A stretch of DNA of 46,895 nucleotides from Cytophagales bacterium (GTDB lineage: Bacteria; Bacteroidota; Bacteroidia; Cytophagales; Microscillaceae): the NCBI GenBank assembly GCA_004293905.1, contig RDZE01000029.1, forward strand, positions 1-46,895. The letters are read 5' to 3'. Every line of letters starts with the position of its first letter. Position 1 is the stretch's first letter. Under the pieces are notes generated by a model, which saw nothing but the letters and a program-made list of their open reading frames with translations, made no database searches and was not told where the DNA came from. The translations under genes were made by a program, and so were the position numbers. Positions 1 through 46,895 of the stretch are shown here, in pieces.

Positions 1-2
1 TA

Positions 3-92
3 CCCATTGGCATCAGCGATGAAGGCGAACCCGATATCAACCCCCAAAGAAGAATTTGCTCTGTCTATGTACTCATCGTGAGCGAGCATTAG
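3..92 (+). CDS. C-terminal tail of an unidentified protein (partial)
   Basis: An open frame enters from the left edge and stops at TAG 90-92, giving the last 29 residues of a protein. The tail has NPQRR followed by alternating hydrophobic residues (VYVLIV), which faintly recalls the NRRVEI ending of OmpA-like C-terminal domains. That is too short to assign. The next gene has its own promoter starting about 10 nt after this stop, so the two need not form an operon. Confidence 0.4.
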   Translation, partial: PIGISDEGEPDINPQRRICSVYVLIVSEH

Positions 93-100
93 AACAATCT

Positions 101-131
101 TTTGCATTTTTCGCAAAACTCTTTATCTTTG
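101..131 (+). promoter_or_regulatory. Bacteroidota-type promoter of the VWA gene
   Basis: TTTG (101-104) and TATCTTTG (124-131) are separated by 19 nt, matching the Bacteroidota sigma-A consensus TTTG...TAnnTTTG. Transcription should start near 137, so the start codon of the following gene must lie after that point. Confidence 0.65.
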
Positions 132-152
132 CAAAAACACCTTTGCATAATT

Positions 153-1199
153 TTGTTAGTTGCTATCATAGAAAATGAATGGTCTTTAGAATGGCTATCA
201 CCCCTTACTTTCTTCACTTTCGAATGGGAAAGTTTTTGGTATTTGTACCTTTTCCCTATCATACCGCTTTTGTTTTTGTTGAGATGGCTTCTAAGTTATC
301 GTTATGCGCAAAAAATAGAAGTTGCCCTCACCGCAGAAGAACTCATCAAAAAACCCATTCGCTTGTTGCGCTTTGTACCCAATATCATACTTAGCATTGT
401 TTTGTTGTTTCTTTTGATAGCTGCTGCACGCCCACAGCGTACCAATGAACAAATAGAAGTAAGTTCAGAAGGCATAGACATCATTTTGGCAATAGATATT
501 TCTCAATCTATGCTCATTGAAGATTTTCAGCCCAATAGATTAGAAGCCGCCAAAAAAGTAGCAACCGATTTTATCAGTGGACGCAAATACGACCGCATAG
601 GCATCGTTATATTTTCGGGCGAAGCCTATTCCTTAGCCCCTCTTACCACTGACTATCAAATGCTCAAAAACTATTTACAAGACTTAGCCTACACAGACAT
701 CAACCAAAGCGGTACAGCCATCGGCTCGGCATTGGCAGTAAGCACCAACCGATTGCGCGAATCGAGTGTAAAAACCAAAGTTATTATTTTGATTAGTGAT
801 GGCGACAACACCGCAGGCAATATAGACCCTACCACTGCCGCACAATTAGCACGTGCCTACAACATAAAGGTTTACAGCATTTTAGTAGGCATAGAGGGCA
901 AAGTGCCCGCAGGGAAAAATGCCTTTGGCATCACACAATACGTAGAAAATACCATAGACGAAACCACCCTCAAAGAAATAGCAAAAATAGGAGAAGGAAA
1001 ATTCTTTAGAGCTTCAAACAACAAAGCCCTACAAGAGGTTTTTACTACCATCAACCGCTACGAAAAATCTGAAATCAAAGAAACACGTTTTCAAACCACA
1101 CAAGACTACTACTTTATTTATTTGCGTTGGGCTATGGTTTTCCTTATCATTTGGATAACCCTCAAAAGTACTTTCATCGCCAACGCCTTAGAAGACTAA
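153..1199 (+). CDS. VWA domain membrane protein, BatA-like
   Basis: About 348 residues. Two hydrophobic N-terminal segments are followed by a von Willebrand factor A domain and a C-terminal membrane helix near residues 320-340. The metal-binding MIDAS motif is visible as DISQS, with the downstream TTD and SDGDN segments. The architecture matches BatA/BatB proteins, which in Bacteroidota are encoded with MoxR ATPases and are thought to act in envelope stress or complex assembly at the inner membrane. No ATG is in frame near the 5' end. A longer TTG start at 102 would overlap the promoter, so I chose TTG at 153; the start remains uncertain. The usual batB/C/D/E partners do not follow; an amidohydrolase gene does. 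Confidence 0.8.
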   Translation: MLVAIIENEWSLEWLSPLTFFTFEWESFWYLYLFPIIPLLFLLRWLLSYRYAQKIEVALTAEELIKKPIRLLRFVPNIILSIVLLFLLIAAARPQRTNEQIEVSSEGIDIILAIDISQSMLIEDFQPNRLEAAKKVATDFISGRKYDRIGIVIFSGEAYSLAPLTTDYQMLKNYLQDLAYTDINQSGTAIGSALAVSTNRLRESSVKTKVIILISDGDNTAGNIDPTTAAQLARAYNIKVYSILVGIEGKVPAGKNAFGITQYVENTIDETTLKEIAKIGEGKFFRASNNKALQEVFTTINRYEKSEIKETRFQTTQDYYFIYLRWAMVFLIIWITLKSTFIANALED

Positions 1200-1225
1200 G
1201 CACTTATCATCATACCCTCAACATT

Positions 1226-2662
1226 ATGAAAGAAGAAGTAAGCAAAAGCACCCCAAAAATCAAAAGACGCAAAGCACTCAAAATACTTGCAGGGGCTACT
1301 GCTGCAGCCGCTCTGATGCCCTCAAGCATTGTGGTAGGCAAAGACAAAAGCGAAACGTTTAAAATAGCCATCAAAAACGGAAAAGTATTTACAGAAGGTG
1401 TATTCAAAAGCGTAAATGTAGGCATTACTACTAATAACTTGATTCAACTCAGCCACGACGACATTCCTGCCCAAAAAGTCATAGATGCCACAGGACTACT
1501 CGTAAGCCCAGGATTTGTAGATATTTTAGCCGACAATGCCGCCAATCCTAAAACCACCTACCCTATCTTCGAAAAATACAAATTAGGCGATGGTTGTGCT
1601 ACTGTATTGCAAATGCACGGCGGAGACGAATACCCAAAATCGTACTATGAGTACTTCCAACAAGTACCTCACATGGTCAATTATGGCATTGGCGTTTTTG
1701 TGATGCGACTCAAAAATATGTTTCCTCCTGCAACTTGTTATCAATTGGTAGACAGAGGACTTTCCGAAGGAGCTTTAGGCGTGTGTCATAGCATAGAATA
1801 CCAACCTACCCCCTATGAGGAATTGGTGCAATATGCTCGCTTAGCCAAAAAATACGAACGTCCTTTTTTTCTACACCTTCGCTACTCCGACAAAGAGAAT
1901 GAATTGGCAGGAGTTACCGAAGCCATCAATTTAGCCAAAGATACAGGCGCACGCATTCATATAGACCATTTACACTCCACAGGAGGCACTTTCAACATGG
2001 AAAAAGCCTTAGAAATGATATACAATGCCAATAATATGGGCTTAGAAATCACTACTTGCGTATATCCTTATAGTTTTTGGGCTACTTACCTCATCTCCAA
2101 ACGCTTTGACCCCGGTTGGCAACAACGTTTCGGACTTACCTACGAAGATTTGACCATCGTAGGGCGCGGCATCAAAATCACACGCGATAATTTTGACTAT
2201 TACCGCAATCAATATGGCGTATTGGTTGCCGTACCCGAAGGCACTGTCCCTTTCAAAAAAACCATTAATTTAGCCCTACAAACTGATTTTTGTATGATAG
2301 GCTCTGATGGAGGCATAGAAAGTGAGCCAAGGGCTAACAACCACCCTCGCGGCGCAGGTTGCTTTGCCACCGCCATTCGACATGGGCTAAGCATAGGCAT
2401 GAGTATGGAAAAAATACTCACCAAAATCACCAGCTTACCAGCCCGACTTATGCGTCCTTCCATCAATAACAGAGCCGTAATCAAAAATGGCAATATTGCT
2501 GACATCACCCTTTTTGACCCACTTACCATCAAAGGAAAAGCCTCCGTAGCCAATCCCAACCAATTTTCAGAAGGAATTTCCCATGTGATTATCAATGGCG
2601 AAATGGCTTTAGAAAATGGGGAAATCATCAAGAAAAATGCAGGGAAAGCCCTAAAATATTAA
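1226..2662 (+). CDS. D-aminoacylase-like amidohydrolase, Tat-exported, with altered metal site
   Basis: 478 residues from ATG 1226. The N-terminus has a twin-arginine signal (KRRKALK at 13-19, then an Ala-rich hydrophobic stretch), so export of a folded enzyme is likely. The body aligns with N-acyl-D-amino-acid deacylase/amidohydrolase-3 proteins: GFVD after strand one, FLHLR, IHIDHLHSTG, GSDGG, and a C-terminal strand ending in VIINGEM. The usual HxH zinc pair after GFVD is absent (ILADN instead), and the region that normally carries NCG reads MHG. Remaining ligand candidates are His in FLHLR and HIDH and Asp in GSDGG. Substrate is unknown. It follows the VWA gene by 26 nt and precedes msrB by 21 nt, so cotranscription is likely. 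Confidence 0.7.
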   Translation: MKEEVSKSTPKIKRRKALKILAGATAAAALMPSSIVVGKDKSETFKIAIKNGKVFTEGVFKSVNVGITTNNLIQLSHDDIPAQKVIDATGLLVSPGFVDILADNAANPKTTYPIFEKYKLGDGCATVLQMHGGDEYPKSYYEYFQQVPHMVNYGIGVFVMRLKNMFPPATCYQLVDRGLSEGALGVCHSIEYQPTPYEELVQYARLAKKYERPFFLHLRYSDKENELAGVTEAINLAKDTGARIHIDHLHSTGGTFNMEKALEMIYNANNMGLEITTCVYPYSFWATYLISKRFDPGWQQRFGLTYEDLTIVGRGIKITRDNFDYYRNQYGVLVAVPEGTVPFKKTINLALQTDFCMIGSDGGIESEPRANNHPRGAGCFATAIRHGLSIGMSMEKILTKITSLPARLMRPSINNRAVIKNGNIADITLFDPLTIKGKASVANPNQFSEGISHVIINGEMALENGEIIKKNAGKALKY

Positions 2663-2683
2663 AACAAAAAATCCATAACCCCC

Positions 2684-3175
2684 ATGAAAACGTCTTTGTA
2701 TGTATTTTCCTTATTGATGCTCATTGCTTGCAAAGAAGGCAATAGCCAACTCATTCAAAACCCTACAGTGCTCCAAAATACAGCAGGCAAAGTACAAAAA
2801 ACCGATGCCGAATGGAAACAGCTTCTCACGCAGGCACAATACGAAGTAATTCGCAACAAAGGAACAGAAAGAGCCTTTACAGGCAAATATTGGGATCATC
2901 ACGAAAAAGGTACTTATACTTGTGCTGCTTGTGGAAATCCATTGTTTAGTTCCGATACCAAATTCGAATCAGGAACAGGCTGGCCAAGTTATTTTGCACC
3001 CATTCGTGCCGATGCTGTAGCCATAGAAAAAGACAACAGCTACGGAATGCAACGCATAGAAGTACATTGTGCTAAATGTGATGGACATTTGGGGCACGTA
3101 TTCGATGACGGACCCCAACCCACAGGTCTGCGCTATTGTATTAATTCTATTTCACTTGGGTTTATTAAAAAATAA
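2684..3175 (+). CDS. msrB: peptide-methionine (R)-S-oxide reductase, lipoprotein form
   Basis: 163 residues. MsrB reduces the R epimer of methionine sulfoxide in proteins. The zinc site is visible as CAACG and [10 protein letters not shown], the substrate region as GTGWPSY, and the catalytic cysteine in RYCIN near the C-terminus. The N-terminus is a lipoprotein signal (LMLIAC, Cys16), so the enzyme is probably anchored on the periplasmic side and repairs envelope proteins. It sits in a plus-strand run of closely spaced genes. Confidence 0.93.
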
Positions 3176-3218
3176 CACTAAATTTCAAAAAAATCAATAA
3201 AACTCATCATCAAACACT

Positions 3219-4838
3219 ATGAAATTCGACTACATCATCATTGGCGCAGGCTCCGCAGGTTGCGTGTTAGCCAATCGCTTATCAGAAAATCCCCAAAACA
3301 AAGTATTGCTTTTAGAGGCAGGAAAAAAAGATACCAAACAAGAAATTCACATGCCCGCAGGTTATGGCAGGTTGTTTCGCTCAGAGGTTGATTGGGCTTT
3401 CGAGTCTGAAGAACAAAGCCACGTAGACAACCGAAAGATTTTTTTGCCACGCGGCAGAACCTTAGGCGGAAGTAGCTCTACCAATGCCATGATTTACATA
3501 AGAGGAAACAAAGAAGACTATAACGACTGGTCTAAAATGGGCAATGAAGGTTGGAGCTATGAAGAAGTGCTCCCTTATTTCCTCAAATCAGAAGACAATG
3601 CACAATTTCAGAACCAATACCATCAAAGAGGCGGCTATTTGCACGTTACTAAACCTTATTGGGCATCGCCTTTGCGTAGCCCGTTTTTAGAGGCACACCG
3701 CGAAAATGGCTACCCTGTCTTAGATGACCTCAACGGCGAACAACAAGAAGGCGTAGCAGAAGCACAATTCACCATCAAGGCAGGCAAACGATACAGCACA
3801 GCAACTGCATTCCTAAAACCTGCCCTACAACGTCCTAACCTCAAAGTGATTACACAGGCACAGGTAAACCGCATTTTGATTGAGAATAAAAAAGCCGTAG
3901 GAGTGGAATATGAAGACGAAAACCAACACAAAATAAAAGTAGAGGTAGAAAAAGAAGTTATACTATCGGCAGGAGCTTTTAATTCTCCACAAATTTTGAT
4001 GCTTTCGGGCATTGGCGACAAAGAAGAATTACAAAAACACAACATACCACTTGTGCACGAACTACGTGGCGTAGGCAAAAACTTACAAGACCACCTAATG
4101 ACTTTTGTGAGTAGCTTGTGTTCTAAAAATGTTACATTGAACAGCGCGCTTAAGCCACTCAATCAAATAAAACACATCGCCAATTATCTCTTCTTCAAAA
4201 AAGGACCCATCACGGCAAGCCCACTCGAAACGGTTTCATTCCTCAAAACCAACCCACACCTCGACCGCCCCGATATACAGATGCACTTTTCGCCACTACA
4301 AGCCGCAGACAATGAATACTCAGGAAAATACAATATCTACGATGCCAATAGCTACCCTAAAGTAGATGGTTTTACGATTTTGCCTACCCTATTGAAGCCT
4401 AAAAGCCGTGGCACCGTAAGCCTACAATCTGCCAATCCTTACCATGCACCTGTCATTCAGCCCAATTTCTTATCTGCCGATGAAGATATGCAAACACTTC
4501 TGAAAGCCTTCGAAGTAGGGAAAAAACTGATATTAAGTAAGGCTTTTGCAGAGTTTAGAGTGCATGACGAATTGTATTACCCCGCCAAAGCCCAAACTGA
4601 AGACCAAATAAGAGCGCACATACGCAAAACCGTAGAAACAGTATACCACCCTGTAGGCACCTGCCAAATGGGACAAGGCGAAGAGGCTGTTGTAGACGCA
4701 CAGCTACGCGTACATGGCATTGCTCAACTTAGGGTCATAGATGCCTCTATTATGCCTACTATCGTTTCGGGCAATACCAATGCCCCTGTCATTATGATAG
4801 CAGAAAAAGGAGCTGATATGATTCTTAAAAATGCATAA
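3219..4838 (+). CDS. GMC family FAD-dependent oxidoreductase (choline/alcohol dehydrogenase type)
   Basis: 539 residues, full length for the family. The N-terminal dinucleotide site reads IIGAGSAG (about 7-14), followed by the FAD loop GGSSSTNAMIYIRG and the second GMC signature GAFNSPQILMLSGIG. The catalytic His lies in YHPVGTCQMG (about 477), with the Asn partner in SGNTNAP. Such enzymes oxidise alcohols or choline with FAD; the substrate cannot be read from sequence. No signal peptide is seen. Its stop codon abuts the ATG of the RNA ligase gene, so the two are translationally close. Confidence 0.9.
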   Translation: MKFDYIIIGAGSAGCVLANRLSENPQNKVLLLEAGKKDTKQEIHMPAGYGRLFRSEVDWAFESEEQSHVDNRKIFLPRGRTLGGSSSTNAMIYIRGNKEDYNDWSKMGNEGWSYEEVLPYFLKSEDNAQFQNQYHQRGGYLHVTKPYWASPLRSPFLEAHRENGYPVLDDLNGEQQEGVAEAQFTIKAGKRYSTATAFLKPALQRPNLKVITQAQVNRILIENKKAVGVEYEDENQHKIKVEVEKEVILSAGAFNSPQILMLSGIGDKEELQKHNIPLVHELRGVGKNLQDHLMTFVSSLCSKNVTLNSALKPLNQIKHIANYLFFKKGPITASPLETVSFLKTNPHLDRPDIQMHFSPLQAADNEYSGKYNIYDANSYPKVDGFTILPTLLKPKSRGTVSLQSANPYHAPVIQPNFLSADEDMQTLLKAFEVGKKLILSKAFAEFRVHDELYYPAKAQTEDQIRAHIRKTVETVYHPVGTCQMGQGEEAVVDAQLRVHGIAQLRVIDASIMPTIVSGNTNAPVIMIAEKGADMILKNA

Positions 4839-5612
4839 ATGAACCCAAGAACCGTAGCCGACTATCAAACCTATAAACCTATAGGCATAGCGAATTATGG
4901 AAGCATACCGCACTTACCCAGTTCGCGTATGGGCAAGGGAAAACATCATTTGGAAAGAGGGCAGGCGCGTATTGCTACACGAACACCCCGCGACTACCGC
5001 GATTTGGTAATCGTGCAAGAAAAATTAGACGGTGCCAACGTAGGAGTGGTAAAGTTGCAAGGAAAATTGGTTTGCCTTAGCCGCTCAGGGCACGATTGTA
5101 GTATATCGCCTTATCCACTGCATAGATTATTTGTTAGGTTTGTAAAAAAAAATGAAGCACGCTTTCAAGTATTACTTGAAGAGGGAGAACGTGTCTGTGG
5201 AGAATGGTTATTGGTAGCACACGGAACACGCTATGCCCTGCCACATGAGCCATTGGTAGTTTTCGATATTTTCAACCCCCAAAATGAAAGACTTACCTAT
5301 CACGATTTTATCCTCAGAGTATTGCCCTTAGGCTTTGTAGTGCCACGTTTACTACATATAGGGCAACCCTTACCCATTGAAAAAGCCCTACAACTCTTAG
5401 ACAAAGACACCAGCAGGCATGGTGCCTTAGAAAGCATAGAAGGGGCTATTTGGAGGGTAGAAAGAAATGAAAAAGTGGATTTTCTTTGCAAATATGTAAA
5501 ACATGGCAAAAAAGACGGTATCTATTTAGACGACAACCACCTAATATTTAACCAAATACCTGAACATTTACAATACCTCACGCAACCAATTTTACCCGAA
5601 GAGTGTCTTTAG
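4839..5612 (+). CDS. ATP-dependent RNA ligase family protein (Rnl2-like)
   Basis: 257 residues. The nucleotidyl-transferase motif I is EKLDGAN, with the lysine to be adenylated at position 62. Motif III-like CGEWLLVAHG, motif IV EGAIWR and motif V FLCKYVKHG follow in order, the pattern of the RNA ligase domain family related to T4 Rnl2. Members seal nicks or ends in RNA using ATP. No kinase/phosphatase partner or RtcB is next to it. The gene starts directly after the GMC oxidoreductase stop. Its biological substrate is unknown. Confidence 0.8.
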   Translation: MNPRTVADYQTYKPIGIANYGSIPHLPSSRMGKGKHHLERGQARIATRTPRDYRDLVIVQEKLDGANVGVVKLQGKLVCLSRSGHDCSISPYPLHRLFVRFVKKNEARFQVLLEEGERVCGEWLLVAHGTRYALPHEPLVVFDIFNPQNERLTYHDFILRVLPLGFVVPRLLHIGQPLPIEKALQLLDKDTSRHGALESIEGAIWRVERNEKVDFLCKYVKHGKKDGIYLDDNHLIFNQIPEHLQYLTQPILPEECL

Positions 5613-5640
5613 ATTTTTACCAATTAAAGTAAGTTATACT

Positions 5641-8073
5641 ATGAAAAAATACAACCCTATCGTTTATTTATTTATTTTAACGTTTTTATCATTCATCTCC
5701 CTTTCGCAAGCCTTTGCACAAGAAACCACACTCAAAGGAAGAGTCATCGCCAGCAACGGAGAGGCTCTGTCTTTTGCCAACGTACACATCAAAAACACCT
5801 CAAAAGGAACTACCACTAACGGAGAAGGCTATTATTTTCTTAATTTGGCACAAGGACAACAGTATGAAATCATTTTTCAATACATTGGCTATAAAACACA
5901 ATACATAACCGTGAATGCCAACCAAAGCCCAATAGAACTGAACGTAACCTTAGAACCCGAATCGCTCGAACTCACAGAAATAGTCATCAATGCCAAAGAC
6001 GATGACCCCGCCTATGAAATCATCAGAAAAGCAATGGACAAACGCCGCGACTACCTCACTGAAACCGAAAGTTACAGATGCCAAACCTATCTGAAAGGAC
6101 TTACACGCCTCGACAAAGCACCCAAAGCCATTTTAGGCATGAGCATCAGTGTAGATACAGGAGTAGTTTACTTTTCCGAATCTGTTTCTCGTTTGGCATA
6201 CCAACGCCCCGACCAATACCGCGAAGAAATGATAGCCTCGAAAGTGAGCGGCGACCCACAAGGCTTTAGTTTTAACCAAGCCTCTGAAATGATAGGCATT
6301 AATCTGTACGAAAATATGATTGCCAATGGCAATTTTTCAGAAAGAGGGCTCATTTCGCCCATTGCCATCAATGCAATGTTGTACTACAGGTATCATTTAG
6401 AAGGTACTTTTGAAGAAGGCGGATTGCTCATCAATAAAATCAAAATTACCCCACGCCGCGCCGATATGCCCGCCTTTAGCGGTTATGTATATATCATAGA
6501 AGACAGTTGGCGATTGCACAGCGCAGAATTATATCTCAACAAAGGTCAATTAGAGTTCGTAGACTCCGTCAGCATACAACAAACCTACCGCCCCGCAGGT
6601 GATGTATGGATAACGGCTTCGCAAAAATTTTACTATTTCTTCAAAACTTTTGGCTTTGAGGGCAATGGCTATTTTGTGTGCAACTATACAGACTATGAAA
6701 TCAACCCTACTTTTGAAAGAAGATTTTTCAACAACGAAGTACTCAATATCACACAAGAAGTAAATCAAAAAGACAGCCTTTATTGGGAAAATATAAGACC
6801 TGTAAAACTCACCATAGGCGAAATAAAAGAATACCAAACCAAAGACAGCCTCCGCATTATCAAAGAAAGTAAACCCTACTTAGACTCTGTAGATAGGAAA
6901 AGAAACAAACTCTCTATTGGCAATATTTATTTGGGCTACACTTATCAAAATTCCTACAAAAAATACAGCCTTAGCTTTGACCCTTTACTGAACACTATAT
7001 CGTACAATACAGTGGAGGGTTGGGTAGTCGATTTTTCGGTGAGGTATCAAAAAGAGTTCAAAGACAAACGCTCCATCTCTATCAAACCTACTGGAAGGTA
7101 TGGCTTCAGCACAGAACAATTCTATGGCAAAATCAATACTACTTACGAATACAACCCTTTCAAATTTGGGCTCATTAGTTTGGAGGGAGGGCACTATGTG
7201 GAGCAACTCAGCCGACTCAATTCCATAGATACTTATCTGAATACAGCATATACATTGCTCAATGAAGATAATTTTATGAAGATTTACCAAAAAACATACG
7301 CCAAACTGAATATACGACACGAAATATTCAATGGCATTATGCTTTATGCGGGGTTAGAATATGCACGCCGTAATCCTATGCAAAACAAAAGCGACTATAC
7401 TTATATTGATATTAATGATAAAGTATACACCAGCAATACGCCTCTCAACCAAGAACTTAATAATACTGATTTTACGGAAAATGATATATTCATTTATAAC
7501 ATCGGTTTGCGTTTCAGAGCCAACCAAGAATACATCACTATGCCCAATGAAAAAATGATTACTGACGTAGGCAAATTACCTGCCTTGCGCATAGATTATA
7601 GAGGTTCATCGGAGTTTGACCAAATAAAAGTAAGCCTTAGACAACAGTTTTATTTGGGGCTTTTGGGAAGTTTTACCTATATGGCAGAGTACGGAACTTT
7701 TCTCAGAGAGCCCACCCGATTCATTGACTATCAGCACTTTATAGGAAACCAAACCATCATCGGCGATTATGAATTGGGCAACTACCAACTTTTAGATTAC
7801 TATGCCTTCAGCACTGCCAAATCGTACATTAAGGCACATGCAGAACAACATTTTAATGGATTTTTTCTCAATGGCATTCCTTTGCTCAAAAAACTAAGAT
7901 GGCAGGAAGTAGTAACAGGAAACTACCTATACACAGAAGCATTGGGTAATTATTTCGAGTTAGGCGCGGGGATAGAACATATCTTCAAAATCATCAGAGT
8001 AGATTATTTTTGGGGATTCCAAGAGAATAACAACAACTTTTTGCAAGGTATTAGAGTAGGGTTCGGTTTCTAA
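5641..8073 (+). CDS. DUF5686 / CarboxypepD_reg-like outer-membrane protein
   Basis: 810 residues with a signal peptide ending in AFAQ (about 27). Residues 30-115 form a carboxypeptidase-regulatory-like beta-sandwich (GRVIASNGE, ANVHIKNTSKGTTTN). The long remainder matches DUF5686: AYEIIRKAMDKR near the start of the domain, then alternating strands typical of a beta-barrel and a final aromatic GFGF terminus that suits Bam-dependent insertion. The family is widespread in Bacteroidota; function unknown. It ends in an intrinsic terminator and closes the first plus-strand run. Confidence 0.85.
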   Translation: MKKYNPIVYLFILTFLSFISLSQAFAQETTLKGRVIASNGEALSFANVHIKNTSKGTTTNGEGYYFLNLAQGQQYEIIFQYIGYKTQYITVNANQSPIELNVTLEPESLELTEIVINAKDDDPAYEIIRKAMDKRRDYLTETESYRCQTYLKGLTRLDKAPKAILGMSISVDTGVVYFSESVSRLAYQRPDQYREEMIASKVSGDPQGFSFNQASEMIGINLYENMIANGNFSERGLISPIAINAMLYYRYHLEGTFEEGGLLINKIKITPRRADMPAFSGYVYIIEDSWRLHSAELYLNKGQLEFVDSVSIQQTYRPAGDVWITASQKFYYFFKTFGFEGNGYFVCNYTDYEINPTFERRFFNNEVLNITQEVNQKDSLYWENIRPVKLTIGEIKEYQTKDSLRIIKESKPYLDSVDRKRNKLSIGNIYLGYTYQNSYKKYSLSFDPLLNTISYNTVEGWVVDFSVRYQKEFKDKRSISIKPTGRYGFSTEQFYGKINTTYEYNPFKFGLISLEGGHYVEQLSRLNSIDTYLNTAYTLLNEDNFMKIYQKTYAKLNIRHEIFNGIMLYAGLEYARRNPMQNKSDYTYIDINDKVYTSNTPLNQELNNTDFTENDIFIYNIGLRFRANQEYITMPNEKMITDVGKLPALRIDYRGSSEFDQIKVSLRQQFYLGLLGSFTYMAEYGTFLREPTRFIDYQHFIGNQTIIGDYELGNYQLLDYYAFSTAKSYIKAHAEQHFNGFFLNGIPLLKKLRWQEVVTGNYLYTEALGNYFELGAGIEHIFKIIRVDYFWGFQENNNNFLQGIRVGFGF

Positions 8074-8089
8074 CCAAACCCTATTTTTT
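8057..8089 (+). terminator. rho-independent terminator after the DUF5686 gene
   Basis: TAGGGTT (8057-8063) pairs with AACCCTA (8077-8083) and GGTT with AACC inside, one mismatch, loop TCT, followed by six T. The stem overlaps the last codons and stop of the gene. Confidence 0.8.
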
Positions 8090-8136
8090 GTATTATCCGA
8101 AAATAGTTTTTCCTAATAACAAAAAAATTAACAATA

Positions 8137-9849
8137 TCATTCGTTCCAAAGAGGGATTTTATTTTTATCAAGTACATTACCAAGTTGCTCAAATGTTTCT
8201 TTGGTCATATAGTGTTTAATGGGGTGATAGTCTTTCAGAAAACCAGCTTCATTGCTTCCTATAATTGTTTTATCATATTTAGAGCCACTCCAAGTAGTAT
8301 AAGCCCAAGGTAAATTCAACTCGTGAGGCGTATATTCAAAAGCCCACTCGGGACTTACAGAAATCCAACGAAGGGTAAAAGATTGCGTACAAGTATTGCC
8401 CCATTCTACCCAAGTAACTCCGTTTTCGGCTGTGGCATTTTTGGGTCGGTCTTCTTTGCGCGAATACACTATAATATATTCTCTTTTTTCATTCAATACG
8501 ATTTCATCGTCCATAATACAAGTATTTTCCAAGCCTTTTACTTCAGAAAAAGGAAATTCAGCATCATAGCTCGTAATGCTCCAATATCGGCATTGAGCGG
8601 GAGTTAAGGTCGTATTTCCATTTCTTGTATCAGGAAAAGTAGGTAATTTTCCTGTGAGTACAAATATTTTTCCTTTTTTGATAGAAATACCTGTAGTGAG
8701 GTAGTTAGTGTAGTTACTTCCAGTGGCATGAGGCTCATAAGAGGCTGGAGGTTGCTGGTTTTCGCCTCTGCCATTTACTCCTAAATCTAAATCACGGATA
8801 TATTGTTTGTCTTTTGCAGACTCTCTGTATAAAGCTATAGACCCTCCTGAGGCTATTTGTAAAAAAATACCGAACTGTTTGTCCCAACCTATATTGTTTG
8901 TATGGTACTTAGAAGGGTCTCGGTCGCCCTTGTTTCTATTGGGCATGGTAGTTTCGGAGGCTTTTTTAAGTCCTTCAAAATCGGCTGTGATCCAAAATTT
9001 TTCGCCTGTTGGTAATTCATAATAACAGAATGGCATTTTTACCCCTCCGAGCGTGTCTTTCTGATGGTCTATGGCATAGTAACGCACCCATATATCGCCA
9101 AAATCAAGGTATCCTCGCCCGTGTCCACTTTTTTTATCCACCCCCCAAGCACCTTGAAATTGAATACCACTTATGTACATTTTTTCATTTTTACTTCTGT
9201 AAGGAAACCGGTGTGAAGGGTTTAAAACAGAAGGATTTCCCATTGCCATTTCAGCTTCTAAACGGTACTTCCTTTCCTTAGTATATCTATGAGCATTGGG
9301 TAAAAAAGGGTTATTACTACCTTCCATTGGTGGAATATCAGTATCTACCCAACCTACTTCTCCCCTACCCGACCACTTGTCGTATCGATATTCTTTTGTA
9401 TCGAAAGAAGCAGTAACTTGTACGCTAAAAAAACGACAATAGGGATACTCTCCCTCGATATAAAGTTTTGTACCAAAAGGCGCGTACATAATTGGGGCAA
9501 GTAAATAAGAGCAGTTCGGGTCAGGAAAACTGCCATACAATGCCTCAAAATTAATTTTGTGCGCAGGTCTGAATACCCACTGTTGTTCAGGTGTTATTTC
9601 TTCTATTTTTATCAAGCGAATATTTTTGTAGCGGGCATTGTCATAACCTTTTGGTAGTACGCTATCGGGTAAAAGTGCAGGAACTTTGCCCTCATACCAC
9701 AATTTGATGTATTTTTCTAATCGTTCAGAGAGTTGGCTTGCTTCTTGGTCGACTTTGTTTTCATCAAAATAAGGATATTTTGGCGGAATTGGTAAGCAGC
9801 CCACCCAAAAAATACCAAAGCAGACAATGAGTAGATTGGTTTTTGTCAT
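8137..9849 (-). CDS. uncharacterised lipoprotein, 570 aa
   Basis: I do not recognise the family. The N-terminus is a lipoprotein signal (FWVGC, Cys18). The mature part is rich in Trp, Tyr and Pro, with segments such as LLAPIMYAPFGTKLYIEG, RFFSVQV, GSNNPFLPNAHR and RGYLDFGDIWVRYYAID. It has no membrane helix beyond the signal. It is probably a secreted all-beta protein on the cell surface or in the periplasm. It stands alone, converging on the DUF5686 terminator and divergent from the DUF6909 gene. Confidence 0.7.
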   Translation of the reverse strand: MTKTNLLIVCFGIFWVGCLPIPPKYPYFDENKVDQEASQLSERLEKYIKLWYEGKVPALLPDSVLPKGYDNARYKNIRLIKIEEITPEQQWVFRPAHKINFEALYGSFPDPNCSYLLAPIMYAPFGTKLYIEGEYPYCRFFSVQVTASFDTKEYRYDKWSGRGEVGWVDTDIPPMEGSNNPFLPNAHRYTKERKYRLEAEMAMGNPSVLNPSHRFPYRSKNEKMYISGIQFQGAWGVDKKSGHGRGYLDFGDIWVRYYAIDHQKDTLGGVKMPFCYYELPTGEKFWITADFEGLKKASETTMPNRNKGDRDPSKYHTNNIGWDKQFGIFLQIASGGSIALYRESAKDKQYIRDLDLGVNGRGENQQPPASYEPHATGSNYTNYLTTGISIKKGKIFVLTGKLPTFPDTRNGNTTLTPAQCRYWSITSYDAEFPFSEVKGLENTCIMDDEIVLNEKREYIIVYSRKEDRPKNATAENGVTWVEWGNTCTQSFTLRWISVSPEWAFEYTPHELNLPWAYTTWSGSKYDKTIIGSNEAGFLKDYHPIKHYMTKETFEQLGNVLDKNKIPLWNE

Positions 9850-9963
9850 GGTATTTGTTTATTTCAAAAGTGTAACCAATATAAAAGTAGATAAAAGAAG
9901 TTTAAAATCCTAAAAATTATATCGAAAATATTTATTTCCTTCCTTTCAAGAGAATAAAAAGAG

Positions 9964-9971
9964 TATCTTTG
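9964..9971 (+). promoter_or_regulatory. -7 element upstream of the DUF6909 gene
   Basis: TATCTTTG lies 25 nt before the ATG at 9997, matching the Bacteroidota -7 consensus. No good TTTG is found 19 nt upstream, so the -33 part is weak. Confidence 0.5.
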
Positions 9972-9996
9972 CCCAATCATCTAAAATCATTGCTCA

Positions 9997-11694
9997 ATGC
10001 CTACACCCACCCAAGCGCAAGAGTCAAGAGCCGCCATAGAACGACTCTATGTAGAAATGCGACACATTGTTTATAAGGGCTCTTTCCGACCCAATGGTAT
10101 CACTGGCAAAGCACTCCGAAATCTTTTATTCACACTCAGCCCCGAAATTTATGGCTCTATGCCCGACCCCGAAAAGGTAGAATTAGATGGCTTGGCTTAT
10201 GTGATAGAGCGTTTGCCCAAAGGCATAGAAGAATGCCGCTTCGTGAAACTCATTTCAGAAGAAGGTTACCACAACTCCTCTTTTGAAGTACTCATTCCTC
10301 CTAAAAGAGTCCGTAATTGTTATCGCATAGACCGCGACCGTATGTGCATAGAAGTAACTCGTGGCAGAAGTGAAATATATGACATACTTACGCACCTTAC
10401 TTTTTTATACAATGAAGCCGAAAAAATAAAAAGCAAAGCCTTTGATGACAGAGGGCAAAAAGTAAGAGAATGGACAAAACTTGAGGAAATCATCATTGGC
10501 GAAATCAACATAGAAGAAGAAAACCAAGAAAGAGCCATTGCTTATATCAGCACACTCTTAGGGCGTACTTTTGCCGAAACGAAAAACGCGTTTCATCGCT
10601 TTGAAGAAGATGATAATAACAAAGGACTTTTTCATATTGTGTATTGGCTTGGAAAATTAGCTGCCGAATCAGAATTTGAACAACGCGAGCGCGAAATCAG
10701 TTTTTCTCCCTCACTCATCGAGAGTTTAGGCAGGCATATTTATGGTGAAAAATGGGCAAAAAATATCAAAAATACGCTCTTTTCTTCACAACTTCAAAAC
10801 CGCCCCATGCACATCATCAGTGCTAATACGCACAGTGTTATGAACAGTTTGTATGCTTATGCAACCTTTCAAGAGCTTAATATAGAACTACCTTCTACCT
10901 TAGAAGAGGCAGTACTGATGATGCGCAACCCTAAGTATGGCAATTTGCAGGAAAAAGTACAACGTTATGCAGAACAACATGGAATGCAAACCCTTAAAGA
11001 CAATACAGGCACCAACTTGGCAGTGCAACTATTTGATACCCAAAAAATAGACCTTAGCCAACTGCCCCCCGAAATTGTCATAGAGATAGATTGGGTAAAA
11101 AAACACTATCCTGTTCTTATTGTGATGGATTATGCCTTTGGAGAGCAAGCCTACGAAACGATGGACGAACTCCTCAAACCTCCTCTTGAAACACCCAACT
11201 CAATTTTTAAAATGCCCATCGCTTCTATTTCTATTATGGGGAAAGCGGGTATTTTATGTGGTGAAAAAGGCGATATTATGATTCCCAATGCGCACGTTTT
11301 CGAAGGCACTGCCGATAATTACCCTTTTAAGAATGATTTTACAAAAGCGGATTTTGAGGGTTTTGGCGTAGAAGTATTCGAGGGAACGATGATTACTGTA
11401 TTGGGCACCTCTCTACAAAACAAAGACATATTAGAATATTTTAAAGATTCATCTTGGCAAGCTATAGGCTTAGAGATGGAAGGCGCGCACTACCAAAAAG
11501 CCATTCAAGCCGAATCGCTCATCAGAGGAAATATCAGCCGCGATGTGGTATTGCGATATGCTTATTATGCTTCCGATAACCCACTTATCACAGGCAATAC
11601 ACTCGCTTCGGGAAGTTTAGGAGCTATTGGAGTAAAGCCTACTTACTTGATCACCTGCAAAATACTAAGCAAAATTTTTCAACCCAACCTATGA
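9997..11694 (+). CDS. DUF6909 family protein with nucleoside-phosphorylase-like C-terminus
   Basis: 565 residues, no signal peptide, cytoplasmic. The sequence resembles the Bacteroidota family annotated as DUF6909 (N-terminal ESRAAIERLYVEMRHIVYKG; helical middle). The last 180 residues contain ISIMGKAGILCGEKGDIMIP and, near residue 490, AIGLEMEGAHY. The latter recalls the EMEG motif of MTA/SAH nucleosidases and nucleoside phosphorylases, so a nucleoside- or nucleotide-binding activity is possible; this is inference. The stop overlaps the ATG of the MFS transporter (ATGA), which suggests that the enzyme acts on something the transporter moves. Confidence 0.65.
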   Translation: MPTPTQAQESRAAIERLYVEMRHIVYKGSFRPNGITGKALRNLLFTLSPEIYGSMPDPEKVELDGLAYVIERLPKGIEECRFVKLISEEGYHNSSFEVLIPPKRVRNCYRIDRDRMCIEVTRGRSEIYDILTHLTFLYNEAEKIKSKAFDDRGQKVREWTKLEEIIIGEINIEEENQERAIAYISTLLGRTFAETKNAFHRFEEDDNNKGLFHIVYWLGKLAAESEFEQREREISFSPSLIESLGRHIYGEKWAKNIKNTLFSSQLQNRPMHIISANTHSVMNSLYAYATFQELNIELPSTLEEAVLMMRNPKYGNLQEKVQRYAEQHGMQTLKDNTGTNLAVQLFDTQKIDLSQLPPEIVIEIDWVKKHYPVLIVMDYAFGEQAYETMDELLKPPLETPNSIFKMPIASISIMGKAGILCGEKGDIMIPNAHVFEGTADNYPFKNDFTKADFEGFGVEVFEGTMITVLGTSLQNKDILEYFKDSSWQAIGLEMEGAHYQKAIQAESLIRGNISRDVVLRYAYYASDNPLITGNTLASGSLGAIGVKPTYLITCKILSKIFQPNL

Positions 11695-12905
11695 AGCCCG
11701 AAAAACAAGAGCGTATCATTCTTTTTATCTTAGCCCTTATCAATTTCACACATATCATTGATTTTATGATTATGATGCCCTTAGGTCCTCAATTGATGCG
11801 CTATTTTCAAATTCTCCCTCAAGCATTTTCCTATTTGGTTTCCTCCTATACGGTGAGCGCAGGCATATCGGGTTTTTTGATGGCTTTTTGGGTAGATAGT
11901 TTCAATCGTAAAAAGGTTTTATTGGTGGCTTATATAGGTTTTGTAATAGGTACTATAGCTTGTGGCTTGGCAGATACCTACTTGTTACTAATGTTAGCGC
12001 GCATTGTTGCAGGAGCTTTTGGAGGGCTTATCAATGCGCAAATTCTCTCCATCATTGGAGATATTATCCCATTTGAGCGGCGTGGAAGTGCGATGGCGAC
12101 CATCATGCTTGCCTTCTCAATGGCTTCTATCATAGGTGTACCGTTTGGTTTGTATCTTGCTAATATCATCAATTGGCAATATCCTTTCCTCATTGTTGGC
12201 GGTGCAGGGGCATTGCTCATTCCTGCTATTTATGCCTATATTCCTTCTCTTCAAGGACATATAGAAGCACAAAAAAATGTATTTAATTTTTGGAAAGTCG
12301 TACTGCCTATTTGGGAAAGCCGTACACAACAAGTGGGCATTTTACTTACCATGAGTTTGATTATGGGGCAATTTTTGGTCATTCCTTTTTTATCACCTTA
12401 TATGGTTGCCAATGTAGGCTTTACAGAAGAAACGCTGCCATTTATTTACTTTTTCGGGGGTATTCTTACTTTTGTTGTAGCACCCTTAGTGGGCAAATGG
12501 TCTGATAAATATGGCAAATTTAGAATGTTGTTAATGGGTATTTTTCTTTCCTCGCTTACTATCTTAGTACTCACCCACCTGCCTGCTACTACCCTGCCTA
12601 TTGCCCTTATATTCACAAGTGCCTTTTTTATTTTCACTACAGCACGCATTATCCCCGCACAAGCCATTACTACGGCATTAGTGCCTCCACAACAACGTGG
12701 TAGCTACATGAGTCTTTCTTCTTCTTTACAGCAATTGGTTATGGGGCTTGCGGCATTTGTGGCGGGCAACATCGTAGTAAAAAATGAATTGGGAAATATA
12801 ATGCATTACAATTGGGTAGGTTATTTGAGTGTAAGTTTTAGTGCTTTAGGCATTGTGATAGCTTTATATTTGCGAAAATTTATGAAAGAACAAAACTTTC
12901 AATGA
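11691..12905 (+). CDS. MFS transporter
   Basis: 404 residues with about twelve hydrophobic segments. The N-terminal half carries the DHA1-like features DFMIMMPLGPQL and the loop 2-3 motif FNRKKVLL; the loop between helices 8 and 9 has GKWSDKYGKFR. It resembles AraJ/YdhP-type sugar or drug exporters. Substrate unknown. It overlaps the DUF6909 stop by 4 nt, so the two are one operon. Confidence 0.85.
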   Translation: MKPEKQERIILFILALINFTHIIDFMIMMPLGPQLMRYFQILPQAFSYLVSSYTVSAGISGFLMAFWVDSFNRKKVLLVAYIGFVIGTIACGLADTYLLLMLARIVAGAFGGLINAQILSIIGDIIPFERRGSAMATIMLAFSMASIIGVPFGLYLANIINWQYPFLIVGGAGALLIPAIYAYIPSLQGHIEAQKNVFNFWKVVLPIWESRTQQVGILLTMSLIMGQFLVIPFLSPYMVANVGFTEETLPFIYFFGGILTFVVAPLVGKWSDKYGKFRMLLMGIFLSSLTILVLTHLPATTLPIALIFTSAFFIFTTARIIPAQAITTALVPPQQRGSYMSLSSSLQQLVMGLAAFVAGNIVVKNELGNIMHYNWVGYLSVSFSALGIVIALYLRKFMKEQNFQ

Positions 12906-12959
12906 GGTTTTTATTGTTGTCTTAATTATAATGTCATAATCTGAATGGTCAATAATACG

Positions 12960-15080
12960 ATGATACAAAAAAGCGTTTTTTCTAAAATTGCCTTAGGGCT
13001 AATGTTATTGCAGTTTTTAAGCCTTACTGTTTTTGCTCAAATTCTAACACCCGCCAAATGGTCTGTGAGTAGTTCGGTACAAGAAGCAAAAATAGGCGAT
13101 GAAATCAATATTATCTTCAATGTAAGTTTACAAAAAAATTGGTATTTGTACTCTACCGATTTCGACCCCGATTTAGGACCTCAAATCACCGAGTTTCAAT
13201 TCAAAGCCAATCCAAGTTATGAACTTATAGGGAAAATACAGCCTATAGGTTCGAAGAAAAAATTTGATGAAGTTTGGCAAGGCGATATTACCTATTTCAC
13301 GGAAAAAGCACAATTTGTACAAAAAGTAAAAATCAAAAGTACGAACCCTATCATAGAGGGCAGTTATAGCTATCAGGTTTGCTCTGATAAAGATGGTAAA
13401 TGTATACCCTTCGAAGACGATTTCAAAATCAGCAACTTAGCCATCAAAGCCTCAGAGGAAAAAAAGGAAGAGAAAGAAGAGAAAAAAGAAACCCGAAAGG
13501 ACACCACAGAAGCCACCGAAAAACAAGATAGCACCACCACTGACACCCAAAAAGCAACTACCTCAAAAGAAAAAGAAAGCAAAAAAGAAGAAAGCAAAGC
13601 AACAGCCCTCAATACCAACGAACTCAATGCATTAGGATTAGGAAGTTTTATGCTCGCCGCTTTTTTTGCAGGTTTGGTTGCCTTGCTCACCCCTTGCGTA
13701 TTTCCGATGATTCCGATGACGGTTTCCTTTTTTACCAAACAGTCTAAAAACAAAGCTGATGGTATTTTCAAAGCCTCTATCTATGGAATTTCTATAGTGC
13801 TCATTTATACCCTTCTGGGTTTATTAGTAGCATTGTTATACGGAGCTTCTTTCAATAACTTCATCAGTACACACTGGATTCCTAATTTATTTTTCTTCCT
13901 CTTATTGTTTGTCTTTGCATTGTCTTTTTTAGGAATGTTCGAGATAGTACTGCCCGCTTCGTGGGTCAATGCTGTAGATAGACAAGCCGACCGTGGCGGT
14001 TACATTGGCATTTTCTTTATGGCATTTACACTCGCCTTAGTGTCTTTTTCCTGCACCGCCCCCATTGTAGGTACTATTCTTGTGCAAGCCTCTTCGGGAG
14101 AAATGCTCCGCCCTATTTTGGGTATGGTGGCTTTCTCTACTGCCGTAGCCTTGCCTTTTAGTTTATTTGCGGCTTTCCCTTCACTTCTTCAAAGCCTGCC
14201 CAAATCTGGTGGCTGGCTGAACAGTGTAAAAGTGAGTTTAGGATTATTAGAATTGGCTTTTTCACTCAAATTTTTAAGCCAGATAGACTTAGTTTATCAT
14301 TTAGAACTCCTCGATAGAGATATTTTCATCGCCATCTGGATTGTCATTTTTGCCATTTGGGGCTTTTATTTATTAGGAAAAATACAATTCTCGCACGATA
14401 GCCCCTTAGAAAAAATCAGTGCCCTCCGTGCCATATTAGCTATGGCAGTATTCTCTTTTGTGGTGTATATGATACCGGGCTTGTTTGGTGCTCCCTTATC
14501 CCCACTATCGGGCTATTTACCGCCACAAACTACACAAGAGTTCAATCTCTTGAACACACAATATGAAAACAATAACACTACTCAATCAAAGTTGGCAGGT
14601 GTAAAGTACCAAGAATATTTCAAATTTCCACACCGTTTAGAAGGCTTCTTCGACTACGAAGAGGGTATGGCATACGCAAAAAAAATGAATAAGCCCGTAT
14701 TCATCGATTTTACAGGGCATGGTTGTGCCAACTGCCGCGAAATGGAAGCACACGTTTGGGCTAAAAAAGAAGTACTCAAACGCCTACAAAATGACTACGT
14801 ACTTATTGCACTTTATGTAGACGACCGCCACGAACTCCCCCGCGAAGAATGGTTCATCTCTACCTATGACAAAAAAGAGAAAAATACCATTGGTGAAAAA
14901 AATGCAGACTTTCAAATTGTTAATTTTCAGAATAATGCACAACCTTTCTATTGCCTGCTCGACCATGAAGGAAAATTATTAGTACCTCCGAAGGCTTATG
15001 ACCTCTCTGCTGAAAATTTTGTACAATTTTTGGACAATGGTTTAGCAGCCTTTCAGAAAAAGAAAAAAGAGAAACCATGA
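12960..15080 (+). CDS. dsbD: thiol:disulfide interchange protein DsbD family
   Basis: 706 residues from ATG 12960 (ATG 12945 is also in frame). A signal peptide ending VFAQ leads into a periplasmic DsbD-alpha-like domain (about 25-165), with Cys in YSYQVCSDKDGKCIPFE. A Lys/Glu/Thr-rich linker of about 50 residues follows. Then comes an eight-helix DsbD membrane domain starting ALLTPCVFPMIPMT with the second Cys in SFSCTAP. The C-terminal thioredoxin domain has the active site GCANC. The protein carries electrons from cytoplasmic thioredoxin to periplasmic thiols. The polysaccharide deacetylase gene overlaps its stop. Confidence 0.9.
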   Translation: MIQKSVFSKIALGLMLLQFLSLTVFAQILTPAKWSVSSSVQEAKIGDEINIIFNVSLQKNWYLYSTDFDPDLGPQITEFQFKANPSYELIGKIQPIGSKKKFDEVWQGDITYFTEKAQFVQKVKIKSTNPIIEGSYSYQVCSDKDGKCIPFEDDFKISNLAIKASEEKKEEKEEKKETRKDTTEATEKQDSTTTDTQKATTSKEKESKKEESKATALNTNELNALGLGSFMLAAFFAGLVALLTPCVFPMIPMTVSFFTKQSKNKADGIFKASIYGISIVLIYTLLGLLVALLYGASFNNFISTHWIPNLFFFLLLFVFALSFLGMFEIVLPASWVNAVDRQADRGGYIGIFFMAFTLALVSFSCTAPIVGTILVQASSGEMLRPILGMVAFSTAVALPFSLFAAFPSLLQSLPKSGGWLNSVKVSLGLLELAFSLKFLSQIDLVYHLELLDRDIFIAIWIVIFAIWGFYLLGKIQFSHDSPLEKISALRAILAMAVFSFVVYMIPGLFGAPLSPLSGYLPPQTTQEFNLLNTQYENNNTTQSKLAGVKYQEYFKFPHRLEGFFDYEEGMAYAKKMNKPVFIDFTGHGCANCREMEAHVWAKKEVLKRLQNDYVLIALYVDDRHELPREEWFISTYDKKEKNTIGEKNADFQIVNFQNNAQPFYCLLDHEGKLLVPPKAYDLSAENFVQFLDNGLAAFQKKKKEKP

Positions 15081-15721
15081 TACACATACACAAAACACCT
15101 TCCATGCTAAAGTATTGGTTTACAGACCTCTACTGGAAGATGCCCCTACAAGAGCACCCTTGTATCTACCTCACCTTTGACGACGGACCTGTCCCTACTG
15201 TAACCGATTTTGTTTTAGAAACACTCCATAAATACCAAGCAAAAGGCACTTTTTTTTGTGTAGGCGATAATATAGCCAAATACCCTCATTTGTTCAAAAA
15301 AATAATTCAACAAGGGCATCAAATCGGCAATCATACCTTTCATCACCTCAACGGCTGGAAACGCGACTGCACTACCTACCTACGAAATGCCATACAATGC
15401 GAATGGGAAATGAAAAAATACTGCACTGCCAAAAGTACCGAAAAAATGCTGTTCCGCCCCCCTTATGGGCGTTTTACCAAAAAACAATACCTAAAGCTAC
15501 GCGAACACTATAAAATTATTATGTGGGACGTGCTCACTTGTGATTACGATGTTAATTTAGACGCTCAAAAATGCCTCAGCCGTTCTATCAAAGCCACCGA
15601 AAATGGTTCAGTAGTTGTTTTTCACGACAGTTACAAAGCCGAAAAAAACCTTCGATACGTATTACCTCGTTATATAGAATATTTTTCAGCCAAAGGATTT
15701 CATTTTGAAGCCATTCTCTAA
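15077..15721 (+). CDS. polysaccharide deacetylase family protein (NodB homology)
   Basis: 214 residues. NodB-type motifs are in order: TFDDGP (33-38, catalytic and metal Asp), HQIGNHTFHH (metal His residues), RPPYGRF, and HD near the end in VVFHDSY. These enzymes remove N- or O-acetyl groups from chitin-like sugars, peptidoglycan or exopolysaccharide. No signal peptide is evident, which is unusual if the substrate is extracellular. ATG overlaps the dsbD stop (ATGA). Confidence 0.9.
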   Translation: MIHIHKTPSMLKYWFTDLYWKMPLQEHPCIYLTFDDGPVPTVTDFVLETLHKYQAKGTFFCVGDNIAKYPHLFKKIIQQGHQIGNHTFHHLNGWKRDCTTYLRNAIQCEWEMKKYCTAKSTEKMLFRPPYGRFTKKQYLKLREHYKIIMWDVLTCDYDVNLDAQKCLSRSIKATENGSVVVFHDSYKAEKNLRYVLPRYIEYFSAKGFHFEAIL

Positions 15722-15739
15722 TTTTTAGTTAAAAAGACG

Positions 15740-16474
15740 ATGAACAACAACGATTTCTTTAACCAAGATAAACTACGCCAAAACTGGCAAGACCTTCAGC
15801 AAGACTTCAAATCTTTTTGGAAAAATATCACCCAAGAAGCCCAAAATTTAGGCTCTGAAGTTGCCAAACAAATCAATCAAAACCTCAATCCGCCTGCCAT
15901 TTGGTGGGCAAATATGAGCGATGAATGGAAAAAGATACTTTGCCAACACATAGAAATCCCCTACTCTACCACACTCCCTACAGAAACTGACATCAAAAAA
16001 ATATTTTCCCTCACTGCGCTCGATGCCAGCGATGCCAACCTCTCCGATGTAGAACCCTTGCGCTTATTGAAAAATCTGCAAGAAATCAACCTAAATAACA
16101 CACAAATCATCAGTGTAGAACCCCTCAAAAACCTCCCCAATTTGCTCAAAATCTACCTGATGAATACACACATTAGCGATTTGAAACCCCTCCAAAAACT
16201 CATTCATCTGCGCGTATTGCATTGTAGCCTTACACAAGTAGACAATTTAGAACCCCTCAAAAACCTCAAAAACCTGCAAGAAATCAACATCAGCGAAACC
16301 TATGTGCGCTCATTGAAGCCCCTCAATCAACTCCTGAAAATCAACATGCTCTCGTGCCGTGCCACTCCCCTCAGCCCACGCGAAATCAGAAACTTCCAAA
16401 AACGACACCCACAAGCCTCCGTTTTTTGCGAAGCAGAGAAGTTGAACCAAAGAAAAAAATGGTCTTTTTGGTAA
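15740..16474 (+). CDS. leucine-rich repeat protein
   Basis: 244 residues. The N-terminal 90 residues are polar and helical. From about residue 88 to 205 there are five or so 22-residue leucine-rich repeats of the form LKNLQEINLNNTQI, SVEPLKNLPNL. This is the internalin-like or SDS22-like spacing. No signal peptide or membrane helix, so probably cytoplasmic and a protein-binding scaffold. Neighbouring genes give no clear partner. Confidence 0.75.
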   Translation: MNNNDFFNQDKLRQNWQDLQQDFKSFWKNITQEAQNLGSEVAKQINQNLNPPAIWWANMSDEWKKILCQHIEIPYSTTLPTETDIKKIFSLTALDASDANLSDVEPLRLLKNLQEINLNNTQIISVEPLKNLPNLLKIYLMNTHISDLKPLQKLIHLRVLHCSLTQVDNLEPLKNLKNLQEINISETYVRSLKPLNQLLKINMLSCRATPLSPREIRNFQKRHPQASVFCEAEKLNQRKKWSFW

Positions 16475-16519
16475 TTGAAGAAAAAAAACTATCTTTACCC
16501 CACAAAACCCAACACGCCC

Positions 16520-17470
16520 ATGAATCGTCCTATCTTTAGAGAAAAAGCCTTAGAAAAGCTCTCCTCACCCGACAACATACACGAAGTAATACAAGTAACC
16601 TCTGCCAAAAGTTGGTTAGCCATCTTCGCATTGACAGGGCTTATGTTCGCATTTTTAGGCTGGGCTATCTTTGGCGAAATACCTAAAATAGCTGATGGGC
16701 AAGGCATTATGATACAATCGGGAGGAATCGCCGAAATCAACTCATTAGGCGCAGGCATCATCAGAGAAATAAAAGTAAATGAAGGAGATATTGTAAAACA
16801 AGGCGATACCATTGCCATCATAGAACAACCCGAACTCGAACTACACCTCAAAAACTACAAAGCCAAACTCAAAGAACTCATAGAGCGCAACGCCGAAATA
16901 TCAGAAATCAATGATATGAAAAGAGAAATAGAAGAATTTCAAGTAAAACTCGCCACTGCTTCCTACATCAAAAGTTCTTATGAAGGTAAAATCATTGAAT
17001 TAGTAGTCAAAAAAGGACAACTCATAGAAACAGGTTTGCCCGTAGCAAGCATAGAAATAAAAAATGGCATACAAAATGCCTTAGAAGCTATCATTTACAT
17101 TACTCCTGATGAGGGGAAAAAAGTAACCGTAGGTATGTCCGTAAAAATAGCACCAAGCACCGTAAGAGTAGAAGAACACGGCTACATAGAAGCCGAAGTG
17201 GTAAAAATATCTGAATACCCTGCTACACGTAGCGGAATGATGAGTGTATTAGGAAATGCTGCCTTAGTAGATGCTTTTTTGAAAGGAGAACCACCTATTT
17301 CCGTAAGAGTAAAACTCAAAACTGACAAAACCTATAGTGGTTACCAATGGACTTCGGTGGAAGGTCCTGAACAAAAAATAAAATCAGGAACGCTTTGCAA
17401 TGCCTATATCATCACCGAAACGCAAAACCCTATCAGTTTAGTAATGCCGTTTTTTAGAAATATTTTTTAA
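16520..17470 (+). CDS. HlyD-type periplasmic adaptor, NHLM bacteriocin-secretion-protein-like
   Basis: 316 residues from ATG 16520; a longer TTG start at 16475 would overlap a possible -7 element (TATCTTTA about 16488). The N-terminus (FREKALEKLSSP, then QVTSAKSWLA and one membrane helix) matches the NHLM bacteriocin system secretion protein group. A biotinyl-lipoyl-like half follows (GIIREIKVNEGDIVKQGDTI), then a short coiled coil and the second half (GKIIELVVKKGQLIETG). Such adaptors normally work with peptidase-ABC transporters, none of which is in the window. The next gene, 16 nt downstream, encodes a membrane protein and may be the partner. Confidence 0.75.
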   Translation: MNRPIFREKALEKLSSPDNIHEVIQVTSAKSWLAIFALTGLMFAFLGWAIFGEIPKIADGQGIMIQSGGIAEINSLGAGIIREIKVNEGDIVKQGDTIAIIEQPELELHLKNYKAKLKELIERNAEISEINDMKREIEEFQVKLATASYIKSSYEGKIIELVVKKGQLIETGLPVASIEIKNGIQNALEAIIYITPDEGKKVTVGMSVKIAPSTVRVEEHGYIEAEVVKISEYPATRSGMMSVLGNAALVDAFLKGEPPISVRVKLKTDKTYSGYQWTSVEGPEQKIKSGTLCNAYIITETQNPISLVMPFFRNIF

Positions 17471-17486
17471 AAATACTGCTTTTTTT

Positions 17487-18677
17487 ATGACTACAACAGA
17501 AAACAATACACCACAATCAGACGATAATAAATTTCACATCCCTTTTTATGAAAAACACGCATTCAAATTTTTCATAAGAGCCTTTGACAGTTCACACGAA
17601 GAAGACCAACACCACGATAGGTACGATAATCTTAGTAGTAATGAAATTAGAAAAATAGGGGCTGTAGCAAAAAAAACCTACCTCTTGGCAGGGGCGGCTG
17701 GTGCATTAGGAGTATCACTCTTGTACATTCCACAAATATTTTTCCCTTTTATGTTCTTAAACTATCACATAGCACTCCCTACTGTGTTGGGCATGAGCGG
17801 AATAGATATTCCTATTGGATTTACTATTTATGGAGTAGTTTTAGCATTGTTGGAAATATATCTTTTAGGTTTGCTCAACCTTCGTGCTGCGCAACAAATA
17901 GCCCTTATCTGTGGCTTCCCCAATCAATCGGACAAACACTATGAAGAGCATCTCTACTCGCTTTATCAGGTAGGATTGGAAAAAACCAGCAAAAAACTCT
18001 TAGAATACAACCTTGACCCTTGGTTTGGATTATCAAAATTCCAAATTATGATTTTCCAATTATTCAATAAAATAAAAGCGACACTTAGTAACATGGTCAT
18101 CAAAGTAATTTTGTCGCGTATCTTAGCGCGTTTTACTATTCGTGCTTATGTTGATTTGATAGGAATACCCATTTTTGCCGCTTGGAATATCTATTCTAGC
18201 AATAAGGTAATCAATGAAGCAAAAATTCGTATCATGGCACCCAGTGTAATCAAGAAACTTACTAAACAAATCAAAAAAGACCTCAAAAAAGAAGCAGAGT
18301 TTAAAACCTTGCTCTATGATGTACTTCAATACATTACCATCATTAAACGTGATTTTCACTACAACCACTATATATTGGCTCATCGCCTCATAAACTCTTT
18401 TGAAGTAGAAGTAAAACCGCTGCAAGAAATCAGTGCTGACCAACTAACCGAAAAACTACAACAAGCAGACGAAGAAACAAAAAATGCATTGGCAAAAGTA
18501 TTAGCAATAGGCATACTCATAGATGGGCATTTATCTCTACGCGAAAAGAAAACATTGGCATACATCAAAGACAACCTCCATGTAGCCTTTGACCTCAAAG
18601 CCTTTGCACGTTGGGAACGCTCTTTTTTAGAAGGCAACGGACTAAACGAACTCATAGAAGCCGACTTTATACCCTAA
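17487..18677 (+). CDS. membrane protein, LBF_2804-like family
   Basis: 396 residues. Two long hydrophobic regions lie at about 60-95 and 105-135, followed by an amphipathic middle with LGLSKFQIMIFQLFNKIKATLSN and IRAYVDLIGIPIFAAWNI. The C-terminal 80 residues (AIGILIDGHLSLREKKTL) look like a TerB-like helical domain. The overall pattern fits the family named after Leptospira LBF_2804, whose function is unknown. It lies 16 nt after the HlyD-type gene, so the two probably form an inner-membrane unit. Confidence 0.6.
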   Translation: MTTTENNTPQSDDNKFHIPFYEKHAFKFFIRAFDSSHEEDQHHDRYDNLSSNEIRKIGAVAKKTYLLAGAAGALGVSLLYIPQIFFPFMFLNYHIALPTVLGMSGIDIPIGFTIYGVVLALLEIYLLGLLNLRAAQQIALICGFPNQSDKHYEEHLYSLYQVGLEKTSKKLLEYNLDPWFGLSKFQIMIFQLFNKIKATLSNMVIKVILSRILARFTIRAYVDLIGIPIFAAWNIYSSNKVINEAKIRIMAPSVIKKLTKQIKKDLKKEAEFKTLLYDVLQYITIIKRDFHYNHYILAHRLINSFEVEVKPLQEISADQLTEKLQQADEETKNALAKVLAIGILIDGHLSLREKKTLAYIKDNLHVAFDLKAFARWERSFLEGNGLNELIEADFIP

Positions 18678-18700
18678 AAATACCTAAACAATAATAAAAA

Positions 18701-19114
18701 ATGCAAACCAAGTCAATTTACATCAATTTACCCATCAAAGACACCACCCAAACTCGAATTTTTTGGACTGCATTGGGGTTTTCTTTCATAGAACAATTCA
18801 GTAATGAACAAGCACTTTGCCTATTGTTGAAAGAAAATAGTACCTATGCAATGCTCATCACAAAAGAGTTCTATGCTACCTTCACAAACCGCCCTATTAG
18901 TGATCATACGACCACACAAAGTATCGTAGCCATTGAAGTAGAGAGCAAAGCAGAAGTAGATATCATTATTGAAAAAGCAATTGCTAATGGTGCTACTCGC
19001 TATAAAGAACCTGTTAGTTATGACTGGATGTACTATGATAGCTTTACGGACATAGACGGCAATCAATGGGAAATAATGCACACTGATTATAGCAAATGGA
19101 CTCCCGAAAATTAA
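18701..19114 (+). CDS. VOC (glyoxalase-like) superfamily protein
   Basis: 137 residues, one VOC unit with two beta-alpha-beta-beta-beta modules: INLPIKDTTQTRIFWTALGF at the start and DIDGNQWEIMHTDYSKW at the end. The C-terminal Glu of WEIM is the usual metal ligand, but no clear N-terminal His is present. It belongs to the bleomycin-resistance/PhnB-like side of the superfamily. Substrate unknown. Confidence 0.8.
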   Translation: MQTKSIYINLPIKDTTQTRIFWTALGFSFIEQFSNEQALCLLLKENSTYAMLITKEFYATFTNRPISDHTTTQSIVAIEVESKAEVDIIIEKAIANGATRYKEPVSYDWMYYDSFTDIDGNQWEIMHTDYSKWTPEN

Positions 19115-19161
19115 AAAATATAGAAAAATGCCAAACAATTAAAAATATTTTCGAGTTAATG

Positions 19162-19192
19162 TTTGTGAAGTTAGAAAAAGACCGTATCTTTG
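19162..19192 (+). promoter_or_regulatory. promoter of rpsJ
   Basis: TTTG (19162-19165) and TATCTTTG (19185-19192) are spaced by exactly 19 nt, a near-perfect Bacteroidota promoter. It gives a leader of about 65 nt before the rpsJ ATG. Confidence 0.7.
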
Positions 19193-19263
19193 CACCACAA
19201 TTTTCAAAAGTAACTCTCTAAAAGCAATACATTGCTTGTTAATATACGCAAAGTCATAAAACG

Positions 19264-19569
19264 ATGAATCAAAAAATAAGAATAAAACTAAAATCATACG
19301 ACCATAACTTGGTAGACAAATCTGCTGAAAAAATAGTTAAGGCAGTAAAAACAACAGGCGCAGTAGTGAATGGTCCTATTCCATTGCCCACTAAAAAAGA
19401 AATTTTTACGGTGTTGCGTTCTCCACACGTAAATAAAAAATCAAGAGAGCAATTCCAACTTTGTACTTACAAACGTCTTATAGACATCTACTCTACAAGT
19501 AGCAAAACAGTAGATGCACTTATGAAATTAGAACTACCCAGTGGTGTAGATGTAGAAATTAAAGTTTGA
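19264..19569 (+). CDS. rpsJ: 30S ribosomal protein S10 (NusE)
   Basis: 101 residues, normal length. S10 signatures are clear: [10 protein letters not shown] at the N-terminus, [28 protein letters not shown] in the middle, and the end [12 protein letters not shown]10 is part of the 30S head and doubles as antitermination factor NusE. It is monocistronic here, with its own promoter and intrinsic terminator, rather than between fusA and rplC as in most Bacteroidota. Neighbours are a VOC protein and acireductone dioxygenase. Confidence 0.97.
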
Positions 19570-19599
19570 TTGTTGAATGTTTTTCATAGTTTTGAGCAA

Positions 19600-19633
19600 A
19601 AAGAGTCAATCTTGTGGATTGGTTCTTTTTTTT
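19600..19633 (+). terminator. rho-independent terminator of rpsJ
   Basis: AAAGAGTCAATC (19600-19611) pairs along its full length with GATTGGTTCTTT (19617-19628) using two G-T pairs, loop TTGTG, followed by five more T. Confidence 0.85.
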
Positions 19634-19704
19634 GTGCTTTTCATTTTTTTTCCTAACTTCGTGTTCTATTAGTCATCAAATTATCTCACTATCATCATCA
19701 TTAT

Positions 19705-20232
19705 ATGGCAGTCCTTAACATACCCAGTCAAAACAAACAAATCAAAGAGGTAAGTCAAATCAAAACATACTTAAACGAGCGTGGCATTTGGTTTGACCAA
19801 TGGGAGGCAAAAATTCCATTAAGCGAAACCGCCGACCAAACTACTGTCCTACAAGCCTATGCACATGTACTTGACCCCTACATGGAAAAAAATGGTTATA
19901 AGGTAGCAGATGTGATTAATATTAATTCACAAACGCCTAATTATCCTGAAGTACGCAAAAAATTCCTCAGCGAACACCGACATACAGAAGATGAAGTACG
20001 CTTTTTTGTAGATGGAAAGGGCTTTTTTTGGTTCAACTTAGAAGGTCAAGAAGTATTCAATGTAATGTGCGAAGCGGGCGACCTTATTTCTGTTCCTGCC
20101 AATACTGCGCATTGGTTCGATGCAGGCAAAGAAAATCCATCAGTAAAAGCCATTCGTATTTTCATAGACCAATCGGGTTGGGTGCCTCACTATACCAATT
20201 CGGGCGTAGATGCAAGCTATAATGAGCAATAA
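19705..20232 (+). CDS. mtnD: acireductone dioxygenase (methionine salvage)
   Basis: 175 residues, cupin fold. The metal ligands of the family are present: His91, His93 and Glu97 in HRHTEDEVRFF and His136 in NTAHWF. The enzyme oxidises acireductone to the 2-keto precursor of methionine plus formate (Fe form). No other methionine salvage gene is in the window. It ends in a strong terminator. Confidence 0.93.
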   Translation: MAVLNIPSQNKQIKEVSQIKTYLNERGIWFDQWEAKIPLSETADQTTVLQAYAHVLDPYMEKNGYKVADVININSQTPNYPEVRKKFLSEHRHTEDEVRFFVDGKGFFWFNLEGQEVFNVMCEAGDLISVPANTAHWFDAGKENPSVKAIRIFIDQSGWVPHYTNSGVDASYNEQ

Positions 20233-20236
20233 ATGG

Positions 20237-20265
20237 AAAGCGACTTCAAAAAGTCGCTTTTTTTT
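20237..20265 (+). terminator. rho-independent terminator of mtnD
   Basis: AAAGCGACTT (20237-20246), loop CAAA, AAGTCGCTTT (20251-20260), then five T. It also covers the 3' end of the converging photolyase gene. Confidence 0.85.
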
Positions 20266-21748
20266 ATGTTTCTAAACGCTCTAAAAAACGTTTTGCTTCT
20301 GTTTCTATAGTTGCTTTTTTATTGATATCCATTTTATCATATTGCCGAATAAGCATAGCCAAACGAGGATTGGCGAGAAAAAATGAGCGGTTGTTGTGCA
20401 TAAAATGCCAAAAAAGAGCGTCCCATACATTTTGCCACTGCCCTTTCTGAAAATCACTCATCTTCAACAAATAATTACTCCCACTGATATAGGGTTTGGT
20501 AGCCATCAATCCACCATCGGCAAATTGGCTCATTCCATATACATTGGGCACCATCACCCAATCATAAGCATCAATGAACATTTCCATAAACCAACGATAG
20601 ACTTCATTGGGGTCGAATTGGCAAAGTAACATAAAATTGCCAATTACCATTAAACGTTCTATGTGATGGACATAGCCCGTTTTTATTGTTTTTTTCAATA
20701 CTTGGTCTAAGGGCAAAATGCCTGTAGAGGCTGTCCAAAAAGAGCGCGGGATTTTACGGTGGTGTTGCCAATAGTTCATACTGCGTTGTTTAGAGCCATA
20801 TTTTTCATATATCATTCTGATAAATTCGCGCCAGCCAATGATTTGCCTTATAAAGCCCTCCAAAGAGTTCAGAGGCACTTCGTTGTTTTGTGCATAGTCT
20901 AAGGTAGTTCGAAGTATTTCGGCAGGTGTCAAAAGTCCTACATTGAGCATAGGCGTAAGTACGCTATGGTGCAAAATGGAGGCTTCTGCAACTATCGCAT
21001 CTTCGTATTTTCCAAAAGCATAAAAACGCTGTTCTAAAAAATTTTCAAGCCAAAGGCGTGCTGCGGCATGGGTATGCGGATAGAGAGGCTGCTGACTCAA
21101 TTGCCCGTAGTTGTTGCTGAAATGTTGCTTGGTGTACGATATTGCTTCTTGGTAAAAAGAAGTATTTTCAGGATATTGTATCAAGGGAGGTGTCGTCTGT
21201 TTCGGATATTTGAGCCTATTTTCAGCATCATACGTCCATTTTCCACCCAAAGGTTTTTGGTTGGGCTCTAATAAAATTTTCCGCTTTTTTCGTTGGGCTA
21301 TGTAAAAAGAGGTTTGCAAGAAGTTAGTAGTATTGTTCAAATAATCTTCTACTTCTGCCGAATGATTCAAAAAAAGAGGCGAATCGTATCGTTGGATGTC
21401 AAAATGGTATTTTTCAGCACTTTTTTGTATTCTTTTTTGCAGCCAATTGTCTGTGGGGTCAATATAGTGCAGTTGTTCAAAAAGATGGGTTTGATGGGCA
21501 TGGGCTAAGAAAACACGAATATCTGCGTATGCGTGTTTTGCTTCAATGTAATTGATTTTTATGCCTTTTTGGGTCAGAAAATGGGCATAGTAGCGCATAG
21601 AAGCCCTATGAAAAGCTATTTTTTGCTGATGAAATGTATATTGTTCGAAAAATAATTTTTCCTCTATCATCCAAACTTCTCCTTCGTGAAGAGGCATTGG
21701 ATTCTGCTCGAAGAGTTGATGTGGAAAAATAAGAAAAGCCTTTTTCAT
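20264..21748 (-). CDS. cryptochrome/photolyase of the FeS-BCP (prokaryotic 6-4) type, lacking the FeS cysteine cluster
   Basis: 494 residues. The N-terminal DUF523-like/alpha-beta domain starts LIFPHQLFEQ. FAD-binding features of the FeS-BCP group are present: RQIIGWREFIRMIY, GYVHHIERLMVIGNFMLL, NVYGMSQFADGG, TKPYISGSNYLLKMSDF. In this group MSDY is normally followed by CxxC and, about 15 residues later, CPF, which bind a 4Fe-4S cluster. Here the stretch is MSDFQKGQWQNVWDALFWHF: the cysteines are replaced by Gln or missing and the loop is shorter. The enzyme probably repairs UV lesions with FAD, without the cluster. It is the last gene of the four-gene minus-strand operon, 2 nt after DUF2256. 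Confidence 0.85.
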   Translation of the reverse strand: MKKAFLIFPHQLFEQNPMPLHEGEVWMIEEKLFFEQYTFHQQKIAFHRASMRYYAHFLTQKGIKINYIEAKHAYADIRVFLAHAHQTHLFEQLHYIDPTDNWLQKRIQKSAEKYHFDIQRYDSPLFLNHSAEVEDYLNNTTNFLQTSFYIAQRKKRKILLEPNQKPLGGKWTYDAENRLKYPKQTTPPLIQYPENTSFYQEAISYTKQHFSNNYGQLSQQPLYPHTHAAARLWLENFLEQRFYAFGKYEDAIVAEASILHHSVLTPMLNVGLLTPAEILRTTLDYAQNNEVPLNSLEGFIRQIIGWREFIRMIYEKYGSKQRSMNYWQHHRKIPRSFWTASTGILPLDQVLKKTIKTGYVHHIERLMVIGNFMLLCQFDPNEVYRWFMEMFIDAYDWVMVPNVYGMSQFADGGLMATKPYISGSNYLLKMSDFQKGQWQNVWDALFWHFMHNNRSFFLANPRLAMLIRQYDKMDINKKATIETEAKRFLERLET

Positions 21749-21750
21749 GT

Positions 21751-21903
21751 TTAAAGTGGGTTGTTATTTCGGTTTTTTCGGCATTTATCGCTACAGTATT
21801 TCACTTCTTGCCATACTTTTTCCCATTTCTTACGCCAAGTGAAGGGACGATTGCAAACGAGGCAAATTTTTTGGGGCAGATGTTGCTTTTTAGGCTTTTT
21901 CAT
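21751..21903 (-). CDS. DUF2256 small zinc-ribbon-like protein (50 aa)
   Basis: A 50-residue frame between the two photolyase genes: start MKKPKK, then [15 protein letters not shown] and [12 protein letters not shown]. The two CxxC-type pairs (CLVC and CSDKC) and FTWRKKW are diagnostic of DUF2256, a family often encoded beside photolyases. It overlaps the upstream photolyase by 14 nt and ends 2 nt before the downstream one. Function unknown; metal binding is likely. Confidence 0.9.
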
Positions 21904-23353
21904 GGGGCTTATGCTTTTTTTGTGTAAATCCGTGCGTTGTTAAAATAGTAGACTGATTGGCACGTACTATTTCATTTTTTCGGTGTTTCCAAAGTATTTC
22001 GCGGGCTTTTTGGGCGGCTTTTTCTGCCTCTACGATAGGCAATGGATAGGTATTACCCAAAGAAAAACCATAGAATTGTTGTTCAAGGAGGGGCATCTTC
22101 CAAGGTGCATGTAAATAGGCAGCAGGTAGTTTTTGCAATTCGGGTAGCCATTGCTTTATGAAAACGCCTTCAGGGTCATGCTCTTGTGATTGTTTGGTAG
22201 GGTTATAAATCCTAATTGTGTTGATGCTCGTAGTGCCTGCTTGCATCTGAAATTGTGGATAATGAATGCCGGGTTCGTAGTCTAAAAATAATTGTGCCAA
22301 ATGGTACACTCCTTTGCGCCAATCTTGCCAAAGATGATGCGCCAAAAAAGACACTAACATAGCACGCATTCTGAAATTAAGCCAGCCTGTGGCTATCAAA
22401 CATCGCATAGCAGCATCTACCAAAGGATAACCCGTTTTGCCTTCTTTCCAAGCTTGTAAATAGCGCGGGTTTTCTTCATATTCTAATAACTCATAACCGC
22501 TGTTCAGAAATTGGGTTTCGTAATTGCATTGTCTTTCAAATTTTTGGATAAAATGACATCGCCAACGCAATCTTTCAAGAAAAGCCTGATAAGTTTTATA
22601 GTTGTTTTTGGGTATTGATTGGTAAACCTGCCTTACACTAAGATTGCCCCAAGCCAAGTAGGGTGATAAACGACTGCAAGACTTTCGACTTTCTTGTGGT
22701 TTAGAAATATGACGGCGATAATTAATGGCTCTTTCTGTGATAAAAGAACGAAGGTATTGGCGTGCATATTTCTCGCCTGCGGGTTGAAAATGTATATGAT
22801 AAGTGCTTATTTTCTCTAAAAAAGAAGGTGGTAAAGGGAAAAAATGCGCTGCTGAGTCAAGCGCAAAGGCTTTTGGCGAATAATGGTTTTTTATCAAAGG
22901 GCTTTGCATCGTGAGTTGCCATTGTTTATTCCAGTCTTCTACCTTTGTAAACCCTCTGATGATGCCATCTCTTTGGCTTTCCTCCCAAATGATGCCTTTA
23001 TTTTTGAATAATTTCTTCAGTTGTTTGTCCCTTTCATAACTAAGCTCAATACCACTTTCTTGGTAACTAAAAATGCTATTGATGATAAAACGAGAGGAAA
23101 GATACTCAAAAACTGCTATTGCTTCTCCATAAAAACAAGTAACAAGAAGTTCCTTATTCTCCTCTTCGTATCGGAGATTTTTTATGGAGTGGTGCACAAA
23201 CTGTAGATGTCGCCAAGAAGTATCAGGATAACTAATGAGCGAGGGCTCAAAAAGGTAAATAACCAGAAAAGGGATTCCTGCTTCTGTGGCTTTTTGTAGT
23301 GGTTTATGGTCTTGCGTGCGTAGATCCCTCTTGAGCCATACAATATTAATCAT
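21890..23353 (-). CDS. deoxyribodipyrimidine photolyase / cryptochrome family protein
   Basis: 487 residues. The N-terminal photolyase domain starts [13 protein letters not shown]. The C-terminal FAD domain carries [55 protein letters not shown] and [16 protein letters not shown], all typical of the class I photolyase/cryptochrome family. It should bind FAD and repair UV dimers or act as a blue-light sensor. ATG overlaps the TIGR03643 stop (ATGA), and its end overlaps DUF2256. Confidence 0.9.
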
Positions 23354-23625
23354 TTACTGATACGATTGTGTGTAATGAATTTTTGGCGTGTGCATTTAAA
23401 GCGTGTTATTCCAGTATTACGTTTTTTCGCGTGTTTCTGACTAATCCCACTTTGCACACGTTTGCGCCATAAACGAAAACTGCTGGGTTGCAGTTTTTTT
23501 CGCATAAGCCGAATCACGGCAGTTTCACTGTAGCCAAATTGAGCAGCGATGGCTTCGAAAGGAGTACGGTCTTCCCAAGCCATTTCGATGATGCGGTCTT
23601 CTTCTTGTTCTGAAATAAATTGCAT
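23350..23625 (-). CDS. TIGR03643 family protein with helix-turn-helix
   Basis: 91 residues from the ATG at 23625. The N-terminal half ([18 protein letters not shown], then [16 protein letters not shown]) is a helix-turn-helix; the rest is basic ([12 protein letters not shown]). The family is common in Bacteroidota and cyanobacteria next to photolyase genes. As first gene of the photolyase operon it is a candidate DNA-binding accessory or regulator. Confidence 0.85.
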
Positions 23626-23679
23626 AAAAAATATGACTAAGTGAGTAAGAAAATTGTTCAAAAAAATATATCTTGCAAT

Positions 23680-24267
23680 ATGATAGACGCCCAAAAAGAA
23701 GAAAACAGTTTTTATGCAAAAGATAGGCAAACATGGCGTGATTGGTTGCAAGAAAATCATGAAACTAAAAAAGCTGTTTGGCTAATTATTTACAGAAAGA
23801 ATACAAATACTTCTAGTGTTAGTTACCCTGAGGCAGTAGATGAAGCCCTTTGCTTTGGCTGGATAGATAGTAGTGTCAGAAAAAGAGACGAAGAAAGTTT
23901 TTATCAATTTTTCTCAAAAAGAAACCCCAAAAGCAATTGGAGTAAGCTCAACAAAGAAAAAATAGCCTACCTTACTGAACAAAATCTAATGACAGAGGCA
24001 GGCAAAAAAGCCGTAGCAATCGCACAAAAAAATGGTGCTTGGAATGCCCTTGATGAGGTAGAAGCCCTTATTTTACCACTCGATTTGGAATCTGCCTTTC
24101 GAGCACTCCCAACTACTGACGCGCTTCAAAATTGGGAAGGTTTTTCGAGGTCAGCAAGGCGTGGTATTTTGGAGTGGCTGTTCAATGCCAAAAAAGAAGA
24201 AACAAGGCAGAGAAGAATAAAATTGATTGTAGAGGCAGCACAAGAAAACGAAAAATTAAATCCATAA
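23680..24267 (+). CDS. YdeI/OmpD-associated family protein
   Basis: 195 residues from ATG 23680; GTG 23641 is an alternative in frame. Family features: DRQTWRDWLQENH, KKAVWLIIYRKN, the signature EAVDEALCFGWIDS, and RNPKSNWSKLNKEK. The C-terminal part (SRSARRGILEWL, KKEETRQRRIKLIV) is the basic YdeI tail. These cytoplasmic proteins are linked to bacteriocin or peptide resistance in some species; the mechanism is unclear. It is divergent from the photolyase operon. Confidence 0.85.
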   Translation: MIDAQKEENSFYAKDRQTWRDWLQENHETKKAVWLIIYRKNTNTSSVSYPEAVDEALCFGWIDSSVRKRDEESFYQFFSKRNPKSNWSKLNKEKIAYLTEQNLMTEAGKKAVAIAQKNGAWNALDEVEALILPLDLESAFRALPTTDALQNWEGFSRSARRGILEWLFNAKKEETRQRRIKLIVEAAQENEKLNP

Positions 24268-24271
24268 ATAT

Positions 24272-24781
24272 ATGAATGCAGCTCATTTTCATCTTTTAGT
24301 AAATCATTTTCCGATTATTTTGCCCATTGTAGGGCTTTTAGTATTGATTGCAGGCTTGCTAATGCGCGCGGCTGTGATACAACGAACTGCCTTAGCGATA
24401 CTCATAGCGGGTGCTTTATTTACTGTGCCTGCCTTTGTAAGTGGCGAAGGCGCGGAGGAAATAGTGGAACACTTGCCTGAGGTAGGGCACGATATTATTC
24501 ACGAGCACGAAGAAATAGCAGAAACATTCGCTTTGCTCTCTTATGCTTTAGGTATTTTGGCGATGGTTGCGCTTTGGGCGAACTATACCCAAAAAGAATG
24601 GGCGAAATGGACACATTATGGCATTTTGTTGGTAGGATTATTCGTGCTGTATTTTGCACAAAAAACAGGTACTTCAGGGGGTGAAATCAGACATACTGAA
24701 ATCAGAAAACAAAATAAAGAAGCCCAAAAAGACGGACAGAAAAAGACAGAGAAAGCCGAAGAACAACATGACGATGACTAA
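24272..24781 (+). CDS. small multi-pass membrane protein, DUF2231-like
   Basis: 169 residues with four hydrophobic segments in the first 130 residues and a Lys/Glu/Asp-rich tail. The start HFHLLVNHFPIILPIVGLL has the His and Phe-Pro pattern of DUF2231 and related heme-associated membrane proteins. HDIIHEHEEIAE between helices two and three is rich in His and Glu and could bind metal. Four nt after the YdeI-like gene. Function unknown. Confidence 0.6.
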   Translation: MNAAHFHLLVNHFPIILPIVGLLVLIAGLLMRAAVIQRTALAILIAGALFTVPAFVSGEGAEEIVEHLPEVGHDIIHEHEEIAETFALLSYALGILAMVALWANYTQKEWAKWTHYGILLVGLFVLYFAQKTGTSGGEIRHTEIRKQNKEAQKDGQKKTEKAEEQHDDD

Positions 24782-24796
24782 GGCTGAAAAACAAAA

Positions 24797-24830
24797 AGCG
24801 CAACTATCTCATCGAAAAAATAGTTGCGCT
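24797..24830. terminator. hairpin between convergent genes
   Basis: AGCGCAACTAT (24797-24807) pairs perfectly with ATAGTTGCGCT (24820-24830), loop of 12 nt. It lies between a plus-strand gene end and a minus-strand gene end and probably serves both. There is no long T run directly after it. Confidence 0.6.
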
Positions 24831-24841
24831 AATATTGTTAT

Positions 24842-25048
24842 TTATTTTTTTACGGCGCAAGTGCTAATGCCAAAAGGCGCGTACAAGGGGCAAAAACTGA
24901 TGAAACTTGTTAGGACAAATACGGCTGATAAGCCTATTAACACTATTCCTAATGTGCCTGAGATGATGTTTGTAAAATAAGCGATTACGATAACGGCAGC
25001 AATTATCATTCTGATAATACGGTCTGCACTTCCCATGTTCTTTTTCAT
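24842..25048 (-). CDS. DUF2892 (YgaP-like transmembrane) protein
   Basis: 68 residues. Two membrane helices (IIRMIIAAVIVIAYFTNI and GIVLIGLSAVFVLTSF) with the Cys-containing CPLYAPFGIST ending match the YgaP membrane domain family DUF2892. In Bacteroidota such genes are often under Crp/Fnr-type control and sit near redox or sulfur genes. A matching palindrome lies upstream, and a Crp/Fnr regulator is encoded nearby. Confidence 0.9.
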   Translation of the reverse strand: MKKNMGSADRIIRMIIAAVIVIAYFTNIISGTLGIVLIGLSAVFVLTSFISFCPLYAPFGISTCAVKK

Positions 25049-25091
25049 TTTATTTATGATTTAGTTTGATAGATAACTTATGTTTTTTTAT

Positions 25092-25099
25092 CAAAGATA
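25092..25099 (-). promoter_or_regulatory. -7 element of the DUF2892 gene
   Basis: On the minus strand the sequence reads TATCTTTG, the Bacteroidota -7 consensus, 43 nt before the ATG. The upstream TTTG is only 15 nt away instead of 19, consistent with a promoter that needs an activator. Confidence 0.55.
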
Positions 25100-25121
25100 G
25101 GGGCTTGTAAGTCGCAAATCA

Positions 25122-25135
25122 GTGACTTTTGTCAC
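25122..25135. promoter_or_regulatory. Crp/Fnr-type operator (GTGAC-TTTT-GTCAC)
   Basis: A perfect inverted repeat of five bases around TTTT, close to the Crp/Fnr half-site TGA(C). Its centre lies about 29 nt upstream of the first base of the -7 element, roughly position -41.5. That is the usual class II activator location. The Crp/Fnr protein encoded at 25898 is the obvious candidate. Confidence 0.6.
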
Positions 25136-25152
25136 CTAAGGTTCATTTTTTT

Positions 25153-25827
25153 TCAAAAATCTATCTTTTTTACTATACCAAAGCCCAAACTTACCCCTTT
25201 TCCTAAGCCCATATAGTTGGGAAGAAATACGTTGGTTTTGAATGTTAGGCTAAAAGCCATCATTTTTATGTTTTTGTAGTACATCAAACGAGGTTCTTGC
25301 ATTTCGGTAATGTTTACTTTTATCTCATTTTCCACTTGCCAAGCAATCCCTTTGGCAAAAGCCAAGATATGCCCAATGATTTTTTTCTCTAAAAATTGTG
25401 TTTTTTCTACCAAGCCTGTCATTTTTTGGTACTCTTCATAACTTTGTTGGTTAAGAGGAAGCCAATTGAGGAGGGTATAATGCATCATTTTGTCCCAAGT
25501 TTGCATAGTAAATTCTTGCATGTTGAGTTTATGAATACTCATTTGGTACTCTTCACCTGCTATGTTGAGTGTCCAATCGCTTTTTTCAAAAAACTTATGA
25601 ATCACCTCCACGCCTTCTCCCATACAAATAATGGTAGGACGCTTGGCTATAGTTTTGTACTGCACTAAGGCATATTGGTAGTTAAATTTTTCATCGTCTA
25701 AGTGATTGTGAAAGAGTAATGTATCTTTTTGCCCTACTTTCTGAATAATAGCCCCTCTGAATGCCGCAATTTTAGAAGGGTGAAGCTCTGCATTGAATTG
25801 TACATTAAGAAATTTTAGCTTTTTCAT
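25153..25827 (-). CDS. Cas6-like endoribonuclease family protein (orphan)
   Basis: 224 residues. The pattern resembles Bacteroidota Cas6 proteins: an N-terminal RAMP-like strand (LKFLNVQFNAEL), RGAI, LFHNHLDDEKFNYQYALVQYK, and a C-terminal glycine-rich loop GKGVSLGFGIVKK, the usual Cas6 signature. His in LFHNH or nearby could be catalytic. Cas6 cuts repeat hairpins in CRISPR transcripts, yet no cas gene or CRISPR array lies in the window. A cluster of hairpin RNAs starts 885 nt away, past the Crp/Fnr gene. Assignment is from pattern only. Confidence 0.6.
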   Translation of the reverse strand: MKKLKFLNVQFNAELHPSKIAAFRGAIIQKVGQKDTLLFHNHLDDEKFNYQYALVQYKTIAKRPTIICMGEGVEVIHKFFEKSDWTLNIAGEEYQMSIHKLNMQEFTMQTWDKMMHYTLLNWLPLNQQSYEEYQKMTGLVEKTQFLEKKIIGHILAFAKGIAWQVENEIKVNITEMQEPRLMYYKNIKMMAFSLTFKTNVFLPNYMGLGKGVSLGFGIVKKIDF

Positions 25828-25897
25828 GGTATAAGCATATTAGTTATTTTCAAATGAACTCTTTTTTTTGCACTTTTACAAATTAAACCCATTTTTT

Positions 25898-26509
25898 ATG
25901 CTAAAAACCCTATTTCCTAATATGCAGGCTGCTCTTTTGCAAGAAATAGAAGCCTACGGAATAGAGAAAAAAGTAGACCGACAAACGGAAATTCTCCGCG
26001 AAGGGCAATATGTGAAATACATTCCTTTAGTGATAGAAGGATTAGTAAAGGTATTTACGCGGCACGAGGAAAAAGAACTCTTGCTTTATTACATTCGTCC
26101 TCAAGAGAGTTGCATTATGTCGTTTGCGGCATTGCTCAAAGACGAACCAAGTCGTATTTTTGCGATTTGCGAAGAGCCAACAACACTTTTGCTTTTGCCA
26201 CAAGTCCAAGTAATTAGTTGGTCAAAAAGATTTCCAGAACTGAATTTTTTATTTTTTGAGCAGTATAGTATGCGTTATGGCGATTTACTCCATACGATTA
26301 ATCAGGTTATTTTTGATAAAATGGACAAAAGATTGTACGACTATTTAAAAGAAAAAGTAAGTCTTACTCAAAAAAATCCTATCAAAATGGCGCATAAAGA
26401 CATTGCCAACGACTTAGGTACTGCGCGCGAGGTAGTAAGCAGAGTAATGAAAAAGTTAGAAAATGAGGGCAAAGTAAGGCAGAGAGGTTCTGAGATAGAG
26501 GTTTTATAA
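25898..26509 (+). CDS. Crp/Fnr family transcriptional regulator
   Basis: 203 residues from ATG 25898 (a TTG start at 25868 would sit in the probable promoter). Residues 1-120 form a cyclic-nucleotide-binding-like beta roll (GQYVKYIPLVIEGLVKVF, ESCIMSFAALL). The C-terminal winged helix has KMAHKDIANDLGTAREVVSRVMKKLENEGKV, the Crp recognition helix. The Arg and Ser needed for cAMP are not evident, and there is no Fnr cysteine cluster, so the signal is unknown. Divergent from the Cas6-like gene. Confidence 0.9.
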   Translation: MLKTLFPNMQAALLQEIEAYGIEKKVDRQTEILREGQYVKYIPLVIEGLVKVFTRHEEKELLLYYIRPQESCIMSFAALLKDEPSRIFAICEEPTTLLLLPQVQVISWSKRFPELNFLFFEQYSMRYGDLLHTINQVIFDKMDKRLYDYLKEKVSLTQKNPIKMAHKDIANDLGTAREVVSRVMKKLENEGKVRQRGSEIEVL

Positions 26510-26711
26510 ATATTTTTTACTTTCACAAGAGCCCCTTTGTAAAATCACGATTCGATAAACGCCCGAGATTCATACCCACTTTGCAATTTTTTATCGTTTT
26601 GTGTAAAATTATCTCACTGATAATCAAGCATTTAAGAAAAAAACTCCCTTTTTATAAATATTTTTTTCTACTGCGCAAATCCATTGCGTAGTGCCTATTT
26701 TACTTTGTAAC
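26510..26711. other. non-coding stretch with two hairpins, upstream of the RNA cluster
   Basis: No frame of note. Two inverted repeats are visible: ATTATC/GATAAT (26608-26624) and ACTGCGCAA, loop ATCCA, TTGCGTAGT (26670-26692; nine pairs, one G-T). Downstream, TACTTTG at 26701-26707 is one base short of the -7 consensus and could start the RNA transcript; its -33 part is poor. Confidence 0.4.
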
Positions 26712-26770
26712 ATCAAAATAGATAAAGGCTCTTTGAAGTTCTTTGGTTCGAAGCCCAAATTATTTTGATA
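26712..26770 (+). ncRNA. candidate mini tRNA-like element
   Basis: ATCAAAATA (26712-26720) pairs over nine bases with TATTTTGAT (26761-26769). Inside are a small hairpin AAAG-GCT-CTTT and a T-arm-like hairpin TTTGG, TTCGAAGC, CCAAA (26742-26759). The strand continues into ACCC at 26770-26773, resembling an acceptor plus T-arm with an almost-CCA end. It lies 4 nt before the full tRNA-like element. It lacks the AGGTCAA module, so its membership in the family is uncertain. Confidence 0.4.
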
Positions 26771-26774
26771 CCCT

Positions 26775-26899
26775 GAAACAATAGTTCAATTGGTAGAACG
26801 CCAGCCTTTTCAGTTTTTCAATTACCTGCAAAAGGTCAAGCAAGACTTACTTCTAAGGTCCCGCTGGAGGTGTTGGTTCGAGTCCGGCTTGTTTCACCA
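26775..26899 (+). ncRNA. tRNA-like RNA with encoded CCA and a 50-nt insert in the anticodon loop
   Basis: A full cloverleaf: acceptor GAAACAA/TTGTTTC (26775-26781, 26889-26895), T8 A9, D-arm GTTC/GAAC with loop AATTGGTA (GG conserved), anticodon stem CCAGC/GCTGG (26801-26805, 26863-26867), variable AGGT, T-arm GTTGG, TTCGAGT, CCGGC, discriminator A and CCA. The anticodon loop position holds CTTTTCA (seven nt, U33 present) and then an extra hairpin (26813-26862) before the stem closes. Without the insert the loop would show anticodon TTT (Lys) but with C instead of a purine at 37, so a normal decoding role is doubtful. All stems pair perfectly apart from G-T pairs in the T stem. Confidence 0.8.
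26813..26862 (+). other. insert in the tRNA-like element: circularly permuted copy of the AGGTCAA/AATTACCT module
   Basis: Order here: GTTTTTC (26813-26819), AATTACCT (26820-26827), loop GCAAA, AGGTCAA (26833-26839), GCAAGAC (26840-26846), TTACTTCT (26847-26854), then AAGGTCCC. GTTTTTC pairs with GCAAGAC at six of seven positions and ACCT with AGGT. The two downstream elements use the same blocks in the opposite connection (open at AGGT/ACCT, closed at the other end). Confidence 0.75.
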
Positions 26900-26906
26900 A
26901 ATTTAT

Positions 26907-26976
26907 AGGTCAAGTTTTGCTTACTTCTCGCCGAAAGGCACTTCACTGTTAATGAACCCCAGCAAAGCAATTACCT
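26907..26976 (+). ncRNA. structured RNA element, copy 2 (70 nt)
   Basis: AGGTCAA (26907-26913), stem GTTTTGC (26914-26920), TTACTTCT (26921-26928), hairpin GCC-GAAA-GGC (26930-26939), hairpin TTCA...TGAA (26942-26956), CCCCA, stem GCAAAGC (26962-26968), AATTACCT (26969-26976). The 7-bp stem pairs with one G-T; AGGT pairs with ACCT; CAA against AATT forms an asymmetric internal loop. Fixed blocks are identical to those in the other copies; the stem sequence is not. Confidence 0.75.
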
Positions 26977-26999
26977 TAAATTTTTGTAAGAACATATCA

Positions 27000-27059
27000 A
27001 GGTCAATCACTACTTACTTCTCACTCATCTGGTAATGAATCTCAGTAGTGAAATTACCT
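27000..27059 (+). ncRNA. structured RNA element, copy 3 (60 nt)
   Basis: AGGTCAA (27000-27006), stem TCACTAC (27007-27013), TTACTTCT (27014-27021), hairpin TCAT...ATGA (27025-27038), CTCA, stem GTAGTGA (27045-27051), AATTACCT (27052-27059). The stem is a perfect seven pairs and unrelated in sequence to copy 2. It ends 32 nt before the ATG of the 747-aa protein with no terminator in between, so the RNA probably forms part of, or is cut from, that mRNA leader. Confidence 0.75.
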
Positions 27060-27080
27060 GATTATTTTAACTTTAAAACA

Positions 27081-27086
27081 AAGGAG
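27081..27086 (+). promoter_or_regulatory. strong Shine-Dalgarno before the 747-aa protein
   Basis: AAGGAG lies 5 nt before ATG 27092. Most genes in this window lack such a site, as is normal for Bacteroidota, so this one stands out. Confidence 0.6.
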
Positions 27087-27091
27087 AAAAA

Positions 27092-29335
27092 ATGAAAAAC
27101 TTATGGACAGTCAGTCTAAGACAACAAGCCATTTTTATCCCCAAAGAGTGGAGAAAAAATGCTACCACCCCTCACCTACGCAGTACTACAGCAGGCTTAG
27201 TAGCCAACCTAAGTTCATTAGGATTTGGTGTAGCCGAAAATTTATTGAAGGTGCTCAATGAACTCAACCCTAAGCAACAATTAGAAATATTAGAGCACTT
27301 AAAACAAGCCACTGGAGTAGATAAAAACTGGACTCCATTGGTCAAAGGTTGGGACGTACCTACAGGCGAAAACTATGTAGACCATCTTATGACTTTTTTT
27401 GCCAATTTGTTCGGAGCAAGGGGCACACAACTACGATGTGGGCATACTATTCCTGCGGGTACTTTCCCTTTGGAACGATACAATGGTTGCCCTTTTTGCG
27501 GAACTCCCTTCGAAATCGGTAAAATAGAATACAAAAATCAGGGAAGTAACAAAAAAATCTTAACCCTTTGGACAGAAAAAGAACTCTACACTTTTTTCGA
27601 GGATTTATTAGGCTCAAAAACTGCCTTAGATGCCACTCAAATGGATAGCTTACAGGTGTTATTGAGTGTATTAACTCTTCCTAAAGAAATCAATATAGGT
27701 ATGAAAGAAACCTTAGTAGCCGTGATTGATATTTATAAAAAACAGAATATGCCCGAAAAAGCACAAGCATTATTCGGTTCGCCTACTGATATTTTACGCT
27801 ATTTATGGTACAAACACACTGGTTTTTTCCAAATCATAGAACCTGCAACACTCATAAGACGCAAAACAAAAGCCCACAAACACCTTCGCCGCAGTTTAGA
27901 TACGAGTGCACAGGCGCGTTTGGCAGCCGTAGAAGAATTGCAACTAAAATATAGCCGCCAAGAAAGCATCATAGTAGCACAATGGCTCAATGGTTTATCG
28001 CTCACAGTAGAAAAAATATGCGAAGCTATGCATCCTAAACGCTCCATGTGGGTACGCTTCATTCGTGCTTTGCGCCTTACGGAGTACGCCAAACGAAAAG
28101 GTTTTGAAAAACTCAATCGCATTTTAGATGTATTTTACCGCCAAGATTATACTGTTTGGCAAGCACATGTCAATCATTTCAGGTTGCGAAGCAATGAAGA
28201 AAGAACTTTTCAGTTACTAAAGCAACGTCCCGGCTTGTTTGCACGCTCTTTGTTCTCTAATATGCTTTGGTTTGGCGAAACCTCTACTATTGAGGCTTTT
28301 AAAGAAGTAGTAGACAAAGTACCTGCAAGGCTACTATTCACGCTCAATATGTATGCTGAAAACTATTTCAACCCTCAACAAATGCGAATTGTGAAGCCTT
28401 TGGGAGGTGTAGCCAAAAGAATAGCACCTCATTCATTATTGAGCCTTTACGACGAAAAACAACGCCTACAAATGCAGGATAGCATTGCAGATTTATGTTT
28501 GTTGGCTATGAAAAAACGTTTTTCTGCCCTCAGTACCAAAAATAGAACTATCTATATACACCCTCAACTTTTCAAAATCCCTGTTTCGATAGGTGATAGA
28601 AGTGAAAACGTGCAAGATTTGCCCTCAGCACTTTTAGGCACAGTTTTCCCTGTGGAAGGCGATACAGTACGGTTGTTTATGCAGTGGGGCAATGGTATGC
28701 CCGCGCAACACCTCGATATGGATTTAAGTTGTAGAGTCGCTTATTCTGATGGGCATTTGGATATTTGTTCCTTCAGCCAACTAACCACTACAGGCTGTAA
28801 ACACAGCGGCGATATTAGGAGTATTCCTCATAAAGTAGGCACTGCCGAATATATAGACCTCAATATCAATGAACTCAGAAAGGCAAAAGCCAAATATGTA
28901 GCCTTTACTTGTAATGCCTACAGCCAAGGCGCATTGGCACTCAATATGGTTGTAGGTTGGATGAACAGCAAACACCCCATGCGAATTTCAGAAAAAACGG
29001 GGGTTGCGTATGACCCCTCTTGCGTACAGCATCAGGTAAGAATTACCAATCCGCTCAATAAAGGTTTACTCTTTGGTGTTTTATTGGTCGAAAGTCGAGA
29101 AATCATTTGGTTAGAAATGCCTTTCGGGGGGCAATTAGTCCAAAACTTAGATGTTCGCAATGTAGAGGCAATTTTGGCAAAAATCAGCAGCAAACTCAAT
29201 ATTGGAAACTTATTGCTTTGCAAAGCCGATGCCCAAAAATTAGCCTTAGTAGAGAAACCCGAAGAAGCAGACGAAAGTTATGATTTGAAATGGGCTATTA
29301 ACACCGCAGCAGTTACAAAATTATTGGTAGATTAA
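27092..29335 (+). CDS. MXAN_6230/SCO0854-type protein with RING-like motif and TerD-like C-terminus
   Basis: 747 residues, no signal peptide or membrane helix. A RING-like or zinc cluster lies at 114-137 (LRCGH, then CPFCG; Cys116, His118, Cys133, Cys136). Residues of about 150-450 are helical, HEAT-like and basic (PKRSMWVRFIRALRLTEYAKRKG, QRPGLFARSLFSNMLWFG). The region of about 540-690 resembles a TerD/stress-protein domain: DMDLSC, HSGDIR, GTAEYIDLNINEL, FTCNAYSQG, VVGWMNS, IIWLEMPFGGQ. This fits the family annotated as MXAN_6230/SCO0854 RING-domain proteins, whose function is unknown. It follows the RNA cluster directly and is followed by a terminator and a WYL regulator. Binding the upstream RNAs is a hypothesis, not shown by sequence. 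Confidence 0.75.
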   Translation: MKNLWTVSLRQQAIFIPKEWRKNATTPHLRSTTAGLVANLSSLGFGVAENLLKVLNELNPKQQLEILEHLKQATGVDKNWTPLVKGWDVPTGENYVDHLMTFFANLFGARGTQLRCGHTIPAGTFPLERYNGCPFCGTPFEIGKIEYKNQGSNKKILTLWTEKELYTFFEDLLGSKTALDATQMDSLQVLLSVLTLPKEINIGMKETLVAVIDIYKKQNMPEKAQALFGSPTDILRYLWYKHTGFFQIIEPATLIRRKTKAHKHLRRSLDTSAQARLAAVEELQLKYSRQESIIVAQWLNGLSLTVEKICEAMHPKRSMWVRFIRALRLTEYAKRKGFEKLNRILDVFYRQDYTVWQAHVNHFRLRSNEERTFQLLKQRPGLFARSLFSNMLWFGETSTIEAFKEVVDKVPARLLFTLNMYAENYFNPQQMRIVKPLGGVAKRIAPHSLLSLYDEKQRLQMQDSIADLCLLAMKKRFSALSTKNRTIYIHPQLFKIPVSIGDRSENVQDLPSALLGTVFPVEGDTVRLFMQWGNGMPAQHLDMDLSCRVAYSDGHLDICSFSQLTTTGCKHSGDIRSIPHKVGTAEYIDLNINELRKAKAKYVAFTCNAYSQGALALNMVVGWMNSKHPMRISEKTGVAYDPSCVQHQVRITNPLNKGLLFGVLLVESREIIWLEMPFGGQLVQNLDVRNVEAILAKISSKLNIGNLLLCKADAQKLALVEKPEEADESYDLKWAINTAAVTKLLVD

Positions 29336-29342
29336 CTTCATC

Positions 29343-29374
29343 AAAAGCAAGGTATTTTATATCTTGCTTTTTTT
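29343..29374 (+). terminator. rho-independent terminator after the 747-aa protein
   Basis: AAGCAAGGTAT (29345-29355), loop TTT, ATATCTTGCTT (29359-29369), eleven pairs with one G-T, followed by five more T. Confidence 0.85.
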
Positions 29375-29399
29375 CCTACAAAATAGTCATTTTTGCGAT

Positions 29400-30431
29400 A
29401 TGCCTCTTAATAAATTAGCTCTTTTGCGCTATAAAACCATAGACGAGTGTCTAAACAATCCATACCGTAAATGGACATTGGACGACCTCATAGAGAAAGT
29501 GTCCGAAGCACTCTACGAATTTGAAGGAATACAAGAAGGTGTAAGTAAACGAACCATTCAAGCAGATTTACAGCTGATGCGCAGCGATAAATTGGGTTAC
29601 AATGCTCCTATTATTGTGGTAGATAAAAAATATTATTGTTATGAAGATAAGAATTACAGCATCACCAAAGTCCCTATTAATAGTGCGGATATGGAAAAAT
29701 TTAAGAGTGCCGTACAAATGCTCAAACAATTCAGCGTATTCAATCACTTTGATGATTTACAAGCCACAATATTACGTTTAGAAGGTAACTTACAAAAAAA
29801 CACAAAAGGCACAAAACCACTAATACAGTTTGAGAATAACAACCTTTTGAAAGGGATTCAACTCATACAACCACTTTATGAAGCTATTTTGCAACAAAAA
29901 ACATTGCTCATTAACTACCAATCTTTCAAAGCACATTCTGCACAACAAAACATTTGCTATCCTTATTTATTGAAAGAGTATAGAAATCGTTGGTTTCTGA
30001 TAGGTCAAAAAAAAGCTCATCAAAGTCTTTCCACATTTGCTCTTGACCGTATCATAGGTATTGAAAAATTGGTTTCAGAACCCTTTTTACCCTACCAAGG
30101 CATTGATTTTGAAGTATATTTCTCCGACCTCATCGGCGTAACCAAAAGCGAAAAAGACAAAGCCCAAAAAGTTGTTTTGGAGGTAGACAATATTATCAGC
30201 CCTTATATTATCACCAAACCACTCCATCAAAGCCAAATCATTTTGGCACAAAACGAAAAAACTACTACTTTCAGCATAGAGGTAATTCTTAATTTAGAGT
30301 TAGAGAGGGAAATTTTAGGCTTTGCCGAAAATGTTAGGGTAATAGAGCCACAAACACTCAAAAAACGCATTGAGAGGCGATTGGACAAAGCTAAAAAACA
30401 ATATGAAAACCCGCAGTCTTTTATTCGTTAA
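29400..30431 (+). CDS. WYL domain transcriptional regulator
   Basis: 343 residues from ATG 29400. The N-terminal 70 residues form a winged helix (LLRYKTIDECLNN, GVSKRTIQADLQLMR). The middle is a WYL domain: TLLINYQSF, CYPYLLKEYRNRWFLIG, FALDRIIGIE. The C-terminal part (VVLEVDNIISPYI to RVIEPQTLKKRIERRL) is the WCX extension. WYL proteins often sense nucleic acid or nucleotide ligands and control defence or DNA-damage genes. It lies just downstream of the 747-aa protein, on the same strand but after a terminator. WYL partners of this protein family would fit a stress-response locus. Confidence 0.9.
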   Translation: MPLNKLALLRYKTIDECLNNPYRKWTLDDLIEKVSEALYEFEGIQEGVSKRTIQADLQLMRSDKLGYNAPIIVVDKKYYCYEDKNYSITKVPINSADMEKFKSAVQMLKQFSVFNHFDDLQATILRLEGNLQKNTKGTKPLIQFENNNLLKGIQLIQPLYEAILQQKTLLINYQSFKAHSAQQNICYPYLLKEYRNRWFLIGQKKAHQSLSTFALDRIIGIEKLVSEPFLPYQGIDFEVYFSDLIGVTKSEKDKAQKVVLEVDNIISPYIITKPLHQSQIILAQNEKTTTFSIEVILNLELEREILGFAENVRVIEPQTLKKRIERRLDKAKKQYENPQSFIR

Positions 30432-30434
30432 AAA

Positions 30435-31835
30435 TCACCTTACAAACTTAGGATTAATCATATTATCGAACGAAAATACCTCATCAAGTTTTTCTTTGGA
30501 AAGTAATTTTCTTTGCAATACAATATCATAAACAGAGCCGCCCGTTTCGAGGGCTTCGCGTGCTATCGATGCCGCATTTTCGTACCCTATCAAAGGATTT
30601 AAAGCCGTAACAATACCAATGCTATTAAATACCATTTCTTTACATACTTTTTCGTTTGCGGTGATGCCTTCTATACATTTTTCGCGTAGTGCATCAAAAC
30701 CTTTTTCTAAAATATTCATCACAAAGAATAAATTAAAAGCAATCACAGGCTCCATTACATTGAGTTGTAACTGCCCTGCTTCGGCGGCGATGCCAATTGT
30801 TACATCGCTACCCATTACCTGAAAAGCAATTTGATTGATAAGTTCGGGCATTACAGGATTTACCTTACCAGGCATGATGGAAGAACCGGGTTGTAGGGCA
30901 GGCAAATTGATTTCGTTAAAACCGGCACGAGGTCCGGAGGAAAGCAAACGCAAATCATTGCAGATTTTAGAAATTTTTACGGCAATTCGTTTCAAAACCC
31001 CCGATATTTGGACATAAGCCCCTGTATCCCACGTGGCTTCAATCAGATTGGGAGAAAGTGTAACAGCAATTCCTGTGATTTCAGCTAAGTATTGTACAGC
31101 TTTTTCTGCATAGCCTTCGGGCGCATTGATGCCTGTACCAATGGCAGTAGCTCCCAAGTTTACCTCTGTAATGAGTGCCCTTGCTTCTTCCAAACGTTTA
31201 ATATCTTCTCCAATTGTTACAGCAAATGCCGTAAATTCCTGCCCTAAAGTCATCGGAACTGCGTCTTGTAACTGCGTGCGCCCCATTTTGAGCACATCTT
31301 TAAATGCTTCACCTTTTTTGGCAAAACTTACTTGCAAACGCTCCATACTTTTTAATAAACTGCCTATTTGTTGGTAAAGCGCAATTCGAAATGCGGTGGG
31401 GTAGGCATCATTAGTAGATTGTGAGCAATTTACATCGTTATTGGGGTGCAAATGTTCGTAAGTTCCTTTTGGATAGCCCAAAAATTCTAAGGCTTTGTTT
31501 GCAATTACTTCATTGGCATTCATATTTACAGAAGTCCCTGCTCCTCCTTGAAACATATCTACGGGAAACTGGTCTAACATATCGCCTGCAATCAATACAT
31601 CACAAGCTTGAACAATAGCGCGCGCTTTTTTCTCTTCTAATACTCCCGTAGCCTGATTAGCTAAGGCTGCTGCTTTTTTTACATAGCCAAAGGCTTGAAT
31701 GAGTGTGGGAGCATTGGCGATGGGAATTTTGCTGATAGGAAAATTCTCGATGGCTCGCAATGTTTGAATACCATAGTAGACATCGTTGGGGATTTCTCTA
31801 TCGCCCAAAAAATCGTGTTCTATCCTTGTTTTCAT
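30435..31835 (-). CDS. aspA: aspartate ammonia-lyase
   Basis: 466 residues, full length. Fumarase/aspartase superfamily signatures: the GSSIMPGKVNP loop (about 318-328), MGRTQLQDAVP, and NNDVNCSQSTNDAYPT. These distinguish aspartase-type lyases, which convert aspartate to fumarate and ammonia. It starts 2 nt after the phoH stop on the same strand, so the two form an operon, and it converges on the WYL gene with a 3-nt gap. Confidence 0.92.
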   Translation of the reverse strand: MKTRIEHDFLGDREIPNDVYYGIQTLRAIENFPISKIPIANAPTLIQAFGYVKKAAALANQATGVLEEKKARAIVQACDVLIAGDMLDQFPVDMFQGGAGTSVNMNANEVIANKALEFLGYPKGTYEHLHPNNDVNCSQSTNDAYPTAFRIALYQQIGSLLKSMERLQVSFAKKGEAFKDVLKMGRTQLQDAVPMTLGQEFTAFAVTIGEDIKRLEEARALITEVNLGATAIGTGINAPEGYAEKAVQYLAEITGIAVTLSPNLIEATWDTGAYVQISGVLKRIAVKISKICNDLRLLSSGPRAGFNEINLPALQPGSSIMPGKVNPVMPELINQIAFQVMGSDVTIGIAAEAGQLQLNVMEPVIAFNLFFVMNILEKGFDALREKCIEGITANEKVCKEMVFNSIGIVTALNPLIGYENAASIAREALETGGSVYDIVLQRKLLSKEKLDEVFSFDNMINPKFVR

Positions 31836-31837
31836 AC

Positions 31838-32875
31838 TTATTGTTGTTGATTTTCTTTTTCTTTTTCTACTTTGTCGTAAGCTCTTACGATATTGCGTAC
31901 CAACCTATGTCGGAGCACATCGCGTCCGTCTAACTCTACAAAACCAATCCCCTCTACATTTTGTAAAATGCGGAGGGCTTCCAACAAGCCTGATTTTTGC
32001 CTAGGGGGTAAATCTATTTGTGATTTATCGCCTGTTATAATCATTTTAGAATTCATTCCCATACGTGTCAAAAACATTTTCATTTGCATGGGTGTCGTAT
32101 TTTGGGCTTCGTCTAATAGTACAAAAGCGTTACTGAGCGTTCTACCACGCATATATGCAAGCGGGGCAATTTCAATGGTGCGTTGTTCTATGTAGGTTTT
32201 GAGTTTTTCTGGGGCTATCATGTCATCAAGTGCATCATAAATAGGGCGCAAGTAAGGGTCTATTTTCTCTTTTAAATCTCCGGGAAGGAAACCCAAATTT
32301 TCGCCTGCTTCTACTGCTGGGCGTGTAATCACTATTTTCTTTACTTCTTTGTTTTTCAAAGCCCTTACAGCTAAGGCAACCGATATATAGGTTTTGCCTG
32401 TACCCGCAGGACCGATAGCAAATACAAGGTCGTTTTCTTGACAGTTCTTGATGAGTTTTAGGTGGTTCTCGGTTTTAGGTTTTATGGGTTGCCCATGTAT
32501 ACCATGCACCAACACCATATCCAAATCAGGGATTTGCAGGGGTTCATCGGAGAGTTGCATTTGTTGAATATAGTCTTGGACATTCTCTTGGGTTACTCTG
32601 CCAAATTTTTGGTAATGAAGTAGTAAGGAGTGAATAATTTCCTGAATTTTTTGGATTTCAGGAGAACTGCCTTGTATAAATAGCTCATTACCGCGTGAAG
32701 TTACTTTGCTTTGGGGAAAAGCCGCATTGATTTTTTTGATGTTGCTATTTTCTACGCCTAAAAAATCTACCAGCGAAATTTCTTCTAATTGAATTACTTT
32801 TTCTATCAAATTAAAATATGTTTTTTGTTGAGATAATAGGGTGTTGTTACTATAAGAACCAAAATTATAAAACAT
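31838..32875 (-). CDS. phoH: PhoH family ATPase
   Basis: 345 residues. The Walker A motif GPAGTGKT is at 155-162, Walker B as FVLLDEAQN, and MIITGDKSQIDLP follows. An N-terminal KH-like/VapC-free extension of about 110 residues is usual for the PhoH-like (YbeZ) class. PhoH/YbeZ proteins are ATPases or helicases tied to ribosome and RNA quality control. It precedes aspA. Confidence 0.92.
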   Translation of the reverse strand: MFYNFGSYSNNTLLSQQKTYFNLIEKVIQLEEISLVDFLGVENSNIKKINAAFPQSKVTSRGNELFIQGSSPEIQKIQEIIHSLLLHYQKFGRVTQENVQDYIQQMQLSDEPLQIPDLDMVLVHGIHGQPIKPKTENHLKLIKNCQENDLVFAIGPAGTGKTYISVALAVRALKNKEVKKIVITRPAVEAGENLGFLPGDLKEKIDPYLRPIYDALDDMIAPEKLKTYIEQRTIEIAPLAYMRGRTLSNAFVLLDEAQNTTPMQMKMFLTRMGMNSKMIITGDKSQIDLPPRQKSGLLEALRILQNVEGIGFVELDGRDVLRHRLVRNIVRAYDKVEKEKENQQQ

Positions 32876-33100
32876 TTAGTATAAAAGCAAATTTCTTTTA
32901 TCTATTCTAATCATTCGGAATAAAAAAGCGAAGACAGAATAATTGTTAAGCAAAGACAGGAAAAAACAAATAAGATGTAAGTTTTTTATAAAAAATTGAA
33001 ATAGTTATAATTATTATAAAAAATATACAACTTTTGGCTGCATATTTGCGTTTTTAATAATACCATATCAACAACAATTAATTATAAATACTTTTATTAT

Positions 33101-33409
33101 ATGCGCTACGAGATACAAATTTTTGCAAAAGACAAAACCAAAATCATTCGCTTTTCCAAAGATGGTAGTGAGGATTTAGGCTTCAAACCTGCCGAATGGG
33201 AGGACTTTTATTATGCTATGGGTTCTGTGATAGATGATAAAGCTGATAGTTTTGTTTCACAAGATACGATTATAGCCAAAATCGAGGTTAATGAAATGTA
33301 TTTTGAACAAGTAATAGACTCTATGTGCGAAGACCTAAGCAGTCATTTGACAAATGTATTAGTAAGTGAAAAAGAAAGAGAGTTAGTAGAGCTTACGGCT
33401 TTGTACTAA
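33101..33409 (+). CDS. hypothetical protein, 102 aa
   Basis: No family recognised. It is acidic, starting RYEIQIFAKDKTKIIRFSKD and ending KERELVELTALY, with a predicted alpha/beta character and no signal peptide. Its last 17 nt overlap the 3' end of bioF on the opposite strand. The upstream 225-nt gap is AT-rich and holds CATATTTGCG near 33041 as a possible -7 element. Confidence 0.6.
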   Translation: MRYEIQIFAKDKTKIIRFSKDGSEDLGFKPAEWEDFYYAMGSVIDDKADSFVSQDTIIAKIEVNEMYFEQVIDSMCEDLSSHLTNVLVSEKERELVELTALY

Positions 33410-34520
33410 GCAATTGGCAGAGTTGATTTATCTCTTCTTCTGTATTAAAGCTGTGTAAACAAATTCTTATTCTTTCCTTGCCTTTTGGCACTGTGGGGGC
33501 TACTATAGCTTTGGCGTAGTAGCCTTCTTTTTTGAGCAATGCATCTATTTGTTTGGCTTTTTGAGGTTCAGGGCATAAAAAAACTTGGATAGGGCTTTGA
33601 GTGATAATGAGATTTTTTTCATGGTACTGACGCATTTTTTTTTCAAAAACAGTAATATTTTGCAATAGATTTAATCTTTTTTCTTCCCCTTTATCTATAA
33701 GATACTCTATTTGTGTTTGTAAATGCAGTAGTTGGTACAAAGGCATTGCCGTTGAGTAAATAAAAGGACGTGCAAAGTTGATGAGGTATTCTTTAAGGAG
33801 ATAATCGCCTACTACTACTGCTCCGTGTGTGTTTATAGCTTTTCCAAAGGTGTGCAATCTTGCTAATACTTTTTTTTGAAGTTTTTTATGCACTACCAGC
33901 CCTTCCCCCTTACTACCATAAATGCCTGTGCTATGGGCTTCATCAACAATGAGATGATACCCTTTCTGTTCGCACAAAGCCGCTATTTTCTCTAAAGGAG
34001 CTTCATCTCCATCCATAGAATAAATAGATTCTACCCCTATGAATACCTGCTCTATGTGTTCATATTGGTTTATTTTAGCTACCAAATCTTCCAAATCGTT
34101 GTGTTTGAACCAAGTTCTTTGTGCTTTGCTTAGTCTTGCCCCATCTATCATGCTGGCATGGCTGAGTTCATCGAGGACTATCAAATCATTTTTTTGTGCT
34201 AAACTACTCCAAATGCCTATGTTGGCATCATAGCCCGAATTGAACAATAATGCAGCTTCGGCTTGGAAAAAATTGGCTAAAAAATATTCTACTTCTTCAA
34301 ATAAGGGGTCATTTCCACTGATAAGCCTTGAGCCAGTAGCTCCTTTTATTAGATGTAAGTTTTGTAAGATTTTTACTATATTTTCCTCTTTCAAACTTTC
34401 ATCATTAGCCAAGCCCAAATAATCATTTGAGCAAAAGTCTATATATTGTTGTGTGTTTTGTGGAAGTTGTCTATATGTATTGTCATTTTTACGTGTTTGT
34501 AATCTGTCGTTTAAAAACAT
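33393..34520 (-). CDS. bioF: 8-amino-7-oxononanoate synthase (BioF) or related alpha-oxoamine synthase
   Basis: 375 residues. A PLP-dependent alpha-oxoamine synthase: DFCSNDYLGLA near the N-terminus, GATGSRLISGN, VDEAHSTGIYG (Asp193) and the Schiff-base lysine in HTFGKAI (Lys227). BioF joins pimeloyl thioester and alanine in biotin synthesis. No other bio gene is here. 2-amino-3-ketobutyrate CoA ligase is a related alternative, but the length and N-terminus favour BioF. Confidence 0.85.
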   Translation of the reverse strand: MFLNDRLQTRKNDNTYRQLPQNTQQYIDFCSNDYLGLANDESLKEENIVKILQNLHLIKGATGSRLISGNDPLFEEVEYFLANFFQAEAALLFNSGYDANIGIWSSLAQKNDLIVLDELSHASMIDGARLSKAQRTWFKHNDLEDLVAKINQYEHIEQVFIGVESIYSMDGDEAPLEKIAALCEQKGYHLIVDEAHSTGIYGSKGEGLVVHKKLQKKVLARLHTFGKAINTHGAVVVGDYLLKEYLINFARPFIYSTAMPLYQLLHLQTQIEYLIDKGEEKRLNLLQNITVFEKKMRQYHEKNLIITQSPIQVFLCPEPQKAKQIDALLKKEGYYAKAIVAPTVPKGKERIRICLHSFNTEEEINQLCQLLSTKP

Positions 34521-34605
34521 AGTTATATTGTTGATTATTTATCATTGGTAGGTTAAATTAATGTTATATTTTGCAATGAAACATTTAAAATCCTATCTTA
34601 TTCAT

Positions 34606-34613
34606 TATCTTTG
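34606..34613 (+). promoter_or_regulatory. -7 element of the Na/Pi cotransporter gene
   Basis: TATCTTTG, 46 nt before ATG 34660. It lies inside a longer possible reading frame from 34561 and therefore argues for the later start. Confidence 0.55.
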
Positions 34614-34659
34614 CAAACATAAAAATAATTCTCTATCCATATTACTACTAAAGTCAAAA

Positions 34660-36261
34660 ATGTTGAAGTTGAAAGATGTTATTGCAGAGGTTGAAAATCA
34701 AGAAAAAAGTATCATTATTGACAGAAAGAAGTACATCATAGCAATTGTTAAATTCACATTTCTAATCATTGCCTTTTTAGTATCGCTCCAAATCATGATT
34801 AATGCTTTCAAATCTTTGGGAGCCGACATCATAGAAACAATTGCGCTATCGGCTTCTAATCCATTTGTAGCTTTTTTTATAGGTTTGCTCAGTACAGCGA
34901 TAGTGCAAAGCAGTTCAATGGTAACAACTTCTATAGTTGCCATTGTAGCAGCAGGAGCAGTACAGATAGAGGGGGCAGTTTTTGTGATTATGGGTGCTAA
35001 CATAGGCACGACCGTAACCAGTACAATGGTGGCTATGGGGCACGTTACCTCTAAAAAAGAGTTTCGTAGGGCAATCGCTGCTGCTACTGCACACGATTTT
35101 TTTAATATTTTGACGGCTTTAATTTTATTTCCACTGGAGTATTACTTCCAAATTTTATCTAACATTGCATTGAGTGCTTCTCATTTTTTTCATACCCAAT
35201 TCAATGGCTTGATATATTTTAATCCTTTTTTTGACTTTCTCAATGGCTTTTCAGGGGCTATAGTGGAGTGGTTTGCACCTTGGGGAGTCCTATGTTTATT
35301 AATAGCATTTATCTTGTTATTTTTATCTATTAGAGCAATGGTTTCTGTTTTTAGTGATTTACTCATCTCCAAAGGACAATTGGCATTGGGCTTCTTCGAT
35401 TCAGGGTCTAAATCATTTTTATTAGGTGTTGTGCTTACTGCATTGGTGCATTCAAGCTCATTAATGACTTCACTTATTGTACCTATAGTAGCGAGCAATC
35501 GCCTTTCTTTGCATAAAGTAATCCCTTTTATTTTGGGTGCCAATGTAGGCACAACACTTACAGCCCTGACAGCAGCTTTAGCCCAAAATGAAGCAGCAGT
35601 AAGCATTGCATTTACCCATGTGCTTTTCAATGTTTTGGGTACTTGTATTTTTTTGAGTAACCCGCTTATGTATAATTTGTTAATGAATGTTAGTAGAGCC
35701 TTAGGGCAAGCTACCTTACAAACAAGATTTGTAGGTGTGGCTTACATCGCTTTGGTTTTCTTCATACTTCCTTTCCTATTAATTTACTTCTCGCGCGATG
35801 TGGTGCAATTAAAAAGATACAACTACATTGCCTATCAAAAAAATGACTCTAAGGCTATTCAAAAGTACCTTTATCAGGAACTAAATACACAAGAGAAAGC
35901 AATAGCTTTTGCTCACCCTTTAGAAAAAGACATCATTACCTATGACCAAAAAGATACACTTATTTTCAACGATACTTATTTACTGAAAAATAAATTGGAA
36001 GGGAATTGTTGGAAAGGGAAAGATGAAAAAGGCGAATATGAAATTTGTTTAGAAAAAAATGAATCCTTGCAAATACTTAACATAGCAAATAAACAACTCA
36101 ATGTAAATATTTATCGCAAGACTTACCAACTCAATCAAGCACAAAAATTCTATCAAATACGTTATTTTATAGATATGCAAAGAAAATTAATCGTTCGTTA
36201 TGAATTATACAATGAAAAAGGATTATTCATTGAAGGCGAACTAATCAATTCCCTCAAATAA
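34660..36261 (+). CDS. Na/Pi cotransporter family protein
   Basis: 533 residues. Two inverted PNaS repeats are visible: AIVQSSSMVTTS with GANIGTTVTST, and ALVHSSSLMTSLIV with GANVGTTLTAL. The QSSS/HSSS loops are the phosphate and sodium sites. Eight to nine membrane helices, then a cytoplasmic or periplasmic tail of about 170 residues without recognised domain (no PhoU-like repeat evident). The second repeat reads HSSS instead of QSSS. The 3' end overlaps the converging gene by 21 nt. Confidence 0.9.
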   Translation: MLKLKDVIAEVENQEKSIIIDRKKYIIAIVKFTFLIIAFLVSLQIMINAFKSLGADIIETIALSASNPFVAFFIGLLSTAIVQSSSMVTTSIVAIVAAGAVQIEGAVFVIMGANIGTTVTSTMVAMGHVTSKKEFRRAIAAATAHDFFNILTALILFPLEYYFQILSNIALSASHFFHTQFNGLIYFNPFFDFLNGFSGAIVEWFAPWGVLCLLIAFILLFLSIRAMVSVFSDLLISKGQLALGFFDSGSKSFLLGVVLTALVHSSSLMTSLIVPIVASNRLSLHKVIPFILGANVGTTLTALTAALAQNEAAVSIAFTHVLFNVLGTCIFLSNPLMYNLLMNVSRALGQATLQTRFVGVAYIALVFFILPFLLIYFSRDVVQLKRYNYIAYQKNDSKAIQKYLYQELNTQEKAIAFAHPLEKDIITYDQKDTLIFNDTYLLKNKLEGNCWKGKDEKGEYEICLEKNESLQILNIANKQLNVNIYRKTYQLNQAQKFYQIRYFIDMQRKLIVRYELYNEKGLFIEGELINSLK

Positions 36262-37437
36262 GGTGTTTTCCAATTGAAATTTATAGAGAAATTCTTCTTT
36301 ACTGATGATTTTGCAGAGCCCTTTCAAATTTTTAAACTCTGCTTGTGGGAATCTGTTTTGTAGCCAAGCCATTTGCTGGTAATAATAAAAAATTCTGTCT
36401 AACTGCATTCTTTGTTCCTCTTTTTCTTCATAAAGTTTTTCCAAAATAGCATCTGCTTCGTCTATCTCCCACTCTACTGAACCATCTAACAAATCTATTT
36501 CTATAAAACTCATTAGTTTACGACATTCTCTTGCTATCCCCTTACTTTTATGATAAAGACTTTGTAAATGGTCATAAGAGTTTTGAATCACTAATTTAAT
36601 ATCGTTTTGCAGAGTATTGATTTGAGAGAAAGCCTCATCGTCTAATTTCTCCCAAATATCTTGTGCCCCCGCAGACCATTCCAATTGTAAAGGTTTTATG
36701 TATTTTTTATATTGTTTAAAACCATTGTCAAAAGCAGCAGTCGTGTTTTCTACATCTTCCAATAGATTATTAATAAAAAACTCTATTTCTTCAGTAAGGC
36801 TTTTATAATTGAGTTCAAAAATTTTGATTTTATCTGATTGCTCTGCTCTCGTTTTTATCTGTTGATAAAAATAATCTATAGCATCGGTTGCTTGGCTAAT
36901 AATTTTTATGAATTGTTGTTGTTGAACAACATTAAAAGCCATCATTTTCTTCAATGAGGAGATAAAATCATCAATGAGGTATAAAAATTTATAATTTTCC
37001 TTTCTGTATAAATATACAATGTGGCTTAATACCTCCACTTGTTCTTTCGTCAGTTCTCGTAAACTGATATTGATAGGGTGATAAATGTAGTACGCATTGA
37101 GTAATAAAAAATTTTCTTTATTGCTTTGTTGAGGTTTATTGTAGTCTAAAAAACAAAGTCTTGAACCCGGTAGTTGAAGCGTTTCAAAGCCTTTAGGCGT
37201 AAAAACAATCATTGTTTCAAGCAAATTACTATCAATGAGTTCGCGCAGTAGTTTGGTGTGCTCTGGCTTTTGGTCATCAATAAAAATAATTTTTTTGGCA
37301 CTCCCCACTAAATCAAGGCTACTATCCATGAGTTCTTCTATGAGTTTTTCCTTAGTGATTTTTCCTAATTTCTTTTCTGCCACTAAATAAATTAGGTCAA
37401 TGATAGATTCTGGTATTGAGAAGCTTTTTTTCTGCAT
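36241..37437 (-). CDS. unknown protein resembling the C-terminal half of HsdM-type DNA methylases
   Basis: 398 residues. The region LRELIDSNLLETMIVFTPKGFETLQLPGSRLCFLDYN recalls the HsdM segment RxxLxExNLLExVIxLPxGxF...Gxxxxxlxfxnk, and the end WLQNRFPQAEFKNLKGLCKIISKEE recalls the usual HsdM tail. Between them lies a long coiled coil (about 150-350). The SAM-binding and NPPY/F catalytic motifs are absent, and no hsdR or hsdS is near, so it is not an active methylase. It may be a domain reused for another role. It stands alone between a Na/Pi transporter and a secreted protein. Confidence 0.55.
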   Translation of the reverse strand: MQKKSFSIPESIIDLIYLVAEKKLGKITKEKLIEELMDSSLDLVGSAKKIIFIDDQKPEHTKLLRELIDSNLLETMIVFTPKGFETLQLPGSRLCFLDYNKPQQSNKENFLLLNAYYIYHPINISLRELTKEQVEVLSHIVYLYRKENYKFLYLIDDFISSLKKMMAFNVVQQQQFIKIISQATDAIDYFYQQIKTRAEQSDKIKIFELNYKSLTEEIEFFINNLLEDVENTTAAFDNGFKQYKKYIKPLQLEWSAGAQDIWEKLDDEAFSQINTLQNDIKLVIQNSYDHLQSLYHKSKGIARECRKLMSFIEIDLLDGSVEWEIDEADAILEKLYEEKEEQRMQLDRIFYYYQQMAWLQNRFPQAEFKNLKGLCKIISKEEFLYKFQLENTLFEGID

Positions 37438-37497
37438 GATTACGCCTTTTAAGTTTTTACTTCTCTTTTTATTACAATTTTTTTACCAAAAAATAAA

Positions 37498-37520
37498 AAA
37501 CCGCCCTAAAAGAGCGGTTT
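37498..37520 (-). terminator. rho-independent terminator on the minus strand
   Basis: On the minus strand AAACCGC, loop of nine, GCGGTTT, followed by TTT and more T. It serves the small secreted protein gene at 37557-37913. Confidence 0.85.
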
Positions 37521-37556
37521 AATTTTCATAGTTTTTGAGCAATTTTAAGAGTCAAA

Positions 37557-37913
37557 TTATTGACGACGATAAAGAGTCCAAGTATCGCCTGTACTTGTGT
37601 TAGTTACAATAATTTTATCACTTACGCGATAGTAATCGATGGTGAATTCTTTGCCGCTACCATCTAATACAGTGTACAAAAATCCTTCCTCTTCTGTATC
37701 TTCTAAATCAGTGAAGCCTTGAATTTTGAAATCAACCCATTTGCCATCAGCAGAGAATTGTACTTTCGTAATTTTGCTATTGTCACTAGTAGTAGTAAGC
37801 ATCACAGAGAATGTATCGCCATCATACACAAAATATTGTTGCGCAGAAGCGGCTTGTGTGCCCATAAGAGTTAGGATAGTTGCTGCGAAAATTGTAAAAA
37901 ATAATTTTTTCAT
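37557..37913 (-). CDS. small secreted protein, 118 aa
   Basis: Start chosen at ATG 37913 (MKKLFFTIF); a TTG two codons upstream is less likely. A signal peptide runs to ASAQ (about 24). The mature part is a short beta-rich domain of about 94 residues ending DTWTLYRRQ. No family recognised; periplasmic or surface. Followed by a strong terminator. Confidence 0.7.
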   Translation of the reverse strand: MKKLFFTIFAATILTLMGTQAASAQQYFVYDGDTFSVMLTTTSDNSKITKVQFSADGKWVDFKIQGFTDLEDTEEEGFLYTVLDGSGKEFTIDYYRVSDKIIVTNTSTGDTWTLYRRQ

Positions 37914-38005
37914 ACACAAATGATATTTAGTTTGAAAATTAATTAATTAAATATATGACTAAGAACGCAGGAGTAAAAAAGATGTTGCTTTTTTATGATT
38001 TTTTT

Positions 38006-39142
38006 TTAACTTTTTTTAACTTTTTTTATTGAAAATATTTTATAGCCTACTCCGAATTCTAAATTATCTACACTTCCTGTTTGGCTTCTGAGTGCAAAAA
38101 GACCAAATATATTTTTGTTAAAGTATATTTTCCAACCAAACCTTTGGTAGAGCGTTCCATCAAATGGTTGAGGTTTATAGAAGTAGATGCCTACTTGAAT
38201 CATGGTACTGAATTTTCCCATTAAAATTTCAATTCCTGCTACTGTACTTAAACGAAGTGCACCATAGTTGTATTTTTGGAATGCCTGAATATAATTCTCA
38301 AATAGTGTATTATACAATATATCTACTCCTAATTGTGTTTCTATGGCTTTACCTGCACGCCTTTGCCAAGCGAAGTTAGCGGTATAAACGCCATATTTGG
38401 GACCTTCTGTGGGGTATTGGTCGCGCCAAGCACCTGCGAGATATATTTGCCAATTGTTTTTAGGCATTGTTTCTTTCTCTTCCACTATTTGACTTTTATC
38501 AATTTTGTTATCTTGTTTTGCGAGTTGATAATTAAGCCCAGCTCCTATATAAAGTATATTAGTGCCCCAGTTAGGTTGTTGCGTTGCGCCATTAGAAAAG
38601 TGTGTAACTCCTGCTGTGAGTTGTGTTCGCCAATGAGGGGATATTTTATACTCCCAAACAATTTTTGCGATCGCTGCACATACCCAATGACTTCCATTGA
38701 TGGTATTTTTATGATTTTTTACTCTGTCATAAGGGTTATTGATATATCCAATGCCTATACCAACAATAGTGTTGAGCGTGTTTCTTTTTTTGCCTATTAA
38801 TGTAAAATTGCCTGAATACAAAGCACTTACAGCTTCTCCTAATATATCACTACCAAAATCTACTATATTCATCGTCAGTCCATATCTTGGATAGTTTAAG
38901 CTCTGTTCCCAAGCTTGAGTGCCATAAGTACTGCGAAAGAATCGAAACTCTACTTGTAAAGGATTGACTGCTATGAGGTGTGTAGTTGTTTTAGGTACTT
39001 CTACTATATACCCTGTTGCTATTTCTGCGTCTAATTGCCACTTGCTTATATTATTGTTTTGTGCCTTTGTTGGGTATTGATTTATCAGAAGGCAATACAA
39101 TAGGGTTAATAACCCAATGATATTTTTTGTCTTTGGTTTCAT
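38006..39142 (-). CDS. acyloxyacyl hydrolase / PagL-like lipid A deacylase
   Basis: 378 residues with a signal peptide ending TKAQ. Beta-strand-rich outer-membrane barrel. The stretch AGVTHFSNGATQQPNWGTN matches the PagL catalytic signature (His and Ser in HFSNG). PagL removes the 3-O-acyl chain of lipid A. The protein is larger than Pseudomonas PagL (about 170 residues) but similar to Bacteroidota acyloxyacyl hydrolases. The last codons lie in a poly-T/AAC tract (37980-38025). Four nt separate it from the head-GIN gene upstream. Confidence 0.8.
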   Translation of the reverse strand: MKPKTKNIIGLLTLLYCLLINQYPTKAQNNNISKWQLDAEIATGYIVEVPKTTTHLIAVNPLQVEFRFFRSTYGTQAWEQSLNYPRYGLTMNIVDFGSDILGEAVSALYSGNFTLIGKKRNTLNTIVGIGIGYINNPYDRVKNHKNTINGSHWVCAAIAKIVWEYKISPHWRTQLTAGVTHFSNGATQQPNWGTNILYIGAGLNYQLAKQDNKIDKSQIVEEKETMPKNNWQIYLAGAWRDQYPTEGPKYGVYTANFAWQRRAGKAIETQLGVDILYNTLFENYIQAFQKYNYGALRLSTVAGIEILMGKFSTMIQVGIYFYKPQPFDGTLYQRFGWKIYFNKNIFGLFALRSQTGSVDNLEFGVGYKIFSIKKVKKS

Positions 39143-39146
39143 TGTT

Positions 39147-39881
39147 CTAATCTATTTTGATAAGATTGCCTTTGGCGTTAGTAGTTCTTTTCAATTGTAT
39201 GGTGGGATTTCCTTTATAATAAACATTACCTACGCCATAATCTAACATTTCTACACTCAGATTTTGTTGTGCTTGCAATTCGAAGTCGCCCTCTCCTTGA
39301 TGAATAGCTGTAATTTGTTTTGCGACAAGATTTTTTGCTCTAAAAAACCCATGATTATAAGAATCTACAAATAGAGAGGTGCAAGTCCCCTCTAAGATTA
39401 CATTGCCATACTTATATAGATTGATGCCCATAGTTGCATTATTGGTGGTAGCCGATACATCTCCATAGCCCAAAATGGTGATTTGTAAATCGTGTTTTAC
39501 TGTATCAACAAAATATACTGGGGAATATCCTTGATGTAAGACATTGGTTAAGTTTTTATAATAGACTTTAGCTTTAGGCATATTTTTATTATTTCTTACC
39601 CAATTGCAAGTAGTTTTATTTTTGATAATAAGCGTGTTTCCTTCTACGCTTAGCTCTATTTTAGGTAGTATATTCGAGCCTGCGACCAACTCCACATATT
39701 CGGTATTATTTTGTTGAATTAACTCAACTTCTACATCATCATTGATTTGAATTTGTGTAAATGGAGGCAATGTGCGAGTTTCCTTCTGTGCATCACCTTG
39801 CGCAATATAACAGTCTTTTTGCAAACAACTATTCAATAAGAGTGCTAAACAAACAACTGTAAAGTATTTTTGCTTTTTCAT
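39147..39881 (-). CDS. head-GIN domain (DUF2807) lipoprotein
   Basis: 244 residues with a lipobox (LLNSC, about 19). Repeats of a beta-helix fold typical of DUF2807: INDDVEVELIQQN, VELVAGSNILPKIELSVEGNTLII, then GYGDVSA and GEGDFEL turns. Family members are putative autotransporter-like adhesins in Bacteroidota; function unknown. It is cotranscribed with the PagL-like gene. Confidence 0.85.
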   Translation of the reverse strand: MKKQKYFTVVCLALLLNSCLQKDCYIAQGDAQKETRTLPPFTQIQINDDVEVELIQQNNTEYVELVAGSNILPKIELSVEGNTLIIKNKTTCNWVRNNKNMPKAKVYYKNLTNVLHQGYSPVYFVDTVKHDLQITILGYGDVSATTNNATMGINLYKYGNVILEGTCTSLFVDSYNHGFFRAKNLVAKQITAIHQGEGDFELQAQQNLSVEMLDYGVGNVYYKGNPTIQLKRTTNAKGNLIKID

Positions 39882-39894
39882 AGATACTTTTTTG

Positions 39895-39902
39895 CAAATC
39901 TA
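39895..39902 (-). promoter_or_regulatory. -7 element of the head-GIN gene
   Basis: The minus strand reads TAGATTTG, matching TAnnTTTG, 13 nt upstream of the start codon. Confidence 0.45.
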
Positions 39903-39915
39903 TAGAATAAATAAT

Positions 39916-39923
39916 TAAATTTG
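39916..39923 (+). promoter_or_regulatory. -7 element of the TPR gene
   Basis: TAAATTTG matches TAnnTTTG, 54 nt before the TPR ATG. Together with 39895-39902 it makes this a divergent promoter region. Confidence 0.45.
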
Positions 39924-39977
39924 CAGAATATTTATACCCTTTTTAAACATCTCATTCAAAAAAATTAACGAAATAAT

Positions 39978-41120
39978 ATGAAAAAATATCTATTCTCTCT
40001 TTTTCTACTCATTTCCGTTGTTGGCTTTGTTTCCGCCCAAGAAACCATCTTAGACCTCAAGAAAGAAAAAGATAACAGCGACAAGGCTATTCAAGATCCT
40101 AAGAAAAATACAAAAGCAGCTACTTGGGAAAAAAGAGGGCAAACTTATGCTTATTTAGCCAATGATAGAACAGGCATCTATTATAACAAATTAGATAGCA
40201 ATGCTTTACAAGTATCTTATGAGGCTTATCAAAAAGCCCGCGAATTAGGCTCTAAAACAGTAGATAAAAACTTATTAGAGTTTTTCTACCCTGCTTGTTT
40301 CTACGAAGGTGCTGTCAATTATGAAAGTAAAAACTTCAGCAAAGCCCTTCGCGCCTTTGAATTTGCACAGAAAGCCGCACCCGATAGTTTAGTGCCTTAT
40401 TTGTACGCCTCTGAAATTGCGGCAAACATGAAAGATTATGACAAATATGTATCGAACATGGCAAAATCAGTACAATTTGCTGAGGGTGAATTTCAGAAAA
40501 TACAACAAAAACGTGAAACTTTTGTCCTTAACTTAGCAGTTACTTACATTAGTCTTCAGAAATATGACGAAGCCGAAAAATTACTTAATCAATTTTTAAC
40601 TGTTTATCCTTCTAACACAGACTTACGTGCCGCACAAATAGAAGTGCTCATCAGAACTAATAAATTGGAGGCTGCCATTACGCAATTACAAGAAAATATA
40701 AAAAATAACCCAGACAACGCTGATAATTATTACAACTTGGGCGTAATCTATGAAAAAACCAATCAGATGGAAAAAGCAGATGAAAACTATAGAAAATCTG
40801 TGGAAAAAAACCCTACTAGTTTTGATGCAAACTTCAACTTAGGTGCTTTATACTACAACAAAGCAGCAGCTTTATTGAAAGAAACGAACGAAATGAGCGT
40901 TGACCAATACAAAAAAACAGGGGTAGCTAAAGAAAATGAAGCTAAAGCAAATTTTGAAAAAGCCTTGCCAAGTTTTGAAAAATTGGCAGCTCAAAATGAC
41001 TTACCCAATGATAAAAGGTTGAAAGTATTGAAGGTTTTACAAACCATTTATAATGCTATGAAACGCACAGAAGATTTTAATAGAGTATCAAAAGAAATTG
41101 ACACTTTAGAAGGTTATTAA
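39978..41120 (+). CDS. tetratricopeptide repeat protein, exported
   Basis: 380 residues with signal peptide MKKYLFSLF to VSAQ (about 21). Several TPR units: FSKALRAFEFAQKAAPDS, YDEAEKLLNQFLTVYPSN, DNADNYYNLGVIYEKTNQMEKADENYRKSVEKNP. TPR proteins act as scaffolds in the periplasm or envelope. Own promoter and terminator, so monocistronic. Confidence 0.85.
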   Translation: MKKYLFSLFLLISVVGFVSAQETILDLKKEKDNSDKAIQDPKKNTKAATWEKRGQTYAYLANDRTGIYYNKLDSNALQVSYEAYQKARELGSKTVDKNLLEFFYPACFYEGAVNYESKNFSKALRAFEFAQKAAPDSLVPYLYASEIAANMKDYDKYVSNMAKSVQFAEGEFQKIQQKRETFVLNLAVTYISLQKYDEAEKLLNQFLTVYPSNTDLRAAQIEVLIRTNKLEAAITQLQENIKNNPDNADNYYNLGVIYEKTNQMEKADENYRKSVEKNPTSFDANFNLGALYYNKAAALLKETNEMSVDQYKKTGVAKENEAKANFEKALPSFEKLAAQNDLPNDKRLKVLKVLQTIYNAMKRTEDFNRVSKEIDTLEGY

Positions 41121-41157
41121 TAGAGATAAGGAACAACTAAGTAGAATTTAATGCAAG

Positions 41158-41188
41158 AAGGTCTTACGAAAAACTAAGACCTTTTTTT
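41158..41188 (+). terminator. rho-independent terminator of the TPR gene
   Basis: AAGGTCTTA (41158-41166), loop CGAAAAAC, TAAGACCTT (41175-41183), then five more T. Confidence 0.85.
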
Positions 41189-41191
41189 ATA

Positions 41192-41842
41192 TCACTCTTG
41201 TATCCACCAAGTATAAGAAGCCCAAAGTACAGAAAAGTTAAGAAAAAAACCCAAACCAATACCTACCAAAACTTGATTCAAACTATGTGCATTCAAATAC
41301 AGTCTTGCACTTGATAATACCCCCACCGCTATACAAGCAAGAATGATAGGGAAAACCAATTCTACTTCTTGCGTTTTTAAGGTAAGCACTATCAAAAAAG
41401 CAAATACACCCGCTATACCCGCACTATGCGCACTCACCTGCCAATAAAAAGTAATGATAGTAACACAAATAATGGTTAAGGTGATAGAGAACATTATAGC
41501 CCCTATGATAGGAAATAAACTAAAATATTGGTAAAAAAAATAAGTAGAAACCGAATAAAAAATACTTGTAAAAACAAAAGGGAAAAATCTATCCTGCCGA
41601 TTTTTCATCGCTAAATCGGCAATCGTTCCTCTATTCAGTATAACTAAAGTGAGTAAACTAACATTGGGCACAGCAAAAGTAACCAAAAAAATAAGTGTAA
41701 GTAATCGCCACTTATTTTCTTCGCTCAAATAACCCAATGATTGTGGTACAATTTGGAAAATAAGCAAAAAAGTGAGTGTTGGCAACAACATAGGATGCAA
41801 AACAAATGAAATGATTTGCGCTAAGTACTTGATTATCTTCAT
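41192..41842 (-). CDS. PAP2-like membrane protein
   Basis: 216 residues, six membrane segments. Traces of the PAP2 phosphatase motifs: KNRQDRFFP (like KxxxxxxRP), SAHSAGIAG (like PSGH), and ARLYLNAHSLNQVLVG (like SRxxxxxHxxxD). Pro and Gly of motif two and the final Asp are changed, so catalysis is uncertain. In this form it may handle undecaprenyl or phospholipid phosphates. It starts 8 nt after rpoN and should be cotranscribed. Confidence 0.75.
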   Translation of the reverse strand: MKIIKYLAQIISFVLHPMLLPTLTFLLIFQIVPQSLGYLSEENKWRLLTLIFLVTFAVPNVSLLTLVILNRGTIADLAMKNRQDRFFPFVFTSIFYSVSTYFFYQYFSLFPIIGAIMFSITLTIICVTIITFYWQVSAHSAGIAGVFAFLIVLTLKTQEVELVFPIILACIAVGVLSSARLYLNAHSLNQVLVGIGLGFFLNFSVLWASYTWWIQE

Positions 41843-41850
41843 AATACGTT

Positions 41851-43338
41851 TTATAACTCTTTTCGCAGCCTTGCAACAGGAATATTGAGTTGTTCTCTAT
41901 ACTTTGCTACTGTACGGCGAGCAATTTTATAACCTTTTTGTTGAAGCAATTTTTCAAGTTTATCATCAGAAAGAGGTTTTCGCTTATCTTCTTTATCTAC
42001 CATCTCCTTGAGCGTATTTTTCACCTCCCTACTGCTTACATCTTCACCCGTATCAGTCGAGATACCCTCAGAAAAGAAATATTTAAGCGGAAAAATACCA
42101 AAATCAGTCTGAATCGATTTACTATTTGCCACACGCGAAATAGTAGAAATATCCATGTCTATTTTATCAGCAATGTGTTTTAAAATCATTGGCTTAAATT
42201 TACTCTCATCACCATCTAAGAAAAACTCATATTGATACTCTATAATAGCATTCATGGTTCTTAGTAAAGTTTGCTGCCTTTGTTTGATGGCATCTATAAA
42301 CCATTTTGCAGCATCTATCTTCTGCTTCACAAAAGTAATAGCCTCTTTCGCATTTTTATCTTTCTTAGTTTGTGCTTTTGCATAAGCATCTAACATTTCA
42401 GCATATTTCCGATTTATTTTTAGTTCGGGCGCATTCCGAGAATTAAGCGAAAGTTCTAATTTATTGTTATTATTCGTCAAAATAAAATCAGGAATAATAT
42501 ATTGTTTGATGAAATCAGTTCCAGTATCACCAGGTTTAGGATTTAATTTTGTTACTATATCCACCGCATCTTTCAATTCTTTCTCCGTGATAGATAGCTT
42601 TTTCTGAATCTTATCATAGTGTTTTTTAGTAAATTCCTCAAATGTTTCCTCTAAAATTCTAATAGCAGTTTCATTGGCATAATTATCATCATCTTTTCTC
42701 CTAAGCTGAATCATCAAACACTCTTTTAAATCTCTTGCAGCAATACCCGGAGGGTCAAAATACTGAATTTTATGCAGGACTTGGTACACATCATCTTCAT
42801 CTACCTCCATATTTTGCGAAAAAGCAATATCATTTACTATAGCCTCAATTTTTCTGCGTAAGTAACCGTCATTATCCAAACTTCCTATAATCTGCTTTCC
42901 AATAGATTTTTCTTGCTCCTCAAGCCCCAAAAATGAAAGTTGCATCAAAAGATTATCCATAAGGCTTGAAGTCATCGCTATAGGCATATCTTTATCATCA
43001 TCTCTGCCGTTGTTATCACTATATATACTATAGTCTCCCAAGTCTTCGTCATACATATATTCGTCAAGACTCATATCATAATCGTCCTTAGAATCCCCTT
43101 CACGATCGTCATACTCCGAAAAATCACCGTATTCATCGTTGATATCATCTAAATAATTATCCTCTTCTTGTTTGTTATCTTCTTCTTCTCGTCCCTCTTC
43201 CAAAGCAGGATTGATTTCTAACTCTTCCTCTATTCTTGAACGGAGCTCTACCGTAGGAATTTGAAGCAACTTAATAAATTGTATTTGCTGAGGTGATAAC
43301 TTTTGTGATAGTGTCTGATTTAGTCCTATTTTTTGCAT
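41851..43338 (-). CDS. rpoN: RNA polymerase sigma-54 factor
   Basis: 495 residues. Region I is Gln/Leu-rich (LNQTLSQKLSPQQIQFIKLLQIP), followed by a long acidic region II (Asp/Glu-rich, about 45-115). The core-binding domain follows, and the C-terminal RpoN box is present as ARRTVAKYRE. This is the alternative sigma factor that needs enhancer-binding ATPases and recognises GG-N10-GC promoters. No activator is encoded in the window. Confidence 0.95.
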   Translation of the reverse strand: MQKIGLNQTLSQKLSPQQIQFIKLLQIPTVELRSRIEEELEINPALEEGREEEDNKQEEDNYLDDINDEYGDFSEYDDREGDSKDDYDMSLDEYMYDEDLGDYSIYSDNNGRDDDKDMPIAMTSSLMDNLLMQLSFLGLEEQEKSIGKQIIGSLDNDGYLRRKIEAIVNDIAFSQNMEVDEDDVYQVLHKIQYFDPPGIAARDLKECLMIQLRRKDDDNYANETAIRILEETFEEFTKKHYDKIQKKLSITEKELKDAVDIVTKLNPKPGDTGTDFIKQYIIPDFILTNNNNKLELSLNSRNAPELKINRKYAEMLDAYAKAQTKKDKNAKEAITFVKQKIDAAKWFIDAIKQRQQTLLRTMNAIIEYQYEFFLDGDESKFKPMILKHIADKIDMDISTISRVANSKSIQTDFGIFPLKYFFSEGISTDTGEDVSSREVKNTLKEMVDKEDKRKPLSDDKLEKLLQQKGYKIARRTVAKYREQLNIPVARLRKEL

Positions 43339-43483
43339 ATCAAAGTCATTTTTGTAATGGTATAAATACTACAAAAAAGTGTGTCATAGATTTAAAAATA
43401 TGTAGCAAAGTAATACAATGTTTTGAAATTTGAAAACATTTTCATTATTTTATTTGTATTTTTACAAAAATAATCCATCTAAT

Positions 43484-44866
43484 ATGAAAAAAGCCGCCTT
43501 ATTTCAAAAAAAATCTGAAGAAAAAGCCTTTGACTTAAAACATCGTAACACTATCAATTTCAATATAAGCAAATACGATACTTCGGTCGCAAAAGGCATG
43601 CAAGAATATGAAAATCATGATTTAGCCAAAAATAGAGCTTCTTATATCAAAACCAACACAATAGAAAATTTATATAAACTACTCTTACAATTTGAGGAAA
43701 ATTTTATAAAAAACGGTGGTAAAATCATTTGGGCAGCCACTATAGAAGACGCACAAAAAGCTATTCAAAAAATCATAGAAGAAAAAAATGCAAAATCAGT
43801 CGTCAAATCCAAATCTATGACCACAGAAGAAATACACCTTAACGAATTCTTAGAGAATATAAAAGTGGAAGTCATAGAAACCGATCTTGGCGAATACATA
43901 GTGCAGTTAGCTGGGCAAAAACCCTATCACATTGTTACTCCAGCCATGCACCTTTCCAAAAAAGACGTTTCTGATATTTTTCAAGAAAAACTCAATACTC
44001 CACCTACAGACGATGCCCAAGAACTCACAGGGACAGCCCGAAGGCTACTGCGCCAAAAATATGTTCATGCAGAAATCGGTATCACAGGCGCAAATTTCAT
44101 GATTGCTAACATAGGAGGGATTGCCATCACAGAAAATGAAGGAAATGCACGCCTCTCAACCGCTTTTCCAAAAACACATATTGCCATTGTAGGTATTGAA
44201 AAAATGCTACCTAAACTTCAAGACCTCAGCCTATTCTGGCCTCTCCTTGCCGCAAGTGGTACAGGGCAACGTGTAACCGTATACAACTCTATATTTTGCG
44301 GTCCTAAAAAACCCCATGAAATAGACGGACCCGAAGAAATGTACCTCATCTTATTAGACAATGGACGCTCAGAACTGCTTGCCGATACACAAAAAAGACA
44401 AGCACTCAATTGTATCAGATGCGGAGCCTGCCTCAACGCCTGTCCCGTATATAAAAACATAGGCGGACATACTTATAATACCACCTATAGTGGTCCTATT
44501 GGCTCTGTCATAACTCCCCATTTAGAAGGACTTAAAAACTTTAAGCATCTTAGTTTTGCAAGTTCACTTTGTGGTGCTTGTGGTACGGTATGCCCCGTAA
44601 AAATAGACCTGCCGAAACTATTAGTCCTGAATAGAAAACAAAGTGTAGAAGAAAATCTCTCTCCTCGTAGCGAAAAATTAGGTTTCCAATTCTGGAAACA
44701 AGCCATGAAAAGACGCAGTTTGATGAATACCGTCAATGGTAAACTTAAAAACTTTCTTGTGAAAAACTTATTCAGCAAAAGTTGGGGAAAAAAAAGGAAC
44801 CTGCCCCAAATAGCAACCAAATCATTTAACGAACTTTGGCAAAACAAACAAAAACATAATAAATAA
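43484..44866 (+). CDS. lutB: LutB/LldF-type iron-sulfur protein of lactate oxidation
   Basis: 460 residues from ATG 43484. The N-terminal two thirds is the LUD domain (SKSMTTEEIHLNEFLE, EIGITGANFMIANIGG). Two ferredoxin-type 4Fe-4S sites follow: CIRCGACLNACP and CGACGTVCP. In B. subtilis LutABC oxidises L-lactate to pyruvate; LutB is the double-cluster subunit. Neither lutA nor lutC is adjacent here. Divergent from rpoN and convergent on the CBU_0592 gene with a 1-nt gap. Confidence 0.9.
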   Translation: MKKAALFQKKSEEKAFDLKHRNTINFNISKYDTSVAKGMQEYENHDLAKNRASYIKTNTIENLYKLLLQFEENFIKNGGKIIWAATIEDAQKAIQKIIEEKNAKSVVKSKSMTTEEIHLNEFLENIKVEVIETDLGEYIVQLAGQKPYHIVTPAMHLSKKDVSDIFQEKLNTPPTDDAQELTGTARRLLRQKYVHAEIGITGANFMIANIGGIAITENEGNARLSTAFPKTHIAIVGIEKMLPKLQDLSLFWPLLAASGTGQRVTVYNSIFCGPKKPHEIDGPEEMYLILLDNGRSELLADTQKRQALNCIRCGACLNACPVYKNIGGHTYNTTYSGPIGSVITPHLEGLKNFKHLSFASSLCGACGTVCPVKIDLPKLLVLNRKQSVEENLSPRSEKLGFQFWKQAMKRRSLMNTVNGKLKNFLVKNLFSKSWGKKRNLPQIATKSFNELWQNKQKHNK

Positions 44867-44867
44867 A

Positions 44868-45125
44868 TTATAATCCAGCCTTTTGTTTATGTATTTTAGA
44901 ATAAACCAAGGAACCTACTCCAATAATTACCCATATCACATTAACCGTAGCCGAAGGTAAAGCATTGTAATACAAAGTATTAATAATAAGACCAACACTA
45001 CCAAAAATATTCAAGTATTGGTAAAGATGGCTATTTGCTTTAATCTTATGAGTACTAATCAGTGCATAAGCCAAAACGACCGCCGCAGACCCAACCCAAC
45101 CCACTAAATCTATCCAAAATTGCAT
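44868..45125 (-). CDS. CBU_0592-like small membrane protein
   Basis: 85 residues, three membrane helices: WVGSAAVVLAYALIS, YQYLNIFGSVGLIINTLYY, NVIWVIIGVGSLVY. Length and the YxxLNxxGSxGL pattern match the CBU_0592 family, function unknown. It ends one base after lutB on the other strand. Confidence 0.8.
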   Translation of the reverse strand: MQFWIDLVGWVGSAAVVLAYALISTHKIKANSHLYQYLNIFGSVGLIINTLYYNALPSATVNVIWVIIGVGSLVYSKIHKQKAGL

Positions 45126-45146
45126 GACAAAATCTTGTTTTTGTGA

Positions 45147-45770
45147 TTAAAAAAAGCCTCTCCAAGAAGAAATGCCTTCTATAAAAATAAAAATAACATT
45201 TGGATATACCAAAATATCAAAAACGATCCCAAAAAGAGCACCCCAAAAATGTGCCTCATGATTCACCCCATCAGAAGCATCTTTCATAGAGGCAGAATAT
45301 ACTAAGTATAAAACCCCTAAAATAAAACCAGGTAAACATAATATACCATATAAGCAAACATCATTAAGTGGATTAAACAATATACTTGCAAATACTATTG
45401 CCGAAACACCTCCTGAAGCCCCCAAAGCATTATAAGCATAGCTATTTCTATGTTTATAAAAAGTAGGCAAATCAGACAAGATAATACCCAATAAATAGAG
45501 AAGAACAAATAAAAACCCTCCAAAAAAATTTCCAAACAAAGCCTTATAGATAAGTTCTACAGATCTTCCAAAAAAATAAAAAGTAAACATATTAACTCCC
45601 AAATGCATAATATCTGCATGAATAAACCCAGAAGTTAAAAAACGATAATACTCCCTTCTTTTTGAAATACTGCCCGGATTCATCATACATTTTGCTTGGA
45701 TTTCAGGGCTATTCCATGCATAGAAGCTAAAAGCTACCGTCAATAAAATAAAAAAAAGAGTAAGTTCCAT
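45147..45770 (-). CDS. rhomboid family intramembrane serine protease
   Basis: 207 residues from ATG 45770. Six to seven membrane segments. The catalytic dyad is visible as Ser in GASGGVSA and His in HEAHFWGALFG; the HxxxN helix-2 motif is HLGVNMFTFYFFG, with HADIMH before it. It cleaves within membrane helices of substrates, unknown here. 26 nt downstream of the prenyl synthase gene. Confidence 0.9.
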   Translation of the reverse strand: MELTLFFILLTVAFSFYAWNSPEIQAKCMMNPGSISKRREYYRFLTSGFIHADIMHLGVNMFTFYFFGRSVELIYKALFGNFFGGFLFVLLYLLGIILSDLPTFYKHRNSYAYNALGASGGVSAIVFASILFNPLNDVCLYGILCLPGFILGVLYLVYSASMKDASDGVNHEAHFWGALFGIVFDILVYPNVIFIFIEGISSWRGFF

Positions 45771-45796
45771 AATATATAACAATAAAAAAATAAATA

Positions 45797-46771
45797 TCAA
45801 TTTTCACGATTCATCAATTCTTTCATAAAATTAATTAATAAACTCTTTCTATCTTCTGAAACATCTAAATCATTAATTAATCTCAATCCTTGCTCATAAT
45901 ATTGCTCAATCTCAAGATAGGTAATCTCTATAATACCCAATTGTTTATAAATCTCTGATACTTTAGCTACTTTTTCAGTGGCATCAAACTCTTTCAATGA
46001 TAACCAATGCAAAAGTTCTTCTCTTAGTTCTCCCTTTGACAATTCTAAGGCTTTAATCAACAAAAAAGTTTTTTTATTAACAATAATATCCCCACCTACT
46101 TGTTTTCCAAATTTTTCTGATTGCCCAAAAACATCTAATAAATCGTCTTTTAGTTGAAAACTAATCCCCATACTCACCCCTATTTCATACAACTGATTCA
46201 CCGTAGTTATGGGCGCATCTGCCAAAATAGCTCCTAAGGCAAGGCTAAAACCTAATAAAACCGCTGTTTTCTGCCTTATCATTGAGATATAAGTTTCCAA
46301 TGGAACACTTTCCAAAGACTCAAAATTCATATCCCATTGCTGTCCCTCACAAACCTCTTTGGCACAAAGATTAAAGCGCTCTAAAATCTCCTTAAGCCGA
46401 TGCGATTCTATCTTAGTAAGAATTTCATAAACTATAATTAACATCACGTCACCCGAAAGAATAGCAATACTATCATTCCATTTTTGATGTACCGTAGGCA
46501 TCCCTCTTCGCAAAGGTGCTTTATCCATAATATCATCATGAAGTAATGTAAAGTTATGAAAAATTTCTACTGCAATCCCCCCCTCTGTAGTTTTCTGCCA
46601 ATCATCTGCAAAAAGATGGTATGAAAGCCCAACTAACAAAGGACGAAGTCGTTTTCCACCCAAACCAATCACGTAGTGAATAGGAGCATAAAGTTCAGTA
46701 GGATTTTGACCATAAGCATAATCACTTAAGGCTCTTTCAATAACGTTTCTATATTCTTTAATATTAAACAT
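45797..46771 (-). CDS. polyprenyl synthetase (short-chain trans-isoprenyl diphosphate synthase)
   Basis: 324 residues from ATG 46771 (an upstream TTG at 46798 is possible). The first Asp-rich motif is DDIMD (79-83) and the second DDLLD (about 213). GGKRLRP sits near residue 38-44. Phe74 lies five residues before DDxxD; an aromatic there usually limits the product to C15-C20, so FPP or GGPP is more likely than a long quinone tail. This is inference. Upstream lies the rRNA terminator. Confidence 0.9.
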   Translation of the reverse strand: MFNIKEYRNVIERALSDYAYGQNPTELYAPIHYVIGLGGKRLRPLLVGLSYHLFADDWQKTTEGGIAVEIFHNFTLLHDDIMDKAPLRRGMPTVHQKWNDSIAILSGDVMLIIVYEILTKIESHRLKEILERFNLCAKEVCEGQQWDMNFESLESVPLETYISMIRQKTAVLLGFSLALGAILADAPITTVNQLYEIGVSMGISFQLKDDLLDVFGQSEKFGKQVGGDIIVNKKTFLLIKALELSKGELREELLHWLSLKEFDATEKVAKVSEIYKQLGIIEITYLEIEQYYEQGLRLINDLDVSEDRKSLLINFMKELMNREN

Positions 46772-46795
46772 TTGAAAAGAACAGTTGATAGATAA

Positions 46796-46827
46796 CAAAA
46801 AAGCCTGATATAATACTATATCAGGCT
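46796..46827 (-). terminator. rRNA operon terminator
   Basis: AGCCTGATATA (46802-46812) and TATATCAGGCT (46817-46827) form a perfect 11-bp hairpin. On the minus strand it is followed by six T. It lies just after the 5S rRNA 3' end. Confidence 0.85.
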
Positions 46828-46844
46828 GTAATTAGAATTTCTAA

Positions 46845-46895
46845 AATCGGCATCGACCTACTCTTCCACGTTTGACCGCAGTACCATCGGCGCTG
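46845..46895 (-). rRNA. rrf: 5S ribosomal RNA, 3' part (partial at the window edge)
   Basis: On the minus strand the edge reads CAGCGCCGATGGTACTGCGG, then GTGGAAGAGTAGGTCG, the typical 3' half of bacterial 5S rRNA (loop E and helix I/V region). The 5' half lies beyond the window. The 16S and 23S genes are expected further right. The 3' end is placed to within a few bases. Confidence 0.9.

Follow-up and report, generated by a model that had tools for sequence, protein, structure and literature searches.

The array of hairpins upstream of a RING/TerD protein gene in a Cytophagales bacterium raises the question of what RNA it encodes and what that RNA might do with its neighbour. The window, meaning the whole 46,895-nt stretch of DNA that was analysed (assembly GCA_004293905.1, contig RDZE01000029.1), had been described in a sequence-only reading as holding three copies of a structured element, with fixed blocks separated by 7-nt strands that change from copy to copy while still pairing. 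Direct reading of the sequence places every block exactly where it was first noted (Table 1), and the variable strands pair as reported, at 6 of 7 positions in copy 1, 7 of 7 with one G-T in copy 2 and 7 of 7 in copy 3. The three-copy family therefore stands, but that reading overlooked the reversed strands of copy 1 and its tRNA-like host (26775-26896), and the family proves larger than described, extending to a partner gene, an RNA-repair neighbourhood, five phyla and phages. We propose, with a probability of roughly 0.6, that the copies are modules of a conserved, covarying, predicted noncoding RNA that likely binds the RING/TerD protein in a particle for the surveillance or repair of RNA, above all tRNA.

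Architecture of the array

The core module consists of an outer stem P1 (AGGT/ACCT), an asymmetric loop (CAA/AATT), a variable 7-bp stem P2 and a second loop (TTACTTCT/CA). Copies 2 and 3 are freestanding, the core being followed by a variable head, whereas copy 1 has the reverse strand order because it is set in the anticodon arm of a tRNA-like gene. In a pattern count over the whole genome (3.29 Mb), exact AGGTCAA-N7-TTACTTCT was confined to the three copies; the 10 matches comprised these 3 and 7 with two mismatches, and a reversed-pattern control likewise gave 7. The impression that the module is not a known RNA family held at the gathering scores of Rfam 15, which, across the loci scanned, assigned the core to no family and recognised only the tRNA host of copy 1.

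Upstream of the copies lie a predicted operator and a possible promoter box, which we take to resemble the TAnnTTTG box of Bacteroidota. Of 81 loci, 66 have an inverted repeat of the TACGCA..TGCGTA type in the 2.5 kb upstream, against a control rate of 41 in 552 kb of downstream sequence. Directly 5′ of the tRNA-like gene, at 26710-26775 (+), is a hairpin, ATCAAAATA...TATTTTGAT, with a T-arm-like GGTTCGAAGCC; it stands where relatives have a first module, overlaps a weak match to YrlA and may be a decayed fourth module.

Table 1. Positions of the array and its neighbouring features in the window
Feature	Position	Strand	Basis
Inverted repeat ACTGCGCAA-N5-TTGCGTAGT, predicted operator	26670..26692		Sequence; similar repeats in relatives
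TACTTTG, possible promoter box	26701..26707	+	Sequence only
tRNA-like gene with encoded CCA, anticodon loop replaced by copy 1	26775..26899	+	Rfam RF00005
Anticodon stem 5′ strand CCAGC, pairs with GCTGG 26863-26867	26801..26805	+	Rfam alignment
Copy 1 core	26811..26854	+	Strand a (CA-P2′-AATT-ACCT), then b (AGGT-CAA-P2-TTACTTCT)
Copy 1, first pieces	CA 26811-26812; GTTTTTC 26813-26819; AATTACCT 26820-26827	+	Sequence
Copy 1, later pieces	AGGTCAA 26833-26839; GCAAGAC 26840-26846; TTACTTCT 26847-26854	+	Sequence
Copy 2, freestanding hairpin module	26907..26976	+	Sequence, genome pattern count, Bacteroidota locus count
Copy 2, 5′ pieces	AGGTCAA 26907-26913; GTTTTGC 26914-26920; TTACTTCT 26921-26928	+	Sequence
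Copy 2, 3′ pieces	CA 26960-26961; GCAAAGC 26962-26968; AATTACCT 26969-26976	+	Sequence
Copy 3, freestanding hairpin module	26997..27062, core 27000-27059	+	Best window match of model R1
Copy 3, 5′ pieces	AGGTCAA 27000-27006; TCACTAC 27007-27013; TTACTTCT 27014-27021	+	Sequence
Copy 3, 3′ pieces	CA 27043-27044; GTAGTGA 27045-27051; AATTACCT 27052-27059	+	Sequence
Partner protein, 747 aa: predicted helical repeats, RING-like zinc site, then TerD domain	27092..29335	+	
WYL/WCX-domain protein	29400..30431	+	Pfam (29364-30431 scanned); homologue near gene in 48/81 loci

Association with the gene in Bacteroidota

The elements have homologues in relatives. Searching GTDB genomes with a protein profile yielded 365 relatives; in the best 80 loci, which were kept, core strands lie within 800 nt upstream of the gene in 80 of 80, occurring 335 times on the gene's strand and 0 times on the other. 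None was found in 761 kb of control sequence (the gene, its downstream side and the region more than 2 kb upstream); the zone 800-2000 nt upstream, into which some arrays continue, was left out of this count. The largest array counted, in locus L071 (gene start 1837), has eight core b-strands upstream of the gene.

Gene and RNA also occur together. Eleven of 395 Bacteroidota genomes carry the gene (E ≤1e-20), and all 11 have the RNA as well. A Bacteroidota covariance model, R2, built from copies 2 and 3 and 11 other elements, matches 12 of the 395 at E ≤1e-4, namely the same 11 and G265; we rejected G265 as a twelfth RNA-bearing genome, its single weak match (39 bits) falling inside an open frame of 186 aa that runs on the other strand. 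The match of R2 to copy 2 (26900-26983) is by construction, copy 2 being a seed. A viral spread of the Bacteroidota form was likewise rejected: 115 stretches matched exactly in 2.9 million viral contigs, and these were judged chance because the 80 listed had one match each and no arrays.

Pairing and covariation

Selection on RNA structure had been claimed from the three copies, and it is borne out by the larger alignment. Among 366 core b-strands (80 loci plus the window), a partner strand, chosen by motif alone, lies downstream of 209 and upstream of 121, with 34 having both and 70 neither. The P2-forming spacer has a length of 7 nt in 348 of 353 cases. A loose pairing test proved uninformative (327 observed versus a control average of 256 of 366), and a swap test and a tree-based null were used instead. 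P2 of freestanding modules pairs at 6.39 of 7 positions versus 3.80 when partners are swapped (maximum 4.21 over 500 swaps), and slid registers reach at most 3.23. The excess is weaker for the tRNA-type modules (5.07 versus 4.44 swapped, maximum 4.74), 41 of 121 having three or fewer pairs, perhaps because the motif rule chose the wrong partner in nested arrays. We scored covariation in 164 distinct freestanding cores against a tree-based null imitating that of R-scape, with 20 replicates. The strongest 8 of 1,035 column pairs were all predicted ones, namely the outer pair of P1 and all seven pairs of P2; the null never equalled seven of the eight, and the remaining one had an E of 0.2. The inner P1 pairs were neutral because their columns hardly vary, and pairs outside P1 were unsupported by covariation in these cores.

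tRNA-shaped modules

The host of copy 1 matches the Rfam tRNA family (RF00005) over 26775-26896 with 57 bits against a gathering cut-off of 29. Like a tRNA, it has acceptor, D, T and anticodon stems; it differs in that the element takes the place of the normal anticodon loop, with 53 positions inserted in the Rfam alignment, and ARAGORN rejects it, calling 0 genes. Of the first 11 loci scanned, that of the window included, 10 contain long Rfam tRNA matches (103-137 nt) and L048 has none; such matches also occur in 2 of 6 plasmid loci, both from Bacteroidota, and in 11 of 16 further loci. By pattern, 29 of 33 long matches contain a b-strand, with the a-strand first in 28; of the four that lack it by this pattern, the shortest match comes from L075 and the rest are variants from L077, L076 and L069. 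In most of the Bacteroidota arrays examined, one or more tRNA-shaped genes thus have the element in place of the anticodon loop, which also accounts for odd long tRNA matches in this phylum. Most modules have no tRNA head. A strict regular expression for such genes found them in 5 of 81 loci only and, being too rigid, was superseded by the Rfam scans. Three Bacteroidota loci have clusters of ordinary tRNA genes on the upstream side of the array (L065, 1640-4215; L066, 34-1543; L074, 3906-4327).

Other phyla and phages

Homologues of the partner gene on secondary replicons and in phages gave 19 bacterial loci outside Bacteroidota, 3 inside and 5 phage loci. In the first 16 loci (3 from Bacteroidota), a count of the motif [AT]T[AC]CTTCT up to 900 nt from the gene gave 19 copies on the gene's strand versus 0 on the other. 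Inside the genes the corresponding counts were 0 and 3, and the remaining 248 kb contained 16 copies. In 11 further loci, with approximate gene borders for L299, L302, L304 and L306, the count was 22 versus 2; two of the 22, downstream in L298, we take to be chance. Outside Bacteroidota the element has roughly the form P1, GG with C and A after it, P2, (A/U)U(A/C)CUUCU, a head, P2′, NNUUUCC and P1′. In an alignment of ten such sequences (A6), standard pairs fill 82.5% of cells versus 57.1% when shuffled and at most 53.8% in slid registers, with double changes in 10 of 13 pairs. These figures hold for ten chosen rows, pared stepwise from 17 (A2) through 15 (A4, another choice of sequences) and 13 (A5), because MAFFT misaligned some; the last three dropped, from phages, had P2′ off register.

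A covariance model of the ten A6 sequences, R1, contains no sequence from Bacteroidota or phages. Its best match in the window is copy 3 (29.1 bits, E 5.6e-6); the second (15.2 bits) is far off on the other strand, and copy 2 is missed. Further R1 hairpins come from three Deinococcus loci in which the strict motif is missing or doubtful, from Embleya, from Variovorax and from four of the five phages, each on the strand of the gene; the same scan took in L149 and L150, which had supplied seeds. Its 13 matches at E ≤1 in 41 Bacteroidota loci are all on the gene's strand and represent a small fraction of the elements there. Motif and R1 together place a hairpin beside 17 of 19 homologues in four other phyla, neither detecting one in Mycolicibacterium (L305) or one Streptomyces locus (L306). 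All five phage loci carry the motif, that of LpeD being the one missed by R1. The covarying common core lies beside this one gene family in five phyla and five phages.

Two further features of the phage loci deserve mention. Matches to tmRNA or permuted tmRNA lie beside the protein gene in three of them (L297, 2042-2344; L298, 1928-2149; L299, 726-1108). In phage RpAliso (L298, 2230-2310), a T-arm and a strand with CCA at its end come after one motif copy; that strand could base-pair with the sequence ahead of the motif, giving an outer stem that resembles an acceptor stem.

Partner protein and neighbouring genes

The array is upstream of the partner gene on the same strand. The protein has a TerD fold and aligns over residues 9-702 to NF041916, the MXAN_6230/SCO0854 family of RING proteins (Prok-RING_4, TerD), with a score below the cut-off of that model; the portions of the records and literature examined describe no RNA partner for the NF041916 family. 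Its N-terminal fold has no good match among solved structures, and PADLOC has no model for it. One search gave 4113 homologues among 7998 scored candidates.

Open frames within about 5 kb of the gene were clustered at 81 loci, many of whose contigs end within that distance. Clusters near the gene include WYL (48 loci), RtcB-like (34), T4 RNA ligase 1-like (Rnl1-like; 16) and Hen1-like proteins (12), identified by a Pfam check of one member each (RtcB, RNA_lig_T4_1, Hen1_N) and, for WYL, of the window's own protein, which is likely a regulator. The RtcB-like cluster is absent from 47 of the 81 loci, a count that includes the many truncated contigs. Pfam also identifies RNase_T in L065 and L074 and T4 Rnl2 in L113, and an annotated rtcR lies near the Variovorax homologue on the opposite strand. 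Phage homologues sit among tRNAs; Weasels2 has RtcB at a distance of 3 kb beyond the homologue, and RcXuper and RpAliso have an annotated (tRNA) nucleotidyltransferase close by. In two Vibrio loci, an annotated RNA ligase family gene follows the homologue by about 3 kb (L150, 10367-11005; L177, 9368-10006). The window genes scanned beside the array include no RNA-repair or RNA-ligase gene; two genes ahead of the array, at 25153-25827 (-), is a gene for Cas6b, the enzyme that processes CRISPR RNA.

Discussion

Our reading of the array as the RNA of a surveillance or repair particle draws on the strand-specific association with the gene, the co-occurrence of gene and RNA, the covariation, the match of R1 to copy 3, the spread over phyla and phages, the tRNA-like modules with their insert, the RNA-repair neighbours and the same plan in YrlA. 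Weighing against it are the loci that lack an RtcB-like gene, the window's own neighbours, the lack of a good solved match or a TROVE profile match for the N-terminal fold, the absence of a tRNA head from most modules, the two homologues without a hairpin, the weaker pairing of tRNA-type modules and the small number of R1 matches. Transcription, binding, function and signal we infer as follows. Cleavage of tRNA would lead to transcription of the array from a promoter that follows the inverted repeat, with the WYL protein in control. The two conserved internal loops of the core would serve as the handle gripped by the RING/TerD protein, and the tRNA-like heads would offer a tRNA surface to enzymes of repair or decay such as RtcB, RNA ligases and a 3′-5′ exonuclease. 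Alternatively, the heads may occupy the protein until damaged RNA displaces them, as Y RNAs are thought to do on Ro60.

The hairpins could instead form a cis-regulatory leader, providing binding or cleavage sites in the RING/TerD messenger through which the protein controls its own level. They are always on the gene's strand and, in Bacteroidota, upstream near the start codon, as such a leader would be. However, they lie 3′ of the gene in Variovorax, Vibrio, Niallia, three Streptomyces loci and phage Weasels2, and a leader needs no tRNA-shaped modules, so we regard this explanation as unlikely. The tRNA shape and the presence in tRNA-rich phages would also suit decoys that bait anticodon nucleases or phage factors, with the protein a mere carrier. 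The usual target of anticodon nucleases is the anticodon loop, and it is precisely this loop that is missing, while most modules offer no tRNA head at all; we therefore consider decoys improbable, even though inhibition of a nuclease is raised as a possibility for YrlA in the part of one report consulted (PMC7790460). Still more doubtful is a spliced tRNA, in which the insert of copy 1 would be an intron, the halves would be joined by RtcB or another ligase, and the freestanding copies would be related processing sites. A near-complete tRNA with an insert in its anticodon loop and the ligase genes near many relatives speak for it; against it, the core is free of any tRNA in most copies and, by our reading, the anticodon stem itself is reduced in some Flavobacterium-type modules. 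A repeat or mobile element without RNA function, suggested by several similar copies side by side, can be dismissed, since the genome has no further exact copies, the element is tied to one gene family and the covariation, including that across phyla, refutes it.

Returning to the surveillance and repair particle, the balance tilts slightly toward a broader view, that the array belongs to a pan-bacterial and phage class of ribonucleoprotein apart from Ro60 and Y RNA, in which an RNA with a UUMCUUCU core, often with tRNA-mimic heads, and a RING/TerD protein would sense and help to repair cleaved tRNAs, and which has gone unnoticed despite its presence in at least five phyla. The open-access literature that we searched holds no description of the RNA or of a link to its partner protein. 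A widespread protein family of unknown function would thereby gain a specific RNA partner and a testable role.

Comparison with YrlA and Ro60

In the parts of two reports consulted (PMC8394870, PMC7790460), the bacterial Y RNA YrlA is described as holding Rsr (Ro60) by its basal stem and PNPase by its tRNA-like domain, and as lying in some bacteria in an operon with rtcAB that is switched on by tRNA fragments. Homology of the present system to Ro60 or Y RNA is not supported. Membership in the YrlA family (RF02553) was rejected at 21.5 bits for 26716-26827 against a gathering score of 69 (E 0.043, or 0.019 in a smaller stretch). The genome gives no TROVE (Ro60/Rsr) match, 10 of 148 Bacteroidota genomes having one, and the TROVE profile matches none of 20 members of the partner family. 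Homology of the partner to Ro60, hinted at by a first, poor structure model, was also rejected, with hhalign probabilities of at most 0.4 against 10 Bacteroidota TROVE proteins, and Ro60 is absent among the best 50 structure matches listed for a better model.

The likeness is one of plan. The array shares with YrlA a stem core and a tRNA-like domain, both present in copy 1, and like the rsr-yrlBA-rtcBA operon it is linked in operon-like fashion to a protein gene, with RtcB or other ligases near it in relatives. It differs in its core and loops and in having several modules per array, and where the YrlA/Rsr operon has RtcR, there is here a WYL gene in Bacteroidota and rtcR near the Variovorax homologue. 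By analogy, the array may follow a Y-RNA-like plan built from different parts: a two-loop stem core, heads of which some are tRNA-shaped, a helical-repeat protein, ligase neighbours and a regulator. If this is true, bacteria and tRNA-rich phages would have at least two separate tRNA-mimic ribonucleoprotein systems tied to RNA repair.
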